The notes beneath the pieces are model-generated. The model made no database searches. It had not been told where the DNA came from and saw only the letters and a list, made by a program, of their open reading frames with translations. Source: Methanosarcina mazei S-6 (GTDB taxonomy: Archaea > Halobacteriota > Methanosarcinia > Methanosarcinales > Methanosarcinaceae). From it: 64,000 nt of DNA. The DNA lies in NCBI RefSeq assembly GCF_000970205.1, contig NZ_CP009512.1, positions 2,170,001 to 2,234,000 on the forward strand, given 5' to 3'. Position numbers and translations under genes: made by a program. This document shows positions 1 through 64,000 of this stretch, piece after piece. Positions within the stretch are counted from its first letter, which is position 1, and each line of letters begins with the position of its first letter.

Positions 1-834
1 AATATTCTCGCACGTTAAGTAAGTACTAGAGTGTATTTTTTCTAAGTTGGGATCGGATTTTACTTTAATTGAGTCTATAATTATTAAGTCATTGTTAGAG
101 TCTAATTTGCTTAAATTTATAACAACATCATCATCATTTAGTAACGCCCCTGTCATTGTAAGTTCAATTGGAATTTGTTCATTTTGCTTATTATAAACAT
201 CATTCATTTTTAAGATGCTATCACTATCTGACATATAAAAGGTGAAGAGTAGAATGAATATAACGCTCAGGATTGTTGGTAGAATAACCTTTTTTTGTTG
301 AAAATTATTAATTATTGGTGCTAGTTCTTCCTTGAATGGTTTTGCTATAAAACTAAATACAAGAAAACTAGTTATAATATTTGATATCATTACCAAAGAA
401 AGAGAAATTCTCCAATGTATTGCATTTGGTGTACCAGGTAAAGAAGTAACAATATCTAATATTAGAGGAAGAATGAAACAAACTATACAACTAGCCAATA
501 CTAATAAAAAACCCGTAAATATGATGAAGAATCCAGCTAAATATAATTCTGTAGCATAGCTTTCTAAATATTTCACATGTCTATCATTCTTAACTTCTAA
601 GACGACAGCCTTCATAAACAAAGAACAACACATGAACACGAATGTAATCCCTAAAGTAAAGGTTAGCATGGAAATTACATAAAAAAGTTCTAGTTCTACA
701 AAGTTCTCCTGCATGTAAACATAAATTCTAGATAACACTGTTAATGTAAAAATGATTAGTGATATGATAAACTTAAAGCTGCCATCGCTTTTGTCTTTGT
801 TTAAACCTCTTTTATTTGTCGTCGCTCTATCCAC
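1..834 (-). CDS. Partial membrane protein, unknown family
   Basis: The reverse strand is open without a stop from position 834 through the left edge, giving at least 278 codons. I checked the translation block by block. It shows four or more hydrophobic stretches (near residues 22-36, 42-62, 90-118, 140-160 and 180-200) followed by a hydrophilic, Asp/Asn-rich segment, so it is an integral membrane protein with a large soluble C-terminal part that leaves the window. The start is uncertain: GTG at 834 is the first GTG, TTG codons lie at 840 and 858, and a stop is at 861. None has a clear ribosome-binding site. I do not recognise the family. The 3' end is outside the window. Confidence 0.6.
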   Translation of the reverse strand, partial: MDRATTNKRGLNKDKSDGSFKFIISLIIFTLTVLSRIYVYMQENFVELELFYVISMLTFTLGITFVFMCCSLFMKAVVLEVKNDRHVKYLESYATELYLAGFFIIFTGFLLVLASCIVCFILPLILDIVTSLPGTPNAIHWRISLSLVMISNIITSFLVFSFIAKPFKEELAPIINNFQQKKVILPTILSVIFILLFTFYMSDSDSILKMNDVYNKQNEQIPIELTMTGALLNDDDVVINLSKLDSNNDLIIIDSIKVKSDPNLEKIHSSTYLTCENI

Positions 835-1066
835 AAACAAAAATAAAAGTAGCGGCAATTATATCTTTCTATTTTGTTTTAATGTGACCTCGTATCGTAA
901 TGGTTCTTCTGTTTCCATTGTCTAATAGTGGAGTGTTAATTTTGTTTAGTCAAGATGAGAAATATCTCTATGAATGTCTTATGCATTTCTTTTTGATCTT
1001 ACAAACTCTTTAAAGCATAAATCTGAGTTTCAAAACATTTATTTAAAAACGATCTATGTAATCATT

Positions 1067-1936
1067 ATGTCTGAAGTAAAATATTGTGATAAGCTATTCC
1101 ACAAGTATAGACCTATTAATAAATATACTGAAAGTCTGTTAAAAAATAACGAACTATTTTTTAATCATCCAGAAAATTTCAACGATCCATTTGACTGCAA
1201 ACTAGATTGTATTCACAAAGGTACACATGAAAGGTGGGTGGATTTCTTCTGTAAACATAACATGCATCCGGCTCAAGCTAGAAACCTTCTCGCAGAAAAC
1301 CTAAGAAAAGGAAAAATGAGGCGACAAAGTGATGGGATTCTATTTGACAAAAGAGCCAAATTTCAAGTTGAAGGGAATATTGACGAAGGTGATCTTCTCA
1401 GAGCTTGCTGCTTTAGTGATAGAAAAGACAACCTTTTGATGTGGAGTCATTACTCGGAAAACCATGAAGGAATCTGCCTTAATTTTAAGTCGTATTCACT
1501 TGGAGATTATTATCTATTGCCGTTAGCTTCAGGTGATGGACTTCCTTTCCATAAAATAGATTACAAAAATGTAAAGCCAAAAGCAGTTAATTTGATGAAC
1601 CTAGAAAATGAAGAAACTAAACGTATTATTATAGACTTTTACTTAACTAAATTTACTGACTGGCAGTATGAACATGAGTATAGATTATTAGCAACTATAT
1701 ATGATATGAAAGAAAAATCCTTAGTTAACTTCAGTAAGGATGCTTTAGAGGGTATAATTTTTGGTTTGAAAGTAAAACCAGATAAAGCGCAGTGCATAAA
1801 AGATATTATAGATGAATATTATGAAGGAATGGACGTAAAACTATACAGAACCGAAAAGGTTGATGGAAGATATGCTATAGATTTTAAAGAGATTAGAAAC
1901 TTTGATAAGTATATCAATTTGCTTGGTAATGAATAA
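1067..1936 (+). CDS. DUF2971-like protein
   Basis: A protein of about 289 residues starting MSEVKYCDKLFHKYRP. The features 'YRP', 'LFFNHPENFNDPFDCK' near the N-terminus, 'CFSDRKDNLLMWSHYSENHEGICL' in the middle and 'WQYEHEYRLL' near the C-terminus are the signature of DUF2971, a family of unknown function often found in accessory and defence-like islands of bacteria and archaea. An in-frame ATG at 974 would add 31 poorly fitting residues; I prefer ATG 1067 because the family normally starts just before the 'KYRP' motif. No strong ribosome-binding site is visible. No signal peptide or membrane segment. Function unknown. Confidence 0.75.
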   Translation: MSEVKYCDKLFHKYRPINKYTESLLKNNELFFNHPENFNDPFDCKLDCIHKGTHERWVDFFCKHNMHPAQARNLLAENLRKGKMRRQSDGILFDKRAKFQVEGNIDEGDLLRACCFSDRKDNLLMWSHYSENHEGICLNFKSYSLGDYYLLPLASGDGLPFHKIDYKNVKPKAVNLMNLENEETKRIIIDFYLTKFTDWQYEHEYRLLATIYDMKEKSLVNFSKDALEGIIFGLKVKPDKAQCIKDIIDEYYEGMDVKLYRTEKVDGRYAIDFKEIRNFDKYINLLGNE

Positions 1937-2125
1937 CATTACTGAAATAATAAACACGTCTGGTGACAATGAAAGAAGGTTGGAGGGAAGGTTTTCACCC
2001 TCCTAATGATCCATAGATAAGGACCAGTAGGAAGATTAAGCCCGCCCATATGTATAATAATCGTAAATGATTTTGTCACACTGCCATTAATTATTTATAT
2101 ATGCTAATTGTTTAAATTTGGGAAA

Positions 2126-2665
2126 ATGGAAGAAGGTTTTAACACAAATGAGAAAGTTATTTTTGCTATTAGTTTTTTAACAGTATTAGTTGCATTATCT
2201 GATTATAAGGACTTTTTAGATCAAATTAAGGTTTCAATATTTTCACACTCTTTTTCAATATTTGATTTATTAACATGTATATCTGTAATCATGTTTTGCT
2301 CAGTTTATTTTTCAGCCTTGGACAACTTAAGATGGAGAAGTATTAAACTGGCTCAATCTAAATTGTTGGAAAAATGTAATCCTATTGCTGATTTCCTTTA
2401 TTTGGTTGCAATAGTAGTACTCCCTATGACTTTTATAGCAGGTTATTTTGTTTCCTTCTTTTTTTACGGTATAATTCATGTCCTATCGTTTTTCTTTCAA
2501 GACATCCCTTATTCAGACTTGGCTCCTTTATTTACCTCAATTATATCCCTAGTTACTGTAATATATGCTATAGTTGTTTCATATCAATTGAAGAGCATTA
2601 ATAATTGTAATAAAGAAATTAGGGATAAGATTCTGGAGACTCGCGGAAGAAATAAAGGTATGTAA
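2126..2665 (+). CDS. Small multi-pass membrane protein, unknown
   Basis: About 179 residues with four hydrophobic segments arranged as two pairs (roughly residues 12-26, 47-65, 90-118 and 138-158), and a basic C-terminal tail (KEIRDKILETRGRNKG). No family is recognised. The frame is open from a TTG at 2108, but ATG 2126 lies a few bases behind a GGGA tract and is the first ATG. It stands alone downstream of the DUF2971 gene with about 170 bases between them. It could be a membrane partner of the accessory region; no function is proposed. Confidence 0.5.
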   Translation: MEEGFNTNEKVIFAISFLTVLVALSDYKDFLDQIKVSIFSHSFSIFDLLTCISVIMFCSVYFSALDNLRWRSIKLAQSKLLEKCNPIADFLYLVAIVVLPMTFIAGYFVSFFFYGIIHVLSFFFQDIPYSDLAPLFTSIISLVTVIYAIVVSYQLKSINNCNKEIRDKILETRGRNKGM

Positions 2666-3162
2666 GAAAATCATATGTTTTGTCACCATAAGCACGTTTA
2701 CGATTATTTGTTGAATAAGCTTATAATATTCAATAAAGCCTTAAACCTTCAAAATACTTTATTTTTAATCATTGTTTGGACAGACATAAACCCCTTACCC
2801 ACATAAAACAAATTCAACCTTGAGGTTATTACGAAGCCCAGAAAGGCAAGAGTCATAAAAAATAAGCAATTCTATCAACGTACACACGTAGATTTATTTT
2901 TAGTTCTGTCTTTGAGAGGTTTATATAGGAAGCTGGTGAACATCCTAGAATTAAGTGCTTACAGTTGAAAAGCTGACAAAATAACAGAAATTTCAACTTT
3001 AGAACCTCATAGGAAGCTCAAGGCTAAGAAATCTCTTAGAACTTAATTCTTCAGGCTGTTTATTCTGAGGGTTTGTAGGGGCTTAGAATGGCTTGGGATT
3101 TCAGTCTGTTACTTCATACAATCATACATATCCATAATTTACGGCGCTGTTTTTATTCAGCT
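2666..3162. other. Intergenic stretch
   Basis: About 500 bases between the membrane protein and the convergent HEAT-repeat gene. It holds no ORF with a start and ribosome-binding site that I accept. It contains loosely repeated 'ggaagct' phrases. No tRNA or clear hairpin was seen. Confidence 0.4.
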
Positions 3163-4872
3163 TTAATCAACATTGGGCACTATTGGAATCAATGACATTA
3201 CAAAACCGAATAATGATATTACCGCAGAGTATCGTTGCAGTAACGTATCTAATTTTGACTGTTTTAGTTCATCTAACCTTTTAGAAAATTCCTGGTATAA
3301 TTCTTCATTGTTCTTAGAAAACTCATATACTAAAATTTTCATTTCATCCAAGCGTTCCAGTATATCACTATTCAAATCATTTAGCTTATCAGTCTGTATA
3401 GAATCCAACCTTTCGATAGATAATGTATTTAAGTTCTCTATCTCATTCAATTTCGCTAATTCATTTTTCATGGCGTCAAGGCTAGTGATAATATTACATG
3501 AATTAAGTTTGATTTTGAAAATATCAAAACTTATACAACTTAACTTTTGTTCCAATTTTTCTTCAATTCTATTTAAATGAGTTATCATGTCAAGTTGATA
3601 AGAGAATTTACTTAAGATATTAACCATAAGAGGAATTTTGTCTTCCACTAATGGTTCTGCATACATCTTATTAAGCAATTTGCATGCTTCGCCTTTTTGT
3701 CCATCAGGAAACTTAAAACAAATTTCCCCCAATATATTCTGCAAACTATTTACTTGTTTTTCAAGCCCAACTGGATCTCTAATCTGTGAAAGAAATTGAG
3801 TACATTGATTTAATTCATTTCCCAATTTTTCAAACTGAGTTCCTTTTGTTTGTTCATTGATTATTTCTGTTTTCTTTTGAATCTCTTCAATAAGATCCTT
3901 TAGATTTCTATCTAAGATAGGAAACCCTTTCGTCACTGCTGCTGTAGCGTAAGGTGAACTTTTCTCAGTATCCTTCATTAGCTCTGCCGCACGATCACAG
4001 TATTTTCTGTAAAAATTAAGCTCACCTTTCTTTGCTTCTAAATCTAGGTTTTCTAGATTCTGAACTTCTTTTAATGCACTTGCAAGATTTTCAACAGCTT
4101 CTAAAAGCATCTCCTTGCTTTTTGAGTTGCAAGCGGCTTTTTTTGCTTCTGCGAGGTATTTATCTACCTCTTCCTTTATTTCTTGTTTTTTAAAGATTAT
4201 TGTATGGAATGAACGATAAAAAGGAAAACAAAATCTAGATGGATTCTTCCATATAGATTCATTTGCCGCTTTTTCATAAAACTCAATTGCCCTTTCCAAT
4301 TCCTTCTTATAATCTTCTTCTGTTTCTGCTTGGGAAGCATTGAATATTGAAATTCTTCCAAGAGAATGATTTGCATAGGCTATCACAGAACTGTCTCGAT
4401 CATGTGTAAGTCTACTTAAGTCCTCCCACGTCTTTTGTTTGTCATGTACACTGGAAAAAATAGTACCAAGGACATTGGCGGCTTCACTCCTTACATATTC
4501 GTCTTTATCCGAGGTAAGCCAATGAAGGTCATTCCAAGCTTGTTCTTTATCAGGTACATGATAAAAAACAGAACCAATGGAACTGGCGGCATTAAACCTA
4601 ATCCTCCATTCTTTATCTGATGCAAGTCTATGCAAGTCGTCCCAAGCTTGTTGTTTATCTGGTATATGAGAAAAAACAGAACCGAGAGCAATAACGGACG
4701 CAAGCCTAACATCCAAGTCTTTATCTGATGTAAGTCTATGTAGGTCATCCCATGCGTTTTGCTAATCTGGCAGTAACGAGAAGTTTTTTATTATCTGCCA
4801 TAATGCATTCCTACGTTCTCCTGGATCTTTACTAAGACATTGAGCGTGAACTTTCTCTTGATATATTAGCAA
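3163..4872 (-). CDS. HEAT-repeat protein interrupted by an in-frame UAG
   Basis: The main open part (4761 to 3163, about 532 codons) begins with four HEAT/PBS-lyase-like repeats of about 32 residues carrying the phrase 'DKQQAWDDLHRLxxDK...VR', followed by a helical and coiled-coil region and a hydrophobic C-terminal segment (SAVISLFGFVMSLIPIV). The first repeat is cut by UAG at 4764-4762, exactly where later repeats have Lys (LPD-UAG-QNAWDDL against IPDKQQAWDDL). Upstream the same frame stays open for 47 codons back to a stop at 4908 and reads as plausible protein (SKDPGERRNALWQII). A TTG near 4872 is the only usual start codon there; another TTG at 4716 would start inside the repeats. The gene is either a nonsense/decayed copy or is read through, which is possible in an organism that decodes UAG as pyrrolysine. 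Confidence 0.6.
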
Positions 4873-4908
4873 CCCAACACCATAATTTTTGATAAAACTT
4901 AAAGCTTA

Positions 4909-5389
4909 AAATGGTTTCTTTTTGTACGTTGTTAACTCGGCTAGTCTTAACTTAGAGATAATAGGAGTTTTATTAGCTTATTATAACCAAATTTGATCAA
5001 TTAGAAGTATTTAGATTAGCAATGCTAGTTGTCACGTCAATCCCCAAGGTTAAAGGATTCTGAATAGCTGTAACAGACTATATGTGACGTTTTTCTGCAG
5101 ACGTGACACCAAGGTAAGCCCTTGAAAGTTCAAAACTGTGCCATGGTTAAAACTGAAATAAAAATATCAGGTCTTCGTAATGATTCTTGTTTTGATTTTG
5201 GTTATTTTTACTTTAATTTCACACATGCATAGCTTTTATCATATTTTTAATTGTGCATAACGTGGTTTTATTAGAAAACCTTGCTATTTTCATACAAAAT
5301 GTTAATTTAAGTCTTGTTTTTAGGTTGATATTCACAACAATAGCAAGGTTTAAATATAATCACGTCCTATATTATTATGGGAGTTTCTT
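4909..5389. other. Integrase upstream region with GTGACGT motifs
   Basis: AT-rich DNA ahead of the recombinase gene. It carries GTGACGT-like motifs at 5031-5038 (opposite strand), 5084-5090 and 5100-5107 (opposite strand). Similar motifs recur at 7660 and 8167 on the other side of the putative element. No ORF is supported here. Confidence 0.35.
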
Positions 5390-6064
5390 ATGGTTAGTGG
5401 TAACTACAAAACAAAAACTAGCACTAAAATCACGCATGAGCATGTAACTGAAGCTATTAAATATCCTACTCAGGGGTTAAAAAGAGACAGGGATACTTTA
5501 CACCTTTATACGAAAGGTGAAATAAAGATATTAACACCTGAAGAGTATCAGAGGCTTAGGGCTGCTATTCCAAAGGCTGAATATAAAACAATTCTTGACG
5601 TGCTTATTGTTACTGGTATGAGGTATATTGAAGTTTGCAGGCTCTACGATAACAGAGAATGGTATAATGATAAAAGAAATATAATTCATTTACCACCCGA
5701 AGCACAAAAGAAACATAAAAGGACTCAGATTGAAAGAACTATTCAGCCATTGCCTTCAATGTGGAATTATACAATGAATGCTTTCTTTAACGGAAAAAAA
5801 CCACCTGTTGAAAGTAGCTGGAATAGAAACCTTCAAAGATGGGCTAAACTTGCAGGGTTAAACCCTTATGGCATAAGTGCAAAAACTACCAGAAAGACTA
5901 TAGAAAGCTGGATGATCTCATCAGGAGTATTAGAGTCTACCACCTGCCTGAGACAAGGGCATGACAGTTTAACATCTATGAGGCACTACCAGAATCTTGC
6001 TTTTAACGATGATGAATTACGAAGTATTAAAAAACAATTGACTGAGTGGAATATTCTTAAATGA
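5390..6064 (+). CDS. Short tyrosine recombinase / integrase
   Basis: 224 residues, essentially a catalytic domain alone. The visible active-site landmarks of the tyrosine recombinase fold are Arg in 'TGMRYIEVCRL' (about residue 79), a basic patch 'KKHKR', Arg in 'KTTRKT' (box II, with Lys/Thr where many enzymes have His), 'RQGHDS' and the presumed nucleophile Tyr in 'MRHYQNLAF'. ATG 5390 is preceded by GGGAG at good spacing. The usual N-terminal SAM-like core-binding domain is reduced to about 50 residues, as in several archaeal plasmid and virus integrases. It probably mobilised or resolved the small element that surrounds it (about 5.0-8.2 kb). No tRNA gene adjoins it, so the attachment site is not identified. 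Confidence 0.75.
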   Translation: MVSGNYKTKTSTKITHEHVTEAIKYPTQGLKRDRDTLHLYTKGEIKILTPEEYQRLRAAIPKAEYKTILDVLIVTGMRYIEVCRLYDNREWYNDKRNIIHLPPEAQKKHKRTQIERTIQPLPSMWNYTMNAFFNGKKPPVESSWNRNLQRWAKLAGLNPYGISAKTTRKTIESWMISSGVLESTTCLRQGHDSLTSMRHYQNLAFNDDELRSIKKQLTEWNILK

Positions 6065-6072
6065 GTAAAGCT

Positions 6073-6678
6073 TTATGCACCATTTTCAAATACTAATACA
6101 TCTTTTTCTCCTTTTATTTTATCACCAAATTGAAATATTGTCCACTTTGTTTCTTCTTTTTCTTTTCCAAATATTATGTGGAATCCAAATAAATACATAT
6201 AATCAGATGTTAAAGTCTCAAGAACGCTAGAATCTTTTTCTAACAATTTCTTCTTCGGGATACGATTCCACTTTTTAAGTTCAAAACAAATATAATCATT
6301 ATCATCAGCAAGATTTAAAGATCTTTTATGAATGATAATGTCTGGAATCCGATTACTTTCAACTCCATTAGAATCTAGAACTTGCTTCTTTTTGTTCTCA
6401 TTTGTTTCTCTTACATATCCGTTGTTTTCATCGAGGGAGTATGTCACTGTATTATCGTATTCAGCATCAACATAGTAATCTTTAAACTCACATTGTAAAT
6501 ACATTCCAAATCTAAATGCAAGGCATCTTTCACATACACCTTCACCATTATTTCTTTCAAAAAGAAAAGCATCCCTTGTATAAAGCTTATTTAGACAGCT
6601 TCGTACTTTTCCTTTTATACTTAATAAATTTTCATCCATATTATCCCTATTTTTATTTATAATATCAAATAAAATCAA
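6073..6678 (-). CDS. PD-(D/E)XK-like protein, unknown
   Basis: 201 residues, convergent with the recombinase (8 bases between the stops). The order 'IPDIIIHKR' then 'DYICFELKKW' about 15 residues later matches the PD...ExK core of the PD-(D/E)XK nuclease fold, and N-terminal 'CERCLAFRFGMYLQ' fits the helix that often precedes it. This is fold recognition by eye; the protein may be a nuclease of the integrated element or an inactive relative. ATG 6678 opens the frame; a second ATG lies 12 residues in. Codon use is AT-rich like its neighbours and unlike the methylamine genes. Confidence 0.5.
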   Translation of the reverse strand: MILFDIINKNRDNMDENLLSIKGKVRSCLNKLYTRDAFLFERNNGEGVCERCLAFRFGMYLQCEFKDYYVDAEYDNTVTYSLDENNGYVRETNENKKKQVLDSNGVESNRIPDIIIHKRSLNLADDNDYICFELKKWNRIPKKKLLEKDSSVLETLTSDYMYLFGFHIIFGKEKEETKWTIFQFGDKIKGEKDVLVFENGA

Positions 6679-7005
6679 TTTTCATATAAATGCAAAAATT
6701 GAGTTAAGCTAGACTTCAAGAAGCTTAAAGACTTTTAATAATATAAAACTGCCTAAAACCTTTTATTTTTAATTATTTTTCAGGCGATAAACACACCAAT
6801 CAGCTTAAACAAATTGCTTGTAGGGCTTCTAATTCAATCTATTTTTTCTATTTTTCCCTAAAATCAAGAATGATTTAACGCTTACAGTAGAAACATATAA
6901 ATAATCGTTATCGAAAGACTATATATAACTATGCAATAGTTTTATATAGTATTAGAACATATATAACAGTAGTAAGTTTATTTTAACTTACCTGGGGGTT
7001 AAATT
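6679..7005. promoter_or_regulatory. Promoter region of the AbrB-type gene
   Basis: 327 bases without a gene. TATA-like stretches occur at about 6921-6930 (ctatatataa) and 6942-6950 (tttatatag), ahead of the AbrB-type gene. The exact start of transcription cannot be read from the sequence. Confidence 0.4.
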
Positions 7006-7167
7006 TTGATTCGAAAAGTATATGCTAGTAATCAATTTGGTACTATTGTAATGTCTATTCCTGCTGATTTTGTCCGTAAGATGGGGCTAACAGGGGATTC
7101 TAATGTAAATATTGAGCTTGTGGGCAACACATTACATGTTACTAAGGTATGTTTGCAGGGTGTTTAA
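7006..7167 (+). CDS. AbrB/MazE-type DNA-binding mini-protein
   Basis: 53 residues from a TTG start; GGGGGT lies about 7 bases upstream (6994-6999). The sequence (RKVYASNQFGTIVMSIPADFVRKMGL...VNIELVGNTLHVTKV) is the swapped-hairpin AbrB/SpoVT/MazE fold found in archaeal transcription regulators and toxin-antitoxin antitoxins. No typical PIN or MazF toxin is adjacent; the following gene is a Cys-rich protein two bases after the stop, so the two are almost certainly co-transcribed. Likely role: repressor of the element's own genes. Too short for routine gene calling and with a TTG start, so easily missed. Confidence 0.75.
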   Translation: MIRKVYASNQFGTIVMSIPADFVRKMGLTGDSNVNIELVGNTLHVTKVCLQGV

Positions 7168-7168
7168 C

Positions 7169-7507
7169 ATGGTCCGGAAAGTTGAGCCTTTTTATGATTG
7201 TCCACGTTACAAAAAGTGTTCAGTCAATAATTGTCCTTTAGATCCTGCATACCCTAACAGCGTCACAGATGAAGCGGACCCTGAGCAGAAATGTACTATT
7301 GCAAAAAATATTAGATCCAGAATTGCTGCAAAATATCCAGGTACCTTAAAATTTGAAGGTTTAACACCTAGAGAATTTACAGCTACGAAGAATTGGGAAA
7401 GTTTACCTGAAGAAGAAAAGGACAAAAAGAGAGAAGCAATTAAAAATGTCAGATCAAAAATTAATGCTTTTAGTTCTGAACCTGAGAGTGAGAAATTAAA
7501 CGTTTAA
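7169..7507 (+). CDS. Cys-rich probable zinc protein, unknown
   Basis: 112 residues beginning MVRKVEPFYDCPRYKKCSVN. Four Cys in the first 50 residues (DC-PRYKK-C-SVNN-C then KC after a spacer) suggest one bound zinc. The rest is charged and helical, with no membrane segment. ATG 7169 follows the AbrB-type stop directly and has AGGGTG upstream; an earlier in-frame ATG at 7112 would overlap the AbrB-type gene and is not preferred. Family not recognised. The coupling suggests that it works with, or is regulated by, the AbrB-type protein. Confidence 0.65.
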   Translation: MVRKVEPFYDCPRYKKCSVNNCPLDPAYPNSVTDEADPEQKCTIAKNIRSRIAAKYPGTLKFEGLTPREFTATKNWESLPEEEKDKKREAIKNVRSKINAFSSEPESEKLNV

Positions 7508-7670
7508 TTTGTCTCTACTCTCATTTTTAGAGCTAAGTATGCAAGGTACAAGCAAATACCTTACCTTGAATAGTTCGTTTTGAGAGACTGAGTTAAAAGC
7601 AAAAATTTCAATTTAGTATATAAAGAAACTGACGTTTTTGAGGTTTTATTTCTAGGGATGTGACGTTAAG

Positions 7671-8156
7671 ATGTTACCGTATGAAAAAGAAAAAATTCAA
7701 TCTTTCCTTGATGTTAGAGATATATACTCAAAAAATTTTAAGATGGATGACTTAAAAGATATAAGAGTTCAAAAATTTATAAAGGAAGAATTAAAAGAAC
7801 TCATACAAAAAGATCTAGATCAATACGAATGGGACATTGAAATAGGACTTAGAAGAAAGAAACCGAGTCCAGCACAGCTCAAGCAAAAACATATAGGTAC
7901 AGCTTATGCCAGAGGACTTTACCGCTTTTATTGGTGTCATTACAACGTATGGGATCAACTTTTTAAATACAGATACAAACCTGAAGATGTTAATACCATT
8001 ATAGCCAGGATGGAGAAAACAAAAAAATATAATCCATGGTCTACCACAGAACCAACTGCAGGTTTGTTTATTGCGTCACTAGGCAAAAGCAGGTTTAAAA
8101 CTATTAAAACCAAAGATGGTTCTGAGTATGACGTACTTAATCCTAGTGGTTATTAA
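7671..8156 (+). CDS. Hypothetical protein of the integrated element
   Basis: 161 residues, soluble and strongly charged, no motif that I recognise. ATG 7671 follows GGGATGTGA; the overlapping GTGACGT motif at 7660-7666 is one of the repeats seen around the element and could be an operator. The N-terminal half is predicted helical (KEELKELIQKDLDQYEW) and the middle is aromatic-rich (RGLYRFYWCHYNVWDQLFKYR). Probably a plasmid- or virus-type accessory protein. Confidence 0.55.
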   Translation: MLPYEKEKIQSFLDVRDIYSKNFKMDDLKDIRVQKFIKEELKELIQKDLDQYEWDIEIGLRRKKPSPAQLKQKHIGTAYARGLYRFYWCHYNVWDQLFKYRYKPEDVNTIIARMEKTKKYNPWSTTEPTAGLFIASLGKSRFKTIKTKDGSEYDVLNPSGY

Positions 8157-8639
8157 TCATTACTCTGTGACGTAGCGACAAAGTAAAGCCTACATTTTGA
8201 CTTTTTAATTTTCACTATCTACCGGCTCTATATTGGAGAAACCCTACGCTTATTCTAATAATTAACTAATCGCACATAGCCGCGCGCCCGACACGACAAA
8301 CGACAGAGCCAACTCATACTCATTATCTTGTCGGCGGTATCGGTTGACATTGTAACATAGACAAAACAGAAAGACAGAGAGAGTATCATATGAATACTTG
8401 TTCATATGTTCATAACAACAAATAACCGCATAAATACAATTAAAAATCAAGTAGTCTATAAGTTATATAATTACGAATTGCGCGATATTTTGACGACGAC
8501 GGCAATAATAAACAAACAGTTTAATATAAAAATTTACATAATAAGCTTTATATATTTTGAATGACATAATATATACTGTAAAGAGCTGGGGCGCTCAAAG
8601 CCCTGAATATAATCTTTGTACCAAACATTAACACCACCA

Positions 8640-8657
8640 AGCCCCATTTTTGGGGCT
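8640..8657. terminator. Hairpin agcccca/tggggct
   Basis: A 7-bp perfect stem (agcccca, tggggct) with a T-rich 4-base loop. The nearest upstream gene on the + strand ends 480 bases away, so it may be a structural or termination signal of a non-coding transcript rather than a gene terminator. Confidence 0.3.
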
Positions 8658-8697
8658 ATCCCACTTAAGCCGGTTCTGCGCTTTCCGGCACTTTTCA

Positions 8698-8760
8698 GAA
8701 TCAGGCAACATAATAACTTCCTGTGCGTAACCCTGTCATTTAATCACCGTTGCCTGATTC
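8698..8760. repeat. 12-bp perfect inverted repeat
   Basis: gaatcaggcaac (8698-8709) and gttgcctgattc (8749-8760) are exact reverse complements separated by 39 bases. The arms would form a stable stem; they could be the ends of a tiny mobile repeat or a protein-binding site. Confidence 0.55.
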
Positions 8761-9295
8761 TCTCACATTACTTTTCTTTTCTAAGTTCAAGAATCCTAAA
8801 AATGTAAAAGAAATCAGGTATAACTATCTTTTATCATATAGGAGTCTCCCTGATGAAAGATAAATTGAGGTAAACCGTCTATTCAATCCTGTTAATTTTT
8901 GATAAACTGCTAATAAGTAATTATGACAGGCTGATGATGACAGCATTTATACTCACAGGCTTATATTGACATGACTGCCATTAGCCGGATTTATGAGTGA
9001 TTTTCAGGTAGATTACTGGTCAGTGAATAATAAATATCTGACTAATAACAAACTTCTGACAGGTAAGGTACCAAATATATTAAAGTATATTTAATGTCCG
9101 TTACCAGCCATGTATAATAATTAACTCAGTCAAATATTTGACGTACAAAAATCCTTACCTGAAAAACAAACCTGCGATTTCAGGCAGATAAAAAGGCCTG
9201 ATGTACACCAAATCAGTTTATTCAGTATTACTGTACTTAATTTAAGCTTTTTGTGACCTCAGAAAAGTTAATCTATTGTTTTCCGAATTTCACAT

Positions 9296-9470
9296 CTCCC
9301 GAGCACGTCTCGCCGATTCTCGTCTCGCCCGATTCTCGTCTCGCCCGAGTCCCGCCTCGGGAGGGCGGTGTCCTTTTCGCTCGCTTTGCTCGCTCAAGAG
9401 GACCAATTTGGAAGGAGAAAGGACTAATTTGGAAGAAAAAAGGGCTAATTTGGAAGAAGAAACGTGAGGT
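9296..9470. repeat. GC-rich repetitive patch
   Basis: Repeated 'tctcgcccgattctcg' phrases, then an imperfect palindrome around 'cgctcgctttgctcgctc' flanked by 'gtccttttc' and 'aagaggacc', then three phrases of 'aatttggaag'. ORFs called across it in several frames are products of the repeats. Confidence 0.4.
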
Positions 9471-9694
9471 TCATAAAGGAGTTGGAGGATCTTTATATAC
9501 TTGACTAGAGAAACCCTCATTTTTCCTGATTGTTCTTTTCCCGCTCGGCGAAAGAGATAGAACTGTTTCAAAAAACAGGATTTGATCTGCCTGCTCTTTT
9601 TTTCTTTCTACCCGGGTCTGTATAAAGTCTGTATAAAATGGTTCTTAAAAATATTCCTGAAAGGGCTTTTATTCCTGAAAAAGGATAGAAACAT

Positions 9695-10606
9695 ATGCAG
9701 ATTAAGATACTGGGGTGCGAGTCTTTCGGAGCACGGTCCCTTGCGTGTATTGTGAAGACCGGGGAGAGAAAGATCCTTATCGATCCCGGAGTTGCCCTTG
9801 CTCGCCTGCGGTACGGTTTGCTTCCGCACCCTGTGGAGGTGGCAGCTGCCCTCAGGATCAGGGAGAAAATTCTTGCGGAATTCGAGGGCACAACAGACAT
9901 AGTAATCAGCCATTACCATGGGGACCACATGCCCATGAAAGTCGAAGACCCTTATCAATTGCCAGTGGAAGATCTCCCCGATTTAAAAGGGGTCAGGTTC
10001 TGGTGCAAAGGTCCGGGAAATATTTCGGGGTTGTCCCTACAAAGGAGAAAAGAGTTTTTTCGCTATTTAGGGCATTCTCTTCCTGCTTCTGAAGGTGTCA
10101 GTTCTGAAGGTGTCAGTTTTTCGCCCGCTGTACCTCACGGGACGAGAGGTAAGGGATTTGGCACGGTGATGATGACCAGGGTCTCTGAAGGAGATAAAGT
10201 GTTTGTTCATGGTTCGGATATCCAGCTTCTGGACAGGGAGGCTGTCATGCAGATACTTGCCTGGAAGCCTTCAGTTGTTTTTGTTTCCGGACCTCCTCTC
10301 TACCTCTCCCATCATGTCCCAGAAGCTTCTAATGAGGCGCTCGAAAATGCCCTTCTGCTTGCCGAAAATGCAGGCACCCTTATCCTTGACCACCACCTCC
10401 TGAGGTTTCTTGAGGGCTACAGGTGGTTGAAAGACCTCGCAGGAATGGTAAAAAATACAGTTGTATGCGCCGCGGAGTTTATGGGTAAAAAACCTGAATT
10501 GCTTGAGGCGCAGAGAAAAAGCCTGTATGAAGAAATGCCTGTGCCCCGTGGCTGGCACGAAGCTTATGAAAAGGGTGAAGCGGGTGTTGAGGACTATCTA
10601 TTGTGA
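9695..10606 (+). CDS. UPF0282 family metallo-beta-lactamase-fold protein
   Basis: 303 residues. 'SHYHGDH' near residue 70 is the HxHxDH zinc motif of the metallo-beta-lactamase fold; a later 'HGSD' and 'LILDHH' supply further possible metal ligands. The beginning (MQIKILGCESFGARSLACIV) and the sequence around 'LIDPGVALARLRYGLLPHP' mark the archaeal UPF0282 family of unknown substrate. AAGGAT lies upstream of ATG 9695. It is a single gene, convergent with the sensor kinase at 10806. Cytoplasmic; probably a hydrolase. Confidence 0.85.
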   Translation: MQIKILGCESFGARSLACIVKTGERKILIDPGVALARLRYGLLPHPVEVAAALRIREKILAEFEGTTDIVISHYHGDHMPMKVEDPYQLPVEDLPDLKGVRFWCKGPGNISGLSLQRRKEFFRYLGHSLPASEGVSSEGVSFSPAVPHGTRGKGFGTVMMTRVSEGDKVFVHGSDIQLLDREAVMQILAWKPSVVFVSGPPLYLSHHVPEASNEALENALLLAENAGTLILDHHLLRFLEGYRWLKDLAGMVKNTVVCAAEFMGKKPELLEAQRKSLYEEMPVPRGWHEAYEKGEAGVEDYLL

Positions 10607-10653
10607 ACTATTATCATAAGATCCATTGTCACAGGATCCTCTTAAGATATTGA

Positions 10654-10773
10654 ATACAGTGACCCTTAAGGTGTTCAATACAATGACCCTTAAGGTGCTG
10701 AATACAATGACTCTTCGGGTATTAAATACAATAACTCTTAAGGTGTTCAATATAAAGGCCCTTCAGGTATTGC
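10654..10773. repeat. 24-bp minisatellite, five copies
   Basis: Five tandem units of 24 bp (consensus atacaatgacccttaaggtg + ttca) lie between two convergent genes, with a degenerate copy just before. In one frame the array reads as an octapeptide repeat TLKV(F/L)NTM ending at a TAA at 10781-10783, but no start or ribosome-binding site supports translation. Confidence 0.7.
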
Positions 10774-10805
10774 ACTGTCTTTAATGATTCTCGTTTGCGG
10801 ATAAA

Positions 10806-13325
10806 TCACATTCTCTGCCTGTATCTTAATTCCTTAAACCTTATCCTGAATTCTGTTCCCTCATGCGTATTAAGTTCAATGCTCCCTTCAATCTGGTCCA
10901 CAAGGTTAATTACAAGCTGCAAGCCCAGAGAATCAGTTTCCCGGAAATCAATTTCTTCAGGGAAGCCTCTGCCATTATCTCTTACAACAAGTGAGAAACA
11001 GTTTTTTTCACTGCTTCCTTGTTCTTCCTTTTTCAGGCAGACGCAAATCTCACCGCTTTCCTTTTTCTGGAATGCATGTTTCAGGGCATTTGAGACAAGT
11101 TCATTGATAATAATACCCAGAGGGACAGAAGTGTCCATGCCAAGGAAAATATTATCAACGTCAAGTTTCAGGCTGATATTTTTATCACCCACGGAATAAG
11201 CCCCGAAAAGGTAATTTGCAAGGTTCTGGATATAGTCTGAAAAGTCCACGCTTATCATGTCTTCGGACTGGTAGAGCTTTTCGTGGACAAGAGCCATGGA
11301 TTTGACCCTGTGCTGGCTTTCCCTGAAAGCCTCTATAACCTTTTCGTCGCTGAAATTACCTGATTCGAGATAGAGAAGGGTTGAGATTACCTGGAGGTTG
11401 TTTTTAATCCTGTGGTGAATTTCCTTTTTGCGGATTTCTACCATCTGCAAAAGGGCTTCTTCGGCTTTCTTGTGCTCGGTTATGTCGAGGATAATCCCCT
11501 GCAGACGGATCTCACCTTTTTCATCTCTCTGAATAAAGGTCCTTTCATCTACCCAGCGTACTTCTCCTGACTTGGTAAGTATTCTGTATTCTGAACTGTA
11601 ATCTTCACAGCCGAATTCAATATTTCTTGCAAGCTCACGCTCAACTTTCTCAAGGTCACCGGGATATACTATATTCCCGTAAAGGATTTTTCTTGAAGTA
11701 AAGTCTTCCACTTCATATCCGAGCCTTGTAACGTTTTCCGAGACAAATTCTATAGGCCAGCCCTCTTCATACTTCCATAAAAAGACAATAACAGGGCTGC
11801 TGTTAATTATGCTCTCAAGCTCTTCTTTTAACCTGTTTGAGTGTTCAAGTTTCCTCGCATATTCGAGAAGAGATTTTTCCGCTTCCCTTCGCTGTGTTGT
11901 AACCCTGTCAAGCACCAGGCGCGTCTCTTCAATTCCGTCCGTAAGGAGCTTGAAATCTCCCTGTCCCTTGACCTGGATAGGCCTCTTGAAATTATTATGC
12001 TGGAAAGCCTTCAGGACAGCATTGGAGTCATCTATAATCATATTGAGGGTCTCGGAGAACTTATCAAGAGTGTCCTCAAGCTCCCTGAACTCTCCCTGGA
12101 CATCCACATTAACCCTTTCTTTTAATTCCCCTTTTGCAAGGGCATTGGTGACTCTCATGGTTTCCCTGATGGGGATAACCACAGCATTGAGAATCTCATT
12201 CAGGCCTTTGGGTATTTCCTGAAAGTCGATTTCCACATCCGTATCAGCTCTGACTCCGAGTTCCCCTTTTACGGCGTCCTGAGCAATGCTCTTGAAGTCT
12301 TTTACGATCCTGTTAATCGGCTCTGTTACGGACCTTGCAATCATATAAGCAAGGGCAGCCATGAAAAGGATCGAAACCGCAGATATGATAAGAAGCCTCT
12401 CTCTCAGGTCAGCTACTCCGGCAAGCATTTCTTCTTTAGGAACAACCAGAACAAAAGCAAAGTCCCCGGTCTCTACAGGCTCGTAAAAAAGGATTACGGT
12501 TTTTCCTGTTGTGGGGTCTGCGGTCTCAAGGTGTCCGCCAATTCCATTTTTTATATCCCGGGAGGCTTTTTCGAGCTCTTCCCCTCCAAAATCATAAAGG
12601 TCTTTTTTCCCTATCCAGTCCTTATGTGTAGGATGAGAGAGAATGACCCCGCTGTTGCTTACCATAAAAGCGTATCCGGTGTCAAAAGTCCTGACCTTGC
12701 TTACCACCTCATCCACGTATTCCAGGGAAACATCCACCCCCCCAATCCCTGCGAACTCCCCTTCTTTCATGATCGGAGAAACATAACTCACCATAAACAC
12801 CCCTTCATAAAAATAAGGTTCCGTAAGCACGTCTTTTTCCGTAGCTTTCGGAAGCTGGTAGTAGTCCGAGCTGTCGTAATGAAGCAGGGGGGCAACTGAA
12901 GCAGTCCCGTTCATTTTATTCCAGTAAGGGACAAACCTGCCGGTTCCATCATGAGCAGGAGAGTTTGTATATTCGGCATCTTTCCCGTCAAAGGCATCGG
13001 GCTCAAAAGCTACATAGGTCCCCAGAAGGTGAGGGTTGTCCCGGAGCAGGTTTTCCAGAATCAGGAGGGCTTCATCCCGGTCTGCGGTTTCATAGCTTTC
13101 CATTGTTGTTGAAATCGTCCTTGCAATGGCCAGGTTGGCTTTCATATCCGCATCGAACTGGTTTGCATAATTGGAAGCCATTTCAACCGACTGCTGGTAT
13201 GCCAGTTTTTCTTCCTGGGTTGTGACAGTGGAAATGATCACAGCTGTGGAGGCTGTAAGGATCAAAAAGACTCCCAGCACCGTGTAAACAATCATTTTCG
13301 TTCTTAAGGGGGTGTTGCTAAACAT
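10806..13325 (-). CDS. Membrane sensor histidine kinase (dCache-HAMP-PAS-HisKA_2)
   Basis: About 839 residues from ATG 13325, which has GAGGAT upstream; an ATG 22 codons earlier lacks such support. Order: membrane segment near residues 12-32, extracellular double-Cache ligand domain (contains 'PYFYEGVFMVSYVSPI' and 'GVDVSLEYVD'), second membrane segment near 315-335, HAMP, coiled coil, a PAS/PAC domain near 515-630, the phospho-acceptor region with 'KKEIHHRIKNNLQVIS' (HisKA_2, His in HHRIKNN) and a GHKL ATPase with 'NELVSNALKHAF' and 'DNGRGFP'. It detects an external small molecule and signals by phosphotransfer. It is closely similar across its whole length to the kinase at 24551. No receiver gene is adjacent; partners are probably the receivers near 27.2-28.6 kb. 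Confidence 0.9.
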   Translation of the reverse strand: MFSNTPLRTKMIVYTVLGVFLILTASTAVIISTVTTQEEKLAYQQSVEMASNYANQFDADMKANLAIARTISTTMESYETADRDEALLILENLLRDNPHLLGTYVAFEPDAFDGKDAEYTNSPAHDGTGRFVPYWNKMNGTASVAPLLHYDSSDYYQLPKATEKDVLTEPYFYEGVFMVSYVSPIMKEGEFAGIGGVDVSLEYVDEVVSKVRTFDTGYAFMVSNSGVILSHPTHKDWIGKKDLYDFGGEELEKASRDIKNGIGGHLETADPTTGKTVILFYEPVETGDFAFVLVVPKEEMLAGVADLRERLLIISAVSILFMAALAYMIARSVTEPINRIVKDFKSIAQDAVKGELGVRADTDVEIDFQEIPKGLNEILNAVVIPIRETMRVTNALAKGELKERVNVDVQGEFRELEDTLDKFSETLNMIIDDSNAVLKAFQHNNFKRPIQVKGQGDFKLLTDGIEETRLVLDRVTTQRREAEKSLLEYARKLEHSNRLKEELESIINSSPVIVFLWKYEEGWPIEFVSENVTRLGYEVEDFTSRKILYGNIVYPGDLEKVERELARNIEFGCEDYSSEYRILTKSGEVRWVDERTFIQRDEKGEIRLQGIILDITEHKKAEEALLQMVEIRKKEIHHRIKNNLQVISTLLYLESGNFSDEKVIEAFRESQHRVKSMALVHEKLYQSEDMISVDFSDYIQNLANYLFGAYSVGDKNISLKLDVDNIFLGMDTSVPLGIIINELVSNALKHAFQKKESGEICVCLKKEEQGSSEKNCFSLVVRDNGRGFPEEIDFRETDSLGLQLVINLVDQIEGSIELNTHEGTEFRIRFKELRYRQRM

Positions 13326-13591
13326 TTTAATCCTCAATATTTTTCCTCTCGTTTTAGCTGCCGAAAGGGGGAAAATAGAGCATTTTTTCACGGGCCCATA
13401 TTCTGAAAAAAACAGGAACGACCACTTTTAATGATTTAATTTTATAAGAACTTGAAATATTTAAAAACTTCTAAAAAACTTCCTTAAGGGCTAAAAAATT
13501 AAATTAAGTAAAATTATGTAAAATTAAGTAAAAATAATGCAGGAGTTTTTCCTGCATTGCCATTCAAAATTTATACTGAGTTTTCACTCAC

Positions 13592-15037
13592 TTATACCGA
13601 GTTTTCACTCACTGCAATTTTTTCTTTCCCTGTCTCCGAAGCTCCCTCTTTCTGAGAGTAGAACCACAGGGGGATGTAAAGGGCGAGTACCACGAAACCG
13701 ACTATTGTGGAAGCCCAGCCCACTTCAAGGCTGTTGAGATAAACAATCCCTATCAGACAGAGAGGCAGGTTAAAGAACCCGAAGAAAGCAGCAACATACT
13801 GCCAGCCCCCTGGAGCTTTGAAAGGTCTCTCAAGCGTCGAGAAGCGCGGGTCGAATTTTGCTTTCACGTATGCAAAAAGGCTGATCCCGTTAGCACAGAC
13901 ATATCCTATTGCAGAAGCTGCGAGGATGGCTGCAGGTGTCCCGAGGAAGATGAAACCCATGTTAAAGAGGGCAATAACGATCATTGCATTGACCGGGGTT
14001 CCGTAAATGTTCATCTTTCCGAAAAACTTGGGCAGATTTCCTTCTCCAGCCATGGAGTACATGGCCCTTGAAGCTCCCAGGAAAGCAGTCTGGATAATAA
14101 GGATCATTGCCGCAATAAGCATGAGGATGGCAAGGGATCCTCCTATTGAACCCAGAGTCATCTGAGCCATGGGAAGCATGGGAGAGAAAGGCTCAGCAAG
14201 GATTCCTTCAACACCCAGAGTCCCTGTACAGGCAGCCTGGACAAGGATAAAGGTCACAAGGCAGATAGCTCCGCAGATGAAGAGGGCTTTGGGCACATCG
14301 GACCTGGGCTGCTTGTATTCAGGCCCGTAGATAGCCGCAGTTTCCCACGCGCAGGCGCTCCACTGTGCCATTGCAAAAAGCCCGAGAAGGATAAGTATGT
14401 GCTGTACATCCCAGCTCCAGTCAGTCGGAAGCCAGGAACCTGTTATATTGCTCATCTCGAAGTGTCCTGTTGCGAAAGGTGCAAGAGAGATAATTATAAG
14501 CGGGGCAAGCGAAAGAACCGCAAGGATATACCCAAGCGTTGCGCCTCCTGAAAGCCCGCGGTAGTTTACCAGGATAAGGAACAGAAACACAGTTGCACCG
14601 GATACAAGATACATGGCAAGGTCAGGCACTCCTGCAAATGCAGGGATAAGCCCTTTGAGGTAACTTCCGATAAGGATTGAAAAGATAGCAAGCACAGGGT
14701 TCCAGGCAAACCAGTAACTCCATGCACTGAAACCTCCAAGTAACTTGCTCTTTTCATATCGTTTATTTTCATCACTCGCTCTAAATACGCTCTGGGCAAA
14801 TCCAGGAAGTCCGGAGGCCCTTGGAAACATTGTTGCAAGTTCTCCGTAGGCAAAGTTCTGCATGAATCCCTGGAAAACAGAAAGTGCCCAGACAAGGATC
14901 GCAAAAGCCCAGACATAGCTTGCAAAGTAACCTATAGAAGGCAGGATCAGCACAGGAACACCGAGAGCAATTGCAAGCCCCTGTTTCCAGTCAATTGTCC
15001 GCTGAAGCCCCCCGGATTCGTTATTTTCATCGCTCAT
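13592..15037 (-). CDS. mtbP: Amino acid/polyamine-type permease, probable dimethylamine transporter
   Basis: 481 residues from ATG 15037 with GAGGAGTG upstream. Twelve or so hydrophobic segments and the APC-superfamily pattern; the N-terminus ('QGLAIALGVPVLILPSIGYFA') is the first helix region of the family. It follows mtbB by 264 bases on the same strand. Permeases of this type accompany methylamine methyltransferase genes in Methanosarcina, so uptake of dimethylamine is inferred from context, not from substrate residues. An in-frame ATG 53 codons upstream is not supported. The 3' end is followed by an AT-rich gap before the kinase gene. Confidence 0.8.
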   Translation of the reverse strand: MSDENNESGGLQRTIDWKQGLAIALGVPVLILPSIGYFASYVWAFAILVWALSVFQGFMQNFAYGELATMFPRASGLPGFAQSVFRASDENKRYEKSKLLGGFSAWSYWFAWNPVLAIFSILIGSYLKGLIPAFAGVPDLAMYLVSGATVFLFLILVNYRGLSGGATLGYILAVLSLAPLIIISLAPFATGHFEMSNITGSWLPTDWSWDVQHILILLGLFAMAQWSACAWETAAIYGPEYKQPRSDVPKALFICGAICLVTFILVQAACTGTLGVEGILAEPFSPMLPMAQMTLGSIGGSLAILMLIAAMILIIQTAFLGASRAMYSMAGEGNLPKFFGKMNIYGTPVNAMIVIALFNMGFIFLGTPAAILAASAIGYVCANGISLFAYVKAKFDPRFSTLERPFKAPGGWQYVAAFFGFFNLPLCLIGIVYLNSLEVGWASTIVGFVVLALYIPLWFYSQKEGASETGKEKIAVSENSV

Positions 15038-15301
15038 TTTACACACTCCTCTACTATTTGTTAGTTTAGCCTGATGATTCGCACAGCTCCTGCAGAAAAA
15101 TAAGCCTGCAGAACTGCAAGCAGAAAAACGGATACAAATTCGGAAGATATTCAGGAGCCGGAAAGGGAGACTGTTCCGGTTTTTCTGCCGAAGCATCCCC
15201 GAAAAATCTCCTCTTTTACTGAAGAATTTCAGGTAAGACAGGCTCCTGATTCTTCTTTTTCTGGCTTTTTTGTGAGAATCCGGTTCTCTTATTCAGTGTG
15301 T

Positions 15302-16705
15302 TTATCTTGTCTGTTTCCTGAATAGATTGCAGGAATTTATCTTTACATCGAGTAGTTTCTCGATATTCATTTTAGCGGCAATTCCCTTTGCAGCACCAGG
15401 CACTGAAGTGATCACGCCTATGTCGAGTTCCTCACGGAGTTCGCGCATAACATATTCATCCGCCAGGTCCATGGTTTCTACATTTAGCTTCTTTGCAACG
15501 TATTCCTTTGCCTCTTTAATCTTCATGTTCTTTGAGAACTGCATCCTTGCAACAAGGTCTCCTGCTGCTCTCATTCCTGTCATACCTGAAGCCATTATGT
15601 GGGAAATCGGCATACCCAGAGGGTCGCCGACCCCGATCTATATGCCGTCTACGCCTGCAATCTCGACCATTGCCTTGCTTGCCCTTGTAACGGCATCAAT
15701 CGGAGGAGTTTCAAGCATGGGAATTCCGCCGACGCCCATGCCCATGTCAACATGGCAGGGAATTGAAGAAGCCTGAACTGCTGCTTTCATAAAGTTGACA
15801 GCGCGTGCAAGGTTCCATGGAGAGGTCTTGCTTGTGTTGGTGTTGCACACAGGCCCGAAAACGTTTGCACCTGCTTTTGCAATAAGAGGAGCCTGCTGGT
15901 GTGGCCAGAGCCCTGCAAGTGTAACCCCGTCATACTGGAGGTTACCGTGCATACCAAGTACACATTCGCCAGCCATGCCTGCTTCAATGTACATGTCAGG
16001 GAACTCTTTCCTCAGAGCCTCGATTGCATGGAGGGTACCGTACATGTCAGCATCGCCTGCGGCAGCGGTGGTGTCAAAGTTAACGCCGTCTGCTCCCGAG
16101 GCAAAGAGTTTCTGCATAACCCACACTGTGTCCCTTGTAAGGTGCGCGGCTGCATGTTCCATGGAGTCCCAGGCTTCCTGGATCTTGAAAGCCTTCATGA
16201 GGTCTCCGGGGTTTTCGAAAGGTCCGTCAGGAGTGTAGTACAGCCCCATGTTCGGCATTGCACCGTAAAAGAGCGGAATGATCATGTTCTGCTGGCAGAC
16301 TTCCATTGCCTGGCACTCGTTTGCTACGACAGGCTTTACAGGCTTGTAGCTGTAGTCGATGTGACCCAGTTCCATTGTGTCAGCGCCAAATGCCCTTTCG
16401 TGCATCATGCACCCGACAAGACGGCTGGAAGGTATACCAACACCACTGTTGCCCTGGTCACCGTCAAGCCTTAGTGTGCCTATGTCGTGTGTGACAGGGA
16501 CTTCCATGCCCTGCTCGACACTGACGGTTTTGCCGGGCATCATCAAAATTTCTGCAAGCTTGTCGATTTCATCGCCACTTAGGTCGGGAATTTCACCGAG
16601 GTCAGAGGCATTCGCCATTCCTGCCTCAAGCTCCTCCATGATCTTGTCCTTAGTAAGGAAGATACGTTTCCCGTCTCCCATCCTTAAAGCATATTCGGTT
16701 GCCAT
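15302..16705 (-). CDS. mtbB: Dimethylamine:corrinoid methyltransferase with pyrrolysine
   Basis: 467 residues read through the in-frame UAG at 15640-15638 (codon 356), between '[10 protein letters not shown]' and '[11 protein letters not shown]'. This is the known pyrrolysine site of MtbB, and the total length equals the family length. The enzyme is a TIM barrel that moves a methyl group from dimethylamine to the cobalt of MtbC; pyrrolysine binds and orients the amine. ATG 16705 has GGAG eight bases upstream. The sequence on both sides of UAG is typical of the family, so this is one gene and not two ORFs. It lies 117 bases after mtbC and ahead of the permease: mtbC-mtbB-mtbP. Confidence 0.97.
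15638..15640 (-). other. UAG codon read as pyrrolysine
   Basis: In-frame amber codon of mtbB (codon 356). Translation continues in the same frame for 111 more residues that belong to the family. The pyl genes themselves are not in this window. Confidence 0.95.
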
Positions 16706-16822
16706 TTTTATTCTCCGTTGCTTTTATGAGATTTCCCGGACTAAAATGAACCTGGATAATCAAAATGTATAATTTAAATTAAGCTGCAATTTTAACAAAA
16801 CAACTGGACTGCAATCAGGGGT

Positions 16823-17467
16823 TCAGAGAAGCAGTTCTTTTGCCTTTGCTACAGCTTCGCTTGCGTTTTCTGCATAGCAGTCTGCGCCTATTTTATCAGC
16901 CCATGCCTGGGTCGCAGGAGCGCCGCCTACCATCACTTTAACACGGCTGCGCAGCCCTTCTTCTTTAAGAAGTTCAATAACCTCTCTCTGGCCCTGCAGG
17001 GTTGTGGTCATAAGGGCAGAGATCCCTATCATGTTTGCATTAACTTCTTTTGCTTTCTCGACAAAGTTCTTTATGGGAACGTCCCTGCCTATATCGTGGA
17101 CTTCAAAGCCTGCAGACTGCAGCATTGTTGAGACGATTGATTTGCCTATGTCATGAACGTCTCCTTCTACTGTCCCATTTACAATGACTCCGAGTTTCTT
17201 TGTCGCTGCCCCTGCAGGCATATCCGCTTCAAGTACTTTGACTCCGGCAGTCATTGCATCGGCTGCCATCATCACATGGGGCAGGAAGAGTTTCCCTCTC
17301 TCAAATAAAACTCCTACCTGGTTCATGCCGGCAGCAAGCCCATTTTCGATTATTTCCGCAGGCTCCATAACCTGCTTTGCTTTTTCAACTGCAGCAAGTA
17401 CTGCATCCTTTTTACAGGAGATTATTGAATCCGAAAGCTCCTGAATAAGTTCTTCTTTAGTTGCCAT
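16823..17467 (-). CDS. mtbC: Dimethylamine corrinoid protein
   Basis: 214 residues from ATG 17467 with an excellent GGAGGT; the frame is open 26 codons further but without support. The N-terminal four-helix cap (residues 1-90) is followed by a Rossmann B12 domain with the cobalt-ligand motif 'GDVHDIGKSIV' (His in DxHxxG) and 'VMVGGAPATQ'. It carries the methyl group from MtbB to the methylcobamide:CoM methyltransferase, which is not in the window. It is the first gene of mtbC-mtbB-mtbP. A TATA-like box lies about 100 bases upstream (see promoter entry). Confidence 0.96.
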   Translation of the reverse strand: MATKEELIQELSDSIISCKKDAVLAAVEKAKQVMEPAEIIENGLAAGMNQVGVLFERGKLFLPHVMMAADAMTAGVKVLEADMPAGAATKKLGVIVNGTVEGDVHDIGKSIVSTMLQSAGFEVHDIGRDVPIKNFVEKAKEVNANMIGISALMTTTLQGQREVIELLKEEGLRSRVKVMVGGAPATQAWADKIGADCYAENASEAVAKAKELLL

Positions 17468-17555
17468 TTTTAAACCTCCAATTTCGCCAGAATCTCTCTT
17501 CAGTATCCGGACACCGTTACTGAGTCCTGATTTCTGATTGTACATATTATATTTG

Positions 17556-17580
17556 TAAAATTATATAGCCCAGCCCCTGA
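17556..17580 (-). promoter_or_regulatory. Probable mtbC promoter (ggggctgggctatataat)
   Basis: On the minus strand the sequence reads caggggctgggctatataat, a BRE/TATA-like element about 90-100 bases before the mtbC start, which would give a leader of roughly 65-75 bases. A very similar string (ggttgggctatataat) recurs at 21247 and 23418 (minus strand). Confidence 0.55.
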
Positions 17581-17931
17581 TGTTTTTTCTTAAAGGTATG
17601 GAGATGGCACTTCCCCTGTGTACTGTATAGGCTGAAAGGAAAAAGAAAGTCTCTTTAGTAAAAGATCAAAGGACAGGATTTTACGATAGTGTTGAAATAT
17701 TCAATGCCAGCAAAAACAGGCTCTAAAACAGGCTCTATATCAGGAAAACAGAATAAAAACAGATAAGTTCTGCATAAGTTCTGCATAAGTTCTGCATAAG
17801 TTCTGCGTCTGACCCTGCCTTTCCATATCTTTAATGGATTCATACTTAAATAAATTCATACTTAAATAAATTCATACTTAAATAAATTCATACTTAAATA
17901 AATTCATAATTATTTGGTATGGGATATCGAA
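17581..17931. repeat. mtbC upstream region with two tandem repeat arrays
   Basis: Non-coding. An 11-bp unit (ataagttctgc) occurs four times at 17763-17806 and a 16-bp unit (attcatacttaaataa) four times at 17838-17901, with partial copies at the ends. The arrays lie between mtbC and the Cys-rich protein gene, in the region where regulators of mtbC could bind. Confidence 0.65.
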
Positions 17932-18354
17932 TTATTTTTTCTCTCCCAGCACGCAGACCCTGATTGTCCCGGCACTTGTCCGAAAATCCGTACAGATATC
18001 CGGAGCAACATATTTTTTCTCAAAATCTTCCTCTTTTTCTTTGAGCTGGCAGAAATACTCACCTTCAAGCCGGAACTTTTTGAAGACCACACATGTTTCA
18101 CAGAGGCATTCGTCTTTTTTTCCTTTTCCGGTTTCCATGCCTCCTCGAGCACAAAACATCCCTGCACCGCCCGGATAAGAAGAACAGTATTTGCAGAGGC
18201 AGGCTTTCAGGTGGTGGTATGAACCGCAGATGCCAAAATACCTTCCATATTCTTCTCTGGCTCCCTGGATAACATCTTGCCTGTTCCCAGAGAATTCTTC
18301 TACTTCTGAAGTTCCTATGTTTTCTATATTTTTGGATGGTATCTCCGAGACCAG
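17932..18354 (-). CDS. Cys-rich DUF2769-like protein with unusual start
   Basis: About 140 residues if read from the ribosome-binding site AGGGGGAG at 18358-18365. Two Cys clusters are visible: 'KACLCKYCSSYPGGAGMFCARGG' (split here as CLCKYC and FC) and 'ECLCETCVVFKKF...YFC', the pattern of DUF2769, a small methanogen family thought to bind metal or a cluster. The conserved first cluster lies upstream of the first ATG (18159), so that ATG is internal. Upstream to the stop at about 18385 no ATG, GTG or TTG exists in frame; ATT at 18357 or CTG at 18354 stand behind the ribosome-binding site. It lies between mtbC and the PAS gene, pointing toward mtbC. Confidence 0.6.
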   Translation of the reverse strand: MVSEIPSKNIENIGTSEVEEFSGNRQDVIQGAREEYGRYFGICGSYHHLKACLCKYCSSYPGGAGMFCARGGMETGKGKKDECLCETCVVFKKFRLEGEYFCQLKEKEEDFEKKYVAPDICTDFRTSAGTIRVCVLGEKK

Positions 18355-18423
18355 AATACTCCCCCTGTATAAAAAAGGATGAATTTATAAGATGTCAAAA
18401 TATATTGTATATTGATAGAGGAT

Positions 18424-18433
18424 TTTATAAATA
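18424..18433 (+). promoter_or_regulatory. TATA box of the two-PAS gene
   Basis: tttataaata, about 64 bases before the start codon at 18497; transcription would begin near 18455. GGAGGAAGAGGG follows as the ribosome-binding site. Confidence 0.45.
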
Positions 18434-18496
18434 CATTTTCACCTGTGCTGTAAGGGTTCTGGAATATAAAAAAATATCTGGAGGAAGAGGGATACT

Positions 18497-19369
18497 ATGG
18501 GATTCAATCAGGTAGCTGAAAGCGATGAAACTATTATTGATGAGGTACTGGAAAGACAGCGAATTCTAGAAACTGTGATAAACAACAGCCCTGTAATGGC
18601 TTTTCTCTGGGCCCCGGAAGAAGACTGGCCCGCCAAATACGTATCGGAAAACGTAAGCCAGCTGGGGTACAGTGCAGAGGACTTCCTTACAGGCAGGATA
18701 ATGTATGGAAATATTGTTCATTCCGAGGATATAGACAGGGTAAGAAAAGAACTCACCACATGCTGTGAAATCGGAAAAGACGATTTTGTCACCAGATATA
18801 GGGTTATTACAGGTAGTGGGGAGATCCTCTGGGTAGAAGAAAAAACCTTTATCCAGAGAGATGAAAAGGGAAGAGTGGTTAATTTTCAGGGCATTGTCAG
18901 GGATATCACCACAGAGATTAAAAACGAAATAGCACTGCGCGACGCCCTTGAGAGCCAGAAAGCCCTCATGGAAAAACAAAAAGCCCTGCTTGAGAGGCAG
19001 AGAGCGCTCGAAACAGTGATTAATAACAGTTCTATGGTAGTTTTCCTCTGGAAAGCAGAAAAATACTGGCCCACAATTTATGTATCCGAAAATGTCCGGC
19101 AATTCGGGTATGCTCCGGAAGATTTTATTTCCGGGAGAGTCCTTTATGGAAAAATCGTCCACCCTGAAGACCTTCTTCTCGTAGAGCTGGAACTCGAAGA
19201 GAACTGCGAAGAAGGGGGAAAAGAGTTCAACCGCCAGTACAGGATCCTTACAGCCTCAGGAGAGGTGCGCTGGGTGGAAGAAAAAACCTTTATACAGCGC
19301 AACCAGGAAGGGCAGGTAACCAATTTCCAGGGCATCATAGAAGACATAACCGACAGAGTCAAGCCCTGA
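18497..19369 (+). CDS. Two-PAS-domain protein without a kinase domain
   Basis: 290 residues consisting of two PAS/PAC units (about 20-145 and 170-288), each with the phrases 'INNSxxxxFLW', 'YVSENV', 'GYxxEDFxxGRxxYGxIVHxED' and 'GEVRWVEEKTFIQR'. The two units are near-duplicates and also match the PAS domain of the histidine kinases at 10806 and 24551. There is no transmitter or receiver domain and no membrane segment. It may act as a soluble sensor that binds a kinase through its PAS domain or modulates transcription. Strong ribosome-binding site, own TATA box. Confidence 0.85.
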   Translation: MGFNQVAESDETIIDEVLERQRILETVINNSPVMAFLWAPEEDWPAKYVSENVSQLGYSAEDFLTGRIMYGNIVHSEDIDRVRKELTTCCEIGKDDFVTRYRVITGSGEILWVEEKTFIQRDEKGRVVNFQGIVRDITTEIKNEIALRDALESQKALMEKQKALLERQRALETVINNSSMVVFLWKAEKYWPTIYVSENVRQFGYAPEDFISGRVLYGKIVHPEDLLLVELELEENCEEGGKEFNRQYRILTASGEVRWVEEKTFIQRNQEGQVTNFQGIIEDITDRVKP

Positions 19370-19716
19370 AGATTATTTTTCTTTTTTCATATTTCCCTTT
19401 CGGGTTCGTCTTTTTCTGTTTTTTCCTTCCGGTCTGTCTCCTTTATATTTTTAATTTCTTTAAACCGGCTTTAACAAAGAATAATTATAAGAGAAAAGTT
19501 ACTGAAGCGAACGATATGTATAAGATATAAGAAAATATATTTATATGCGTCAATAAAAATAGTTCATTATTCTGATGTGCAAAGTGCATTTATCACATGC
19601 CCTGAATAAGAGCTTTAAACATAATATACGTGATAATTATATTTGATGCCGATGCTTTATTAATTACATTATAAATGTACAGCCGGAGAAGGCTGTGTCC
19701 AGTTGAGGTGCATAAT

Positions 19717-20526
19717 ATGGAAGACTCTCTGCTTGACCTGATTTTTTTATCTGAAAAAAGAAAGAATGTTATTCTTCTTTTGCTTGAGGGACCGAAAGAT
19801 ATCAATACGCTCAAGAAAACCCTTAAAGCAAGCGCAACCTCAGTCCAGCCCCAGATAAAAATGTTGAAGGAAAAGCACCTTGTAATACAGGACAGGGATG
19901 TTTACAGGCTAAGCGAGATTGGAATAATTATAGCCGAGAAAATGAAACCCCTTCTGGATACTATTTCCGTGCTGGAAGAAAACGCAGATTACTGGGCTGA
20001 CAGAGACATGAGTAAAATTCCTCCATTTCTTCTTCGCCGTATTGAGGAACTTGGTCACTGCATTACAGTCGAGCCCAAAATAGAACATATGTTTGAAATG
20101 ATCCCTGAATATGTCGAAAACGCCAAAAAATCTAAAAAATTCGAAGCTCTGGTTTCTTATTTCCATCCTCTTTTTCCTTCTTTTTATCTCGAACTTGTAC
20201 AGAAAGGAACATCTGTGTCCCTTATCCTTCCAGAACCAATCCTCAAAAGATGGGCTGAAGAGGATTACAGGGAGCATACCATGAAGTTACTTAAAATGGA
20301 AAATGCAAAGCTTATGGTCTGTAAGGATTGTGAAAAGATTCCCACCATTATAGCTGCAGACAATTTCATGGGAGTAGCTCTTTTTCCCAAAGAGGGGACA
20401 TTTGACCGGAAGTATGTGATATCTTTTGAACCCGGTGCTCTTGCCTGGGGCAAGGAACTCTATGATTATTACGAGAAGAATTCCGAACGTGTTGAGAGTA
20501 TTGACAGTTATATCAGTACAGCCTGA
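19717..20526 (+). CDS. HTH regulator of the methyltransferase-regulator type (DUF1724)
   Basis: 269 residues from ATG 19717 with GAGGTG upstream. An N-terminal ArsR-like winged helix (residues 5-75: 'SEKRKNVILLLLEGPKDINTLKKTL', 'IKMLKEKHLV', 'YRLSEIG') precedes a DUF1724/FilR1 domain with 'YFHPLFPSFYLELVQKG' and 'CKDCEKIPTIIAADNFMGVALF'. In Methanosarcina proteins of this layout (Msr family) control methanol and methylamine/methylsulfide methyltransferase genes, often from nearby loci. It is therefore a candidate regulator of mtbCBP, by family and position. A second member lies at 23654. Confidence 0.88.
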   Translation: MEDSLLDLIFLSEKRKNVILLLLEGPKDINTLKKTLKASATSVQPQIKMLKEKHLVIQDRDVYRLSEIGIIIAEKMKPLLDTISVLEENADYWADRDMSKIPPFLLRRIEELGHCITVEPKIEHMFEMIPEYVENAKKSKKFEALVSYFHPLFPSFYLELVQKGTSVSLILPEPILKRWAEEDYREHTMKLLKMENAKLMVCKDCEKIPTIIAADNFMGVALFPKEGTFDRKYVISFEPGALAWGKELYDYYEKNSERVESIDSYISTA

Positions 20527-21400
20527 AAAAGGAAATCAGCGGAAAAGGAACTGTACAGCGTAGAAATGGGTTCAGTAATAAAGAAAAAAAGAAATCTCAG
20601 TATTTAAGCCTGCATTGATTTTTCTGTGTATTTTATCCGAAGAAGAGATAAAAGTTCAGACCCTGAATCATGCCAGTTATATGCTCCCGCTTATTCGGTT
20701 ATCCAGGTCATTTTGATTATCCAGGTCTGACATGAGCTCAGGTTTGCCATTTCCCAGGTCGCCATTAGGACCACTTTCAAATTCGCAATCCATACCTGAG
20801 ATCCTGAGCTCTGTCTGACATGGTAGTCCGCGAATCAGGACTTCTTCTCAACAGAATATGCTTCTGGAAGAGTCCAGCCGCTCTATTCTTTAATTTGTTT
20901 TGTCCATACTTCATTTCCTTACGGACAGTTTTGATGAATTCCCAAACCCATTTATTTTTTATCGACATATTTTTTGACAGGCATCCCGCCGGACACCTTT
21001 AATTTTATATAAGGAAATTTCAGTGGATTAAAAGAGTTATGCATTGTTTTTTAAGAGAGTTCCCAAACTCATATCCTGCACGCTCATATCCACTTTAAGG
21101 TTCTTTCTGGCGTATTAAAGTTTTATACGCTTTCTTTGAAGCACGGCTTTATTTTTTGGAATAAAGCCTTCCCTTCTTTTCAGCCTCAAATCATTCAGGT
21201 TGAACCTCTTTTCCTGACACCTCCCTTTTATATATCTTATATTATATAGCCCAACCTGTAAAGTTTCTTCAGCTGGCCAGGGCTCGAGAAAGAGTAACTG
21301 GAAATTGCCTTTTTCATGAGATTTTTCAAAGGCTTCAAAAATTTCTCAGCTAAAAATTATATATATTTATCCGAACTAAATATGTAGACATTATCTGAAC
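20527..21400. other. Intergenic region with mtbC-promoter-like element
   Basis: About 870 bases without an accepted gene. It holds 'tagcccaacctgtaa' (21247-21261), found again at 23418-23432, followed by a roughly 120-base stretch that resembles the sequence after the second copy. The end carries a degenerate copy of the 24-bp repeat that continues on the far side of the IS256 element. Confidence 0.5.
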
Positions 21401-22668
21401 GGCAGTGTGCCTAATTTTCTGTAAAATTTGCTCTATACCCCTTAGTCTTCTTTTTTGATTACTGCTCCATTACTATATACCTGTTTCCAGTAATCCAGTC
21501 TTCATTTATATCAATGAGTATTGAGACTACCAGTCTCAATACTGATTCCTGGTTAGGGAATGCTCCTACAACTTTGGTTCTTCTTTTTATCTCCTTGTTA
21601 GTTCTCTCCATCATATTTGTCGTCCTTATTTTTCTCCAATGACTCTGTGGAAACTGCATGTAATTCATTACATCATACTGAAAATTCTCAAGAGTATCAG
21701 CTGCACTTTTATATTCCATCTTATCCAGTTCCCTTATCAAATCATTGTATTTTTGACGGTCTACCAATGCTTCTTTTATCTTATCTGCTACTTCTTTTTG
21801 CTTCTTTTTTTGAACCTTTTTTAGAGCTTGCCTTATCAGATGAACGTGGCACATCTGCCAGCTTGATCCGATGAAGGATTCTCTAACTGCTTTTTGTATT
21901 CCTTTATGACCATCAGAAACAATTAACTTGACACCTCTTAACCCTCTTTCTTTCAGGTCTTCGAATAGATCTTGCCAGAACAGAGAGTCTTCGCTGTCTG
22001 CCAATCTTGCTCCAAGAATCTCGCGAAAACCATCATCCCTGACTCCAGAAACTATAAAGAGAGCTTTATTTTCGTAATGAAGTCCATCTCTTACTTTGAG
22101 ATAAGTAGCATCAATAAACAAATAAGGAATTTCGTGTTCTATTGGCTTTGACAAAAATTCTGAAACTTTCTCATCCAGCTCTTTTGTAATTCTGGAAACT
22201 GAAGAGGCTGAGATTCCCTCAACTCCCAAAGCAGTCATGACCTTATCCACCCTTCGGGTGGAAACGCCTTGCAGGTAAGATTCAGCTACAGCGGATAAGA
22301 TGGCCTGTTCAACTCGGGAATATTTCTCAAATACCTGAGTTTCAAAGGGAAACTCACGGAATTGAGGTTTTAATAATTCAAGTTCTCCATACTTGGTAAG
22401 GAGGGTTCGGGGTTTGTAGCCATTTCTACTGGCTTTACGAGAATCAGTCCTCTCATAACGTTGTGCACCAACCTGGAGGAGGGCTTCCTCCTCCATTACG
22501 AGATTTAAAAACCACGTAATTAAATGGCGAATTCCATCTTCCTGATCGACAAGATAATCTTTTATGAGTGAGAATAAATCTACCATTGACTCTGCATCCT
22601 GTTTTTTTGTGGTGAAAGGAAAAGGATACAGAGTCAATCATAATTTACAGAACTTTCGGTACACTGCC
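21401..22668. mobile_element. IS256-family insertion sequence, complete
   Basis: 1268 bp. Ends match as imperfect terminal inverted repeats of about 26 bp: ggcagtgtgcctaattttct at the left and (reverse complement) ggcagtgtaccgaaagttct at the right. The 8-bp duplication atctgaac flanks it exactly (21393-21400 and 22669-22676). It contains one intact transposase gene. The target is a unit of a 24-bp minisatellite. Confidence 0.92.
21459..22637 (-). CDS. IS256 (mutator-type) transposase
   Basis: 392 residues, full length for the family. The catalytic triad is visible as Asp in 'LFIDATYLKVRDG', Asp in 'LIVSDGHKGI' and Glu in 'NMMERTNKEIKRRT', with the family phrase 'WQMCHVHLIRQAL' between. The N-terminal half includes 'SRNGYKPRTLLTKYGELELLKPQFRE'. 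ORF, ends and target duplication are all intact, so the element looks able to move. Confidence 0.95.
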   Translation of the reverse strand: MTLYPFPFTTKKQDAESMVDLFSLIKDYLVDQEDGIRHLITWFLNLVMEEEALLQVGAQRYERTDSRKASRNGYKPRTLLTKYGELELLKPQFREFPFETQVFEKYSRVEQAILSAVAESYLQGVSTRRVDKVMTALGVEGISASSVSRITKELDEKVSEFLSKPIEHEIPYLFIDATYLKVRDGLHYENKALFIVSGVRDDGFREILGARLADSEDSLFWQDLFEDLKERGLRGVKLIVSDGHKGIQKAVRESFIGSSWQMCHVHLIRQALKKVQKKKQKEVADKIKEALVDRQKYNDLIRELDKMEYKSAADTLENFQYDVMNYMQFPQSHWRKIRTTNMMERTNKEIKRRTKVVGAFPNQESVLRLVVSILIDINEDWITGNRYIVMEQ

Positions 22669-22835
22669 ATCTGAACAAAATATGAAGATATTATCTGAAC
22701 AAAATATGAAGATATTATCTGAACAAAATATGAAGATATTATCTGAACAAAATATGAAGATATTATCTGAACAAAATATGAAGATATTATCTGAACAAAA
22801 TATGAAGAGATATTATCTGAACAAAATTGAAATTG
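22669..22835. repeat. 24-bp minisatellite split by IS256
   Basis: Six units of atctgaacaaaatatgaaga + tatt (one expanded to 26 bp) followed by a partial copy. A degenerate copy (atccgaactaaatatgtaga + catt) ends just left of the IS256 element at 21392, showing that the element landed inside the array. Confidence 0.85.
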
Positions 22836-23653
22836 AAATAAAAGCGAATCATGCCTGAAGTAAAAAGGAATTGAATCTGAAAAGATCAGATTTTAAATTG
22901 GCGAACTAAATTGTAAAGGTAGATTAGAAAGATAAATACTTTAAATTTTAAAATATGAAAAAGAACAGGCATTAATTTCGAACAACTCAGAAAAAGCAGA
23001 ATAAATCCGGATCAATAACCTGAAACTACAGATAAATCCTGAAAAAAGTATTGTCTTTTGAGAATAGTTTTTGAGAGCCCTGAAGAGAATAGCATTCCCA
23101 CCTGCTACTCTCCCGGGATACTCGTAATGCAATTGCAGAATAGAAGCAGTAACGAAAGCTGACCGCCATTAGATATCAGCTATCGGCCTGCTTCTTTTTG
23201 TTCCTCGTATTTAATTTTCCGGAACTGATTTTATTCCTTCAATGGAGGTTTCTCATTTTGAGGTTCTCATTTTGAGGATGCGACAGCATTTATTCTTGCC
23301 ATTTTTTCCGGCCGATACTCCGGCCAATTTTAGATTATGCACATTTTTACCGCGTTAAATGTGCTTTTACCGTTTTGTTTTTCTGCGCCTGAATAGTTTT
23401 ATTGTCTCAATAATATTTAGCCCAACCTGTAATGCCCTGTCAAAACTCTCATGCAAAGGAAAGAGTAAAAGGATAATCTTCTCACGCAGGAGTTTTCGAT
23501 GTCATTAAATTTTTTGAAAGGCTTAAAATCCTCGAAATTGGAGGGATTGTTTAACAGCAATTCCAGTTAAACTGGCACTCAGTTAATTTTTAGTCTACCG
23601 GAAATACGAGACATAACATATTAATAAAAGTTTATTTATAGTAAGAACTAGCA
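22836..23653. other. Upstream region of second HTH regulator
   Basis: About 820 bases without a gene. Contains the second copy of tagcccaacctgtaa (23418-23432) about 230 bases before the regulator start, and the shared downstream phrases 'gaaagagtaa' and 'ttttgaaaggctt' seen also after 21247. Confidence 0.45.
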
Positions 23654-24439
23654 ATGAGCTCCTCTTTATGCGATACTATATGGCTTTCTGAAAAAAGAAA
23701 AAACCTCCTCCTTTTGCTTATGGAAGGACCAAGGGACATTGAGCAGATAAAGACGTCACTCAACGTAAATTCCAAAGCAATGATGCCCCAGATAAAGATC
23801 CTGAATAAGCAGGGGTTAATTCTCCAGAATGGAAACACCTACGAGCTTTCCGACATCGGGACACTGGTTGTAGGGAACATGCTCCCTCTCCTGAATACCC
23901 TTGAGGTTATCGAGGAAAATAAGGAATACTGGGCAAGCCGTGATGTGAGCGCCATACCCCACAACCTGTTCATGCGCCTTGGAGAGCTCGGGGAATGTAT
24001 GGTAATTGAGCCTGACCTGAACCACCTTTTTGACCTTCCGAGGGAGTTTACGGAAAACATTATGAAATCCAGGAGCATCCTGAGTTCCCTTTCGTATTAT
24101 CATCCCCTTTACCCTTCGCTTTATTCAAAACTTGCAAAGAGCAAAGCCGAAGTTGAACTCGTACTGACAGAATCCGTGTTCGAGAGGCTGAAAAATGAGA
24201 CCCCCGACGAGCTCAGGTCTCTCCTCGAGTCCGAAAACACAACAGTAATGGTCTGTGAAGAAAGCCTCAATATTCCTACCATCGCCGTTACTGACCGTTT
24301 CATGTACCTTTGCCTTTTCGACAGGCAGGGGAAATATGACCACAGAAAGGTGATGAGCTTTGATGAAAGTGCCCTTTGCTGGGGCAGGGAGCTTTTCAAG
24401 CATTATAAAAAGTCAGCCAGAAAAGTCACAGATATTTAA
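23654..24439 (+). CDS. Second HTH regulator of the methyltransferase-regulator type
   Basis: 261 residues with the same layout as the regulator at 19717: winged helix ('SEKRKNLLLLLMEGPRDIEQIKTSL'), then DUF1724 with 'YYHPLYPSLYSKLAKSKAEVELVL' and 'CEESLNIPTIAVTDRFMYLCLF'. The two are clearly paralogous. No strong ribosome-binding site precedes ATG 23654. It lies 111 bases ahead of the second sensor kinase, same strand, so the regulator, kinase and receiver may form one signalling unit. Target genes cannot be read from sequence; mtbCBP or an unlinked methyltransferase operon are likely. Confidence 0.87.
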   Translation: MSSSLCDTIWLSEKRKNLLLLLMEGPRDIEQIKTSLNVNSKAMMPQIKILNKQGLILQNGNTYELSDIGTLVVGNMLPLLNTLEVIEENKEYWASRDVSAIPHNLFMRLGELGECMVIEPDLNHLFDLPREFTENIMKSRSILSSLSYYHPLYPSLYSKLAKSKAEVELVLTESVFERLKNETPDELRSLLESENTTVMVCEESLNIPTIAVTDRFMYLCLFDRQGKYDHRKVMSFDESALCWGRELFKHYKKSARKVTDI

Positions 24440-24550
24440 TTCCCCTTTAAATTATTTAATCCCCCAGAATTTCCCCGGCTTTTTAAAGCAGCTGGTTAGC
24501 GTCCCATGCTGAATCTTTCCCAAAACCCTGATTTACGGGAGTCCAGTAAT

Positions 24551-27181
24551 ATGAGGTTAAAAAATGTCCCCCTGAAACCCAAGCTGGTTATTTTTATTGT
24601 TGTTGGAGTTTTCCTTATCCTTGCCGTATCCACTGCTGTTATAATAGGGACCGTGACCTCTCAGGAAGAAAAGCTTGCATATGAGAAATCTATCGAGATG
24701 GCAGGCAATTATGCAAATCAGTTTGATGCACAGATGGAGGCAAACCAGGCTATTGCAAGGACACTTGCCTGCACCATGGCTGAGTACGGGTCCCAGGACA
24801 GGGAAGAGGCAATGAGCATTATCAAAAGGATACTTAACGAGAACCCACAGCTTATAGGCGTCTATCTGGGTTATGAGCCGGATGCTTTTGACGGCAGGGA
24901 TAAAAACTATATTAATGCTCCAGGGCACGATTCAACAGGCAGGTTTGTACCTTACTGCAACAAAATCAATGGACCTGTGATCATCGAACCTCTTGTCCAT
25001 TACGATTCCTCTGATTATTATCAGCTTCCAAAAACGACCGGAAAAGATACCCTGACAGAACCTTATTTTTATGAAGGAATATTCATGGTAAGCTATGACT
25101 CGCCTATTTTTAAAAACGGGGAATTTGCAGGGATAGCCGGTGTGGACGTCCCTCTTGAGTACGTGGACGATGTAGCAAGCAGTATACGCACTTTTGATAC
25201 CGGATATGCTTTCATGGTAAGCAATACGGGAATTTTTCTCTCTCATCCCACACAGAAAAACTGGATTGGAGAAAAAAGCCTCTCTGACTTTGATGTGGAA
25301 GAGATAAAAAATGCTGCATCTGACATCCGCGAGGGGATAGGAGGGCATGTTGAAATTAAGGACCCTATAACAGGCAAAACCGTGATAATGTTTTACGAGC
25401 CCGTAAAAACAGGAGATTTTTCTTTCGTGCTTGTCGTTCCCAAAGAGGAAATGCTTGCCGGAGTGAAGGACCTGAGGGACCGGCTTCTCATCATCTCTGC
25501 CATCTCAATCCTGTTTATGGCTGCTCTCGCTCATATGATTGCCAGGTCCATTACAAGACCTATTGATGATATTGTTGATGATTTCAAAAATATCGCACAG
25601 GAGGCTGTTAAAGGGAAGCTGGATGTGAGGGCAAATACCGATGTGGAAGTTGATTTTCAGGAGATACCTACGGGGTTGAATGAGATTCTTAAAGCTGTTG
25701 TTGTCCCTGTGCGGGAAACCATACGGGTCACCAATGCCCTTGCGAAAGGGGAATTAAAAGAAAGGGTTAATGTGGATGTCCAGGGAGAGTTCAGGGAATT
25801 GGGGGACACTCTTGACAAGTTCTCCGAGACCCTCAATATGATTATAGATGACTCCAATGCTGTCCTGACAGCTTTTCAGAACTATGATTTTAAGCGTGAG
25901 ATCTCCGTGCACGGGCAGGGGGATTTCAAGCTCCTTACGGATGGGATCGAAGAGACTCGAAGGGTACTCGACCTTATCACCATGCAGAGGAGAGTAGCGG
26001 AAAAAGCCCTGCTGGATTATGCAATGGAGCTGGAACATTCCAACAAGCTTAAAGAAGAGATGGAAAGGGTCATTAACAACAGTCCTGTAATTGTGTTTTT
26101 ATGGAAATACGAACCAGGCTGGCCTGCGGAATTTGTCTCGGAAAATGTTAGCCTTTTAGGATATGAAGTTGAAGATTTTATTTCAAAGAGAGTTTTCTAT
26201 GAAAATATCATACATCCGGAAGACCTCCAAAAGATCCAGGAAGAGCTTGCCAGAAACGTGGAGTCAGGATGTAATCTCTATAATTCGGAATACAGGGTTC
26301 TGACCAGATCCGGAGAGGTCCGCTGGGTGGATGAAAGAACGTTTATCCACAGGGATGAGAGATGCGAAGTCCACCTCCAGGGAGTTATCCTTGACGTAAC
26401 CGAACACAAAAAAGCTGAAGAAGCCCTCCTTCAGATAGAAGAGATTCATAAGAAAGAGATCCACCACAGGATTAAAAACAACCTCCAGGTAATCTCAACC
26501 CTTCTCTATCTCGAATCAGGCAATTTCAGCGATGAAAAGGTAATCGAAGCCTTTATAGAGAGCCAGCACAGAGTCAAGTCAATGGCCCTCGTGCATGAAA
26601 AACTCTACCAGTCCGAAGATATGGTAAGTGTGGACTTTGCAGATTATATCAAAGACCTCTCAGACTACCTCTTCCATTCCTATTCCGTGGGCGATGGAAA
26701 CGTGAGTCTTAGGCTTGATATTGAAAACATATTCCTCGGAATGGACACTGCGGTTCCCCTGGGCATTATTATAAACGAACTGGTTTCAAACTCTCTTAAA
26801 CATGCTTTTTCCAAAGGAGAGGACGGAGAAATTTGCATCCGGCTGCATAGAAACGAAAGAGGTAATCTTTATACAGAAAATTATAATAATGCAGAAGCTA
26901 AAGTGGCTATGAGCGAGAAAACAGACTTTAATGGTATCAGCAGATTACAGGAAGATAAAAAAGCAGAGGACAGAAAAGCAGAGGATAGGCTCACTCTTAT
27001 TGTAAGGGACAATGGCAGAGGCTTCCCTGAAGGTCTTGACTTTAGAGATACGGATTCCCTCGGGCTCCAGCTTGTGACTGCACTTGTTGACCAGATTAAC
27101 GGAAGCATAGAACTTGATACCAGCAGGGGAACCGGGTTCAAAATTATTTTTCAGGAGCTGAAGTATAAAACCAGGGTGTGA
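24551..27181 (+). CDS. Membrane sensor histidine kinase (dCache-HAMP-PAS-HisKA_2)
   Basis: 876 residues from ATG 24551 (GGGAG upstream); an ATG 15 codons earlier is less likely. Same architecture as the kinase at 10806: membrane segment, double-Cache domain ('DSTGRFVPYCNKIN', 'PYFYEGIFMVSYDSPI'), second membrane segment, HAMP, PAS/PAC, 'KKEIHHRIKNNLQVIS' phospho-acceptor and GHKL ATPase ('NELVSNSLKHAF', 'DNGRGFPEGLD'). It differs by an insertion of about 35 charged residues inside the ATPase domain, between 'RLHRNERGN' and 'LTLIVRDNG' (contains AEDRKAEDR). Its stop overlaps a possible GTG start of the receiver gene, indicating translational coupling. Confidence 0.92.
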   Translation: MRLKNVPLKPKLVIFIVVGVFLILAVSTAVIIGTVTSQEEKLAYEKSIEMAGNYANQFDAQMEANQAIARTLACTMAEYGSQDREEAMSIIKRILNENPQLIGVYLGYEPDAFDGRDKNYINAPGHDSTGRFVPYCNKINGPVIIEPLVHYDSSDYYQLPKTTGKDTLTEPYFYEGIFMVSYDSPIFKNGEFAGIAGVDVPLEYVDDVASSIRTFDTGYAFMVSNTGIFLSHPTQKNWIGEKSLSDFDVEEIKNAASDIREGIGGHVEIKDPITGKTVIMFYEPVKTGDFSFVLVVPKEEMLAGVKDLRDRLLIISAISILFMAALAHMIARSITRPIDDIVDDFKNIAQEAVKGKLDVRANTDVEVDFQEIPTGLNEILKAVVVPVRETIRVTNALAKGELKERVNVDVQGEFRELGDTLDKFSETLNMIIDDSNAVLTAFQNYDFKREISVHGQGDFKLLTDGIEETRRVLDLITMQRRVAEKALLDYAMELEHSNKLKEEMERVINNSPVIVFLWKYEPGWPAEFVSENVSLLGYEVEDFISKRVFYENIIHPEDLQKIQEELARNVESGCNLYNSEYRVLTRSGEVRWVDERTFIHRDERCEVHLQGVILDVTEHKKAEEALLQIEEIHKKEIHHRIKNNLQVISTLLYLESGNFSDEKVIEAFIESQHRVKSMALVHEKLYQSEDMVSVDFADYIKDLSDYLFHSYSVGDGNVSLRLDIENIFLGMDTAVPLGIIINELVSNSLKHAFSKGEDGEICIRLHRNERGNLYTENYNNAEAKVAMSEKTDFNGISRLQEDKKAEDRKAEDRLTLIVRDNGRGFPEGLDFRDTDSLGLQLVTALVDQINGSIELDTSRGTGFKIIFQELKYKTRV

Positions 27182-27183
27182 GA

Positions 27184-27648
27184 ATGGCAGAAGGACGAAT
27201 TTTGATTGTTGAAGACGAACATATCGTTGCTATGGGAATAAAGCGTATGCTAAAAAGCCTGGGATACACGGTTACAGGTGTAGCGTCATCCGGAAAAGAT
27301 GCCATAAGCAAAGCCGAAAGTACATTTCCTGATCTCATATTGATGGACATAATGCTTAAAGGTGAACTTGACGGCGTGGAGGCTGCAAAAGAGATAAAAG
27401 AGCGCTTTGATGTGCCCATAGTCTATCTAACTGCTTATTCAGACAGCAATATTCTTGAGAGAGTGAAAAAAACAGGGCCCTCCGGATATATCGTGAAGCC
27501 GTTTGATGAAAAAGACCTTTACAGCAATATCGAAATAGCTCTGCACAGATCCAGGAAAGAAAAAAAGGACATTGAAGAAGGGATTGAAGGAGAAATTGAA
27601 GGAGAAATTGAAGAAGGAGAAATCAAAGAAGTTGAAGAGAAAAAATAA
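27184..27648 (+). CDS. Single-domain response regulator
   Basis: 154 residues from ATG 27184, or two more from a GTG at 27178 that overlaps the kinase stop. A CheY-like receiver: acidic pair 'VEDE', phospho-Asp in 'LILMDIMLKG', Thr in 'VYLTAYSD' and Lys in 'YIVKPFDEKDL'. A Glu-rich tail follows (repeats of EIEGEIEE). No output domain, so it would act by protein contact or in a relay. Coupling to the kinase at 24551 makes it its direct partner. Confidence 0.92.
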   Translation: MAEGRILIVEDEHIVAMGIKRMLKSLGYTVTGVASSGKDAISKAESTFPDLILMDIMLKGELDGVEAAKEIKERFDVPIVYLTAYSDSNILERVKKTGPSGYIVKPFDEKDLYSNIEIALHRSRKEKKDIEEGIEGEIEGEIEEGEIKEVEEKK

Positions 27649-28148
27649 GGTAAATTACCTTTTTCCCTGTGGGGTTCTTCTTTCATTCAATAACTTTTAT
27701 TAATTATATAAAATTTATTGGAACTGCTTTGCGGGATTTTTTTCTTCCGGCAGTCTTTTTTTATCTGAATCTATTTTCCCGGTTAAAAATTTGAATAGCT
27801 TTAAAATATCCCATATCCTCTGTCATTACCTGTCCGTCCTGCCAGGGACAGGGGTCTCAAATAATCTGCTTCCTTCTGTCAATACCGCAGAGGGGAGGCT
27901 ATATAGTTCCAGGAATATAGAAACGATGTATATGAAGAAAATCCGGGATGAATCTTTATTTGATCAGGAGTTTTTATTTGCTTTTATTAGTTGTAATACA
28001 GGGCGTTTTTTGAGAAAAGAATAGGATTTTGTATCCAGTTGATAGAAAGATTGATAAAGGTACTGGTTGTCAAATGAGCAATTTCAGCAGGGAAAACCGG
28101 GGAATAAAAACGATCAGGATGCTGGGATACAAAACGAAGGTGTAGTGA
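27649..28148. other. Gap between the two receiver genes
   Basis: 500 bases; a 77-codon frame at 27791 has no ribosome-binding site or recognisable content and is not accepted. AT-rich 'aataacttttattaattatataaaatttatt' type sequence around 27690-27720 may hold a promoter. Confidence 0.35.
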
Positions 28149-28655
28149 ATGCCAGAAGGACGAATTCTAATTGTCGAAGACGAATATATTGTCGCCATGG
28201 GAATAAAGCGCATGCTGAAGAATCTGGGGTACACACTGGCAGGCGTTGCTTCCTCGGGAGAAGAAGCCATTAATAAAGCGGAAAGCAGCTTTCCTGACCT
28301 TGTGCTTATGGATATAATGCTTAAAGGGGAGATGAACGGGATAGAGGCTGCAAAAGAGATCAAAGTACGCTTTGGTATCCCTGTGGTTTACCTGACTGCC
28401 TGTTCGGAAAGCAAAATAGTGGAACGTGCCTGGAAAACGGGACCTTCTGGATATATCGTGAAGCCGTTTGACGAAAAAGACCTGCAAAAGAGCATTGATG
28501 TGGCCATGCGCAGGCAGAGGATGGAAAAAAATGAGCCTGGAAGAAGTTCCCTTAATGCTGAAAATCCCTTAAGGAACCCTGAACATGCTCTCAAAAAAAG
28601 TGAAAAAACGCCCGAAAAACTTTCCGAATCCGTTAAGTGTACTGAACGACTTTGA
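28149..28655 (+). CDS. Second single-domain response regulator
   Basis: 168 residues, GAAGGTG ahead of ATG 28149. Receiver domain with 'VEDE', 'LVLMDIMLKG', 'VYLTACSE' and 'YIVKPFDEKDL', closely similar to the receiver at 27184, followed by a polar Lys/Ser/Glu tail of about 45 residues instead of an output domain. Probably a tandem duplicate; it could serve the unpaired kinase at 10806. Confidence 0.9.
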   Translation: MPEGRILIVEDEYIVAMGIKRMLKNLGYTLAGVASSGEEAINKAESSFPDLVLMDIMLKGEMNGIEAAKEIKVRFGIPVVYLTACSESKIVERAWKTGPSGYIVKPFDEKDLQKSIDVAMRRQRMEKNEPGRSSLNAENPLRNPEHALKKSEKTPEKLSESVKCTERL

Positions 28656-28793
28656 ATGCAAAATGATATTTAAGCAAAATAGATATTTAATATACTTAAA
28701 TACTTAAGCATACTTCTTTTTCCTTTTTTAAAGCATTTCAGGCTTCTAATATGGTTTAAACCTTAAAATGGTTTTCTGGCTCACCCCGGACAT

Positions 28794-30305
28794 TCAGGTT
28801 CCAAGTTCTTTTTCAATGGCTTCGGCTACCGTTTTAAGGACTTTTATTCTGGAATACCTTTTGTCATTTGATTCAACGACAATCCAGGGAGCTCCTAAGG
28901 TGCTGGTTTTCTGAAGCATTTCATTGACTGCGATTTCATAATCGTCCCAGCGGTTCCTGTTCCGCCAGTCATCTTCCGTGATTTTCCAGCGTTTCTCAGG
29001 GTCAGTAAGCCGGCTTTCAAAACGTTCCAGCTGGGTTTCCTTATCTATATGCAGCCAGAACTTCAGGATAATTGCTCCTGAGTCATAAAGTATTTTTTCA
29101 AACTCATTTATCTCTCTGTAAGCCCTTCCCCATTCTTCTTCCGTACTGAACCCTTCCACTCTCTCCACAAGGACGCGCCCGTACCAGCTCCGATCAAAAA
29201 TGGTCATGTGCCCTGCCATGGGGGTTGCACTACAGAAGCGCCAGAGGTACTGGTGGGCTTTTTCATAATCATTTGGAGAACCTACAGGCACGACCCTGTA
29301 AAGCCTCGGGTTAAGCTCTTCAACAAGGCGGTGAATATTTCCCCCTTTTCCTGCAGCATCCCAGCCCTCAAAAACGACAACTGTAGAACGTTTTCTTTTT
29401 AACAGTTCGTACTGAAGGTTTTCAATTTTTTCCTGAAAGAGCTTTTTTGATTCTCTGTACTCTTCCAGGGTAATACTTTTTGACAGGTCTACCTTTTCCA
29501 GGACTGAACCGTCAAGGGCAGGGAGCTTTTCTTTTGCCATGTCCAGGTATTTTATTGTCTGCTCCCCCGGTGTGCGCGTTACTTTTTCAATACATTTCTC
29601 AATCGCACCGGCAACCTTTGACATTATTTTTAAAACTGCAAAGTTCCTGTCATTTGCCTCAATTATTGTCCAGGGAGCGTAAGGCACATCGGTTCTTTCG
29701 AGTATCCTTTCAACAACAGGCAGATATTCTTCATAGCCTTCAATAAATTCAAGGTCTTTCCCGTTTTTATCTTTATATTCTTCAAGAATGAGAGGTATGC
29801 CTCTCTTTTTTATTTCCTTAAAGCGCTCCTTCTGCTCTTTTTCACTGATATGCAGAAAGAATTTGAGTATCAGGTACCCGTCATCCGAAAGCTGTCGCTC
29901 AAAATAGGTCAGTTCTTCGAGCGTTTTTTCGAGAGCATCTTCATTTTTTTCCTTAGCAAATAGCTCAATTACTGCCCTGCTGTACCAGCTCCGATCAAAA
30001 ATTCCTATTCTTCCCCTGACAGGGATCCTGGACCAGAAATGAAGCAGGAAAGGCTTTAATTCTTCCTTATAGCAGGGCCTCCTCATCGTATGGAAATCAA
30101 AGCCTCTCGGGTCCAGGGGAAGTATGAAACGGTTGATGTCCTCTCCCATTCCTGACGCGTGCCAGCCTTCAAAAACAATTATAATGGGTATTTTTAATTC
30201 CCATGCCTTCCGTTGAAGCTCACCCAGCTTAACCTGAAGTGTTTTCATACTCTGCTTGTATTCCCCATTAGTTATTTCCCGGGAAAGGTCAACATTTTCA
30301 AGAAT
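28794..30305 (-). CDS. ppk2: Two-domain PPK2-type polyphosphate kinase / phosphotransferase
   Basis: 503 residues if started at ATT 30305; the first ATG is at 30248. Two PPK2 modules: the C-terminal one has a good Walker A (FEGWDAAGKGGNIHRL) and 'FDRSWYGRVLVERVEG', the N-terminal one a degenerate P-loop (FEGWHASGMGEDINRF) and 'FDRSWYSRAVIELFA'. This is the layout of polyphosphate:AMP phosphotransferases, where only the C-terminal half binds nucleotide; the enzyme would make ADP from AMP and polyphosphate or the reverse. The codons before ATG 30248 read LENVDLSREITNGEYKQS and align with LEKVDLSKSITLEEYRES ahead of the second module, so they are coding. AGGGGG sits 7 bases before ATT. Single gene, no partner. 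Confidence 0.9.
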   Translation of the reverse strand: MLENVDLSREITNGEYKQSMKTLQVKLGELQRKAWELKIPIIIVFEGWHASGMGEDINRFILPLDPRGFDFHTMRRPCYKEELKPFLLHFWSRIPVRGRIGIFDRSWYSRAVIELFAKEKNEDALEKTLEELTYFERQLSDDGYLILKFFLHISEKEQKERFKEIKKRGIPLILEEYKDKNGKDLEFIEGYEEYLPVVERILERTDVPYAPWTIIEANDRNFAVLKIMSKVAGAIEKCIEKVTRTPGEQTIKYLDMAKEKLPALDGSVLEKVDLSKSITLEEYRESKKLFQEKIENLQYELLKRKRSTVVVFEGWDAAGKGGNIHRLVEELNPRLYRVVPVGSPNDYEKAHQYLWRFCSATPMAGHMTIFDRSWYGRVLVERVEGFSTEEEWGRAYREINEFEKILYDSGAIILKFWLHIDKETQLERFESRLTDPEKRWKITEDDWRNRNRWDDYEIAVNEMLQKTSTLGAPWIVVESNDKRYSRIKVLKTVAEAIEKELGT

Positions 30306-33129
30306 TCTTTAGCCCCCTGCTGTTCTTAAAGTGATGATTTTCATTTCTCCATATCGGGAGAAATATTAGACAGACGAAATAACTGATACATTTCAGTTTA
30401 TTATAAAATATATTTTATTTATCATATAGTACAAAGTTTATAATTATATCCAATTATTTTCATGCCTACCTGCCTTTCAGGCCAATAATAAATAGCTAAA
30501 TTAAGATTAAATGTGCTAATTAAGATTATTACACTGATACAAAACATCTATTACAAATATCTAATGTAATACTCCCGCCAATTATTTAAATTTTTAACAT
30601 AGATTGGAGAATGAGATAATAAAAAGAGTTGAATAAAAAATGAAAAAATAATAGGAGATTGTCTAAGACATCAGGAGATTATTTGAGACGGAACAAATTA
30701 ACATGCGCTTAAAATTTTTGTTTGAGAATATTTTTTACCTGAAAAATAAAGAGCAATTTTTCAGCCATTAAAAAGCAGTCAATTTATAAGGATAATGCCC
30801 AAACTTAATTTTATATATTAAACTTAAGGAAAAAATAGTAAAGCTGAGTATTAATTAACCAATATACTTTTTACAGCTATTTTGACTCGCCTGGTCTACA
30901 CTATTGAGACTAAAAGTTAAATTATAAATATAGTTCGATATTAACATATCAAACCTGGGCTTTTTTTAAATATCTTCAAAAAAACAATATATTCTATATA
31001 TTATGTATTTTACATAACTGATCAATTTCAGATCTCAAAATATCCCAAAAAACATACATTAAAAAGAATATGTATTATAATGTGTGTTTATAAATAATTA
31101 CCTACATTCCTATACATAACACATATTGAAATATAATTTTTTATAAGCTACCATAATTTCATTCTTTTTTCCATATTAAACGATTATACTATTTAAAAGA
31201 CATAATTCAGTACATGTGTTAATAATACTTTAATTCATTTATAGGCATTATAATATATACTTACAATAAGATTAACAATTAATGTTATTAAAAATTATCT
31301 TTTTTAAAAAATATTTTGAATTAGATATTTTAAAATATAAAATTAATTTATAATAACTATTATTGAATATATGTAATTAAGATCAATATAATTAGAATGA
31401 CGTCAGCTTTTAGATATATTAAATATAATAAATATAACTTTTTATACATAACTTACAAAATAGGAATATATAATTTATTAAGTAGCTAAAAATTAAGCTA
31501 ATATTAATTATAGATATTTTAGGAGGTTTAATATAAAGAAATATCTGAGAAATAAGCTATAGGCTATTGTATATTACTAAACTACTACTTTTACAGGGAT
31601 TTTTAGCAAAAATATCAAACAATTATGTGCATATTTTGAATTATTATGCTATATTTATAATATATTTTTTTGATCAGATAGTGTAGACTATTTTGTTCAA
31701 AGTAGAGTAAAAACGCATAGAAGAAAAATCGTCCAAAGAAATTTTTTAAAATAATCATGGAATATAGCTAAAAATAACTGACTATTTGCAAATATAACCC
31801 TTAATACCTCTTAATAAAAATCCTATCATTACTTATTCATATAATATGTAGGAATCATCAGGCATATTTTTCAGGATTGTTTTTCCTTACTATTGTTTCA
31901 TAGTTAATAAGGCGGTTATCGGTCAAATATGGCGTATTCATATAGTCCATGGAATAACCGAGTTCACAAAATTGGGTGTTTCGCATAAAATTTCACCTCT
32001 GATAAAATTCATTCACATATGGTATAAGAATAAATTTTTCATTATATCCTGTCTGTTATGGCAGGTCTTTCTCAAAGTTCGGCTTTTAAATCAAGAGCAG
32101 ACGTTATGCATAAAGATAATTATAAGGAGTGTTTAATATTAAAAAATTCAGATTTTGTTTGGAAACATAAATTATAGCATCTAGAAGCAGTTAAAAAGTT
32201 AGGCAAAATTATAAATTCAATAAATTAATTTCACAGAATTCCTTTTATTTTTTAATTTATTTGTATAGACTCGATAAAATTAACTAACAAAATATATTTT
32301 TTATAAAAAAATAATACAATATCAGGGTATTTTTATATATTATGATTTGTACCATGACCTCTACACTATTCAAATTAAAAACATGCTAAAACATATAGAT
32401 AAAAAATACTTAACAATCATAAAAAATATTAAAAATAGCATCTATAAAATATAATAAGGCAAAATATAGAAGGATATAAAAATATTTTGTAAATAATTTT
32501 ATCATTATCAGTTTTTGAAGCCACTACTCAAAAACAAACAGCAACTAACGGTAATATGATAATAATATAACAGTAACACAGTAATTATGCATAGCGAAAC
32601 GATATCTCAAGAGCTTTTAATTTTTGCTTTAAATCAGGAAGGCTCTTTTCAATTATATTCTCATTTTTCAGTTATATTCTCATTTCTTAGTTAGATTATC
32701 CGTTATTGCCAGGCAGCTATAAACAGTTTTTTATTCAGCAGCGGCGGGACCTGTTAGCGAAATCTGATTTTCAGAAGATTTTTTCCTTACAGGAGTTTAA
32801 TAATTAACTGTCAGAGAGATTTTTGTTAAAGGAAATTTTTGATGACGCAGATTTTTATTCATCGAGTATCAGAGATCTGCCATTAAAGGAGAATTAATAG
32901 TGAATTAATAGTGCGAATTTGAATTATAAACAGTGAGAATTTGAACTATAGCACATGTTTGCCCTGAACAAATTTTTATTACATAGTTATTACATGGCAA
33001 ATCTGGGAATTAATCTTTTAAATTTCAAGTAACTTAATATTAATTATTATATTAAACTAAGTTTTTTGTCAGTGTTCTACCTGAGAAATACCACAAAAGA
33101 TATTTTTATACAAGTTTTATGTAACAGAA
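30306..33129. other. AT-rich gene desert
   Basis: About 2.8 kb of very AT-rich sequence between the PPK2 gene and the zinc-ribbon gene. Apart from the 42-codon ORF at 31858-31986 (own entry) I see no gene, no tRNA and no long repeat. Islands of higher GC at 31850-32110 and 32700-32960 could be small RNAs or relics. No replication initiator gene is near. Confidence 0.5.
31858..31986 (-). CDS. Small ORF, 42 residues, strong ribosome-binding site
   Basis: ATG 31986 is preceded by GAGGTG at 7 bases, the same quality of signal as the real genes here. The product starts MRNTQFCELGYSMDYMNTPY and ends NNPEKYA; it is polar and aromatic (five Tyr), with one Cys and no membrane segment. Codons and base content differ from the surrounding AT-rich desert, as if the frame is kept. 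Unknown function; it was found by eye and is shorter than normal gene-calling limits. Confidence 0.5.
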   Translation of the reverse strand: MRNTQFCELGYSMDYMNTPYLTDNRLINYETIVRKNNPEKYA

Positions 33130-33594
33130 TCAGAATTCCAGTTTCAAATTAAAAATTTCTTCAAAAAGTCCATATTTTTTGCGGGCCCGGTAAAGGTACT
33201 GGCGGATCGGAGTATTATCTCTTGCCCTGGCAAAAAGAGCTTCTATTTCTCCTTTTGAAAAAACAGCCTCCAGCTTTTTAATAGGTATGGCTTTAAGGTC
33301 TTCCCAGCTGTCAACCACAGGGTTGCTTATAGGAATCGGGATCGGAAGCAGTGAGATCTGAGCCTCATCCACCCAGTTCCAGTCGGAATCATAAATATTT
33401 GCATAAAAGGCACCACAGGAAGCACATTTTGTTACGACCAATATATTTTCTTCGGCAGTGTGATAGCTGAGGCTCATGAGAATGGAGTCACAGCCTGTGC
33501 AGTTGCCAATCTCGTTTTTTTCCATGCTGTATGCAGGTATCCGGTTTTCTTCGATGTAAAGTGCTTTTTCATTGAGGTCGTACTTATATTCCAT
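33130..33594 (-). CDS. Probable zinc-ribbon protein, unknown
   Basis: 154 residues from ATG 33594 (AGGAG eight bases before); an in-frame ATG 16 codons earlier has no such site. 'CTGC' and 'CASC' 28 residues apart form a likely zinc ribbon. A Pro/Ile-rich link (LLPIPIPISNP) separates it from a helical C-terminal half (KKLEAVFSKGEIEALFARARDNTPIRQYLYRARKKYG). I do not recognise the family. Isolated at the end of the AT-rich desert. Confidence 0.6.
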   Translation of the reverse strand: MEYKYDLNEKALYIEENRIPAYSMEKNEIGNCTGCDSILMSLSYHTAEENILVVTKCASCGAFYANIYDSDWNWVDEAQISLLPIPIPISNPVVDSWEDLKAIPIKKLEAVFSKGEIEALFARARDNTPIRQYLYRARKKYGLFEEIFNLKLEF

Positions 33595-34740
33595 GTCGTC
33601 CGCTCCTGAAGAGGCCGAGCCCCTGAACGCAAATTTTTTCATTCCAGGATGGTGTTAATTCCTCTTTGATTTCTGTCTAAGGTCGTAACCCTATTAATAT
33701 TAATCGGGTATAGATACTCTTCGTTTTTGAGGAGTATTAATAAAAAACAGGACTTTTTTGCATACTTTTTACAAATCATAAAACCAATTCATCACCAACA
33801 CAAATTTCTATATGAGTGACACCGGGTGAAAAAATCACTATGAGCAAAATAGTAACAAAAATAAGTTACACAATACCTGCATAATTTTTCCACGTTTTTG
33901 ACCTAAATTTTAGTTATAGTTTTTAGTTTTGATGAAGCGTTCTTAAGCAATATATCCAACAATCTACTTTTTCTGGATTCAAAATTTATACAAACTATAT
34001 GTTTTCCTAAAAATTACTTTTGCACGACGTAAGCCAGCTTACTTGAGTATAGATCAGATTTTTGTTTTTTGATTGTCCCCCATCCAATAAGAAAAACTTT
34101 TGAGAATTTATTCAACGATAGATTTTTAAACATCTTTTTTATATGTAATGGTTTCACTTGAAGAAAAAGATTTATTACACTATTACGAAAAAGCGAAATC
34201 AAAAATCAATAGCATACTAAGGTTTTGCTGCTTCTAGCAGAACGCAGAATCGGTTTGAAAAATGTCCTAGACAAACAGAAAAGCGGATTTTGCGTTATAT
34301 TAATAATATAAATTTAATCGATTTTGGAGTATTGAACACAAGCTTAATATATATGATTGTAAGAAAATAATAATGTTATTAAGTAAATATATTGTGTAAG
34401 TATTCAAATTTCTGGCAGGAAATTCGAAGACTTTTTCAGCTCTGAAAATAAGAATAATACTTTATAAAACAGGGCAGCTAAAAATGGAAAATATGAAAGG
34501 ATAGATCTCCAGGTAAGCCAATTCCGAGAGAATCCCAGGTGCAAAGACGGTGTGAATGGATGATAAAAAGTGATATATTGAAGAAAGAACATATCATACA
34601 CAGGGTTGAAACTTGAAGCACCTAATATTGCCTGAAGAGCAGGAGCTTTAATATCCATTTACATCAGGACGAATAAATTTACAAACCTATATATAGAGCT
34701 ATAACTGAGATAGTTTACTACATCAGTAAAGGTGGTAATT
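33595..34740. other. AT-rich intergenic region
   Basis: About 1.1 kb. ORFs at 34014 and 34404 on the minus strand lack ribosome-binding sites and recognisable content. TATA-like 'acctatatatagagc' at about 34686-34700 lies about 45 bases ahead of the DUF2551 gene and is its probable promoter. Confidence 0.4.
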
Positions 34741-35073
34741 ATGGTATCCATCCGAGCTAAAATTAAATCCAGATTAGAGAAATTCCTTGAAGTTGATTCC
34801 AATGGATATCGAAGGGCTATACTGTGTATCTTCATCAAGGTAAAGAAAGCAACTATTGACGAGCTTCATGAAATGCTTTCAAGTAAATACAATGTATCAA
34901 GAAATACAGTAGCATCCATGGTAGGGTACATACATTCAAAACTTGGAATACTGAGAGCACATAAGGAGTCCTATAAAACCCCCATGGTTTATCTCCTGAG
35001 AGAGGAATACATAGACCTGATTATGAAAATAGTTGCATCGCCTGAAAAGACAATAAATGACTCCACAGCCTGA
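34741..35073 (+). CDS. DUF2551 small DNA-binding-like protein
   Basis: 110 residues. 'NGYRRAILCIFIKVKKATIDELHEML' and 'VSRNTVASMVGYIHSKLGILRAHKES' form a winged-helix-like pattern and are characteristic of DUF2551, a methanogen family. ATG 34741 follows AAAGGTGGT; a GTG at 34732 is inside that site. Likely a transcription regulator, target unknown. Fifty bases before the next gene on the same strand. Confidence 0.8.
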   Translation: MVSIRAKIKSRLEKFLEVDSNGYRRAILCIFIKVKKATIDELHEMLSSKYNVSRNTVASMVGYIHSKLGILRAHKESYKTPMVYLLREEYIDLIMKIVASPEKTINDSTA

Positions 35074-35123
35074 AAAAATCAATATTCCGGCATTTCTCAT
35101 TTTCACCTGGTTTCTGATAGACA

Positions 35124-35525
35124 ATGTCAATTGTAAAAAACGCACCCAGAACAGCAACTACCATTGTTGTACGGTCAGACGCCAATACCCGTGTAAGCCA
35201 TTCAAGGGACCCTTATTACAACCTTATGCGGCGTATTTTTCAGGAAGACGCCACTGCTGTCCGGGGCCGGAAATTTCTTACAATGGTTGAAGAACGGCAG
35301 GCGGCAGGTAATGCTATCCGGACCGATGAATGGAAGGCTGTTCTCGAAGAACTGCAGATAGGTCGTGCCTCCTTTTATGCAATGAGAAACAAGCTCCTCG
35401 GCGCAGGGCTAATTTCCATCAAAAATAAAGAGTATCGACTTTCAGGCCAGTTTTCAAAAGACCTTATTGATATGGCACGCTGGTGGTGGACCGCTGTCCT
35501 TGAGCAGCCAGAAGAAAGTCTTTGA
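35124..35525 (+). CDS. Winged-helix-like hypothetical protein
   Basis: 133 residues. The C-terminal half (TDEWKAVLEELQIGRASFYAMRNKLLGAGLISIKNKEYRLS) fits a helix-turn-helix with a wing and ends in a Trp-rich helix (DMARWWWTAVLEQ). The N-terminal 45 residues are polar. No good ribosome-binding site before ATG 35124, suggesting translation after DUF2551 as a small operon of two DNA-binding proteins. Confidence 0.6.
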   Translation: MSIVKNAPRTATTIVVRSDANTRVSHSRDPYYNLMRRIFQEDATAVRGRKFLTMVEERQAAGNAIRTDEWKAVLEELQIGRASFYAMRNKLLGAGLISIKNKEYRLSGQFSKDLIDMARWWWTAVLEQPEESL

Positions 35526-35820
35526 TCTGTACCAAAAGAATTACTTATTTTAACCTGAGATTATTTTTTTAACCTTAGATAATCTTTTTTAATCTTAGAT
35601 AATCTTTTCAACCTGAGATTATATTTTGCTCATTCTGGAAGGCGCAGGAGAGTTATTTTTCAATAGATTTAACTTTCTACAAAATTTATTGTCAGATGCT
35701 TTTTTGCCGCACATTTAACATATCTGCAGGCATCCAGCCGAAAGCTATATATATAAAATACTCCTTTAGAAGATACGCTTCAGGGCGCAAGAATCACGCC
35801 CCACAGCGAAAAATCATCGA
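35526..35820. promoter_or_regulatory. tRNA-Gln upstream region
   Basis: Short repeated phrases of 'aacctgagattat' / 'aatcttagataatc' at 35551-35625, then a strong TATA box 'ctatatatataaaat' at 35745-35759 ahead of the tRNA. A small stem gggcg/cgccc lies in the leader (about 35784-35803). Confidence 0.5.
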
Positions 35821-35893
35821 AGCCCGGTAGTGTAGTGGTCAATCATGCGGGACTCTGGATCCTGCAACCTCGGTTCGAATCCGTGCCGGGCTA
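35821..35893 (+). tRNA. tRNA-Gln (CTG)
   Basis: Acceptor arms agcccgg and ccgggct pair fully; anticodon stem cggga/tcctg encloses the loop ctctgga, giving anticodon CTG (codon CAG). T loop ttcgaat is present. The T stem has one T-T mismatch. CCA is not encoded. The last base is the discriminator A. Confidence 0.9.
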
Positions 35894-36543
35894 TACACAC
35901 TTTTATTTACACTGTTAAATCCCAAACTTTAAGCAATTTATCTTTTTTAAACTTCGCTTGGTTTCTTAAAATCTTTTGATATTCTTATGACTTTTTTGCG
36001 TTCATATAGTTTTTTTGCTGCATTTACTCTCTTCTGGCTTTCTTTCACTTTCTTATGATTTTTTTATTTTCTTATGGCTTTCTTCTGTTTTCTTATGTCT
36101 TTTTTGTTTTCTTTTGCTTTTAATTATCTATTCATTACTTTGTTGTATTTTTCTTTTTGTGCCTTGCAGAAAAACATTAATGTTGCCTGCAAGTCTCTGT
36201 AAAAAACGAAAATAATTTGTGAGAATACAAAAATATTTTGGAATTATGCATAAATAATTTACATAGTTTAACTAAATATTTTTCTTTTGATATTTCGCAA
36301 AAGTTAGGTTTAAACTTATCAAGAAATCAAAAAATAGCCTTTAAAATGGTTTTTAAAGGATAAAAAGCTTTTTAATCATTTTTTCACCTTCACCATATGA
36401 GTAAACTGGCGCATATACTACCAAAATAATATTAGCTTAATGAGATAACTATTTATAATAAGTATATGTAATATAATACTGAAGTAAAAACATAATACAA
36501 TTATAAAGTAAAACCACAAAACAGCTTATAGCGGGGGAAAAAC
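35894..36543. other. T-rich intergenic region and DUF1699 promoter
   Basis: 650 bases. 35990-36140 is a run of 'cttatgac/tttctt/tttgctt' phrases that makes a spurious hydrophobic ORF (36015). TATA-like 'actatttataataag' lies at about 36448-36462, some 85 bases ahead of the DUF1699 gene. Confidence 0.4.
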
Positions 36544-36951
36544 ATGAGAATAAGAGTAGTCAGTACAAGGGAAGAAATCTTTACACTTAATCCGAATGAG
36601 CGTCTTGTTCACCTGGCTTTCAGACCATCAAACAAAGATATCTTCGGACTTGTTGAAACCTGCCCCAGGATTGAGGTAGTACAGCTACCTAAATCCTACA
36701 AACGCACGGTCTCAAAGTCCATAGCCATGTTCCTTCAGATGCAGAGGGTTCAGCTTCTTGAGGGAGATGTCTGGGGTCACAGGAAAGACATAAACGAATA
36801 CTATGCAATTCCTTCCTCGGTTATTGAAAAGATAAAAGATATGAAAACAGAAGGAAAAGCTGCTGAAGAAATAGAGAGAAAAGTTTCAAGGGAAAGCAAA
36901 CTGAACCCTGAGATGGTTGCTTATATTATGAATAAGGAAATACCTGCCTGA
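36544..36951 (+). CDS. DUF1699 family protein
   Basis: 135 residues with the family start MRIRVVSTREEIFTLNPNER and 'HLAFRPSNKDIFGLVETCPRIEVVQLPKSYKRTVSKSI'. DUF1699 is restricted mainly to Methanosarcinales and is of unknown function. GCGGGGG lies before ATG 36544. No membrane segments; the C-terminal part is helical and charged. Single gene with its own promoter region. Confidence 0.85.
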   Translation: MRIRVVSTREEIFTLNPNERLVHLAFRPSNKDIFGLVETCPRIEVVQLPKSYKRTVSKSIAMFLQMQRVQLLEGDVWGHRKDINEYYAIPSSVIEKIKDMKTEGKAAEEIERKVSRESKLNPEMVAYIMNKEIPA

Positions 36952-37323
36952 TCTGCACAGAAAAGGTATGATCCCTGAGATCTGCTGGAGATTGGAATGT
37001 ATAGATAATCGATTCCGCACTACAAACTACAAATATACTCTCCAGCAGGATCTCTTCTTCAGCAGTCCTCTCCTGAAAATCCAAGAAATTTCAACATTTA
37101 ATTTAGATCAATTTACAAGAATACTCTGTTTTAATACGGAAAACTAAATTTCAGATTTAAATCCTTTCTATGTTTCAGATTTGGATTCTTACTTTTTCAG
37201 ATTTTTGCTTCATCCCGGCCCTGAGAACCCTTATTAACCTTATATAATGGTATTATACAGCCGGTTTTATAAGTTCTCTTACGCTGGTGGACTTCAATGC
37301 ACGTAGGTATGACACGAGAACTT
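36952..37323. other. Intergenic stretch
   Basis: About 370 bases between convergent genes. An imperfect inverted pair 'gatctgctggagattgg' / 'ctccagcaggatctc' (36980-37051) could form a long hairpin acting as a terminator. Nothing else seen. Confidence 0.4.
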
Positions 37324-37863
37324 TTAATTGTTTATAGCCCTCTCAACCAGTTCCATCTGCCCGATACTGTCTTCTCCCCACTTCTGTTTTGTTTCTTCAC
37401 TCCAGTGGAGCCTATCTTCTCCAATCATCGATTTTGGAATTGTGAAAACCTTTGCTCTCGTATTTCTTGGGGTGTTGCATCTTAGCCATTTATACTGGTT
37501 AATATCTGTATCATATACCAGACAATAATCAAGTCTGTATGCGCCCGGAATATCTGAGGATTTATAATAAATCTGTTTCAGGCCCTCTTTTGGCCCTTTT
37601 CCCTGTTTTCTATTTTTGCCAGCTATTTTCATTTCTTCTTTTCTTATATCTTCCAGAAACTTTAAACTCCTCTCGACTTCACTTTTAAATATAATCAGAT
37701 GCCATTTCAAAGACAGTGGATAGCGTTTTCTCATAAGCTCATTTAATTCGTCAATCAAAGCAGAATCATCTATAGTGTTTTCAATTTCTTCCATTAATTC
37801 TTTCATTCTTCTTAGATTAGCCTTCTGTCTTGCTTCACTGGTTGCCATATCAATCGCCAACAT
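37324..37863 (-). CDS. Hypothetical protein
   Basis: 179 residues from ATG 37863; a second ATG five codons on is possible. N-terminal half is helical and charged (KANLRRMKELMEEIENTIDDSALIDELNELMRKRYP), the C-terminal half has mixed strands with 'SSDIPGAYRLDYCLVYDTDINQYKWLRCNTPRNTRAKVF'. Not recognised. The base use is close to that of core genes. Isolated. Confidence 0.55.
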   Translation of the reverse strand: MLAIDMATSEARQKANLRRMKELMEEIENTIDDSALIDELNELMRKRYPLSLKWHLIIFKSEVERSLKFLEDIRKEEMKIAGKNRKQGKGPKEGLKQIYYKSSDIPGAYRLDYCLVYDTDINQYKWLRCNTPRNTRAKVFTIPKSMIGEDRLHWSEETKQKWGEDSIGQMELVERAINN

Positions 37864-38156
37864 TTAAATTATAGTTTAACTGTATATGCAACATTAGGTT
37901 CTTAAATTTTTTCATAGTTATGGCCAAAATAAATCCGAATTTTCAGGGACGAGAAATTGAAATAAGAAAAAAAGGAAGGAAAAGACAGCTGTAGAAAAGA
38001 AAGGAGGAAAATAAGTTAAATTAAGTTTATATTCCTTAAAAGTTTGAAATCAAATATACTGATCCTTTTCCTGTATTATTCTTCACCTGTACTATCCTTT
38101 TCCTGTACTATCCTGCACCCTGTAAAACTTTTCCTTAAATAATTGTTGAAACCGGA

Positions 38157-40175
38157 TTATGTTTTCAGGTCCAATTTAGGACGCTGGTTTTCACTTCCTG
38201 CCTCCATACTGTAAAAAGCTATGTAATTATTGTTTTCAGTGCGAGCTTTTATTAAAAAACCGGTGTTTACATATTTTCCGCCTATGTACTCATTTATGAG
38301 ATCGGTTACATCAAGCTTGTAATATTTGTTGTCAGGAAGAGTGCTGCTCTTAAGAGTTACCGTGGCATACGGAGTACTGCCCTGAAGGACTCCGTTTTTA
38401 TCGTACCAGTCTCCTCCGGGATTTTTCCAGGCAATTCCTCTGTCTCTCTTATTCCAGCTCACATAATCAGGGTTCCAGGCAGAGGCAGGCCTGTAAACCT
38501 CTATTACGGTATCTTCAGGTCTTGTTTTTCCTGCGGGATAATACCAGTAGAGGGAAAGAGTTGCATTATCAATTTCTGCTGAGGTTTCGTACTTGCTAAG
38601 GTCAAACCACATTGCATCCCTGTACCTGCCCGTACTCATCCCGCCGATATCAATAAAAGAAGTATTCTGAAAAACAGCTTCTGGGGAAGCTTCACGAAGG
38701 CGGTTATCATAGACCTTTCCTGCTGCCTGATCTCCTGCTGATCCGGATTTGGAAGCATATTTCGTGTTTCCGTAAGCCCCGATGTTAATCCTGCCCCCGT
38801 TGTCCTGAGGTTCGGCAGAATAGTCCGAGAGGCTGTATCCTGCATCTATACAGGGAGAATTTATACCGTCATTCACCCAGCTTTTCCCATTCCACCTTCC
38901 CGTATTTGATTTAAGATGGTAGTCATGGTTATTCCTGTCAGCATACCGGGGGTCTGCTTTTATATCGGAAGATGAAACTTGGACATTTTTGCAGTTTCCA
39001 GCTTCATTTCCGTAGAAGCAATTGTTCTGCAGGACAAAAGAATGTGTACCTGTTAATTCGTTAGACACCCCACATCCACTTCCTCCTGAAGAAGATCTGG
39101 AGTTTGTAATTATATTGTTTCTCAATGTAAGTACGTAACCTGAGCCTGAAGGCGCTGAAGAATACACATTTTTCTGTACGATTCCAGCTCCGTAGACTCC
39201 GTCAATCACGTTGTTCTCAATGAGAGCGTTGAATCCGTCGGAAATTATTCCACCTATTATGATGCTGCTGGACTTTGTCCCGGTATCATATATCTGGTTA
39301 TGGTGAATGTGGAGATCTGCCGATGAGTCAGGGTAAGATCCTGCTCCGAAAATCCACATCCCCACACGGGCAGTTTTGTATATCACGTTATTATAGATTT
39401 CAATATCGTCCATAACGGGAGAATTATACTTCTGGATTTCAATTCCCGCTCCTCCAGAACCGTCTGATGTGATTATGTTGTCATGCAGACGTGCTCTATT
39501 GGAATTGTAAAGCCTGAGCCCACTGTTTGTCCTGCAGGTTATCGTATTATTATAAGCCTCGATATCCGAACAGCTGCTGGCATAGAGCCCGTCGTGTCCG
39601 AGCCGGTATATAGTGCTGTCATGGAGCTTTATGCCCGAACAGCTGTCTGTTTTCAGGCCGTCGCCGTGATTGCTGGTCAAATTCATATTATATACATTTA
39701 TGTTCTGGCAGTTTTTCAGGTGGATAAGGTTGTGGTAACCCTTTCCACTCTCTACATTGGTGTTTCCTTCCCTGTTTCCGTCTATCGTAAAACCCCGGAT
39801 AGTAATATCATGGCTGCCTGAACTTCTCTCCTTCATCATCGGTTTTTTGACATCCCAGTTAGCATTACTTACAAGCTTTATCTTCGCGCCGGAGTCCCCT
39901 TCAAGAATTGTATTGTTGCCTATCAGAAGAGTCTCATTTATTACGTATGTGAAAGGACCTTTGAGATGGACAGTTGTATATGCTGAGTTCTCAGAAACGT
40001 ATTTGAGTGCCTGATTTATCTGTATATGGTCATCTTTTCCGTCACAATTATAATCGCCGCTGCCGTCTCCTGCCACATAGACAACAGGTGCAGAACCAGC
40101 GCTTGAAGCGCCTGAGAAACCTGACAGGACGAAGCAAATTACTAAAAAAATTATTACTGATTTACGGTTAAGCAG
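38157..40175 (-). CDS. Secreted beta-helix protein with disaggregatase-related C-terminus
   Basis: About 672 residues. Signal peptide (VIIFLVICFVLSGFSG), a start-of-helix module 'VVYVAGDGSGDYNCDGKDDHIQINQAL', then a right-handed parallel beta-helix (about residues 100-430; many 'NNxI', 'YNN', 'HDN' turns) and a C-terminal domain with 'NRLREASPEAVFQNTSFIDIGG', 'RYRDAMWFDLSKYE', typical of the disaggregatase-related repeat of Methanosarcina. Disaggregatase breaks the methanochondroitin matrix; this relative probably binds or cleaves matrix polysaccharide. No PGF-CTERM. The only usual start, GTG 40184, lies inside the AGGTGAT ribosome-binding site; CTG 40175 aligns better with the paralogue at 49944. 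Confidence 0.82.
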   Translation of the reverse strand: MLNRKSVIIFLVICFVLSGFSGASSAGSAPVVYVAGDGSGDYNCDGKDDHIQINQALKYVSENSAYTTVHLKGPFTYVINETLLIGNNTILEGDSGAKIKLVSNANWDVKKPMMKERSSGSHDITIRGFTIDGNREGNTNVESGKGYHNLIHLKNCQNINVYNMNLTSNHGDGLKTDSCSGIKLHDSTIYRLGHDGLYASSCSDIEAYNNTITCRTNSGLRLYNSNRARLHDNIITSDGSGGAGIEIQKYNSPVMDDIEIYNNVIYKTARVGMWIFGAGSYPDSSADLHIHHNQIYDTGTKSSSIIIGGIISDGFNALIENNVIDGVYGAGIVQKNVYSSAPSGSGYVLTLRNNIITNSRSSSGGSGCGVSNELTGTHSFVLQNNCFYGNEAGNCKNVQVSSSDIKADPRYADRNNHDYHLKSNTGRWNGKSWVNDGINSPCIDAGYSLSDYSAEPQDNGGRINIGAYGNTKYASKSGSAGDQAAGKVYDNRLREASPEAVFQNTSFIDIGGMSTGRYRDAMWFDLSKYETSAEIDNATLSLYWYYPAGKTRPEDTVIEVYRPASAWNPDYVSWNKRDRGIAWKNPGGDWYDKNGVLQGSTPYATVTLKSSTLPDNKYYKLDVTDLINEYIGGKYVNTGFLIKARTENNNYIAFYSMEAGSENQRPKLDLKT

Positions 40176-41331
40176 AATTATCACCTGAAATTAATATTAA
40201 GTAAATTTAAGATCTTAATAATCAAAAAATATAGATAGTAGTCAGAAAATCTCCATCCTGCAGACAGTGTCCACTGCCTGAATAATTGTTCTCCAGAAGA
40301 AACCTTAAAACGGATACAGACCCGAAAATACAATACTGGTTTTTGGTCTGGACAAATAATGCAGGATTTTTTAAAGGATTTAATTTTCCTGTCTGGACCG
40401 GATATCCCGGTTGCAAACAGTATCAATAACTTATATAGGTCCCCCTAAATTAATTATCCAAGTTATACTGTACTTTATACATTATATTATAAAAATATTT
40501 GCGGCACTTATTGATTTAAATTATAAAGATGTCTGAAAAAATCGGACTGATCTGGACCAATCATGTTACTGCTGGCTTTGCAACTACTAAAAATATTAAA
40601 GCCGGATTGATACGGATGAAAATCATTCAAATAACCAGTGATTCAGACTAAAGATCTTGAGATATAAACAGGAGTAGAATGATTTTATTGTTTACATCAG
40701 GCCAGAAGTATATAGATATTAAATATGATAGCTACCCTACACTATTTTTCTGCAGCTTAATTTTAAAAAAGTTACCTTTGACTTTCTATTGAGTTACAAT
40801 ATTTAAATGAAGAACCACAGATTTTTTAAGCCAACTAGTGTAATTATATATATAAATAAGATTATATAATATTGAATACAATTATTATAACCAGTCAACG
40901 TTTTGCTACTCATTTTGCTAAATTTTAGCAAAGTGATGGTCCATGGAGGATCACAAAATCGCTCTATAGAAGTAAACTGAGCGGATGAAAGCCAGGAATA
41001 ATAAAGTTTAACTATATGTTTTAAACATTTAGCTATGTGTTTTTTAAGTAGTTTCGTATTTTAAGATAAATATAAATAGGTTAAATTTGATACGAAGGTA
41101 AACTTTGCGGATATATGGTCTTTGTCCAAATATCGAGGCTGATACATATTGAGCTGAGAACAGAGTATACGGTTAAAAAATATATAAAGTTAAAAAATAG
41201 AACTGTTAAAATCAGGCAGTACAGCTAAATTTACAGCTTAATTAAGTGTTATCAGGTGGGGAGCATACTTAATTAAGTGTTTTAAATAGTGTTGACACAA
41301 AGTTCTGTCTGGTTCTCTAATTGGGGGGAAA
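40176..41331. promoter_or_regulatory. Divergent intergenic region of envelope genes
   Basis: About 1.15 kb between the beta-helix gene and the glycosyltransferase operon. TATA-like 'ttatataggtcc' at 40430-40441 and AT-rich blocks at 40840-40890 and 41040-41080. No ORF with a supported start. A long untranslated leader for the operon is possible. Confidence 0.45.
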
Positions 41332-43719
41332 TTGTTGAATAAGCAACTGAAAGTTTTGTTTATAGGAACCTATGTTCCAAAAGAATGTGGGATTGCTACA
41401 TTTACATTTGATCTTTTAAATTCAGTCGCCGGAGTGCATGAAGATATACGTTGTGAGGTCATTGCGCTTAATGACCCGTCTGAAACCTATGATTATCCGG
41501 AAGAAGTCGTTTTTCAAATAGAAAGAAACAAACTCGAAGACTATCACCGGGCTGCGGATTTTATAAACCAGTCCGATGCAGATATCGTGTGTCTTCAACA
41601 TGAATTCGGGCTTTTTTGGGGAAATGCAGGAGATCACATATTCACTCTTCTATCAGGGATAAACAAACCTGTGATTACTACACTGCATACCGTGATCCGT
41701 GAACCGCTGCCTGAATACCGCGCATCCACGGAAAAATTGATCCAGTACTCGGAAAAACTGGTTGTAATGAGCCAGACCGCAGTCGATATGCTGAAAGAGG
41801 TTTATAAAGTTCCGGACGAAAAAATAGAGGTTATTTTTCACGGCTTACCTGACTATCCATTTAATGACTGTGCCAAATATAAACGGATTCTAAACGTGAA
41901 AGGCTCCCCGCTTATCCTCACCTTTGGACTCCTGAGCCAGAACAAGGGCATAGAAAGTATGCTTGATGCTCTTCCCGAGGTCGTAAACAAATATCCTGGC
42001 CTCATTTACCTTATCCTCGGTGCTACCCATCCTGTGGTTAAAAAGCATAGCGGAGAAGCTTATAGAGAGTACCTGAAGAAACGTGTCTCCGAACTCGGGC
42101 TTGAGAAGAATGTGGTATTCCACGACAAATTCGTTGAGAAAGAAGAGCTCTGCAACTATATCCTGGCCAGCGATATTTACGCTTCTCCTTACCTTTCCAG
42201 AGAACAGATAGTAAGCGGAGCCCTTACCTATGCCATAGGCATGGGAAAGGCAATCGTATCCACCCCTTACTGGTATGCTCGGGAAATGCTTGCCGACGAC
42301 CGGGGAATACTCGTGGATTTTGGAGATAAGGATGGTTTTAAAAATTCCCTTTTATACCTGATTGAAAACCCGGACGAGTGTAACAAAATGCGCAAAAAGG
42401 CATACGATTTTGGCAGAAAAATGACCTGGAAAAACATAGGTAAAGAGTATAACACCGTTTTTGCCAAGGCTTTGAAGAATTACAACACCTATCCCAGAAT
42501 ACAGAACAGATTTAACTTCCTTCCAGACCATCCTCCAGAGGTTAAGCTTGATTACCTTAAACTGCTGACAGACGATGTGGGCATTATACAGCACAGCAAT
42601 CTGGGTGTACCTGCCAGGCATCACGGGTACAGTACGGATGATGTGGGCAGAGGGCTTGTTGCACTGACCCAGCTCATAGATAGTCAGGAAAAAGCCGAAG
42701 AGCTCTGGAAATTAATTACCACATACATGAGCTTCCTTGAGCACGCCCAGACAGAAACAGGGCACTTTCATAACTTTATGAATTATAAAAGGGAATTTCT
42801 GGATAAGGAGGGAAGTGAAGATACTCTGGGGCGTGCGGTTTACGGGCTTGGACACGTGGTAAGCTGCCCGTATATTTCAAAAAATATACGCACACTTGCA
42901 CACACACTCATCAGCAAGTCAAAGCCGCATATGGAGAAACTGAACTATCCCCGGGCAAAAGCCTACATCATGTGCGGGCTTTATGAGATGCTCAGAGCAG
43001 GAGTGGATGCAGACGAATTTGAATCTACTTTCGTTTCCCGCAGGGACGCTGTCAAATCCATAAATGCCCTTGTGGACAGGGACACCTTTGAATCCATATT
43101 TACCATCCATGCAGACTCCCTGGTTGAGCTTTACGAGAGCAATCATAAAGAGGGCTGGAACTGGTTTGAACCCACGATCACATACAGCAATGCGAAACTC
43201 AGTGAGTCCCTTATACTGGCATACAACTACACCAAAAATCGGACTTACAGAAAAGTCGGACTTGCTACCCTGGACTTCCTCACCGAGATACAGTGGAAAG
43301 GCGACTTTTTCGATATTGTTGGGAATCAGGGCTGGTATTCCTGCAATGGTGAAAAACCGATTTTTGACCAGCAGCCAATAGAAGCCGGCTACCTTACTCA
43401 GGCTTACATTTCAGCTTATGAGACTATCCGGGAAAGAAAATACCTGGAGCTTGCACGGTACTCCTTTGAGTTTTTCCTGGGCAGGAACCGCCTGAGAACG
43501 CCCATGTATGACTCTTCTACAGGTTCGGTTTGCGATGGGCTCAACTGCGACGGGATGAACTGCAACCAGGGTGCGGAATCCGTAATCTGTTATCTCGTGG
43601 CTTTAAACTCATTAAACAGGCATTCAGACAAAGCTTACGGCACACTATTCCAGCAGGCAGCAAGTGAAGAAGTTATGCCTAAAAGAAAGAGCCTGCTTTC
43701 AGTTAATCAGGCGGAGTGA
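41332..43719 (+). CDS. GT4 glycosyltransferase fused to an alpha/alpha-toroid domain
   Basis: 795 residues from TTG 41332 (GGGGGG just before; a second TTG is next to it). Residues 1-380: GT-B fold family 4 ('GTYVPKECGIATFTFDLLN', 'HTVIREPLPEY', 'LSQNKGIESMLDALPEVV', 'EQIVSGALTYAIGMGKAIVST'). Residues about 400-795: helical toroid of the six-hairpin type ('PARHHGYSTDDVGRGLVAL', 'GWNWFEPTITYSNAKLSESL', 'GNQGWYSC'), usual in glycan-processing enzymes. It may polymerise and trim or position a glycan in one chain. Ends overlap a GTG of the next gene, so the three genes form one operon. Confidence 0.87.
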   Translation: MLNKQLKVLFIGTYVPKECGIATFTFDLLNSVAGVHEDIRCEVIALNDPSETYDYPEEVVFQIERNKLEDYHRAADFINQSDADIVCLQHEFGLFWGNAGDHIFTLLSGINKPVITTLHTVIREPLPEYRASTEKLIQYSEKLVVMSQTAVDMLKEVYKVPDEKIEVIFHGLPDYPFNDCAKYKRILNVKGSPLILTFGLLSQNKGIESMLDALPEVVNKYPGLIYLILGATHPVVKKHSGEAYREYLKKRVSELGLEKNVVFHDKFVEKEELCNYILASDIYASPYLSREQIVSGALTYAIGMGKAIVSTPYWYAREMLADDRGILVDFGDKDGFKNSLLYLIENPDECNKMRKKAYDFGRKMTWKNIGKEYNTVFAKALKNYNTYPRIQNRFNFLPDHPPEVKLDYLKLLTDDVGIIQHSNLGVPARHHGYSTDDVGRGLVALTQLIDSQEKAEELWKLITTYMSFLEHAQTETGHFHNFMNYKREFLDKEGSEDTLGRAVYGLGHVVSCPYISKNIRTLAHTLISKSKPHMEKLNYPRAKAYIMCGLYEMLRAGVDADEFESTFVSRRDAVKSINALVDRDTFESIFTIHADSLVELYESNHKEGWNWFEPTITYSNAKLSESLILAYNYTKNRTYRKVGLATLDFLTEIQWKGDFFDIVGNQGWYSCNGEKPIFDQQPIEAGYLTQAYISAYETIRERKYLELARYSFEFFLGRNRLRTPMYDSSTGSVCDGLNCDGMNCNQGAESVICYLVALNSLNRHSDKAYGTLFQQAASEEVMPKRKSLLSVNQAE

Positions 43720-43724
43720 ATAAT

Positions 43725-44735
43725 ATGGCAATCTGGAAAGACCACGGAGAGCTGTTTGTAAGATATAAAAGAAATCCTATACTGACAGTTGAGGACTGGC
43801 CTTATCAGGCTAATTCTGTTTTTAACCCTGCAGCCGTAATAGTAGACGGTAAGACACTATTGCTGGTTCGGGTCGAAGACCACAGGGGATTTTCTCACTT
43901 TACTATTGCCAGGAGCGACAATGGGATAGACGGATGGGTGATTGATCCCGAGCCGACCTTTGCTCCTGACCCTGTAAACTACCCTGAAGAAATATACGGC
44001 ATTGAAGACCCGCGTATAACCTACATAGATGAAATAGGAAAATGGGCTGTGGCATATACGGCCTTTTCGGATTCCGGTCCATTAACAGCTCTCGCCTTTA
44101 CTGAAGATTTCAAGACTTTTGAAAGGATAGGACCTACCCTGCCTCCTGAGAATAAAGACGCTGCTATCTTTCCTGTAAAATTTAAAGATAGATGGGCAAT
44201 GCTGCACAGGCCTGTGTCCAATATTGCAGGGGCAAAAGCAAATATCTGGATCTCGTTTTCCCCTGATATGAAATACTGGGGAGAACACGAGGTTCTTCTT
44301 TACGCCCGGGACGGAGGGTGGTGGGACGCACGCAAAATAGGTTTATCACCTCAGCCAATCCGCGTATCTGACGGATGGCTAATTATGTATCACGGTGTAC
44401 GCCAGACAACATCCAAAGCAAGTTATCGGCTTGGAATGGCTCTCCTTGATCCTGATGACCCCAGGAAAGTGCTCCACAGGTCAGAGGGCTGGATTTTCGG
44501 TCCACGTGAACTATATGAACGCAGCGGAGATGTCAATGATGTTGTTTTCCCCTGCGGATGGGTTCTTTTTGATGATGAGATCCGCATTTATTACGGGAGT
44601 GCAGACACATCCGTATCCCTTGCAACCGCAAAAGTCAGTGATGTTCTGAAGTACATCCATGAATGTCCTGAGGAGCAGTGTCCGGATGAATACTGTAGAT
44701 TTTTTGAGGGCCACAAACAGGTTACTCCCAGATAA
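43725..44735 (+). CDS. GH130-type beta-mannoside phosphorylase/glycosidase
   Basis: 336 residues from ATG 43725 (GGAG eight bases before); a GTG at 43716 overlaps the previous stop. Five-bladed propeller family GH130: 'NPAAVIVDGKTLLLVRVED', 'GIEDPRITYIDEIGKWAVAYTAF', 'DAAIFPVKFKDRWAMLHRP', 'GWLIMYHGV' and 'EIRIYYGSADT'. Members phosphorolyse beta-mannosides, or run in the synthetic direction, and lack classic hydrolase residues. With the neighbouring glycosyltransferases it points to a mannose-containing polymer. No signal peptide: cytoplasmic. Confidence 0.88.
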   Translation: MAIWKDHGELFVRYKRNPILTVEDWPYQANSVFNPAAVIVDGKTLLLVRVEDHRGFSHFTIARSDNGIDGWVIDPEPTFAPDPVNYPEEIYGIEDPRITYIDEIGKWAVAYTAFSDSGPLTALAFTEDFKTFERIGPTLPPENKDAAIFPVKFKDRWAMLHRPVSNIAGAKANIWISFSPDMKYWGEHEVLLYARDGGWWDARKIGLSPQPIRVSDGWLIMYHGVRQTTSKASYRLGMALLDPDDPRKVLHRSEGWIFGPRELYERSGDVNDVVFPCGWVLFDDEIRIYYGSADTSVSLATAKVSDVLKYIHECPEEQCPDEYCRFFEGHKQVTPR

Positions 44736-44782
44736 AATTGTGGGAATAAGAAATATAACCAAACATAAAGAAGGGGATAGTT

Positions 44783-46135
44783 ATCAGAATTGCCATGTTA
44801 TCTCCGATTGCCTGGAGTACACCGCCTAAAAAGTACGGTCCTTGGGAGGCAATGGTGTCCCTATTGACCGAAGGACTGGTAAAACGGGGTATTGACGTTA
44901 CGCTTTTTGCAACAGCCGACTCTCACACTTCAGGCAAGCTTCATGCAGTGTGCCCAAGACCATACGAAGAAGATAAAAACATCCATGTGAAAGTGTACGA
45001 GTGCCTGCACATTTCTGAGGTTTTTGAGAGGGCAGATGAATTTGATATAATCCATAATCATTTTGATTACCTGCCTCTTACCTACAGCAGGCTTGTAGAC
45101 ACGCCTGTTGTAACAACCGTACACGGCATTTCTTCGAGAAGAATTCTTCCGGTCTATAAAAAATACAACAACAGCACCTTTTATGTCTCCATAAGTGACG
45201 CCTACAGGTGCGATGAGCTGGAATATATAGCAACAGTCCATCACGGAATAGATACCGGGAGTTTTCCTTTTAATGAGAGTCCCGAAGATTACCTTCTTTA
45301 TATATCCCGTATTCACAGGGATAAAGGCACGAAAGAAGCGATAGAAGTTGCAAAAAGGACAGGAATGAGACTGAAGATAGCCGGCTTTATTGCTGACCCT
45401 GAGTATTTCGAAAATGAAGTCGCACCCCATATAGACAGCGAGCAGATCATTTACGAGGGGCACGTATCTCATCAACATAAAAAGGACCTCCTCTCACATG
45501 CCCGGGCTCTCCTGCATATGATCAATTATGAAGAGGCTTTCGGGCTCGGTGTGGTTGAAGCCCTTACCTGCGGAACGCCTGTAATTGCAATAAACAAAGG
45601 TGCAATGCCTGAACTGATTATTGATGGAGAAACAGGGTTTCTCGTAAACGGAGTTGAGGAAGCTGTAGACGCTGTACAGAAGCTCGGTTCCATATCCCGA
45701 AAAAAGTGCAGGGAAAGCGTGGAAATACGGTTCTCTGTTGAGAGGATGGTTGAAGACTACATTAAAGTATATGAAACGATTCTGGAAAAATACAGACGCG
45801 AGGAGAAAAGGCCCTGGGGTTTTTATGAGATCCTTACCGAAAAACCGGGGTATAAAGTAAAGCGCATAACCGTCCTTCCTCAGGAAGAAATCTCTCTCCA
45901 GCGCCATGCCCACAGGCAGGAACACTGGTATATTGTCAGCGGAGAAGGTCTTGTAACTAAAAATACTGACCAGATAAGAGTTTTCTCAGGAGATTCTGTC
46001 GATCTTGGAGTAAAAGAAATACACCGCGTAAAAAACACAGGCGGTCAAAACCTTGTATTCATCGAGATTGCACAGGGGGATTACCTGGGAGAAGATGACA
46101 TAGAAAGGTTTGAGGACAAATACGGAAGAGCGTGA
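44783..46135 (+). CDS. GT4 glycosyltransferase fused to mannose-6-phosphate isomerase-type cupin
   Basis: 450 residues if started at ATC 44783; the first ATG is 44795. Residues 1-340 are a GT4 transferase ('PPKKYGPWEAMVSLLTEGLVKRGIDVTLFA', 'HNHFDYLPL', 'EAFGLGVVEALTCGTPVIA'). Residues 345-450 are a type II phosphomannose isomerase cupin ('RPWGFYEIL', 'LQRHAHRQEHWYIVSGEG', 'EIHRVKNTG', 'YLGEDDIERFEDKYGR') with His/His/Glu/His metal ligands. Such fusion could supply mannose-6-phosphate or recognise it. Family members start MRIAMLSP; here the frame reads I/M-R-I-A-M-L-S-P with AAGGGG six bases before ATC, so ATC may be the start. Last gene of the operon. Confidence 0.85.
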   Translation: MRIAMLSPIAWSTPPKKYGPWEAMVSLLTEGLVKRGIDVTLFATADSHTSGKLHAVCPRPYEEDKNIHVKVYECLHISEVFERADEFDIIHNHFDYLPLTYSRLVDTPVVTTVHGISSRRILPVYKKYNNSTFYVSISDAYRCDELEYIATVHHGIDTGSFPFNESPEDYLLYISRIHRDKGTKEAIEVAKRTGMRLKIAGFIADPEYFENEVAPHIDSEQIIYEGHVSHQHKKDLLSHARALLHMINYEEAFGLGVVEALTCGTPVIAINKGAMPELIIDGETGFLVNGVEEAVDAVQKLGSISRKKCRESVEIRFSVERMVEDYIKVYETILEKYRREEKRPWGFYEILTEKPGYKVKRITVLPQEEISLQRHAHRQEHWYIVSGEGLVTKNTDQIRVFSGDSVDLGVKEIHRVKNTGGQNLVFIEIAQGDYLGEDDIERFEDKYGRA

Positions 46136-46246
46136 TTTTATCCTGCGCAGGGAGACAGCTGGAAAGGTACCTGCCTTGGATCCGGGAGCAGATACAGTTA
46201 TTCCAGATCAATACCTGTTCTTTTTTGGCGGTAAAAATATCCTTCG

Positions 46247-46303
46247 AGTTCAGTGTTTAGTCTTTAGTTCAGTGTTTAGTCTTTAGTTCAGTGTTTAGTC
46301 TTT
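46247..46303. repeat. 19-bp tandem repeat, three copies
   Basis: agttcagtgtttagtcttt repeated three times without change, just after the operon and before a convergent gene. Function unknown; it may be part of the termination region. Confidence 0.8.
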
Positions 46304-46332
46304 ATTCCTTCATGTTTTGGATATTCAGGTTT

Positions 46333-46689
46333 TCAGGAAGGACATTCAGAACCTTCATATGCCCGTCTGACCTGAGCTGCAATATCCTCTCCCAGCCTTT
46401 CAGATACGTTTCCTACAAAAAGGACAAAATAATCAGGGGGGATACATCCCAGGCTTTCTTCTCCTGAGAGGATAAGCCTGATAAGGTATTCAAGGTCATA
46501 CCTTGAGAGCAATTTGATCCTTCTCAAAAAATCGTCTGCATCCTTTGAGAAGTGGTTTGCCACAGGTGGAAGGATAGAACGGTAATTAACACCTGACCCT
46601 GAACAGAGGTACCCTTCACACTCAGGTGCAAGCGTCTTCAATACTCCAATATCCGTTTCTGAAAGTATTCTTGCCATGTAATCGCTCAC
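46333..46689 (-). CDS. Conserved-looking hypothetical protein
   Basis: 118 residues from GTG 46689, or 114 from ATG 46677. Helical, with 'FLRRIKLLSRYDLEYLIRLILSGEESL' in the middle and three Cys. No known motif. Its base composition matches core genes, which favours it being real. Convergent with the glycan operon. Not recognised. Confidence 0.55.
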   Translation of the reverse strand: MSDYMARILSETDIGVLKTLAPECEGYLCSGSGVNYRSILPPVANHFSKDADDFLRRIKLLSRYDLEYLIRLILSGEESLGCIPPDYFVLFVGNVSERLGEDIAAQVRRAYEGSECPS

Positions 46690-46953
46690 AATATATGTAA
46701 GTGGTTAAGTCCGATTTAGAGTTATTTCTGAACAAAAGATGATTCATGCTTCTGCTATTTAATTCATGGGGCTGCAGAACTTAATATTTTCAGGAGTTTC
46801 TTAATTCTCATAACAGGATATACATGTATCCCTTCAGGATATGCATGTACCCTCTCTTGCAGGCTTCACAGAAAGAAAGAGAAAATGTTAAAGAAGAAAG
46901 CTCCCGAAACACAACTCCGGGAGAGTCGGGTCTCAGGTAGGACTCGGGCAGGA

Positions 46954-47709
46954 TTACAGCTCAAGTCTCATAAGGTCTTCTGCAAGGATAATCTCGCCAT
47001 CTCCATAACCTTTCAGGCGGTGCACTGCTTCTCTTTCATGTCCTCTCATCTCGGGATAGAAATGCGTCAGGCAGATGCTTCCGATCTCCATGTTGTATTC
47101 CTCAAGCATTTCGGCCAGCGTGACTGGAGTAGTATGATTTGTTACTTTTGTGCCCGCGGGAAAGGAGCACTCGTGAATAAGTAGGTCGGTTTCAACTGCG
47201 AGGTCCATTACATCCCTGCAGGGCTCGGTGTCGCCAGAGTAAACAAATTCTCCGTCTTCTGCTGTCACGCGGTATGCCAGAGTCGGGACACTGTGGGCAG
47301 CGGCTGCACAGGTTATTTCACAGTCAAACCCTTCAGGTGTGAATTCTTTTCCTGGAGAGAGTTCTATAACATCCACGTTTACCCCATCCAGAATATATTC
47401 ATAAGCTCCAAGCACTGTTGAAAACCAGTCTTCAGTCCCGTCAGGGCCATAAATCCTCATATCAGTCTTTCCTCTGAGCCAGTTCGCTTTCACGAGAGGG
47501 ATCAGGTCAGCTACGTGGTCAAGGTGAAGGTGTGAAAGAAGTACGGTATCAACGTTCGTATGTAAGATTCCGGCATCGGGAAAACGGCTCAAAACACCGC
47601 TCCCGCAGTCAATAAGCAGAGGTTTTTCCTCAAGCCTGACCATTACTCCTGACTGTACCCGACCCTTTTGAGGGATCGCAACTCCAGTGCCAAGAAATGT
47701 AATCTCCAT
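46954..47709 (-). CDS. Metallo-beta-lactamase-fold hydrolase, RNase Z-like
   Basis: 251 residues, full length. 'LLSHLHLDHVADL' is the HxHxDH zinc motif; 'FVYSGDTEPC' provides the bridging Asp, and 'CLTHFYPEM' the last His. 'EITFLGTGVAIPQKGRVQSGVMV' is the usual start of ElaC-like and phosphodiesterase-like members. It lacks the exosite arm of tRNA 3' endonucleases as far as I can see, so a small-molecule phosphodiesterase is equally possible. Cytoplasmic. It lies divergently from tRNA-Leu. Confidence 0.85.
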   Translation of the reverse strand: MEITFLGTGVAIPQKGRVQSGVMVRLEEKPLLIDCGSGVLSRFPDAGILHTNVDTVLLSHLHLDHVADLIPLVKANWLRGKTDMRIYGPDGTEDWFSTVLGAYEYILDGVNVDVIELSPGKEFTPEGFDCEITCAAAAHSVPTLAYRVTAEDGEFVYSGDTEPCRDVMDLAVETDLLIHECSFPAGTKVTNHTTPVTLAEMLEEYNMEIGSICLTHFYPEMRGHEREAVHRLKGYGDGEIILAEDLMRLEL

Positions 47710-47806
47710 AAGGTAGAGAATAAACTTTAAATAATTTAACTTTATTTAAAGCATGTCTGCGTAACAAAGTTTTTGCGGCTCAAAATTGACTGATTTTTCC
47801 CCAGGA

Positions 47807-47891
47807 GCGAGGGTTGCCCAGCCAGGCCAAAGGCGTCGGACTTAAGATCCGATATCGAAGGATTTCGTGGGTTCGAATCCCACCCCTCGCA
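47807..47891 (+). tRNA. tRNA-Leu (TAA)
   Basis: Class II tRNA of 85 nt. Acceptor arms gcgaggg and ccctcgc pair; anticodon stem tcgga/tccga holds loop cttaaga, anticodon TAA (codon TTA). Long variable arm (tatcgaaggatttcg) and T loop ttcgaat are present. Discriminator A. TATA-like 'aactttatttaaag' lies about 70 bases upstream. Confidence 0.95.
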
Positions 47892-48069
47892 TTTGTTTTT
47901 TGTTGTTATATCTATCTCAGGATCTATTTTTAGGACACAGGTAGCTCAAAAAAGTGTACACTCATGTAGAAATGGCGTACACTAGTTAATTTTTAAAAGT
48001 TAACTCCCCAAGAATAACCAAAAAAATAAGGTTATAGAAATTTTAGCAACTAGAAGTATAATATTAGTT

Positions 48070-48480
48070 TTATTTTTTGTCTTCTTTATTCCATTCCATT
48101 AAAGCCTTCTCTATAGATATCAATGTAAAAATAGTAGTATTGAATATCTCGTCTGGGTGTTGTGGCATCCAGCTGATTTCATCGAGGACGTCTTTTGGGA
48201 GCCTGACAATATCGTTCATATCTTCTCCCATTGTCATGAAATATTCAGTATATCGTGAACCATATCTACTTTTATTAGACGCGGTGATAGAGATATACTG
48301 AGTAAACGATCCATCATTCATTATATCTCTTGAATATCTGTATTGAATTTCTTTGGCACAATCAGAGTAATCGTTGTTGAGTCTTCTGATGGTATCTGGG
48401 ATTGATTCACCATTCTTCTGCAAAGCTTTCAGGTCTGAAAATACACTTTTAGAAAGTCTGATAGTTTTGTATTGCTTCAT
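48070..48480 (-). CDS. Hypothetical protein with ribbon-helix-helix/VapB-like N-terminus
   Basis: 136 residues. 'YKTIRLSKSVFSDLKALQKNGESIPDTIRRL' is like the N-terminal DNA-binding half of archaeal VapB-type antitoxins. The rest (Ser/Tyr-rich, 'DEISWMPQHPDEIFNTTIFTLISIEKAL') is unfamiliar. No toxin-like gene is adjacent. AT-rich, next to a tRNA, so possibly acquired. Confidence 0.5.
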   Translation of the reverse strand: MKQYKTIRLSKSVFSDLKALQKNGESIPDTIRRLNNDYSDCAKEIQYRYSRDIMNDGSFTQYISITASNKSRYGSRYTEYFMTMGEDMNDIVRLPKDVLDEISWMPQHPDEIFNTTIFTLISIEKALMEWNKEDKK

Positions 48481-49070
48481 ATTACTATTTATTCAATTAA
48501 ACATATTAATCTTCTACTACATATGTAGTTAATATTCTCTGTGCCAAAATTCTCTTTCTTCAAAATTTATTTAAATGTTATAAAATTTTTTGTACTCTGG
48601 TTTGTAAGATTAATTAAGGTTTTCTACAAAGCCATAGAAAAAGTCAACCTTATGCTAACTGGATGGGAAAAATACAGCGAATGCGGTTTGCATCTCGCTC
48701 TTTATTATAATCCTTTCAGTACTTCAACGGCCGCTTTCATGTCCAACTCATTATAAAGAAACGCCATCCGCAATAATTCATCAGGAACCATCTTATCATA
48801 TCAACCCTGGGCACTTTATTCCTTCTCTCATATTCCATCATGTAATTATGTACTTAAAGTAAAAAGCCAGACCTGTAAACATCGTGGTTAAATTGATGTT
48901 TTTAAAATTAGACGGATTCCATTTATATACCAGTAAATGAATGTCATTTTATCAGCAAAGGCTTAAAATCCTGTTTCAAAGAGTTTGGGGATTAAAGGCG
49001 CCTGTTTAACTCATCCCATGGTCTGAAGTTTAAAGTAAGATTAATATTATAAAATTCAGGAATATAATTC
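48481..49070. other. Intergenic stretch
   Basis: 590 bases. A 71-codon frame at 48541 lacks a start signal and family resemblance. No repeat of note. A TATA-like 'agattaatattataaaa' at 49037-49053 precedes the acyltransferase gene closely. Confidence 0.35.
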
Positions 49071-49697
49071 ATGATAAGGTCAAAACACGAATATGAATAC
49101 TATTTAGAAGCAGATAAAATTGCGCTGGGCAAAAAAAGGAAAAAGCCGCGGCTGTTTTTAGATGAAGTATGGGTGTTTCAGAGATTATTGAGGAAAATAG
49201 AGTATTATAAAAACTGTAAAAAATCTATTTTTTATCGTCCCTATTATTATTATCTGTATTTAATGTTTCATCTGCTAAGAACTTTCCTTGGGTTTTATAT
49301 AGAGCCAAATGTTTTTGGGCCGGGCTTATCCATAAGCCACCCGGGCACGATTATTGTCAACGGAAACGCAAGAATAGGCGAAAACTGCAGGATACATGTA
49401 TGTACGGTTATAGGAATCAAAGCCGGGTCAGAAGATGAGAATTTGACGCCGAAAATTGGGAATAACATTTACATAGGACCGGGAGCCAAAATATTTGGGG
49501 ATATAAAAATTGCCGACGGAATAGCTATAGGAGCCAATTCAGTTGTAAACAAGTCTTTCACGGAACCAAATATAGGGATCGCAGGGGTTCCAGCCAGAAA
49601 AATAAATGATAAGGGCTCTGAAAGCCTGCTTCCAAATAAAGAACTTGAAGCATTAAAAGAAAATTATCCAGAACTCTTCAAAAAATCTAAGGAGTAA
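49071..49697 (+). CDS. Serine acetyltransferase-like hexapeptide acyltransferase
   Basis: 208 residues. The left-handed beta-helix is built of hexapeptide repeats from about residue 75 ('GPGLSISHPGTIIVNGNARIGENCRIHVCTVIG', 'PKIGNNIYIGPGAKIFGDIKIADGIAIGANSVVNKS', 'GIAGVPARKI'), with catalytic His probably in 'ISHPG' or 'IHVCTVIG'. The aromatic-rich N-terminus (FYRPYYYYLYLMFHLLRTFLG) is like polysaccharide-biosynthesis acetyltransferases rather than CysE of cysteine synthesis. With surface-protein genes on both sides, O-acetylation of a glycan is the best guess. Confidence 0.8.
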   Translation: MIRSKHEYEYYLEADKIALGKKRKKPRLFLDEVWVFQRLLRKIEYYKNCKKSIFYRPYYYYLYLMFHLLRTFLGFYIEPNVFGPGLSISHPGTIIVNGNARIGENCRIHVCTVIGIKAGSEDENLTPKIGNNIYIGPGAKIFGDIKIADGIAIGANSVVNKSFTEPNIGIAGVPARKINDKGSESLLPNKELEALKENYPELFKKSKE

Positions 49698-49943
49698 TCT
49701 GATATTTCTCGGGGCTTTATCAGGAATTTTGTTTTCTGTAGAAATGGACTCCAGGTATTAGTATCTCTGGACTAACTTACTAAAAATGTAAAATATAGAA
49801 TATAAAGTATAAAATATAGAACATAGAATATAAAATATAAAATATAGAATGTAAAATATAAAATATGATACATAAATAATTAAAAAAGGTAAGGAATTAA
49901 CAAATAGATGATAAGGCTCAATGTCCCTACCATCTCAGTGGAA
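49698..49943. repeat. AT-only degenerate repeat
   Basis: 49785-49875 consists of phrases 'aaaatatagaatat' / 'ataaaatataaaatat' repeated irregularly between the acyltransferase and a convergent surface-protein gene. No ORF. Confidence 0.6.
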
Positions 49944-52181
49944 TTATCTCCTTCTGCACAGTACACCAAGAAGTCCGATAATGCAATAAATCAGCTCAAA
50001 TCCGGGCATACTTATTTTTTCTTTCTCAGGAGTAACTTTATTTTCCGTCTGCTCAGGCTTTACTTCAATTCCTGGCCCTTTACTTTCATTGTTCTGTTCA
50101 GGAATTTCAATATCAGGTTCAGGCATTATATCAATCACGTTTTCTTTTGCTGCCGCCCTGCCCGTTATTGCAAAAGGAGAGAATCCCGGAGTTTCTGCCG
50201 TAAAATACAGGTATGTGCCATCTTCCCCTGATAAACTGGTTAAAAGCGGATTCCATTTTTCATCATTATACCTGTTAAGGGTTATAGAAGACTGTTCAAT
50301 CTTTTCCTCCCGTATCCATGTCTTATTAACCCTGAAACATATTACCGGATTTTCAATACTATCTGAGGTTCCGTATCCACTGTTCCCGACCCAGAGATTA
50401 AAATATTTATATACATTTTCTGGAGGCGGGGATGAGACCAGAACGGATTTATTTTTCAGCATCTCTACAGTGGCTGTTGTCTTACCGGTTGTCTTTTTTG
50501 AATCAAAACCTATATACAAAACGCAGGTCGCATTCTTTGAAAAGTCAAACTTTACTCCTTTTCCATTCGTAATGAAGACCTGAGAAAGTTCCTTTACCTC
50601 AATGTTTCTGGGAGTTTCGGGAGAACCACCTGTACCGCCGCCACCGCCGCTGCTCTTTCCACTGTTATCTTTATCGTTTTTCTCATCATCTCCTTCATCT
50701 CCATTGTTTCCGTTATCGTCATCACTGCTGTTATTTGACATGTCAATTTCTGATTTTGAGGCATATCTCGTATTTCCGTACGGACCAATGTTTATCCTGT
50801 CTCCGTTGGGTTCCGGTTCATTAGAATAATCGGATAAAGAATAACCCGCATCGATGCAGGGAGAACTTATATTATCAATTACCCAGCTGCTGCCATTCCA
50901 GCGGCCTGCTTTTGACTTCAGGTGATAGTCATGTTTATCCCTGTCTGCGTATTGAGGATCTGCAACTATATCCCAGGGTGATGCTTCAACACCTGCATAG
51001 TCGCCGCCTAAATTGTTATATAGAGAGTTATTTTGCAGGACAAAAAAATGTGTTTCCGGGAGCTGGTTGCGTATCCCATATCCCGCAATTCCGGATGCTG
51101 ATGAGCGGATATTGCTTATTATGTTGTTTCTTACTGTGAGGACATATCCCGAACCATCAGGAGAATGATAATAAGTTTTATCCTGGGCAATACCGTTTCC
51201 GTATGCCCCGTCAATAACGTTGTTTTCAATAAGCCCATTGAACCCTTCGGACACGATTCCGCCTATCAACTTATTGTTTGAATCAGTTCCAGTATCGTAA
51301 ATCTGGTTATGATGAATGTGGACATATGCCGAAGAGTTAGAATAGCTTCCCGATCCGAAAACCAGAATTCCTGGCAGTGCGGTATTGTATATTGTGTTAG
51401 CATATATCTCAATGTTATCCATTGCAAAGTCAGATCCGTCCTTCTGGATCTCAATACCCGCACCACCGGAACTTTCGGAGGTAATAGTGTTATTATAGAA
51501 CCTTGCATGGTTTGTATTATATAACCTCAGACCGCTGTTCGTTCTGCAGATAATTATATTGTCATAAGCTTCCACGCCTGAACAGAGAATAGCATACAGG
51601 ACATCGTGGCCCAGCATGTATGCGTTATTATTACAGAATTTTACATTGGAGCATCTGTCAGCCTTTAAACCGTCCCCATGGTTATTTGTCAGATACATAT
51701 CACACACGCTTATGTTTTGACAATCGCTCAGGTGAATAAAATTATAGTAGCCGTCTCCGCTGACTACATTTCTGTTTCCTTCCCTGTTCCCGTCAAGAGT
51801 AAAACCGCGAATCGTAATGTCGTGGCTGCCAGATTTATTTTCTTTAATCATCGGCTGCGATCTGGCCCAGTTAGCACTGCTGGTAAGCTTTATTGTTGCA
51901 TTTGAATCTCCTTCAAGGATCGTATTGCTGTCTATCAGAAGAGCACTGTCAACAACATATGTAAACGGCCCTTTGAGATAGACAGTTGTATATTCAGGAT
52001 TTTCAGCTACAAATTTAAGGGCCTGATTAATCTGCACATGATCATCAATTCCATCACAGTTAAAGTCTCCACTTTCATTTCCATCAACGTACACTACTGG
52101 CGCTGCCATGCACAGAGCAACAGGAACGTGTATAAGTACCAGGAAGACTGTAAGTAAAAAAATAATTAACATTCGATTCAA
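49944..52181 (-). CDS. Beta-helix surface protein with PGF-pre-PGF and PGF-CTERM
   Basis: 745 residues. Signal peptide 1-27; 'VVYVDGNESGDFNCDGIDDHVQINQAL'-type module and beta-helix (30-475) closely similar to the protein at 38157; an Asp/Asn/Gly-rich linker (about 480-530); a PGF-pre-PGF domain ('KELSQVFITNGKGVKFDFSKN', 'YFNLWVGNSGYG', 'CFRVNKTWI', 'TPGFSPFAITG'); and the C-terminal anchor 'MPGFELIYCIIGLLGVL' plus Arg tail, recognised by archaeosortase A. So it is exported and lipid-anchored. Starts at TTG 52181 (GGGTGATT before) or the ATG four codons on. Likely polysaccharide-binding or lyase-like. Confidence 0.88.
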   Translation of the reverse strand: MNRMLIIFLLTVFLVLIHVPVALCMAAPVVYVDGNESGDFNCDGIDDHVQINQALKFVAENPEYTTVYLKGPFTYVVDSALLIDSNTILEGDSNATIKLTSSANWARSQPMIKENKSGSHDITIRGFTLDGNREGNRNVVSGDGYYNFIHLSDCQNISVCDMYLTNNHGDGLKADRCSNVKFCNNNAYMLGHDVLYAILCSGVEAYDNIIICRTNSGLRLYNTNHARFYNNTITSESSGGAGIEIQKDGSDFAMDNIEIYANTIYNTALPGILVFGSGSYSNSSAYVHIHHNQIYDTGTDSNNKLIGGIVSEGFNGLIENNVIDGAYGNGIAQDKTYYHSPDGSGYVLTVRNNIISNIRSSASGIAGYGIRNQLPETHFFVLQNNSLYNNLGGDYAGVEASPWDIVADPQYADRDKHDYHLKSKAGRWNGSSWVIDNISSPCIDAGYSLSDYSNEPEPNGDRINIGPYGNTRYASKSEIDMSNNSSDDDNGNNGDEGDDEKNDKDNSGKSSGGGGGTGGSPETPRNIEVKELSQVFITNGKGVKFDFSKNATCVLYIGFDSKKTTGKTTATVEMLKNKSVLVSSPPPENVYKYFNLWVGNSGYGTSDSIENPVICFRVNKTWIREEKIEQSSITLNRYNDEKWNPLLTSLSGEDGTYLYFTAETPGFSPFAITGRAAAKENVIDIMPEPDIEIPEQNNESKGPGIEVKPEQTENKVTPEKEKISMPGFELIYCIIGLLGVLCRRR

Positions 52182-52989
52182 CTCTAATCACCCTTAAATT
52201 ATCTGCAGCTCGAAATTACATCATATATTTTTCAGTTAAACTATATTAATTCTGAATAAATCAGGAGTTAAACTGAACTCCAGAACATAATTAAAATTTT
52301 AAAATTTTATATGATACTTCGTGGACCCATTTTCCATAACGTGAATATGGGCATATCCTGCCTTTTTGAATTCAGGAAGACTCCTGTACAGGGGATAAGC
52401 AACCATTCAGGTTCAGCTTTCTTCCCCTCAAAACCTTTATTGTTCAATGTAGTCAAAATCAACATCAATAAGCCTTATTTTTCAGGTTGAAGTGATACAG
52501 GATTTCTTCTCATGAATTACTGTTAAAAATTTATATTTCCTCATCGGAAGGTTTTTCGCTTTTTTACTCAATATAACTACATCGAACTTAGTATAAATAT
52601 TTATTTAGTTAAAGCGCTGTGCCCAAAACGACTGAATAGATGTGGGTATAAAAATTTTCAGCAGATCGCAGGATAAAAAGTGTTAAGATTAATTTCCCAG
52701 TTTACATCTTTCACGTGTATTATTTATAAAAAGTAATAATAGATAGGGATAAGATAAACAGAAATGTTTATTGTTCTTTTTCTCTCATCAAACATTCAAA
52801 TGTTTTAAATTATGAACTCTATGATAAAAACAGAATATGAAAACTATAAAAACAGAATATGAAAACTATAAAAACAGAATATGAAAACCCATATAAAAGT
52901 AAGAAAAAAATAGCGAATTAATAGCAGGGCAAGTTAACCCCGCCATCAGGCTGCAATTTATTAAATACCACCTTCTTTTTACGGTTTAT
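52182..52989. repeat. Intergenic region with 22-bp tandem repeat
   Basis: About 800 bases between two surface-protein genes on the same strand. A 22-bp unit (aaaaacagaatatgaaaact + at) occurs three times at 52826-52888. AT-rich promoter-like sequence for the downstream gene lies around 52205-52260 and 52570-52610. Confidence 0.5.
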
Positions 52990-55900
52990 TCAATATTGTC
53001 TCCTTTTACACAGGAGCACTCCAGACAACCCGATAATACAATAAATCATCTCAAATCCGGGCATACCTGAGTTTTCTTGCTGAGGAACCTCTTTGTTTTC
53101 TGCTTTTTCAGACTCTTTTTCAAATTTTGATTCCGTGTTTCCGCTTTGTATGGAATCTTCAGTCTCAGGCTGTATTTCAATTACAATCTTTTTTGCTGTA
53201 ATTGCAAAGGGCGAAAACCCCGGAGTTTCTGCTGTGTAATAGAGGTATCTGTCATCATTCCTGAGCAGGTTGGTGGGAAGCTCATTCCATTTCTTCTCAC
53301 TGTACCTGTTAAGGACGATTGAAGACTCATCAATATTTTTTTCCTCAACCCAGGATTTTTTTACTCTGAAGCATACAACCGCATTTTCTATGTTCTCTTC
53401 GGTCGCATACCCTCCATTCCCAACCCAGATATTCAGATAATTGTAGACTTCTCCAGCTGGTTTTTCCGGAGTGAGAGTTGATTGATTTTTCAGCATTTCA
53501 ACAATAGTTGTGGTCTTACCTGCAGTTTTTCTGGCATTAAAACATAAAGAAACAACATCAGTAACGTTCTTCGGGAAATCAAACGTTATACGATTACCAT
53601 TTGCGATGAAGACCTGGGAGAGCTCTTTTACCTTAATGTTTTTAGCAGGTTCCGGAGAACCGCCTGTGCTGCCGCCTCCTCCACCTCTTCCGCTCTTCTC
53701 ATCTACAGTTATCTTGATGGTTTTTGAATCTGTACCGTTTTCATTGATAGCTGTCAGTTTAGCAGTGTAAATCCCTGGAGAGAAATATTTATAAACAAAA
53801 CATGATTCGTTTGAATCCTCAACCCCGTCGTCATTAATGTCCCAGCTTATCGATGTTGCTTCTTTCGAAAGGTCTTTGAAGGTTATTGAAAGGGGAGCAT
53901 AGCCTCGTGTTGCACTGGCAGTGAAATCTGCTATTGGAAGGCCATTATCTTCAACGTCTTCCCCTTGAAGCACAGTTATAACAGCATTTTTTGAATCCGT
54001 GCCGTTGGCATTGCTTACTTTAAGGCTGACAGTATAGCTTCCTGCTGCCAGATATGTATGGACTGGATTTTGATTATCTGATATCTCTCCGTCCCCAAAG
54101 TTCCAGTTCCATGAGGACGGGTTCCCGGTACTGGCATCTGTAAACTGGACAGTCAGTGGAGCATTTCCATGTGTCACATTGGATGTAAAGTTAGACGACG
54201 GAGGCCTGGGCATCACTATTATGTAATTTACTTTTTGGATACTGTCAGATCCTCTTTCATTTGTCACATTTAACCGGACAGGGTATGTCCCTGCAGCAGA
54301 ATAAGTATGAACTGGATTCTTAATCGTTGATCTATCTCCGTCTCCGAAATCCCATAACCAGGAAACAGGAAGCCCTAATGATGTGTCTTTGAATGCTACA
54401 TTCAACGGCTGGTATCCAGTCGTGACATCACTGGTAAAATTAGCAACCGGAACTGACGGTAGAATTACCGTAATAGTCTGAAACATTGAATGAGTGGAAA
54501 CATCATTTGATACCGTCAGATTAGCCCTATAAGTTCCCGGTCCTGTATATGTGTGAGTGACATTTGCAGTACTGCTGACAGGTGAACCGTCCCCAAAATC
54601 AAGCTGTTCTATGGTCTGGTTGACGCTGTAATCCGTAAAAGTCACACTTTCCCCTGCCAGGATGCTCTCTGCAGAAACCGTGAATCTTGCAGTTACACTG
54701 GAAAATCTGGCAGGCCTTACCCAGGATGGGTCACCCAGGTCTCCCATGCAGTAAAATGCTCCTCCATTCCGGCTGGTATAGTTTAAAATTTCATCCAGTC
54801 TCGCTGTTGAAGTTTGATATCTGTCAGTAACGTTTGGAGTAATTGTGTGCCCGTATAACACCAGTACATGGCCTGTCCTTATCGCATAATCAATTCCAGC
54901 TTTTATAGACTCCAGGCTAACATCCCTGCTTTCATCGATTTCAACCCCATATAGAAGCCGAGAATCATCCCATTTGTAATAAGCCAGTGGCGTCTCAGTT
55001 ATATTGCCGTTTATAATATTTGGGACTCCAGTTCTGAGCGTCCGGAAATAAGGGGCTAGTATAGAATCACTGGTTGGGTTTCTGTCTGAATAGGGGTATG
55101 CAAGAGTATAAACCGGATAACCATAACGGGTAATCTCCACAATGTTCGGGTATATTTCCTGGTCCAGCCATTCTGTAGAAGTATGATTTACTAGAAATAG
55201 CCTTGAATTTGTGTGGTTATACCCATGTGCAGCTATTTCCCAGCCAGCAAAATGAAGTGCATCCAGTTCATTTACTAAAGTCTGAGTGGGGATCTCCCTG
55301 TTATTTATTTTATTTACATTGATAGTGCAGGTAGCATTATATTTCTGGAATATTGACAGATGTTTGTAACACGTATCAATATGTCCTGTATCGTCCCAGG
55401 ATAGAGCGATTCCTCCCGGCCGATTGGAGTCTCTTATGTTGTGGATATCTTTCACATATAGATCCAGGATTTCAGAGGGATTCAGTGCTCTGTCGTATTC
55501 ATAAAACGCGTATACTGTCCCGTCCAACCCATGCTCGGCATCAGGGGACGATCCTATTGTCCAGCTGTTTGTATTGTTGCCTGAACCCAGAACACCTGCC
55601 CTGTAGTCCACCCCTTTTCCGCTGGCAATTCCGTTAATGTATAACTGAGCATGAGAGCCATCATATGTTACAATAGCTTCATAATCTTCTTCGAGCTCGA
55701 CCTGACAGTCGCTGTAACCGACAACGGAATAACCGTCTGCACAAATTTCATACTCAATTCTTGAATTTGTGTGATCAAGACTGATCCTGCATATGTCATT
55801 GCCTCTGGAAACTAGATATGTACAGTTAGTTGGACTGCTGGAATTACAACGGAAAAATACTCCAAATGTTATATCAGGATCTGTGAATTCGAGCTCTTTA

Positions 55901-56157
55901 CTCTCAGGAATCACTATTCTGTTCTGTCCGTTAAAATGTCTTGCCTTCTGTCCTGTTGACAGGGTAAAGGTTGTACTTCCATAATTAATACTGTGGTCTC
56001 CGTACCCGGAACTGTCAACTATAGCATTTCCGCTGCCTTCACACCAGTTGTAATATACAGGCTGGTTTGTATCCGCATACGCAGTACCGGCGAGACAAAT
56101 CATAAACACGAGAAATAGTCCATATTTTAAATATGGTTTAAACTTATTAAATTTCAT
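52990..56157 (-). CDS. Large surface protein: LamG, NodB-type deacetylase, four PKD, PGF-CTERM
   Basis: 1055 residues, GAGGTTTG before ATG 56157. Signal peptide 1-28; LamG/concanavalin-like domain (30-230, 'GQNRIVIPESKELEF', 'NSWTIGSSPDAEHGLDG'); polysaccharide deacetylase domain (240-480) with 'ALSWDDTGH' (motif 1, metal Asp) and 'AAHGYNHTNS' (HxxxH metal motif); four PKD domains (485-850, 'WDFGDGDRSTIKNPVHTYSAAGTY' type); PGF-pre-PGF domain; PGF-CTERM 'MPGFEMIYCIIGLSGVLL'. An anchored enzyme that could remove acetyl groups from an amino-sugar polymer such as the methanochondroitin matrix. Motif 1 has SWDD rather than the usual TFDD. Confidence 0.88.
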   Translation of the reverse strand: MKFNKFKPYLKYGLFLVFMICLAGTAYADTNQPVYYNWCEGSGNAIVDSSGYGDHSINYGSTTFTLSTGQKARHFNGQNRIVIPESKELEFTDPDITFGVFFRCNSSSPTNCTYLVSRGNDICRISLDHTNSRIEYEICADGYSVVGYSDCQVELEEDYEAIVTYDGSHAQLYINGIASGKGVDYRAGVLGSGNNTNSWTIGSSPDAEHGLDGTVYAFYEYDRALNPSEILDLYVKDIHNIRDSNRPGGIALSWDDTGHIDTCYKHLSIFQKYNATCTINVNKINNREIPTQTLVNELDALHFAGWEIAAHGYNHTNSRLFLVNHTSTEWLDQEIYPNIVEITRYGYPVYTLAYPYSDRNPTSDSILAPYFRTLRTGVPNIINGNITETPLAYYKWDDSRLLYGVEIDESRDVSLESIKAGIDYAIRTGHVLVLYGHTITPNVTDRYQTSTARLDEILNYTSRNGGAFYCMGDLGDPSWVRPARFSSVTARFTVSAESILAGESVTFTDYSVNQTIEQLDFGDGSPVSSTANVTHTYTGPGTYRANLTVSNDVSTHSMFQTITVILPSVPVANFTSDVTTGYQPLNVAFKDTSLGLPVSWLWDFGDGDRSTIKNPVHTYSAAGTYPVRLNVTNERGSDSIQKVNYIIVMPRPPSSNFTSNVTHGNAPLTVQFTDASTGNPSSWNWNFGDGEISDNQNPVHTYLAAGSYTVSLKVSNANGTDSKNAVITVLQGEDVEDNGLPIADFTASATRGYAPLSITFKDLSKEATSISWDINDDGVEDSNESCFVYKYFSPGIYTAKLTAINENGTDSKTIKITVDEKSGRGGGGGSTGGSPEPAKNIKVKELSQVFIANGNRITFDFPKNVTDVVSLCFNARKTAGKTTTIVEMLKNQSTLTPEKPAGEVYNYLNIWVGNGGYATEENIENAVVCFRVKKSWVEEKNIDESSIVLNRYSEKKWNELPTNLLRNDDRYLYYTAETPGFSPFAITAKKIVIEIQPETEDSIQSGNTESKFEKESEKAENKEVPQQENSGMPGFEMIYCIIGLSGVLLCKRRQY

Positions 56158-56893
56158 TGGATCAAACCTCTTAATGCGAAAACATGAACCGTTTTTTCTT
56201 TACATAGTGATTAAAAACCTCCTTCTTCAGGTTATAATGCAAAAAATCCTCATCTGAGAGACAAGCCAGACCCATCAGTGTATTGTTTTCTAAACAGTGT
56301 GTTGTTTTCTAAATCGCGACAGGTATTTTATAAAGTTTAATTAAGATATTTAAATTTTTGAAATTTCTGACTTTATTGAACTTTTTTAATCTGTAGTAGC
56401 CCAAAAATATTCTTTTTACCAGAATATTTAATTTCAAAACAAACTCACAGTCTGGTTTGACCGAGGAAATACGTTGCAAACAGGATTAATTTTCACACAC
56501 TGTTAACTACGACATAGTAATATTTATAATTAAGTTGATTGAGCCCAAAATATACTAAAAGAAAGAATTCAGGAAGAATTACAATATTAAAAATAAAATA
56601 AAATAAAATAAAATAAAAAAGAAAAGAAAAGAGAGGACGAAGAAAAAGAAAAGAAATAGTAAAGGAAAAGAAGAACAGGAATAAAAGAGAAAAGAAGGAA
56701 CAAAGAAAAAGAAGAATAAATATAAAGAAGAATAAATATAAAGAAGAATAAATATAAAGAAGAATAAATATAAAGAAGAATAAATATAAAGAAGAATAAA
56801 TATAAAGAAGAATAAATATAAAGAAAAATAAATTAAAAAGAGTTGAATCAGCATTAACTTAAAGAAACTTGTTTCCTTAAAAAATAAAGCTTT
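56158..56893. repeat. Intergenic region with 16-bp minisatellite
   Basis: Seven exact tandem units of agaagaataaatataa at 56710-56821, preceded by purine-rich low-complexity sequence (56590-56700). The opposite-strand ORF across it (56579-56854, Phe/Leu/Tyr/Ser only) is a product of the repeat. The upstream part contains the promoter region of the large surface protein. Confidence 0.85.
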
Positions 56894-57316
56894 TTAAAAA
56901 TCCCCGATAATTTGCAGCACGATTTTTCTTAACTTCTCAATTCTGTCGAAATTTATGTATACTATCTGCTGCCATGTCCCGAGTGTCAGCTTTTTTTCAA
57001 CAAAAGGGACTGTAAGGCTCGGACCGAGCAGGAATGATCTTAAGTGAGAGCCGCCATTAAAATCTCCCCATGTTTTATGGTGATGATAATCTTCATTCAG
57101 GGGAATGAGTTTATCAAGGATTTCTGAAATGTCTTTAGAGAGATTCGACTCAAATTCCATTGTACTTATTGCTCCTGTTGACCCGACGCAGAACACCGTA
57201 ACTGTTCCATTTTTTATCTCTGATTTTTCAATTTCTTCCGATACCGTTCCGGTTATATCAACAATTCCGCAGTCTTCTTTAGCAGTGACTGAAATTTCTC
57301 TTGTTTCTACAGGCAT
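56894..57316 (-). CDS. YjbQ/UPF0047 family protein
   Basis: 140 residues, full length for the family. 'FCVGSTGAISTMEFE', 'DYHHHKTWGDFNGGSHLRSFLLGPSLTVPF' and 'LGTWQQIVYINFD' are the conserved blocks, including the cluster of His that binds metal. The family has been linked to thiamine phosphate synthase activity in bacteria; the role in archaea is unsettled. Single gene. Confidence 0.92.
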   Translation of the reverse strand: MPVETREISVTAKEDCGIVDITGTVSEEIEKSEIKNGTVTVFCVGSTGAISTMEFESNLSKDISEILDKLIPLNEDYHHHKTWGDFNGGSHLRSFLLGPSLTVPFVEKKLTLGTWQQIVYINFDRIEKLRKIVLQIIGDF

Positions 57317-57969
57317 AAAAGGATATTAGCAGGGCAGATTAAATATTCTTTCAAATCCCCGTGGAAAGAGTAAATTCATTTTTATGGTTTAAACTCTGAA
57401 CTTCCTTTTATATTGAATTTATCTGCAGGTTTCCTGCTGCAGTTTTTATTGAAAAAAACATGCCTCTGCCTGATTTTTTGCCTGAGTTATTGATATACTT
57501 TGATATTCGGGAGATTACAGAATAAATATTTTATGGCAATTTTTGTACTATTATAAAACGTTTATCAATTTATTTTACAAAAATCTATTTCTGGTAGACA
57601 TGATAATTAGTAAAATAGATATATCAATAAAACCATAACTTATTAATTAAATTATTCCAGTTCAAAAAATCATACTTAATCATACAGAATTATCGGTCAA
57701 AAATTGAAGTGATCATGGTACTTCCTTGCAGAAAGGGACACTATTGCAGTATAATTTGAGATCAATAATTCTAAAAATTTTTGCAAATTTATTATTGTAA
57801 TTGAAAAAATGTAAAAAATGCATCGCTGGATACAGATTTAAATTTATTTAAAAATTATGTAGAACCATGAATAAATCTTCGTTTAAAAATTAAAGTGTAA
57901 TTATATTCATATTGAATTTAATTTCATATCGGAAAACCAAAACAAAAAGGGATCCAGGGAGGAAAATAT
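57317..57969. other. AT-rich intergenic stretch
   Basis: 650 bases, no ORF with support. TATA-like 'tttaaatttatttaaaaatt' at about 57837-57856 lies ahead of the next gene. Confidence 0.35.
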
Positions 57970-58410
57970 ATGATCAGAAAAACAGATGAAGTCGTGTGCC
58001 CAAATCCAAAATGTTCATATTATCTTAAAGCTGAGGGAAAAGCCATAATCAAACGTGGAAAATATAAAACAGGGCATCAGAGATATTACTGCAAACATTG
58101 TGAGAAATTCTTTATGGATACTATAGGCACGGCTATATATCGCAAACATCTGTCTAAAGAAGAAATAAGAATGATATACCGGCTTTTCCTAGAAAAAAAT
58201 GGAATCAGAAGCATTGAAAGGATAACAGGACACCACAGAGATACAATAAGCAACCTTCTAAAAGATACTGTCAAAAATGAAAAGACGGAAGACTATCTAA
58301 TCAACCAGATAGGTCTGACAGCTGAAGAATGTGAGAAATTATGGATATTTCTGGAAAAAAAGAGAAATTCTTCCCGAAACTCCTTAAAACAGAAGGATAA
58401 TAACTCATAA
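57970..58410 (+). CDS. Orphan IS1-InsA-like zinc/HTH protein
   Basis: 146 residues with a strong AGGGAGG before ATG 57970. N-terminal zinc finger of the IS1/IS1595 type (CPNPKC...YYCKHCEKFF) and a helix-turn-helix 'GIRSIERITGHHRDTISNLLKDTV', as in the N-terminal half of IS1 transposases, but then a unique tail and a stop; no DDE domain follows in any frame for 250 bases and no terminal repeats are seen. Either a remnant of an element or a transposase DNA-binding domain recruited as a regulator. It differs from the IS1 protein at 62460. Confidence 0.7.
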   Translation: MIRKTDEVVCPNPKCSYYLKAEGKAIIKRGKYKTGHQRYYCKHCEKFFMDTIGTAIYRKHLSKEEIRMIYRLFLEKNGIRSIERITGHHRDTISNLLKDTVKNEKTEDYLINQIGLTAEECEKLWIFLEKKRNSSRNSLKQKDNNS

Positions 58411-58439
58411 ATAAATTGGACAAGTAAAAGCTGCAGGCT

Positions 58440-58670
58440 GTATCTATTAATGAGATATACAGATAATCTATAAAGATAATCTATAAAGATAGTCTATAAA
58501 GATAGTCTATAAAGATAATCTATAAAGATAATTTAGAAAAATAACTTAGGGAATAATTTAGAAAAATAACTTAGGGAATAATTTAGAAAAATAACTTAGG
58601 GAATAATTTAGAAAAATAACTTAGGGAGCAATTTAGAAAAATAATTTAGGGAGTAATTTAAGGAATAATT
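58440..58670. repeat. Two tandem arrays left of IS66
   Basis: A 13-bp unit (gataatctataaa) about five times at 58461-58527, then a 25-bp unit (aataacttagggaataattt + agaaa) about four to five times to 58650. The IS66 element starts right after it at 58671. Confidence 0.75.
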
Positions 58671-58678
58671 GTAACTGC

Positions 58679-60112
58679 TCAGAGTATAGTTAACGGCGCT
58701 CCTATGAGCGCCGCACGAATACCCTCTAAAACAGGTAAACCGTTCTTTTTTCCTGTAGAAATGTACGCCCTAATTCTGCAGAAAGCTTGCGCTCCCATTG
58801 CTTTTCTGAAAGTTCCCGATATTTTCTGCTGTAGTTTCATCATCCTGATATCTCTTTCTGCCTGATTATTATCAAATGGAACTTTCAAATCTGTCAGGAA
58901 TCTCAGAATCTTTTCTTTGTGTTCTATAAACCTATCCAGCAGATTCCTTGATTTTGTTTTTGGATTTTTACCGCGTTTTCCCTGTTTTTCAGGATTTAGA
59001 GAATGCGGATTTTCTTCAAGCGCTCTAATGATAATTGCATCAAACCTTTCTTCCAATGCTTTAATTTGCTCAAAATCAGGTTCTCTTAATTGCTCTTTAC
59101 ACTCATCAGTGTATTTCTTCATCTCAGTGAGCAGTTCATTCATCTCTTTAGCCCATGTCTGTTTATAGTTCTCTTCAATTCCTGTAAGTTCTCTCTGTAA
59201 ATGAGCGTTACACAGAGCATGATCACAATCATAAACGTTGTAAGGTTTCCATCCATCATGAACTGCTACTCCCTTAAACTTCGGAAGAATTCCCATAGCA
59301 TCTATTGCTTCTGCTCCTCTTTTTGTATGAGCAAAATAACATGTGTATTTTTCATTAGAAGCTACATGAAGCCAGTGTCTTTTTCCTTCAATCTTCATAC
59401 CAGTTTCATCAAAATTGATTACAGGCGAGGCTAATAACTTCTCTCTAATAACGTTTTCAAATTCCTCTAAATTCTGGAAACATTCTCTTTCTGCTCTAAT
59501 TATCGTAGCAGGACAGATTTTTATTCCCATAATGTCTTCAAATAACTCAGAAATTCTATCATAAGGAACAAACTGGTAATTTTTACAGTAAATAGCTGAA
59601 GCTAAAATATTAGGGCCATACTGAACCGGATATTTCACTGATTCGGGAAAAACGGCTTTATTCAACTTTCCACAACAAGGACAGGTTTTAATCTGACTTT
59701 TATGTTCTGTAACAATTAGATTTACGGGAGGAATGTCAAAGACCTGTCTTCTCTCATAAGCTTCAACTTCAACATTCTCAAGGGTAGATCCGCATTCTTT
59801 GCAGCAGGTCAAAGAATGTTCTATTACCTACTCAGGATGATCAACCATATCAAGAGTCGTGCCTGGATGACCTTCCTGACCTCCAGGTTTCTTCCCGCTT
59901 GGTTTACGCAGACTCTTGGGATTAGGTTTCTCTTTGACAAAATAATCAGTAGAAGGAGGTCGACTGCTGTTACGACTGTTTTGATTTAAACGAGATTCTA
60001 AGGCTACAAGTCTTTCAGTGAGTTCTTTAACTTGAGATTCTAAACTCTCAATGTAAGCTACAATAATTTCAGGATTTGAAGCACAGTAAGAAAGAATCTC
60101 ATCACGTTTCAT
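58679..60112 (-). CDS. IS66 transposase with in-frame UAG
   Basis: 477 residues read through the UAG at 59830-59828 (codon 95). N-terminal part: helical leucine-rich segment and the linker 'PGGQEGHPGTTLDMVDHPE'; after UAG 'VIEHSLTCCKECGSTLENV' leads into the zinc motif (CCKEC...CPCC), then the IS66 core with Asp in 'NFDETGMKIEGKRHWLH', Asp in 'AVHDGWKPY' with 'CNAHLQREL', and Glu in 'DNNQAERDIRMMK'. Nothing else is missing: frame, ends and target duplication are intact. So either UAG is a single recent nonsense mutation or the protein is made by decoding UAG, as in mtbB. Confidence 0.88.
59828..59830 (-). other. In-frame UAG of the IS66 transposase
   Basis: Codon 95, between 'MVDHPE' and 'VIEHSL'. 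The two halves are in the same frame with no other defect. Candidate pyrrolysine or read-through site. Confidence 0.7.
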
Positions 60113-60209
60113 AAAGCTAAAAAGGAATCATTTTATATCCAATTTTTCCTCGGAACGAGGAAAAATGTGTAGCCTCGTTAAGGCTACCTGAATAGTTACG
60201 AATAATTTT

Positions 60210-60717
60210 TCATAAAATGTGTATTAATAATATATTTTTTTTATATATTGACCTTTCTGAAGATATTTTTATATTCATTTTCGTATGGATTTGTTTCAGC
60301 TCTTTTTCTACAACACTCAAGAAAAATTTCTCAATGTAATAAGTATTTTATACAAGGACAGCTATCAATTATGCAACTTCTGCACTCTGTAAAAATGGCA
60401 GATGCCGGATAGTTGGTTATGGGGAGTCGCTGTACACAAAGCAAACTGGTTGCAGATCTATTTCGTAGCTAACAGCATCTCTTTCTGTGATATGACATGA
60501 AGGTTTCGGGAATCTGAGTGCACTGGTTACAGGGAGTATTATTCCTGACTGAAATCCTGACTAAACGCCTGGCTGAAGCAAAAAATGTGAAATTCTGGAG
60601 TTCAGCCATCTGTATTCAGTCCTTAAAATATGTAAAAAAAGATCAACTGATTATATATTAAATTTTCTTAATGTAATTAAACTGATAAAGGGTCAAAATT
60701 TAAAGAGGAGTAGAACT
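60210..60717. promoter_or_regulatory. Upstream region of the repetitive secreted protein
   Basis: About 500 bases. TATA-like 'gattatatattaaatttt' at 60649-60666 lies about 55 bases before the start; GAGGAG follows as the ribosome-binding site. Otherwise no gene. Confidence 0.5.
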
Positions 60718-62307
60718 ATGAGTAAAAACTCATTTTTGAAAATAATATCCCTGTTTTTAGGGATAATGCTATGCGCGGCAACGATACCGGCTTCATTTGC
60801 TCAAATCGAAAATATGGAAAAATCAGCCGCCGGACCTGCCAGCACCACGGGTTCGAATAAAATTGTAATACACGATATAAACCCAGGTTATTTTGACCTG
60901 TATCTCCAGCAGGGAGAAAGTAGCAGTTTCACTGTTAGTTTTAAAAACAACGGCAAGAAATCACTTGACATAGAACCGAAAATTGCATCTGTGCCTTACA
61001 GCATTGATTTTAACGAAAGCTGGATAAGCATATCCCCGGCAAACGTAACAGTAGAGGCTGGTGCAGAACAGGAGTTTACTGTTGAAGTAAATATTCCGGA
61101 GGATGCGGGTACAGGGTATTATGAAACCTACATAGCCTTCACAGACGATGTATATTCCGAAGAGGATTATTATCCACAGTATGTCAATGCAATGTACCTT
61201 TCAATTTCGGTTTCTGCCATAACACATGAGATAAATCCCGCTTACTATGACCTGTACCTGCGTCAGGGAGATAATGAAGTCTTCAATGTAAGTTTTAAAA
61301 ATAATGGTAACAAAGCCCTTGAAATAGAACCAAAAGTTGTGGATGTACCTTACAGCGTTGATTTTAATGAAAGCTGGATAAGCGTATTCCCGGCAAACGT
61401 AACAGTAGAAGCTGGTGCAGAACAGGAGTTTACCGTTGAAGTAAATATTCCGGAAGATGAAGAAGGCGGGTACTATGAAGCCTGCATAGCTTTTACCGAT
61501 GATGTATATTCCGAAGAAGATCCCTACCCGCAATATATCAACTCAATGTATCTTTCCATTTCGGTTCCGGTTTATCCGAAGCTTGAGCTTCAGACAAATT
61601 ACATTGACGATACTGTTGAGGCCGGAAAAGAATACGAGTATACGGTGAAAATCAAAAATGTTGCAGGTAAAAACATAACCATCGATCCGGAAGTAACCGG
61701 CTACAGCTATTCATTTGATGAATTTGGTCTTGACGACGACGAAATAGAAATCACGGCACCCTCAACATTAGAACCTGGAGAAATTGCTGACATGATCATC
61801 CGGGTTCCTGTACCGGAAAATGCAACAGGAACTTATGACCGGTATATTGAAATGAAAGTCAATGGAGGCGAGAATGGAGGATATGAGCCACAGCTGGAGC
61901 TTTACCTGACAGTTATGCATCAGCCCTCAGTTCCTTATGTTAAAACCTTCAGTACCAAGAATGAAGATCCGATAACAATTGAAGTTTCCACTTATTCATA
62001 CGGTCCTGATTCATGGCTGCGTAACCCCCCAAGAGATGAAGTCCCATCTTTTGAACTGAGTATGAAATATAATTCAACCCCTGTTGACATGACACTTGTA
62101 AAAACAACTATGAATGGCGATGTAAGTATTGGAGGGGATTATTTCCCATCATGGTCAAATAATGAACACGATATCTACCAAAGTTCCGGCAGTTATTACA
62201 CTGAAACATATGTAGTATCCGGAGCGATCGGAGACTGGGAACTCGAAATCCTTCCGAAAAACGCACAAAATTTTCATTATTCGATAAGTATTGGAGATTC
62301 GAAATAA
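60718..62307 (+). CDS. Secreted protein with repeated immunoglobulin-like domains
   Basis: 529 residues, AAAGAGGAG before ATG. Signal peptide (FLKIISLFLGIMLCAATIPASFA). Two domains of about 112 residues are nearly identical in pattern (about 48-160 and 161-277): 'INPGYFDLYLQQGE', 'VSFKNNGKKSL', 'NESWISISPANVTVEAGAEQEFTVEVNIPED', 'YIAFTDDVYSEED'. A third related domain (about 280-390) and an unrelated C-terminal region follow. The fold is like NEW3/COG1470 adhesin-type domains. No PGF-CTERM or membrane anchor, so it is released or bound to the wall by contact. Confidence 0.8.
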   Translation: MSKNSFLKIISLFLGIMLCAATIPASFAQIENMEKSAAGPASTTGSNKIVIHDINPGYFDLYLQQGESSSFTVSFKNNGKKSLDIEPKIASVPYSIDFNESWISISPANVTVEAGAEQEFTVEVNIPEDAGTGYYETYIAFTDDVYSEEDYYPQYVNAMYLSISVSAITHEINPAYYDLYLRQGDNEVFNVSFKNNGNKALEIEPKVVDVPYSVDFNESWISVFPANVTVEAGAEQEFTVEVNIPEDEEGGYYEACIAFTDDVYSEEDPYPQYINSMYLSISVPVYPKLELQTNYIDDTVEAGKEYEYTVKIKNVAGKNITIDPEVTGYSYSFDEFGLDDDEIEITAPSTLEPGEIADMIIRVPVPENATGTYDRYIEMKVNGGENGGYEPQLELYLTVMHQPSVPYVKTFSTKNEDPITIEVSTYSYGPDSWLRNPPRDEVPSFELSMKYNSTPVDMTLVKTTMNGDVSIGGDYFPSWSNNEHDIYQSSGSYYTETYVVSGAIGDWELEILPKNAQNFHYSISIGDSK

Positions 62308-62409
62308 ACTCAGAATAAATAATGTAAGTAAACGTTAAAATTGAGATTACAAAAAGCCGGAGGGATCTGATTTTCCTTTCTTCCGGAATCCCGCCCCCAA
62401 TTTTTTTAT

Positions 62410-63149
62410 GGCTTTGGTAATTAAACATAGTTATCTATTATGAGAGCCTATAGTTCTGTATGGACTGCCCAAGATGTAATAGTTCCACTCACAAAAAGAA
62501 CGGTATAGTTGATGGACGTCAACGGTACAAATGCCATGATTGTGGATATAACTATTCCGTAGAGCTGAAATCAACTGCTAGCCCCACTTCTGTTAAGAGA
62601 CAAGCTTTGCAACTCTATCTTGAAGGATTAGGATTTCGCTCAATAGGGCGATTTTTAGGTGTAAGTCATGTTTCTGTTCAAAAATGGATAAAGAAATTTG
62701 GTCGGGAGCTAGAGGACCTGAAAAGCGAAAATGAGATATCTATTGTTGAAATGGATGAGATGCACACTTACATCGGTAACAAAAAAAATATTGCTGGATA
62801 TGGATTGCTGTTGATAGAGTTGGGAAAAAATTCATCAACTGCTCTTTTGGCAGCAGAGGAACAGAAACTGGACAACTGATCTGGGAAAAATTAAAGACGA
62901 AAAAGATTGAAGAAGTAATGACTGATCACTGGAAACCATATGCAGAGTTTATTCCAGAAACTATTCATACTCAATCAAAAGCAGAAACGTATACAGTTGA
63001 AGGATATAACAGCATATTCAGGCACTTTCTAGCAAGGTTGAGACGAAAGACAAAGTGTTATACGAAGAGTCTTGAAATGCTAAAGTACTCTGTTCTTCTA
63101 TTGATGAAACACAGAAATAAAGAATTAGCTATATTTGATTAACAATGCC
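62410..63149. mobile_element. IS1-family insertion sequence, complete
   Basis: 740 bp. Ends ggctttggtaattaaacata and (reverse complement) ggcattgttaatcaaatata are imperfect terminal inverted repeats of about 24 bp. The 8-bp target duplication ttttttat lies at 62402-62409 and 63150-63157. It landed in the T-rich tail after the repetitive secreted protein gene. Confidence 0.9.
62460..63142 (+). CDS. IS1 transposase, probable programmed -1 frameshift
   Basis: The first frame (62460-62879) gives the zinc finger (CPRCNS...CHDCGYNYS) and HTH (GFRSIGRFLGVSHVSVQKWI). After a run of eight A (62781-62788) the -1 frame continues as 'YCWIWIAVDRVGKKFINC' to the stop at 63142, for a fused product of about 227 residues, the normal IS1 length. 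The DDE residues are Asp in 'VEMDEMH', Asp in 'VMTDHWKPY' and Glu in 'TVEGYNSIFRH'. The heptamer aaaaaat at 62783-62789 fits an A-AAA-AAT slip site, like that of IS1. A plain frameshift mutation is the alternative, but a single -1 slip at this exact place restores everything. Confidence 0.87.
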
Positions 63150-63191
63150 TTTTTTATTTCCTTTTTTTCATTATTTAAAAGTTGAACAATA

Positions 63192-63821
63192 TTACAGATC
63201 TCCTGCCAGCAATTCTATAATATACGGGTCATAAGCTTCCGTTGGACGGCCCGAGACCAGCGCAATATAATAATCTGCAACAATCGAAGCCTGCTGTTCC
63301 CGGTTATAATTACGAAAGTGAGGATTTGCACCAAGAATATATCCGTAGCCTTCTGTTGCTCTGGCATAAGAGGCCTCAATCATGTATCTTGAGCCTATGT
63401 GTTCCATCTGTGATACATGAGCCAGTTCATGGATAAGCCATTTCATATGCGAATTCCCGGGAGCAGGTTTAATTCTTTTATTGAAGTTGATGGTGCGAAA
63501 AGAGGTTATCCCCATGCCCGAGCATTTATGCCTCTTTGCCCCAAGCCAGGCAATCAGCGAGTTTTCGTCAATGCGTACTTTTCGGTAATTTATACTGTCT
63601 CCAAAAACCTTTCTGGCTTCCTGCTCCTCTATCCGGGTTAGCCTTCGGGTATTGGGTTTCATGGTCTGCCACAGAAGGTCCATAAGTTCAGGAAAACTGA
63701 AGATGTCCAGGATTTTTGCCAATATTCTTCCTGCCCACACGGTAGTAAATAGCATAATCTCGCGCATCCCTTTATGAAAATTCTTTCCTTCATTCTCGTC
63801 CAGGGTTATTGAACCTTTCAA
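63192..63821 (-). CDS. Zinc-peptidase-like protein with HExxH motif
   Basis: 209 residues from ATG 63821. 'MKWLIHELAHVSQMEHIGSRYMIEA' has HELAH, the HExxH zinc site of gluzincin-type peptidases, with Glu in 'YMIEA' a possible third ligand. An upstream hydrophobic stretch (MLFTTVWAGRILAKILDIF) may be a membrane contact. Similar to DUF4157-like proteins found near secretion or toxin systems, but the neighbours give no support. Location is uncertain. Confidence 0.7.
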   Translation of the reverse strand: MKGSITLDENEGKNFHKGMREIMLFTTVWAGRILAKILDIFSFPELMDLLWQTMKPNTRRLTRIEEQEARKVFGDSINYRKVRIDENSLIAWLGAKRHKCSGMGITSFRTINFNKRIKPAPGNSHMKWLIHELAHVSQMEHIGSRYMIEASYARATEGYGYILGANPHFRNYNREQQASIVADYYIALVSGRPTEAYDPYIIELLAGDL

Positions 63822-64000
63822 ATCCTCTCACCCATATATTAGTTTATAAATAACGCTTCAGCTCTTCAAGTTTCCTCAAGTTTGAGACTAAAGAGGATTA
63901 TTGAGATTGAAGGTTACTGAAAACTTCTTTTAACCTGTAATTTATTGAGATTAAAAGCGACTGAATGCTTCTTTTATCCCCATAGGAGTAAGGATGGTAT
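63822..64000. other. Right edge, no gene seen
   Basis: Probable promoter region of the HExxH gene (TATA-like 'tttataaata' on the opposite strand near 63842-63851) with an Ile/Leu-poor, AT-rich remainder. Too short to say more. Confidence 0.35.

Follow-up and report, generated by a model that had tools for sequence, protein, structure and literature searches.

Predicted AUU initiation of a two-module PPK2 gene in Methanosarcina mazei S-6 and candidate conserved non-AUG starts in the genus

The PPK2 gene and the codons ahead of its first ATG

The window analyzed here, a stretch of 64,000 nucleotides from the genome of Methanosarcina mazei S-6, carries a PPK2 gene on its minus strand (28794–30305). 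The earliest ATG, GTG, or TTG in its frame is the ATG at 30248–30246, which is the likely choice of a gene finder. A sequence-only reading of this DNA had instead placed the start, as very probable, at an ATT codon further upstream (30303–30305), which makes the ATG codon 20 of a protein of 503 residues. That proposal rested on an internal duplication, that is, on the claim that the protein contains two copies of a PPK2 module and that codons preceding the ATG correspond to residues ahead of the second copy.

Both parts of this claim hold. The Pfam family PF03976 (E = 4e-139) matches the protein twice, and alignment of the two modules with each other covers 241 residues with 35% identity (E = 5e-47). 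The alignment starts right at the ATT codon (ILENVDLSREITNGEYKQS vs VLEKVDLSKSITLEEYRES), and the PPK2 module therefore includes the first 19 codons, those ahead of the ATG. The N-terminal module (29556–30305) has the P-loop sequence GWHASGMGE, lacking the lysine found in the C-terminal module (28797–29504), where the P-loop, GWDAAGKGG, is intact. The protein scores 654.7 bits with TIGR03708 (polyphosphate:AMP phosphotransferase), above the cut-off of 547.65, with residues 2–501 aligned to profile positions 1–493, and 392.6 with NF050016 (PolyPhAMPPhtase), below the cut-off of 800; its closest solved structure is PDB 3czp. Based on these matches, we predict an enzyme of the polyphosphate:AMP phosphotransferase type. 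Class II PPK2 proteins, as represented by TIGR03708 and 3czp, likewise consist of two fused PPK2 modules of which only the C-terminal one has an intact P-loop, and in both modules they possess an N-terminal segment ahead of the first strand, as is the case here. Compared with these proteins, the present gene is an ordinary member whose sole oddity is the ATT start.

Read on the minus strand from 30311 downward, the sequence is TAA AGA ATT CTT GAA AAT GTT GAC CTT TCC, and the frame then stays open down to the TGA at 28794–28796. Reading of the frame confirms that the TAA (30309–30311) is separated from the conserved coding sequence by nothing but AGA and ATT. The same TAA terminates a short upstream ORF of 11 codons (MKIITLRTAGG; 30309–30344, minus strand), which begins with the ATG at 30344–30342, is in frame with PPK2, and ends 3 nt before the ATT. 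This arrangement could mean that the gene is reached through the upstream ORF, either by reinitiation at the ATT or by readthrough of the TAA, and termination–reinitiation is a known mode of coupling in archaea (PMC10666635). The upstream ORF, however, is not conserved among the Methanosarcina N-termini compared, its own Shine-Dalgarno (SD) sequence, GGAG, is poorly spaced at 2 nt before the ATG, and reinitiation would itself still employ ATT as the start codon. We consider this route quite improbable; the upstream ORF is probably a chance occurrence, and a role as a termination–reinitiation device is possible. The pyrrolysine codon in Methanosarcina is UAG, not UAA. Pyrrolysine insertion or stop readthrough was rejected because the closing stop is TAA rather than TAG.

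Orthologues, selective constraint, and the Shine-Dalgarno sequence

A search of the genus yielded matches to PPK2 in 26 of 31 Methanosarcina genomes, the window's own genome included, genus membership being taken from the grouping of the collection and from the contigs of named relatives. Comparison with orthologues, a check suggested by the sequence-only reading, showed ATG at the position of the ATT in all 26 homologous N-termini, which come from 25 other Methanosarcina genomes, and the codons after this ATG read LENVDLS, LEKIDLS, or similar. The outgroups also have ATG there, namely Methanolobus (L005), a Methanosarcinaceae MAG (L006), two Methanomassiliicoccales loci (L007 and L008), and Methanolinea (L012). 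The non-AUG codon is thus not kept across species and, since the relatives all have ATG, a single base changed (ATG to ATT) in the lineage of the window. The PPK2 orthologue L055 (genome G028) is interrupted by an in-gene TAG, which may encode pyrrolysine or reflect an assembly fault. A search of viral contigs revealed no additional copy of the PPK2 start region.

Loss of the ATG could have left the gene with a shortened protein beginning at Met 30248 or could mark the onset of gene decay; the original start codon is gone, an ATG lies at hand at codon 20, and the catalytic C-terminal module would be untouched. The pattern of substitution speaks against this. In pairwise comparisons with the seven nearest species, dN/dS was 0.07–0.11 over 502 codons, indicating strong purifying selection, and codons 2–19 considered separately had pN values of 0.12–0.24 versus pS values of 0.42–0.78. 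In the second repeat and in PDB 3czp, moreover, the equivalents of these codons form the start of the module. The other 24 full-length orthologues agree without exception at 183 residues, and the protein of the window departs from them at two of these, the start and one L-to-I replacement. With constraint extending to codons 2–19, the gene shows no evidence of decay, and the sequence ahead of the first ATG is protein-coding; neither a further disabling change nor relaxation of constraint was seen, which makes a truncated or decaying gene highly unlikely.

The conservation of ATG in relatives bears differently on a sequencing or assembly error, by which the T at 30303 would be spurious and the strain would really have ATG. 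All 26 other N-termini have ATG, the difference amounts to one base, and the species is represented by a single genome, in which a base-calling error is possible. Against this, the genome is complete, being a single contig with a completeness of 99.97%, the PPK2 locus is syntenic with that of other species, and the conserved genes flanking it in the window are intact. An error would also leave unexplained why the same gene has an unusually strong SD sequence. On balance, an error seems unlikely.

The SD sequence, AGGGGG, lies 7 nt before the ATT (30313–30318, minus strand), as had been noted. The three 16S genes of the genome end in GGATCACCTCCT, and pairing of AGGGGG with the genome's own 16S tail (AUCACCUCCU) gives −9.1 kcal/mol, with one G–U pair. 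This energy ranks second strongest among 27 orthologues, most of which have values between −2 and −6 kcal/mol (typically about −3.8 kcal/mol); in one orthologue (L044), a strong SD sequence is paired with ATG. The start region is not more structured than shuffled sequences (z = +1.5), being less structured than most of them. For switches to GUG and UUG, the combination of a weaker start codon with a stronger SD sequence has been reported (PMC5622118).

Taken together, constraint over the whole length, the closed frame, the strong SD sequence, and other non-AUG starts of the genus, described below, support the start at ATT. We therefore regard it as probable that an ancestral ATG became ATT in a gene that is functional, vertically inherited, and translated from AUU. 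Direct observations comprise the base change, the constraint on the gene, closure of the frame, the SD sequence, and the conserved non-AUG codons of other genes; initiation at AUU, an N-terminal Met, and a lower yield would follow from them. The strong SD sequence seven bases upstream would position the 30S subunit at the AUU, with which the initiator Met-tRNA would pair through matches at positions 1 and 2 and a mismatch at position 3. The product would be of full length and begin with Met, probably at reduced yield.

Non-AUG starts elsewhere in the genome

To judge the possibility of a sequencing error, we surveyed a contiguous sample of 464 kb of the window's genome, obtained by adding 400 kb around the window, against 400 kb from each of two relatives. 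The survey looked for conserved frames in which the start of the relative aligns with a codon other than ATG, GTG, or TTG; the first pass provided 129 usable conserved ORFs. Many ORFs that seemed broken or extended turned out on inspection to be mostly antisense or upstream-extension artefacts, and the inspected candidate frameshifts and stops, which proved to be antisense ORFs, upstream extensions, and a transposase-like remnant, also argue against an error-prone sequence. The exceptions among the inspected broken ORFs were this remnant and a SagB-like fragment, the latter being a nitroreductase frame (G000:C1:2105903, minus strand) that lacks the N-terminal part present in G007 and is probably a pseudogene.

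One candidate outside the window is a gene for a CooC-like P-loop ATPase (G000:C1:2404924–2405703, plus strand; L131 and L132–L160), of which the frame reads GGG GGA ATT CGA ATA AAA ATA GCA ATC ACC GGA AAA GGC. The putative start, ATA, is found in 30/30 Methanosarcina loci, preceded by AGGGGG or AGGAGG, and a sister genus has it in two loci; in L133, a TGA immediately precedes it. Nine loci from other families of the order (L191–L194, L197, L201–L203, and L210) have ATG at this codon, and in further loci of these families an ATG, once a GTG, stands one codon earlier. A protein started from the first ATG would lose the P-loop, GKGGVGKTT. The NCBIfam matches of this protein are to P-loop ATPases only and all fall below the cut-offs, so "CooC-like" is a description rather than a tested assignment. 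An ATT or ATC two codons upstream was rejected as the start, being missing from the frame in L133, L155, L172, and L173 and too near to the SD sequence.

A gene for an S49-type membrane protease, a name read from the sequence rather than taken from a family-library match, appears to start with CTG (G000:C1:2306905, plus strand; L211, L212–L233, L252, L253, L255, and L258). CTG is present in all 23 genus loci in which the position is readable, with a G-rich SD sequence before it, for example GGGGGAATATT; in L212 and L216, stops located a few codons before the CTG close the frame. CTG occurs in four loci of the sister genus, and ATG takes its place in a further locus, L249. The corresponding region in genus g5 (L250 and L251) has no ATG, GTG, or TTG and reads GGGGGT followed by ATC ATT CTG.

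Three more genes follow a similar pattern. A NUDIX hydrolase gene (G000:C1:2464066, minus strand; L261–L272) has ATT as its putative start in 12 of 12 species, in several of them with the SD sequence AGGGGGTGA. A redoxin-like gene (G000:C1:2311485, plus strand; L235–L243) has ATC, ATA, or ATT at one and the same codon in seven loci (L235–L240 and L243) and ATG in L242. In an aldo-keto-reductase-like gene (G000:C1:2254343, plus strand), the codon is ATA here and also in G007, with TAA directly before it, and ATG in G009; this start is ambiguous, as there is another ATG five codons downstream. A CTG at window position 18354 (minus strand) and ATA codons at 2340561 and 2462457 were dropped, being unsupported by the samples from relatives.

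In the window's genome, a GGGGG-type SD sequence precedes the CooC-like, S49-type, NUDIX, and redoxin-like genes alike. Within 22 nt upstream, GGGGG occurs at 5/5 non-AUG starts that had been found independently of the motif, compared with 1/52 conserved ATG starts (Fisher p = 1.4e-6, or 1.4e-5 when PPK2 is dropped), in a small sample of which one of the five, the aldo-keto reductase, is ambiguous; the NUDIX gene was detected through the motif and was omitted from these statistics. The SD energies of the five non-AUG genes are all −9.1 kcal/mol or lower, and −9.0 is reached by 8% of ATG genes. Genome-wide, the pattern AGGGGG-N7-ATH showed no excess over a reversed control (70 vs 66) and was therefore rejected as a stand-alone detector of starts. 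Given this lack of enrichment, the small sample, and the ambiguous case, the motif may contribute to initiation, but by itself it does not specify a start.

Comparison with known systems and significance for the genus

Initiation at AUU on an intact gene has a precedent in Escherichia coli infC, the autoregulated gene for IF3. PPK2 shares with infC the AUU codon and the intact gene, whereas it is not known to bear on initiation fidelity. Another parallel is Staphylococcus aureus, where conserved starts at AUU and AUA, accompanied by extended SD sequences, have been mapped by Ribo-Ret and give reduced yield (PMC13009471). The AUU of cvfC1 and the AUA of ccpN and infC in that organism combine such codons with a strong SD sequence, as do the Methanosarcina genes. 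Conservation across species, a feature of the S. aureus set, is also seen for the CooC-like, S49-type, and NUDIX genes, whereas the PPK2 switch is specific to its lineage. The two cases further differ in that the S. aureus starts were mapped experimentally on a bacterial ribosome with IF3, while for Methanosarcina we have sequence evidence and an archaeal ribosome with aIF1.

Two published observations count against the AUU reading. Among 61,358 ancestral AUG starts, only one had switched to AUU (Belinky et al., PMC5622118), and archaeal aIF1 discriminates against non-AUG complexes (PMC8211752; PMC6237735). The substitution at PPK2 is of the same type as that counted by Belinky et al., who worked with groups of close genomes; here it is accompanied by a stronger SD sequence and by other non-AUG genes in the genus. 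Because aIF1 opposes non-AUG complexes in archaea, the yield from such a start is probably low. Taken alone, the change at PPK2 represents a kind of start switch that is rare yet tolerated.

The main result beyond PPK2 is that conserved AUA, AUU, and CUG codons occur as predicted starts in Methanosarcina: in the 30, 23, and 12 loci examined for the CooC-like, S49-type, and NUDIX genes (those of G001 included), AUA, CUG, and AUU, respectively, were kept in all. The genus seems to employ non-ATG starts routinely, and PPK2 would exemplify a more general practice whereby strong G-rich SD sequences permit a start at AUA, AUU, AUC, or CUG. More tentatively, and with somewhat less confidence than doubt, we propose a separate mode of initiation, whereby an SD sequence of the G5 type (AGGGGG, about 5–8 nt before the codon) would hold the 30S subunit in place for AUA, AUU, AUC, or CUG; tens of genes per genome might depend on it, and the ATT of PPK2 might be a recent recruit that sets a low yield. 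To our knowledge, non-AUG starts beyond GUG and UUG are seldom considered in archaea, and we found no report of AUU, AUA, or CUG starts in Methanosarcina genes in the open-licence literature searched.

If the genus does use such starts, gene finders restricted to ATG, GTG, and TTG miss true protein ends, and first-ATG models omit essential parts of proteins, such as the P-loop of the CooC-like ATPase. Methanosarcina would then be a place to study how an archaeal ribosome bearing aIF1 accepts non-AUG codons, and the question would arise whether these starts serve to keep expression low. For work on non-AUG initiation, PPK2 offers a natural ATG-to-ATT switch.

Beside the PPK2 gene, the plus strand of the window carries two adjacent and similar response-regulator genes (27178–27648 and 28149–28655) next to a large sensor kinase (24506–27181), an arrangement that recurs in relatives.

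Follow-up and report, generated by a model that had tools for sequence, protein, structure and literature searches.

The locus raises two questions: whether a transposase gene carrying an in-frame UAG yields a working protein in Methanosarcina mazei, and what would keep that codon in place. It was examined within a window of 64,000 nucleotides (the whole stretch of DNA that was analysed), to which all coordinates below refer. The answer that we favour, with moderate confidence, is that of an active IS66 element of the ISBst12 type in which the transposase UAG would be read as pyrrolysine and would act as a gate on transposase dose.

The element and its copies in the M. mazei genome

The features of the element are as follows.

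58671..60199, minus strand: whole insertion sequence, IS66 family, single gene, ISBst12 type, 1529 bp
58663..58670: target duplication, left copy (8 bp, gaataatt), identical to its right counterpart
60200..60207: target duplication, right copy (8 bp, gaataatt), identical to its left counterpart
58671..58682: left inverted end, GTAACTGCTCAG; over the first 16 bases, 10 agree with the opposite end
60188..60199: right inverted end, minus-strand sequence GTAACTATTCAG
58679..60112, minus strand: transposase gene, 477 codons with the UAG read as a residue, its own terminator being TGA
59828..59830, minus strand: in-frame TAG at transposase codon 95, the sole stop inside the gene
59855..60058, minus strand: N-terminal domain DUF6444, residues 19-86 (Pfam)
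59669..59809, minus strand: zinc-finger domain zf-IS66, residues 102-148 (Pfam)
58784..59626, minus strand: catalytic domain DDE_Tnp_IS66, residues 163-443 (Pfam, 227.6 bits, cut-off 23.1)
59731..59830, minus strand: Rfam RF02512 PYLIS_5, "Pyrrolysine insertion sequence transposase 1" (129.2 bits, gathering score 60)

The initial annotation had placed a complete element at 58671-60201. Its inverted ends and exact target duplication stand, but the element ends at 60199, and position 60201 runs 2 bp into the duplication. The frame and the domains, read directly, agree with its description of a transposase that is intact save for one in-frame UAG at codon 95. The ends have the form GTAACT...TCAG, with GTAACT at both, and so begin with the GTAA of IS66 ends. 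The single gene fills the 1529 bp, and the accessory genes tnpA and tnpB are absent; single-gene IS66 elements of this kind are what we take to be the ISBst12 subgroup.

In an alignment of 38 sequences, D235, D286 and E419 of the transposase are invariant and presumably form its DDE triad; Cys104 and Cys107 are likewise invariant. In the AlphaFold2 model (mean pLDDT 83), residues 14-49 form one long helix, residues 45-80 are at low confidence, as in disorder, and the chain is well defined from about residue 90. The three positions at which relatives carry the UAG (codons 91, 95 and 112, see below) would thus all fall, by this model, at the start of the zinc-finger and catalytic part, past the helix and the disordered linker; if the positions are taken as independent, such closeness to that start has a random probability of 0.006. 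A sequence search of solved structures with the transposase gave no match, and the best fold match to the model among solved structures was the ISCth4 transposase.

The search of the M. mazei genome covered one contig of 4,142,816 bases. It returned 14 copies at 100% identity, five at 87% and six at 86%, together with two fragments. All 25 full copies are flanked by an exact 8-bp target duplication, as in the IS66 family, and therefore each of them was transposed as one such unit. The 26 of 26 places that reach codon 95 have TAG there, across all three identity groups, and identical copies with a sense codon there, which the initial annotation had named as the case that would speak against its reading, number zero among these places. 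A pseudogene or a lone nonsense mutation was rejected, given that the copies in this genome all read TAG at codon 95. The description of the element as freshly inserted is borne out by 13 copies that are letter-identical over 1529 bp and a 14th that differs by one lost base; the proposal that the gene was functional with its UAG when it moved agrees with the finding that each of the 25 full copies combines the UAG with an exact duplication. As a control, we scanned the genome for other transposases: three of 24 DDE_Tnp_1 matches have an internal stop (one TGA, two TAG), the eight of these matches with a 558-residue open frame have none, and two matches to the rve domain are free of stops.

Some observations concern the surroundings. 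The insertion lies at the end of a tandem array rich in A and T (window 58540-58670, seen by eye, unit near aataacttagggaataatttagaaaa), and the duplicated gaataatt belongs to a unit of this array. Two further transposase-like genes with a zinc ribbon were seen by eye nearby, at 57970-58410 and 62460-63142, the latter split in two frames (62460-62879 and 62918-63142).

Position of the UAG among relatives

An order-wide search covered 185 genomes, 63 of which, in 14 of 27 genera, had a match at E 1e-20 or better. Among the matches listed, 110 places were read, spread over 23 genomes from the genus and a sister genus. Of these listed places, 71 are full length; none of the 71 is free of stops, and every one has a UAG at codon 91, 95 or 112. 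There is one stop only in 68 of them (65 at codon 95, two at 112, one at 91), and the other three have further stops. We called a copy intact when it consists of one full-length piece with exactly one stop, a rule that by itself dictates a stop in 67 of 67 intact copies; among the listed matches, these have their UAG at codon 95 in 64 cases, at 112 in two and at 91 in one. The intact copies with UAG at 112 read GAA at codon 95, and the intact codon-91 copy reads TAT there. The remaining 43 places are broken or partial: 31 have TAG at codon 95, six combine TAG at 112 with a GAA at 95, and six lack a UAG at these sites, their codon 95 being TAT twice, TCG, TGA, TGG and CAT. In the full-length relatives read from other genera, codon 95 is a sense codon, as it is in the bacterial sequences L035, L056 and L057. 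The expectation in the initial annotation that every copy would have UAG at codon 95 is thus true of its own genome and fails for the relatives with UAG at 91 or 112. What is new here is that the UAG is retained across the group while its exact codon shifts.

The codon-91 copy (L202 / L163, at G009:C1:2422988-2424430) has an intact frame, an exact target duplication and Tyr at residue 95. Compared with its two nearest relatives, it has changed more at codons 61-120 than over most of the stretches that follow. This clustering suggests, from the sequence comparison, that a diverged patch at about codons 61-105 may have come by gene conversion from an unsampled lineage with UAG at 91. A degenerate pattern around the codon-91 site found this copy as its only exact match in 111 genomes of the family. 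The codon-112 lineage (clade C) comprises the loci L174, L175, L240-L243 (G002) and L177 (G111). G002 holds seven codon-112 copies: a single intact one, five with a common one-base loss and one that is more broken; the common loss lies in a run of A before the UAG and may be genuine or stem from an assembly error. A group II intron match was noted next to the codon-112 element in G111 (RF02012, 60.4 bits, at L177:2019-2111). A further UAG-clade copy, L034, which has successive UAGs at codons 94 and 95 and whose C-terminal part is broken, was found on a contig labelled Bacilli (JAQWCB010000018.1), which is perhaps misbinned Methanosarcina DNA.

A protein tree was built from 53 distinct proteins that span from residue 25 or earlier to residue 440 or later, with residue columns 85-118 left out. 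Three broken UAG rows (L123, L124, L166) were kept in this tree and excluded from the codon counts and the neutral-rate tree. All 30 UAG rows form one clade (support 96/86), in which protein identity to the window element goes down to 46%. The codon-112 pair is sister to all other UAG rows, and the codon-91 row lies inside clade B. The tree requires one change for the presence of the UAG and three when its position is counted; it fits both one gain with later moves and separate gains.

In 12 pairs of UAG sequences, dN/dS was 0.12-0.25 for codons 113-476 and 0.14-0.67 for codons 1-90; judged by these ratios, the protein is under purifying selection on both sides of the UAG. Among 25 distinct sequences of the codon-95 and codon-91 types, 24 have TAG at codon 95, which is one of the 70 of 468 alignment columns in which at least 24 of the 25 are alike. 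The neutral tree of these sequences has a length of 3.53 changes, calculated from 59 four-fold sites, which are few and located in conserved codons; this corresponds to an expectation of about 10.6 neutral changes for one codon. Codon 95 shows a single departure from TAG against this expectation, and the probability of at most one is 0.0003. Two properties looked for in a pyrrolysine protein, conservation of the protein on both sides of the UAG and retention of the UAG beyond chance, are thus present. TAG does not serve as the terminator in any intact distinct sequence of the UAG clade.

These counts bear on what is being conserved. The strongest competitor of the dose gate, though an unlikely one, is that the pyrrolysine side chain is itself needed at residue 95, for DNA or metal contact or for the fold, as in the methylamine methyltransferases. 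The 64 of 67 intact copies with TAG at codon 95 suit such a need, and residue 95 does not seem free to vary, since Glu occupies it in 19 of 19 sister-clade rows. Clade C, however, has Glu at 95 and its UAG at 112, and the codon-91 copy has Tyr at 95 in a gene with an intact frame, an exact duplication and a downstream dN/dS of about 0.2; sense relatives, moreover, are multi-copy without a pyrrolysine codon. Because the UAG is kept while the residue moves, a translational gate fits better than pyrrolysine chemistry at one site. We propose, as a tentative extension, that selection may keep the need to decode a UAG, and not pyrrolysine at a fixed site, by way of dose control and a lock to decoding hosts.

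A frozen accident, in which the UAG arose by drift in an ancestor and has been tolerated ever since because the host decodes it, we consider improbable. The single clade of UAG rows allows one origin, and according to the available part of a 2010 review, the UAG of M. acetivorans Thg1 is decoded but is not essential for activity (PMC2933860). Eight of the nine single changes in the codon give a sense codon, yet none of the 71 full-length copies among the matches listed is UAG-free, and the roughly 10.6 neutral changes expected at codon 95 are at odds with mere tolerance. The codon is lost in broken or partial copies (6 of 43), and the 67 intact copies hold no second UAG elsewhere.

Probable decoding of the UAG

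The genome has pylS and a nearby tRNA-Pyl with anticodon CTA (tRNAs were searched in this genome, pylS in all). It also has a gene at 15302-16705 on the minus strand that contains a single in-frame TAG and is matched by the Rfam mtbB model PYLIS_2 at 116.5 bits, in keeping with the earlier statement that mtbB of the same genome contains a UAG. Among the matches listed, every one of the 14 genomes that hold an intact UAG copy has pylS above the cut-off; of the 12 genomes with full-length sense copies, six do (Fisher 0.004, uncorrected for kinship). The proposed confinement of the element to pyrrolysine-using hosts fits this difference, read with the same reservation about kinship. Within the genus, no pylS passed the cut-off in four of 30 genomes (G015, G016, G020 and G026, drafts that are 60-92% complete), and none of them has an intact copy among the matches listed. 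Single copies in three of them (L134 in G016, L135 in G015, L138 in G020) are decayed and have lost the UAG, with TGG, TGA and TAT, respectively, at codon 95. This loss is a weak sign, because the pylS-bearing genomes G014 and G023 likewise hold broken copies without UAG.

The downstream part might instead begin independently, at a TTG six codons past the UAG, and two proteins would be made without decoding. In clade A, this in-frame TTG occurs in 16 of 17 sequences (the exception is L025), and in the window element it opens a frame of 377 codons. We regard this explanation as very improbable: a simple check found no Shine-Dalgarno-like bases before the clade A TTG, and the start is absent from clades B and C. 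No in-frame ATG, GTG or TTG lies within 34 codons past the UAG in any of 11 clade B sequences, or within 57 codons in either of two clade C sequences; the next GTG of some clade B copies (+35) would drop the invariant Cys104 and Cys107. A conserved internal start was rejected on its absence from clades B and C, and the lack of a near start in these clades leaves the downstream part hardly reachable except via the UAG. Mobilisation of a nonsense-mutant element in trans by an intact relative is scarcely credible, since, even though the genome also holds IS66 elements with similar ends, an IS66 catalytic-domain scan found no UAG-free IS66 transposase in it (26 matches, being the same 25 elements with one split in two), which refutes this possibility for the present genome, although an intact donor may have been lost since, and the UAG is in every copy of all three of its groups.

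The retention of the UAG, the presence of pylS in the hosts, the purifying selection and the lack of a near start in two of three clades make it very likely, from sequence comparison, that the transposase requires decoding of the UAG. The dependence put forward in the initial annotation agrees with the UAG in 25 of 25 full copies and with the lack of a UAG-free IS66 transposase in the scanned genome.

An amber-containing transposase family is already known, both from RF02512 and from the 2010 review, as far as its available text goes (PMC2933860). There, Rother and Krzycki describe a transposase family with a conserved amber codon in M. acetivorans and M. mazei, absent in M. burtonii, and count these transposases as an open story (PMC2933860). 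Such transposases are also treated in the accessible portions of PMC3639795 and PMC1914089, and the frame lengths on either side of the UAG in the published cluster "transposase1" (16 genes, two organisms) fit the window element (PMC2933860; PMC3639795; PMC1914089). These sources, in the portions available, make no mention of other UAG positions, a third lineage or a gate. A literature search, limited to partly accessible texts, did not find a change of UAG position, the codon-112 lineage, the codon-91 copy or a UAG gate in transposases, on which older accounts may say more.

The RF02512 match of the window element begins on the UAG. The tested copies of clade B hit RF02513 (PYLIS_6, "Pyrrolysine insertion sequence transposase 2"), whereas the two tested ones of clade C, with UAG at 112, hit neither model. 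Rfam treats PYLIS as an RNA structure; in our alignment of 20 sequences, six of which start 3 to 12 bases after the others, the fold came to -1.96 kcal/mol and covariation gave it hardly any backing, with a single covarying sequence at each of two pairs. The conserved residues 99-128 use two or three codons each in the codon-95 and codon-91 sequences, so there is no sign of a locked RNA after the UAG. For MtmB, the review, in its available part, describes PYLIS as non-essential (PMC2933860).

The UAG as a putative gate on transposase dose

The gate that we favour can be laid out in three steps. In the first, for which the sequences argue strongly, the working transposase would be the full-length protein, made only through decoding of the UAG. 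In the second, translation by some ribosomes would end at the UAG, yielding a short protein that comprises the N-terminal helix plus the flexible linker, while the remaining ones would read through to the whole transposase, so that the UAG would set its dose; the short product may be an inhibitor of transposition, and the codon would limit the element to hosts that decode UAG. In the third, which is speculative, output might follow the supply of methylamine.

In a reporter with an introduced amber codon, read-through of UAG was 20-30% and the product was mostly terminated, according to the part of the review available (PMC2933860), and on this ground the short N-terminal product could be the major one. 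It is possible that transposase output depends on growth on methylamine. Decoding of UAG is probably not confined to such growth, because M. mazei mtmB2, from the amber-containing class of genes, is most expressed on methanol, as stated in the available text of the same review (PMC2933860). In the main text of an M. mazei Ribo-seq paper, "transpos" and "pyrrolysine" are both absent.

Against the gate, the cases of a shifted UAG are few: codon 91 is represented by one copy, which could be moved by other copies in its genome, and TAG at codon 95 itself is retained by 64 of the 67 intact copies, as would equally be expected if pyrrolysine were required at that residue. In pylS-bearing genera, relatives with a sense codon occur in multiple copies and have no UAG at all, and the IS66 family therefore needs no gate. 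If the gate is real, an expanded genetic code serves a lineage of mobile elements as an expression switch, and the activity and host range of the element are tied to the pyl genes. Accepted pyrrolysine proteins are few beyond the methylamine methyltransferases, and a shifting UAG offers a testable alternative to a catalytic role of pyrrolysine.

In IS1 and IS3, a programmed frameshift between OrfA and OrfAB gives a short N-terminal product and a rarer full-length transposase. By analogy, the element described here would, if the gate holds, likewise make a short N-terminal product and a rarer full transposase, with a stop codon read by a dedicated tRNA in place of the frameshift. ISBst12-type IS66 elements are known from Geobacillus and others, and plasmid relatives with about 39% protein identity over nearly the whole length include ISGst1 and ISGka4. 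The 60 plasmid records of relatives are all below 60% identity to the window element (best 46.3%), and the nine relatives on viral contigs are all distant.
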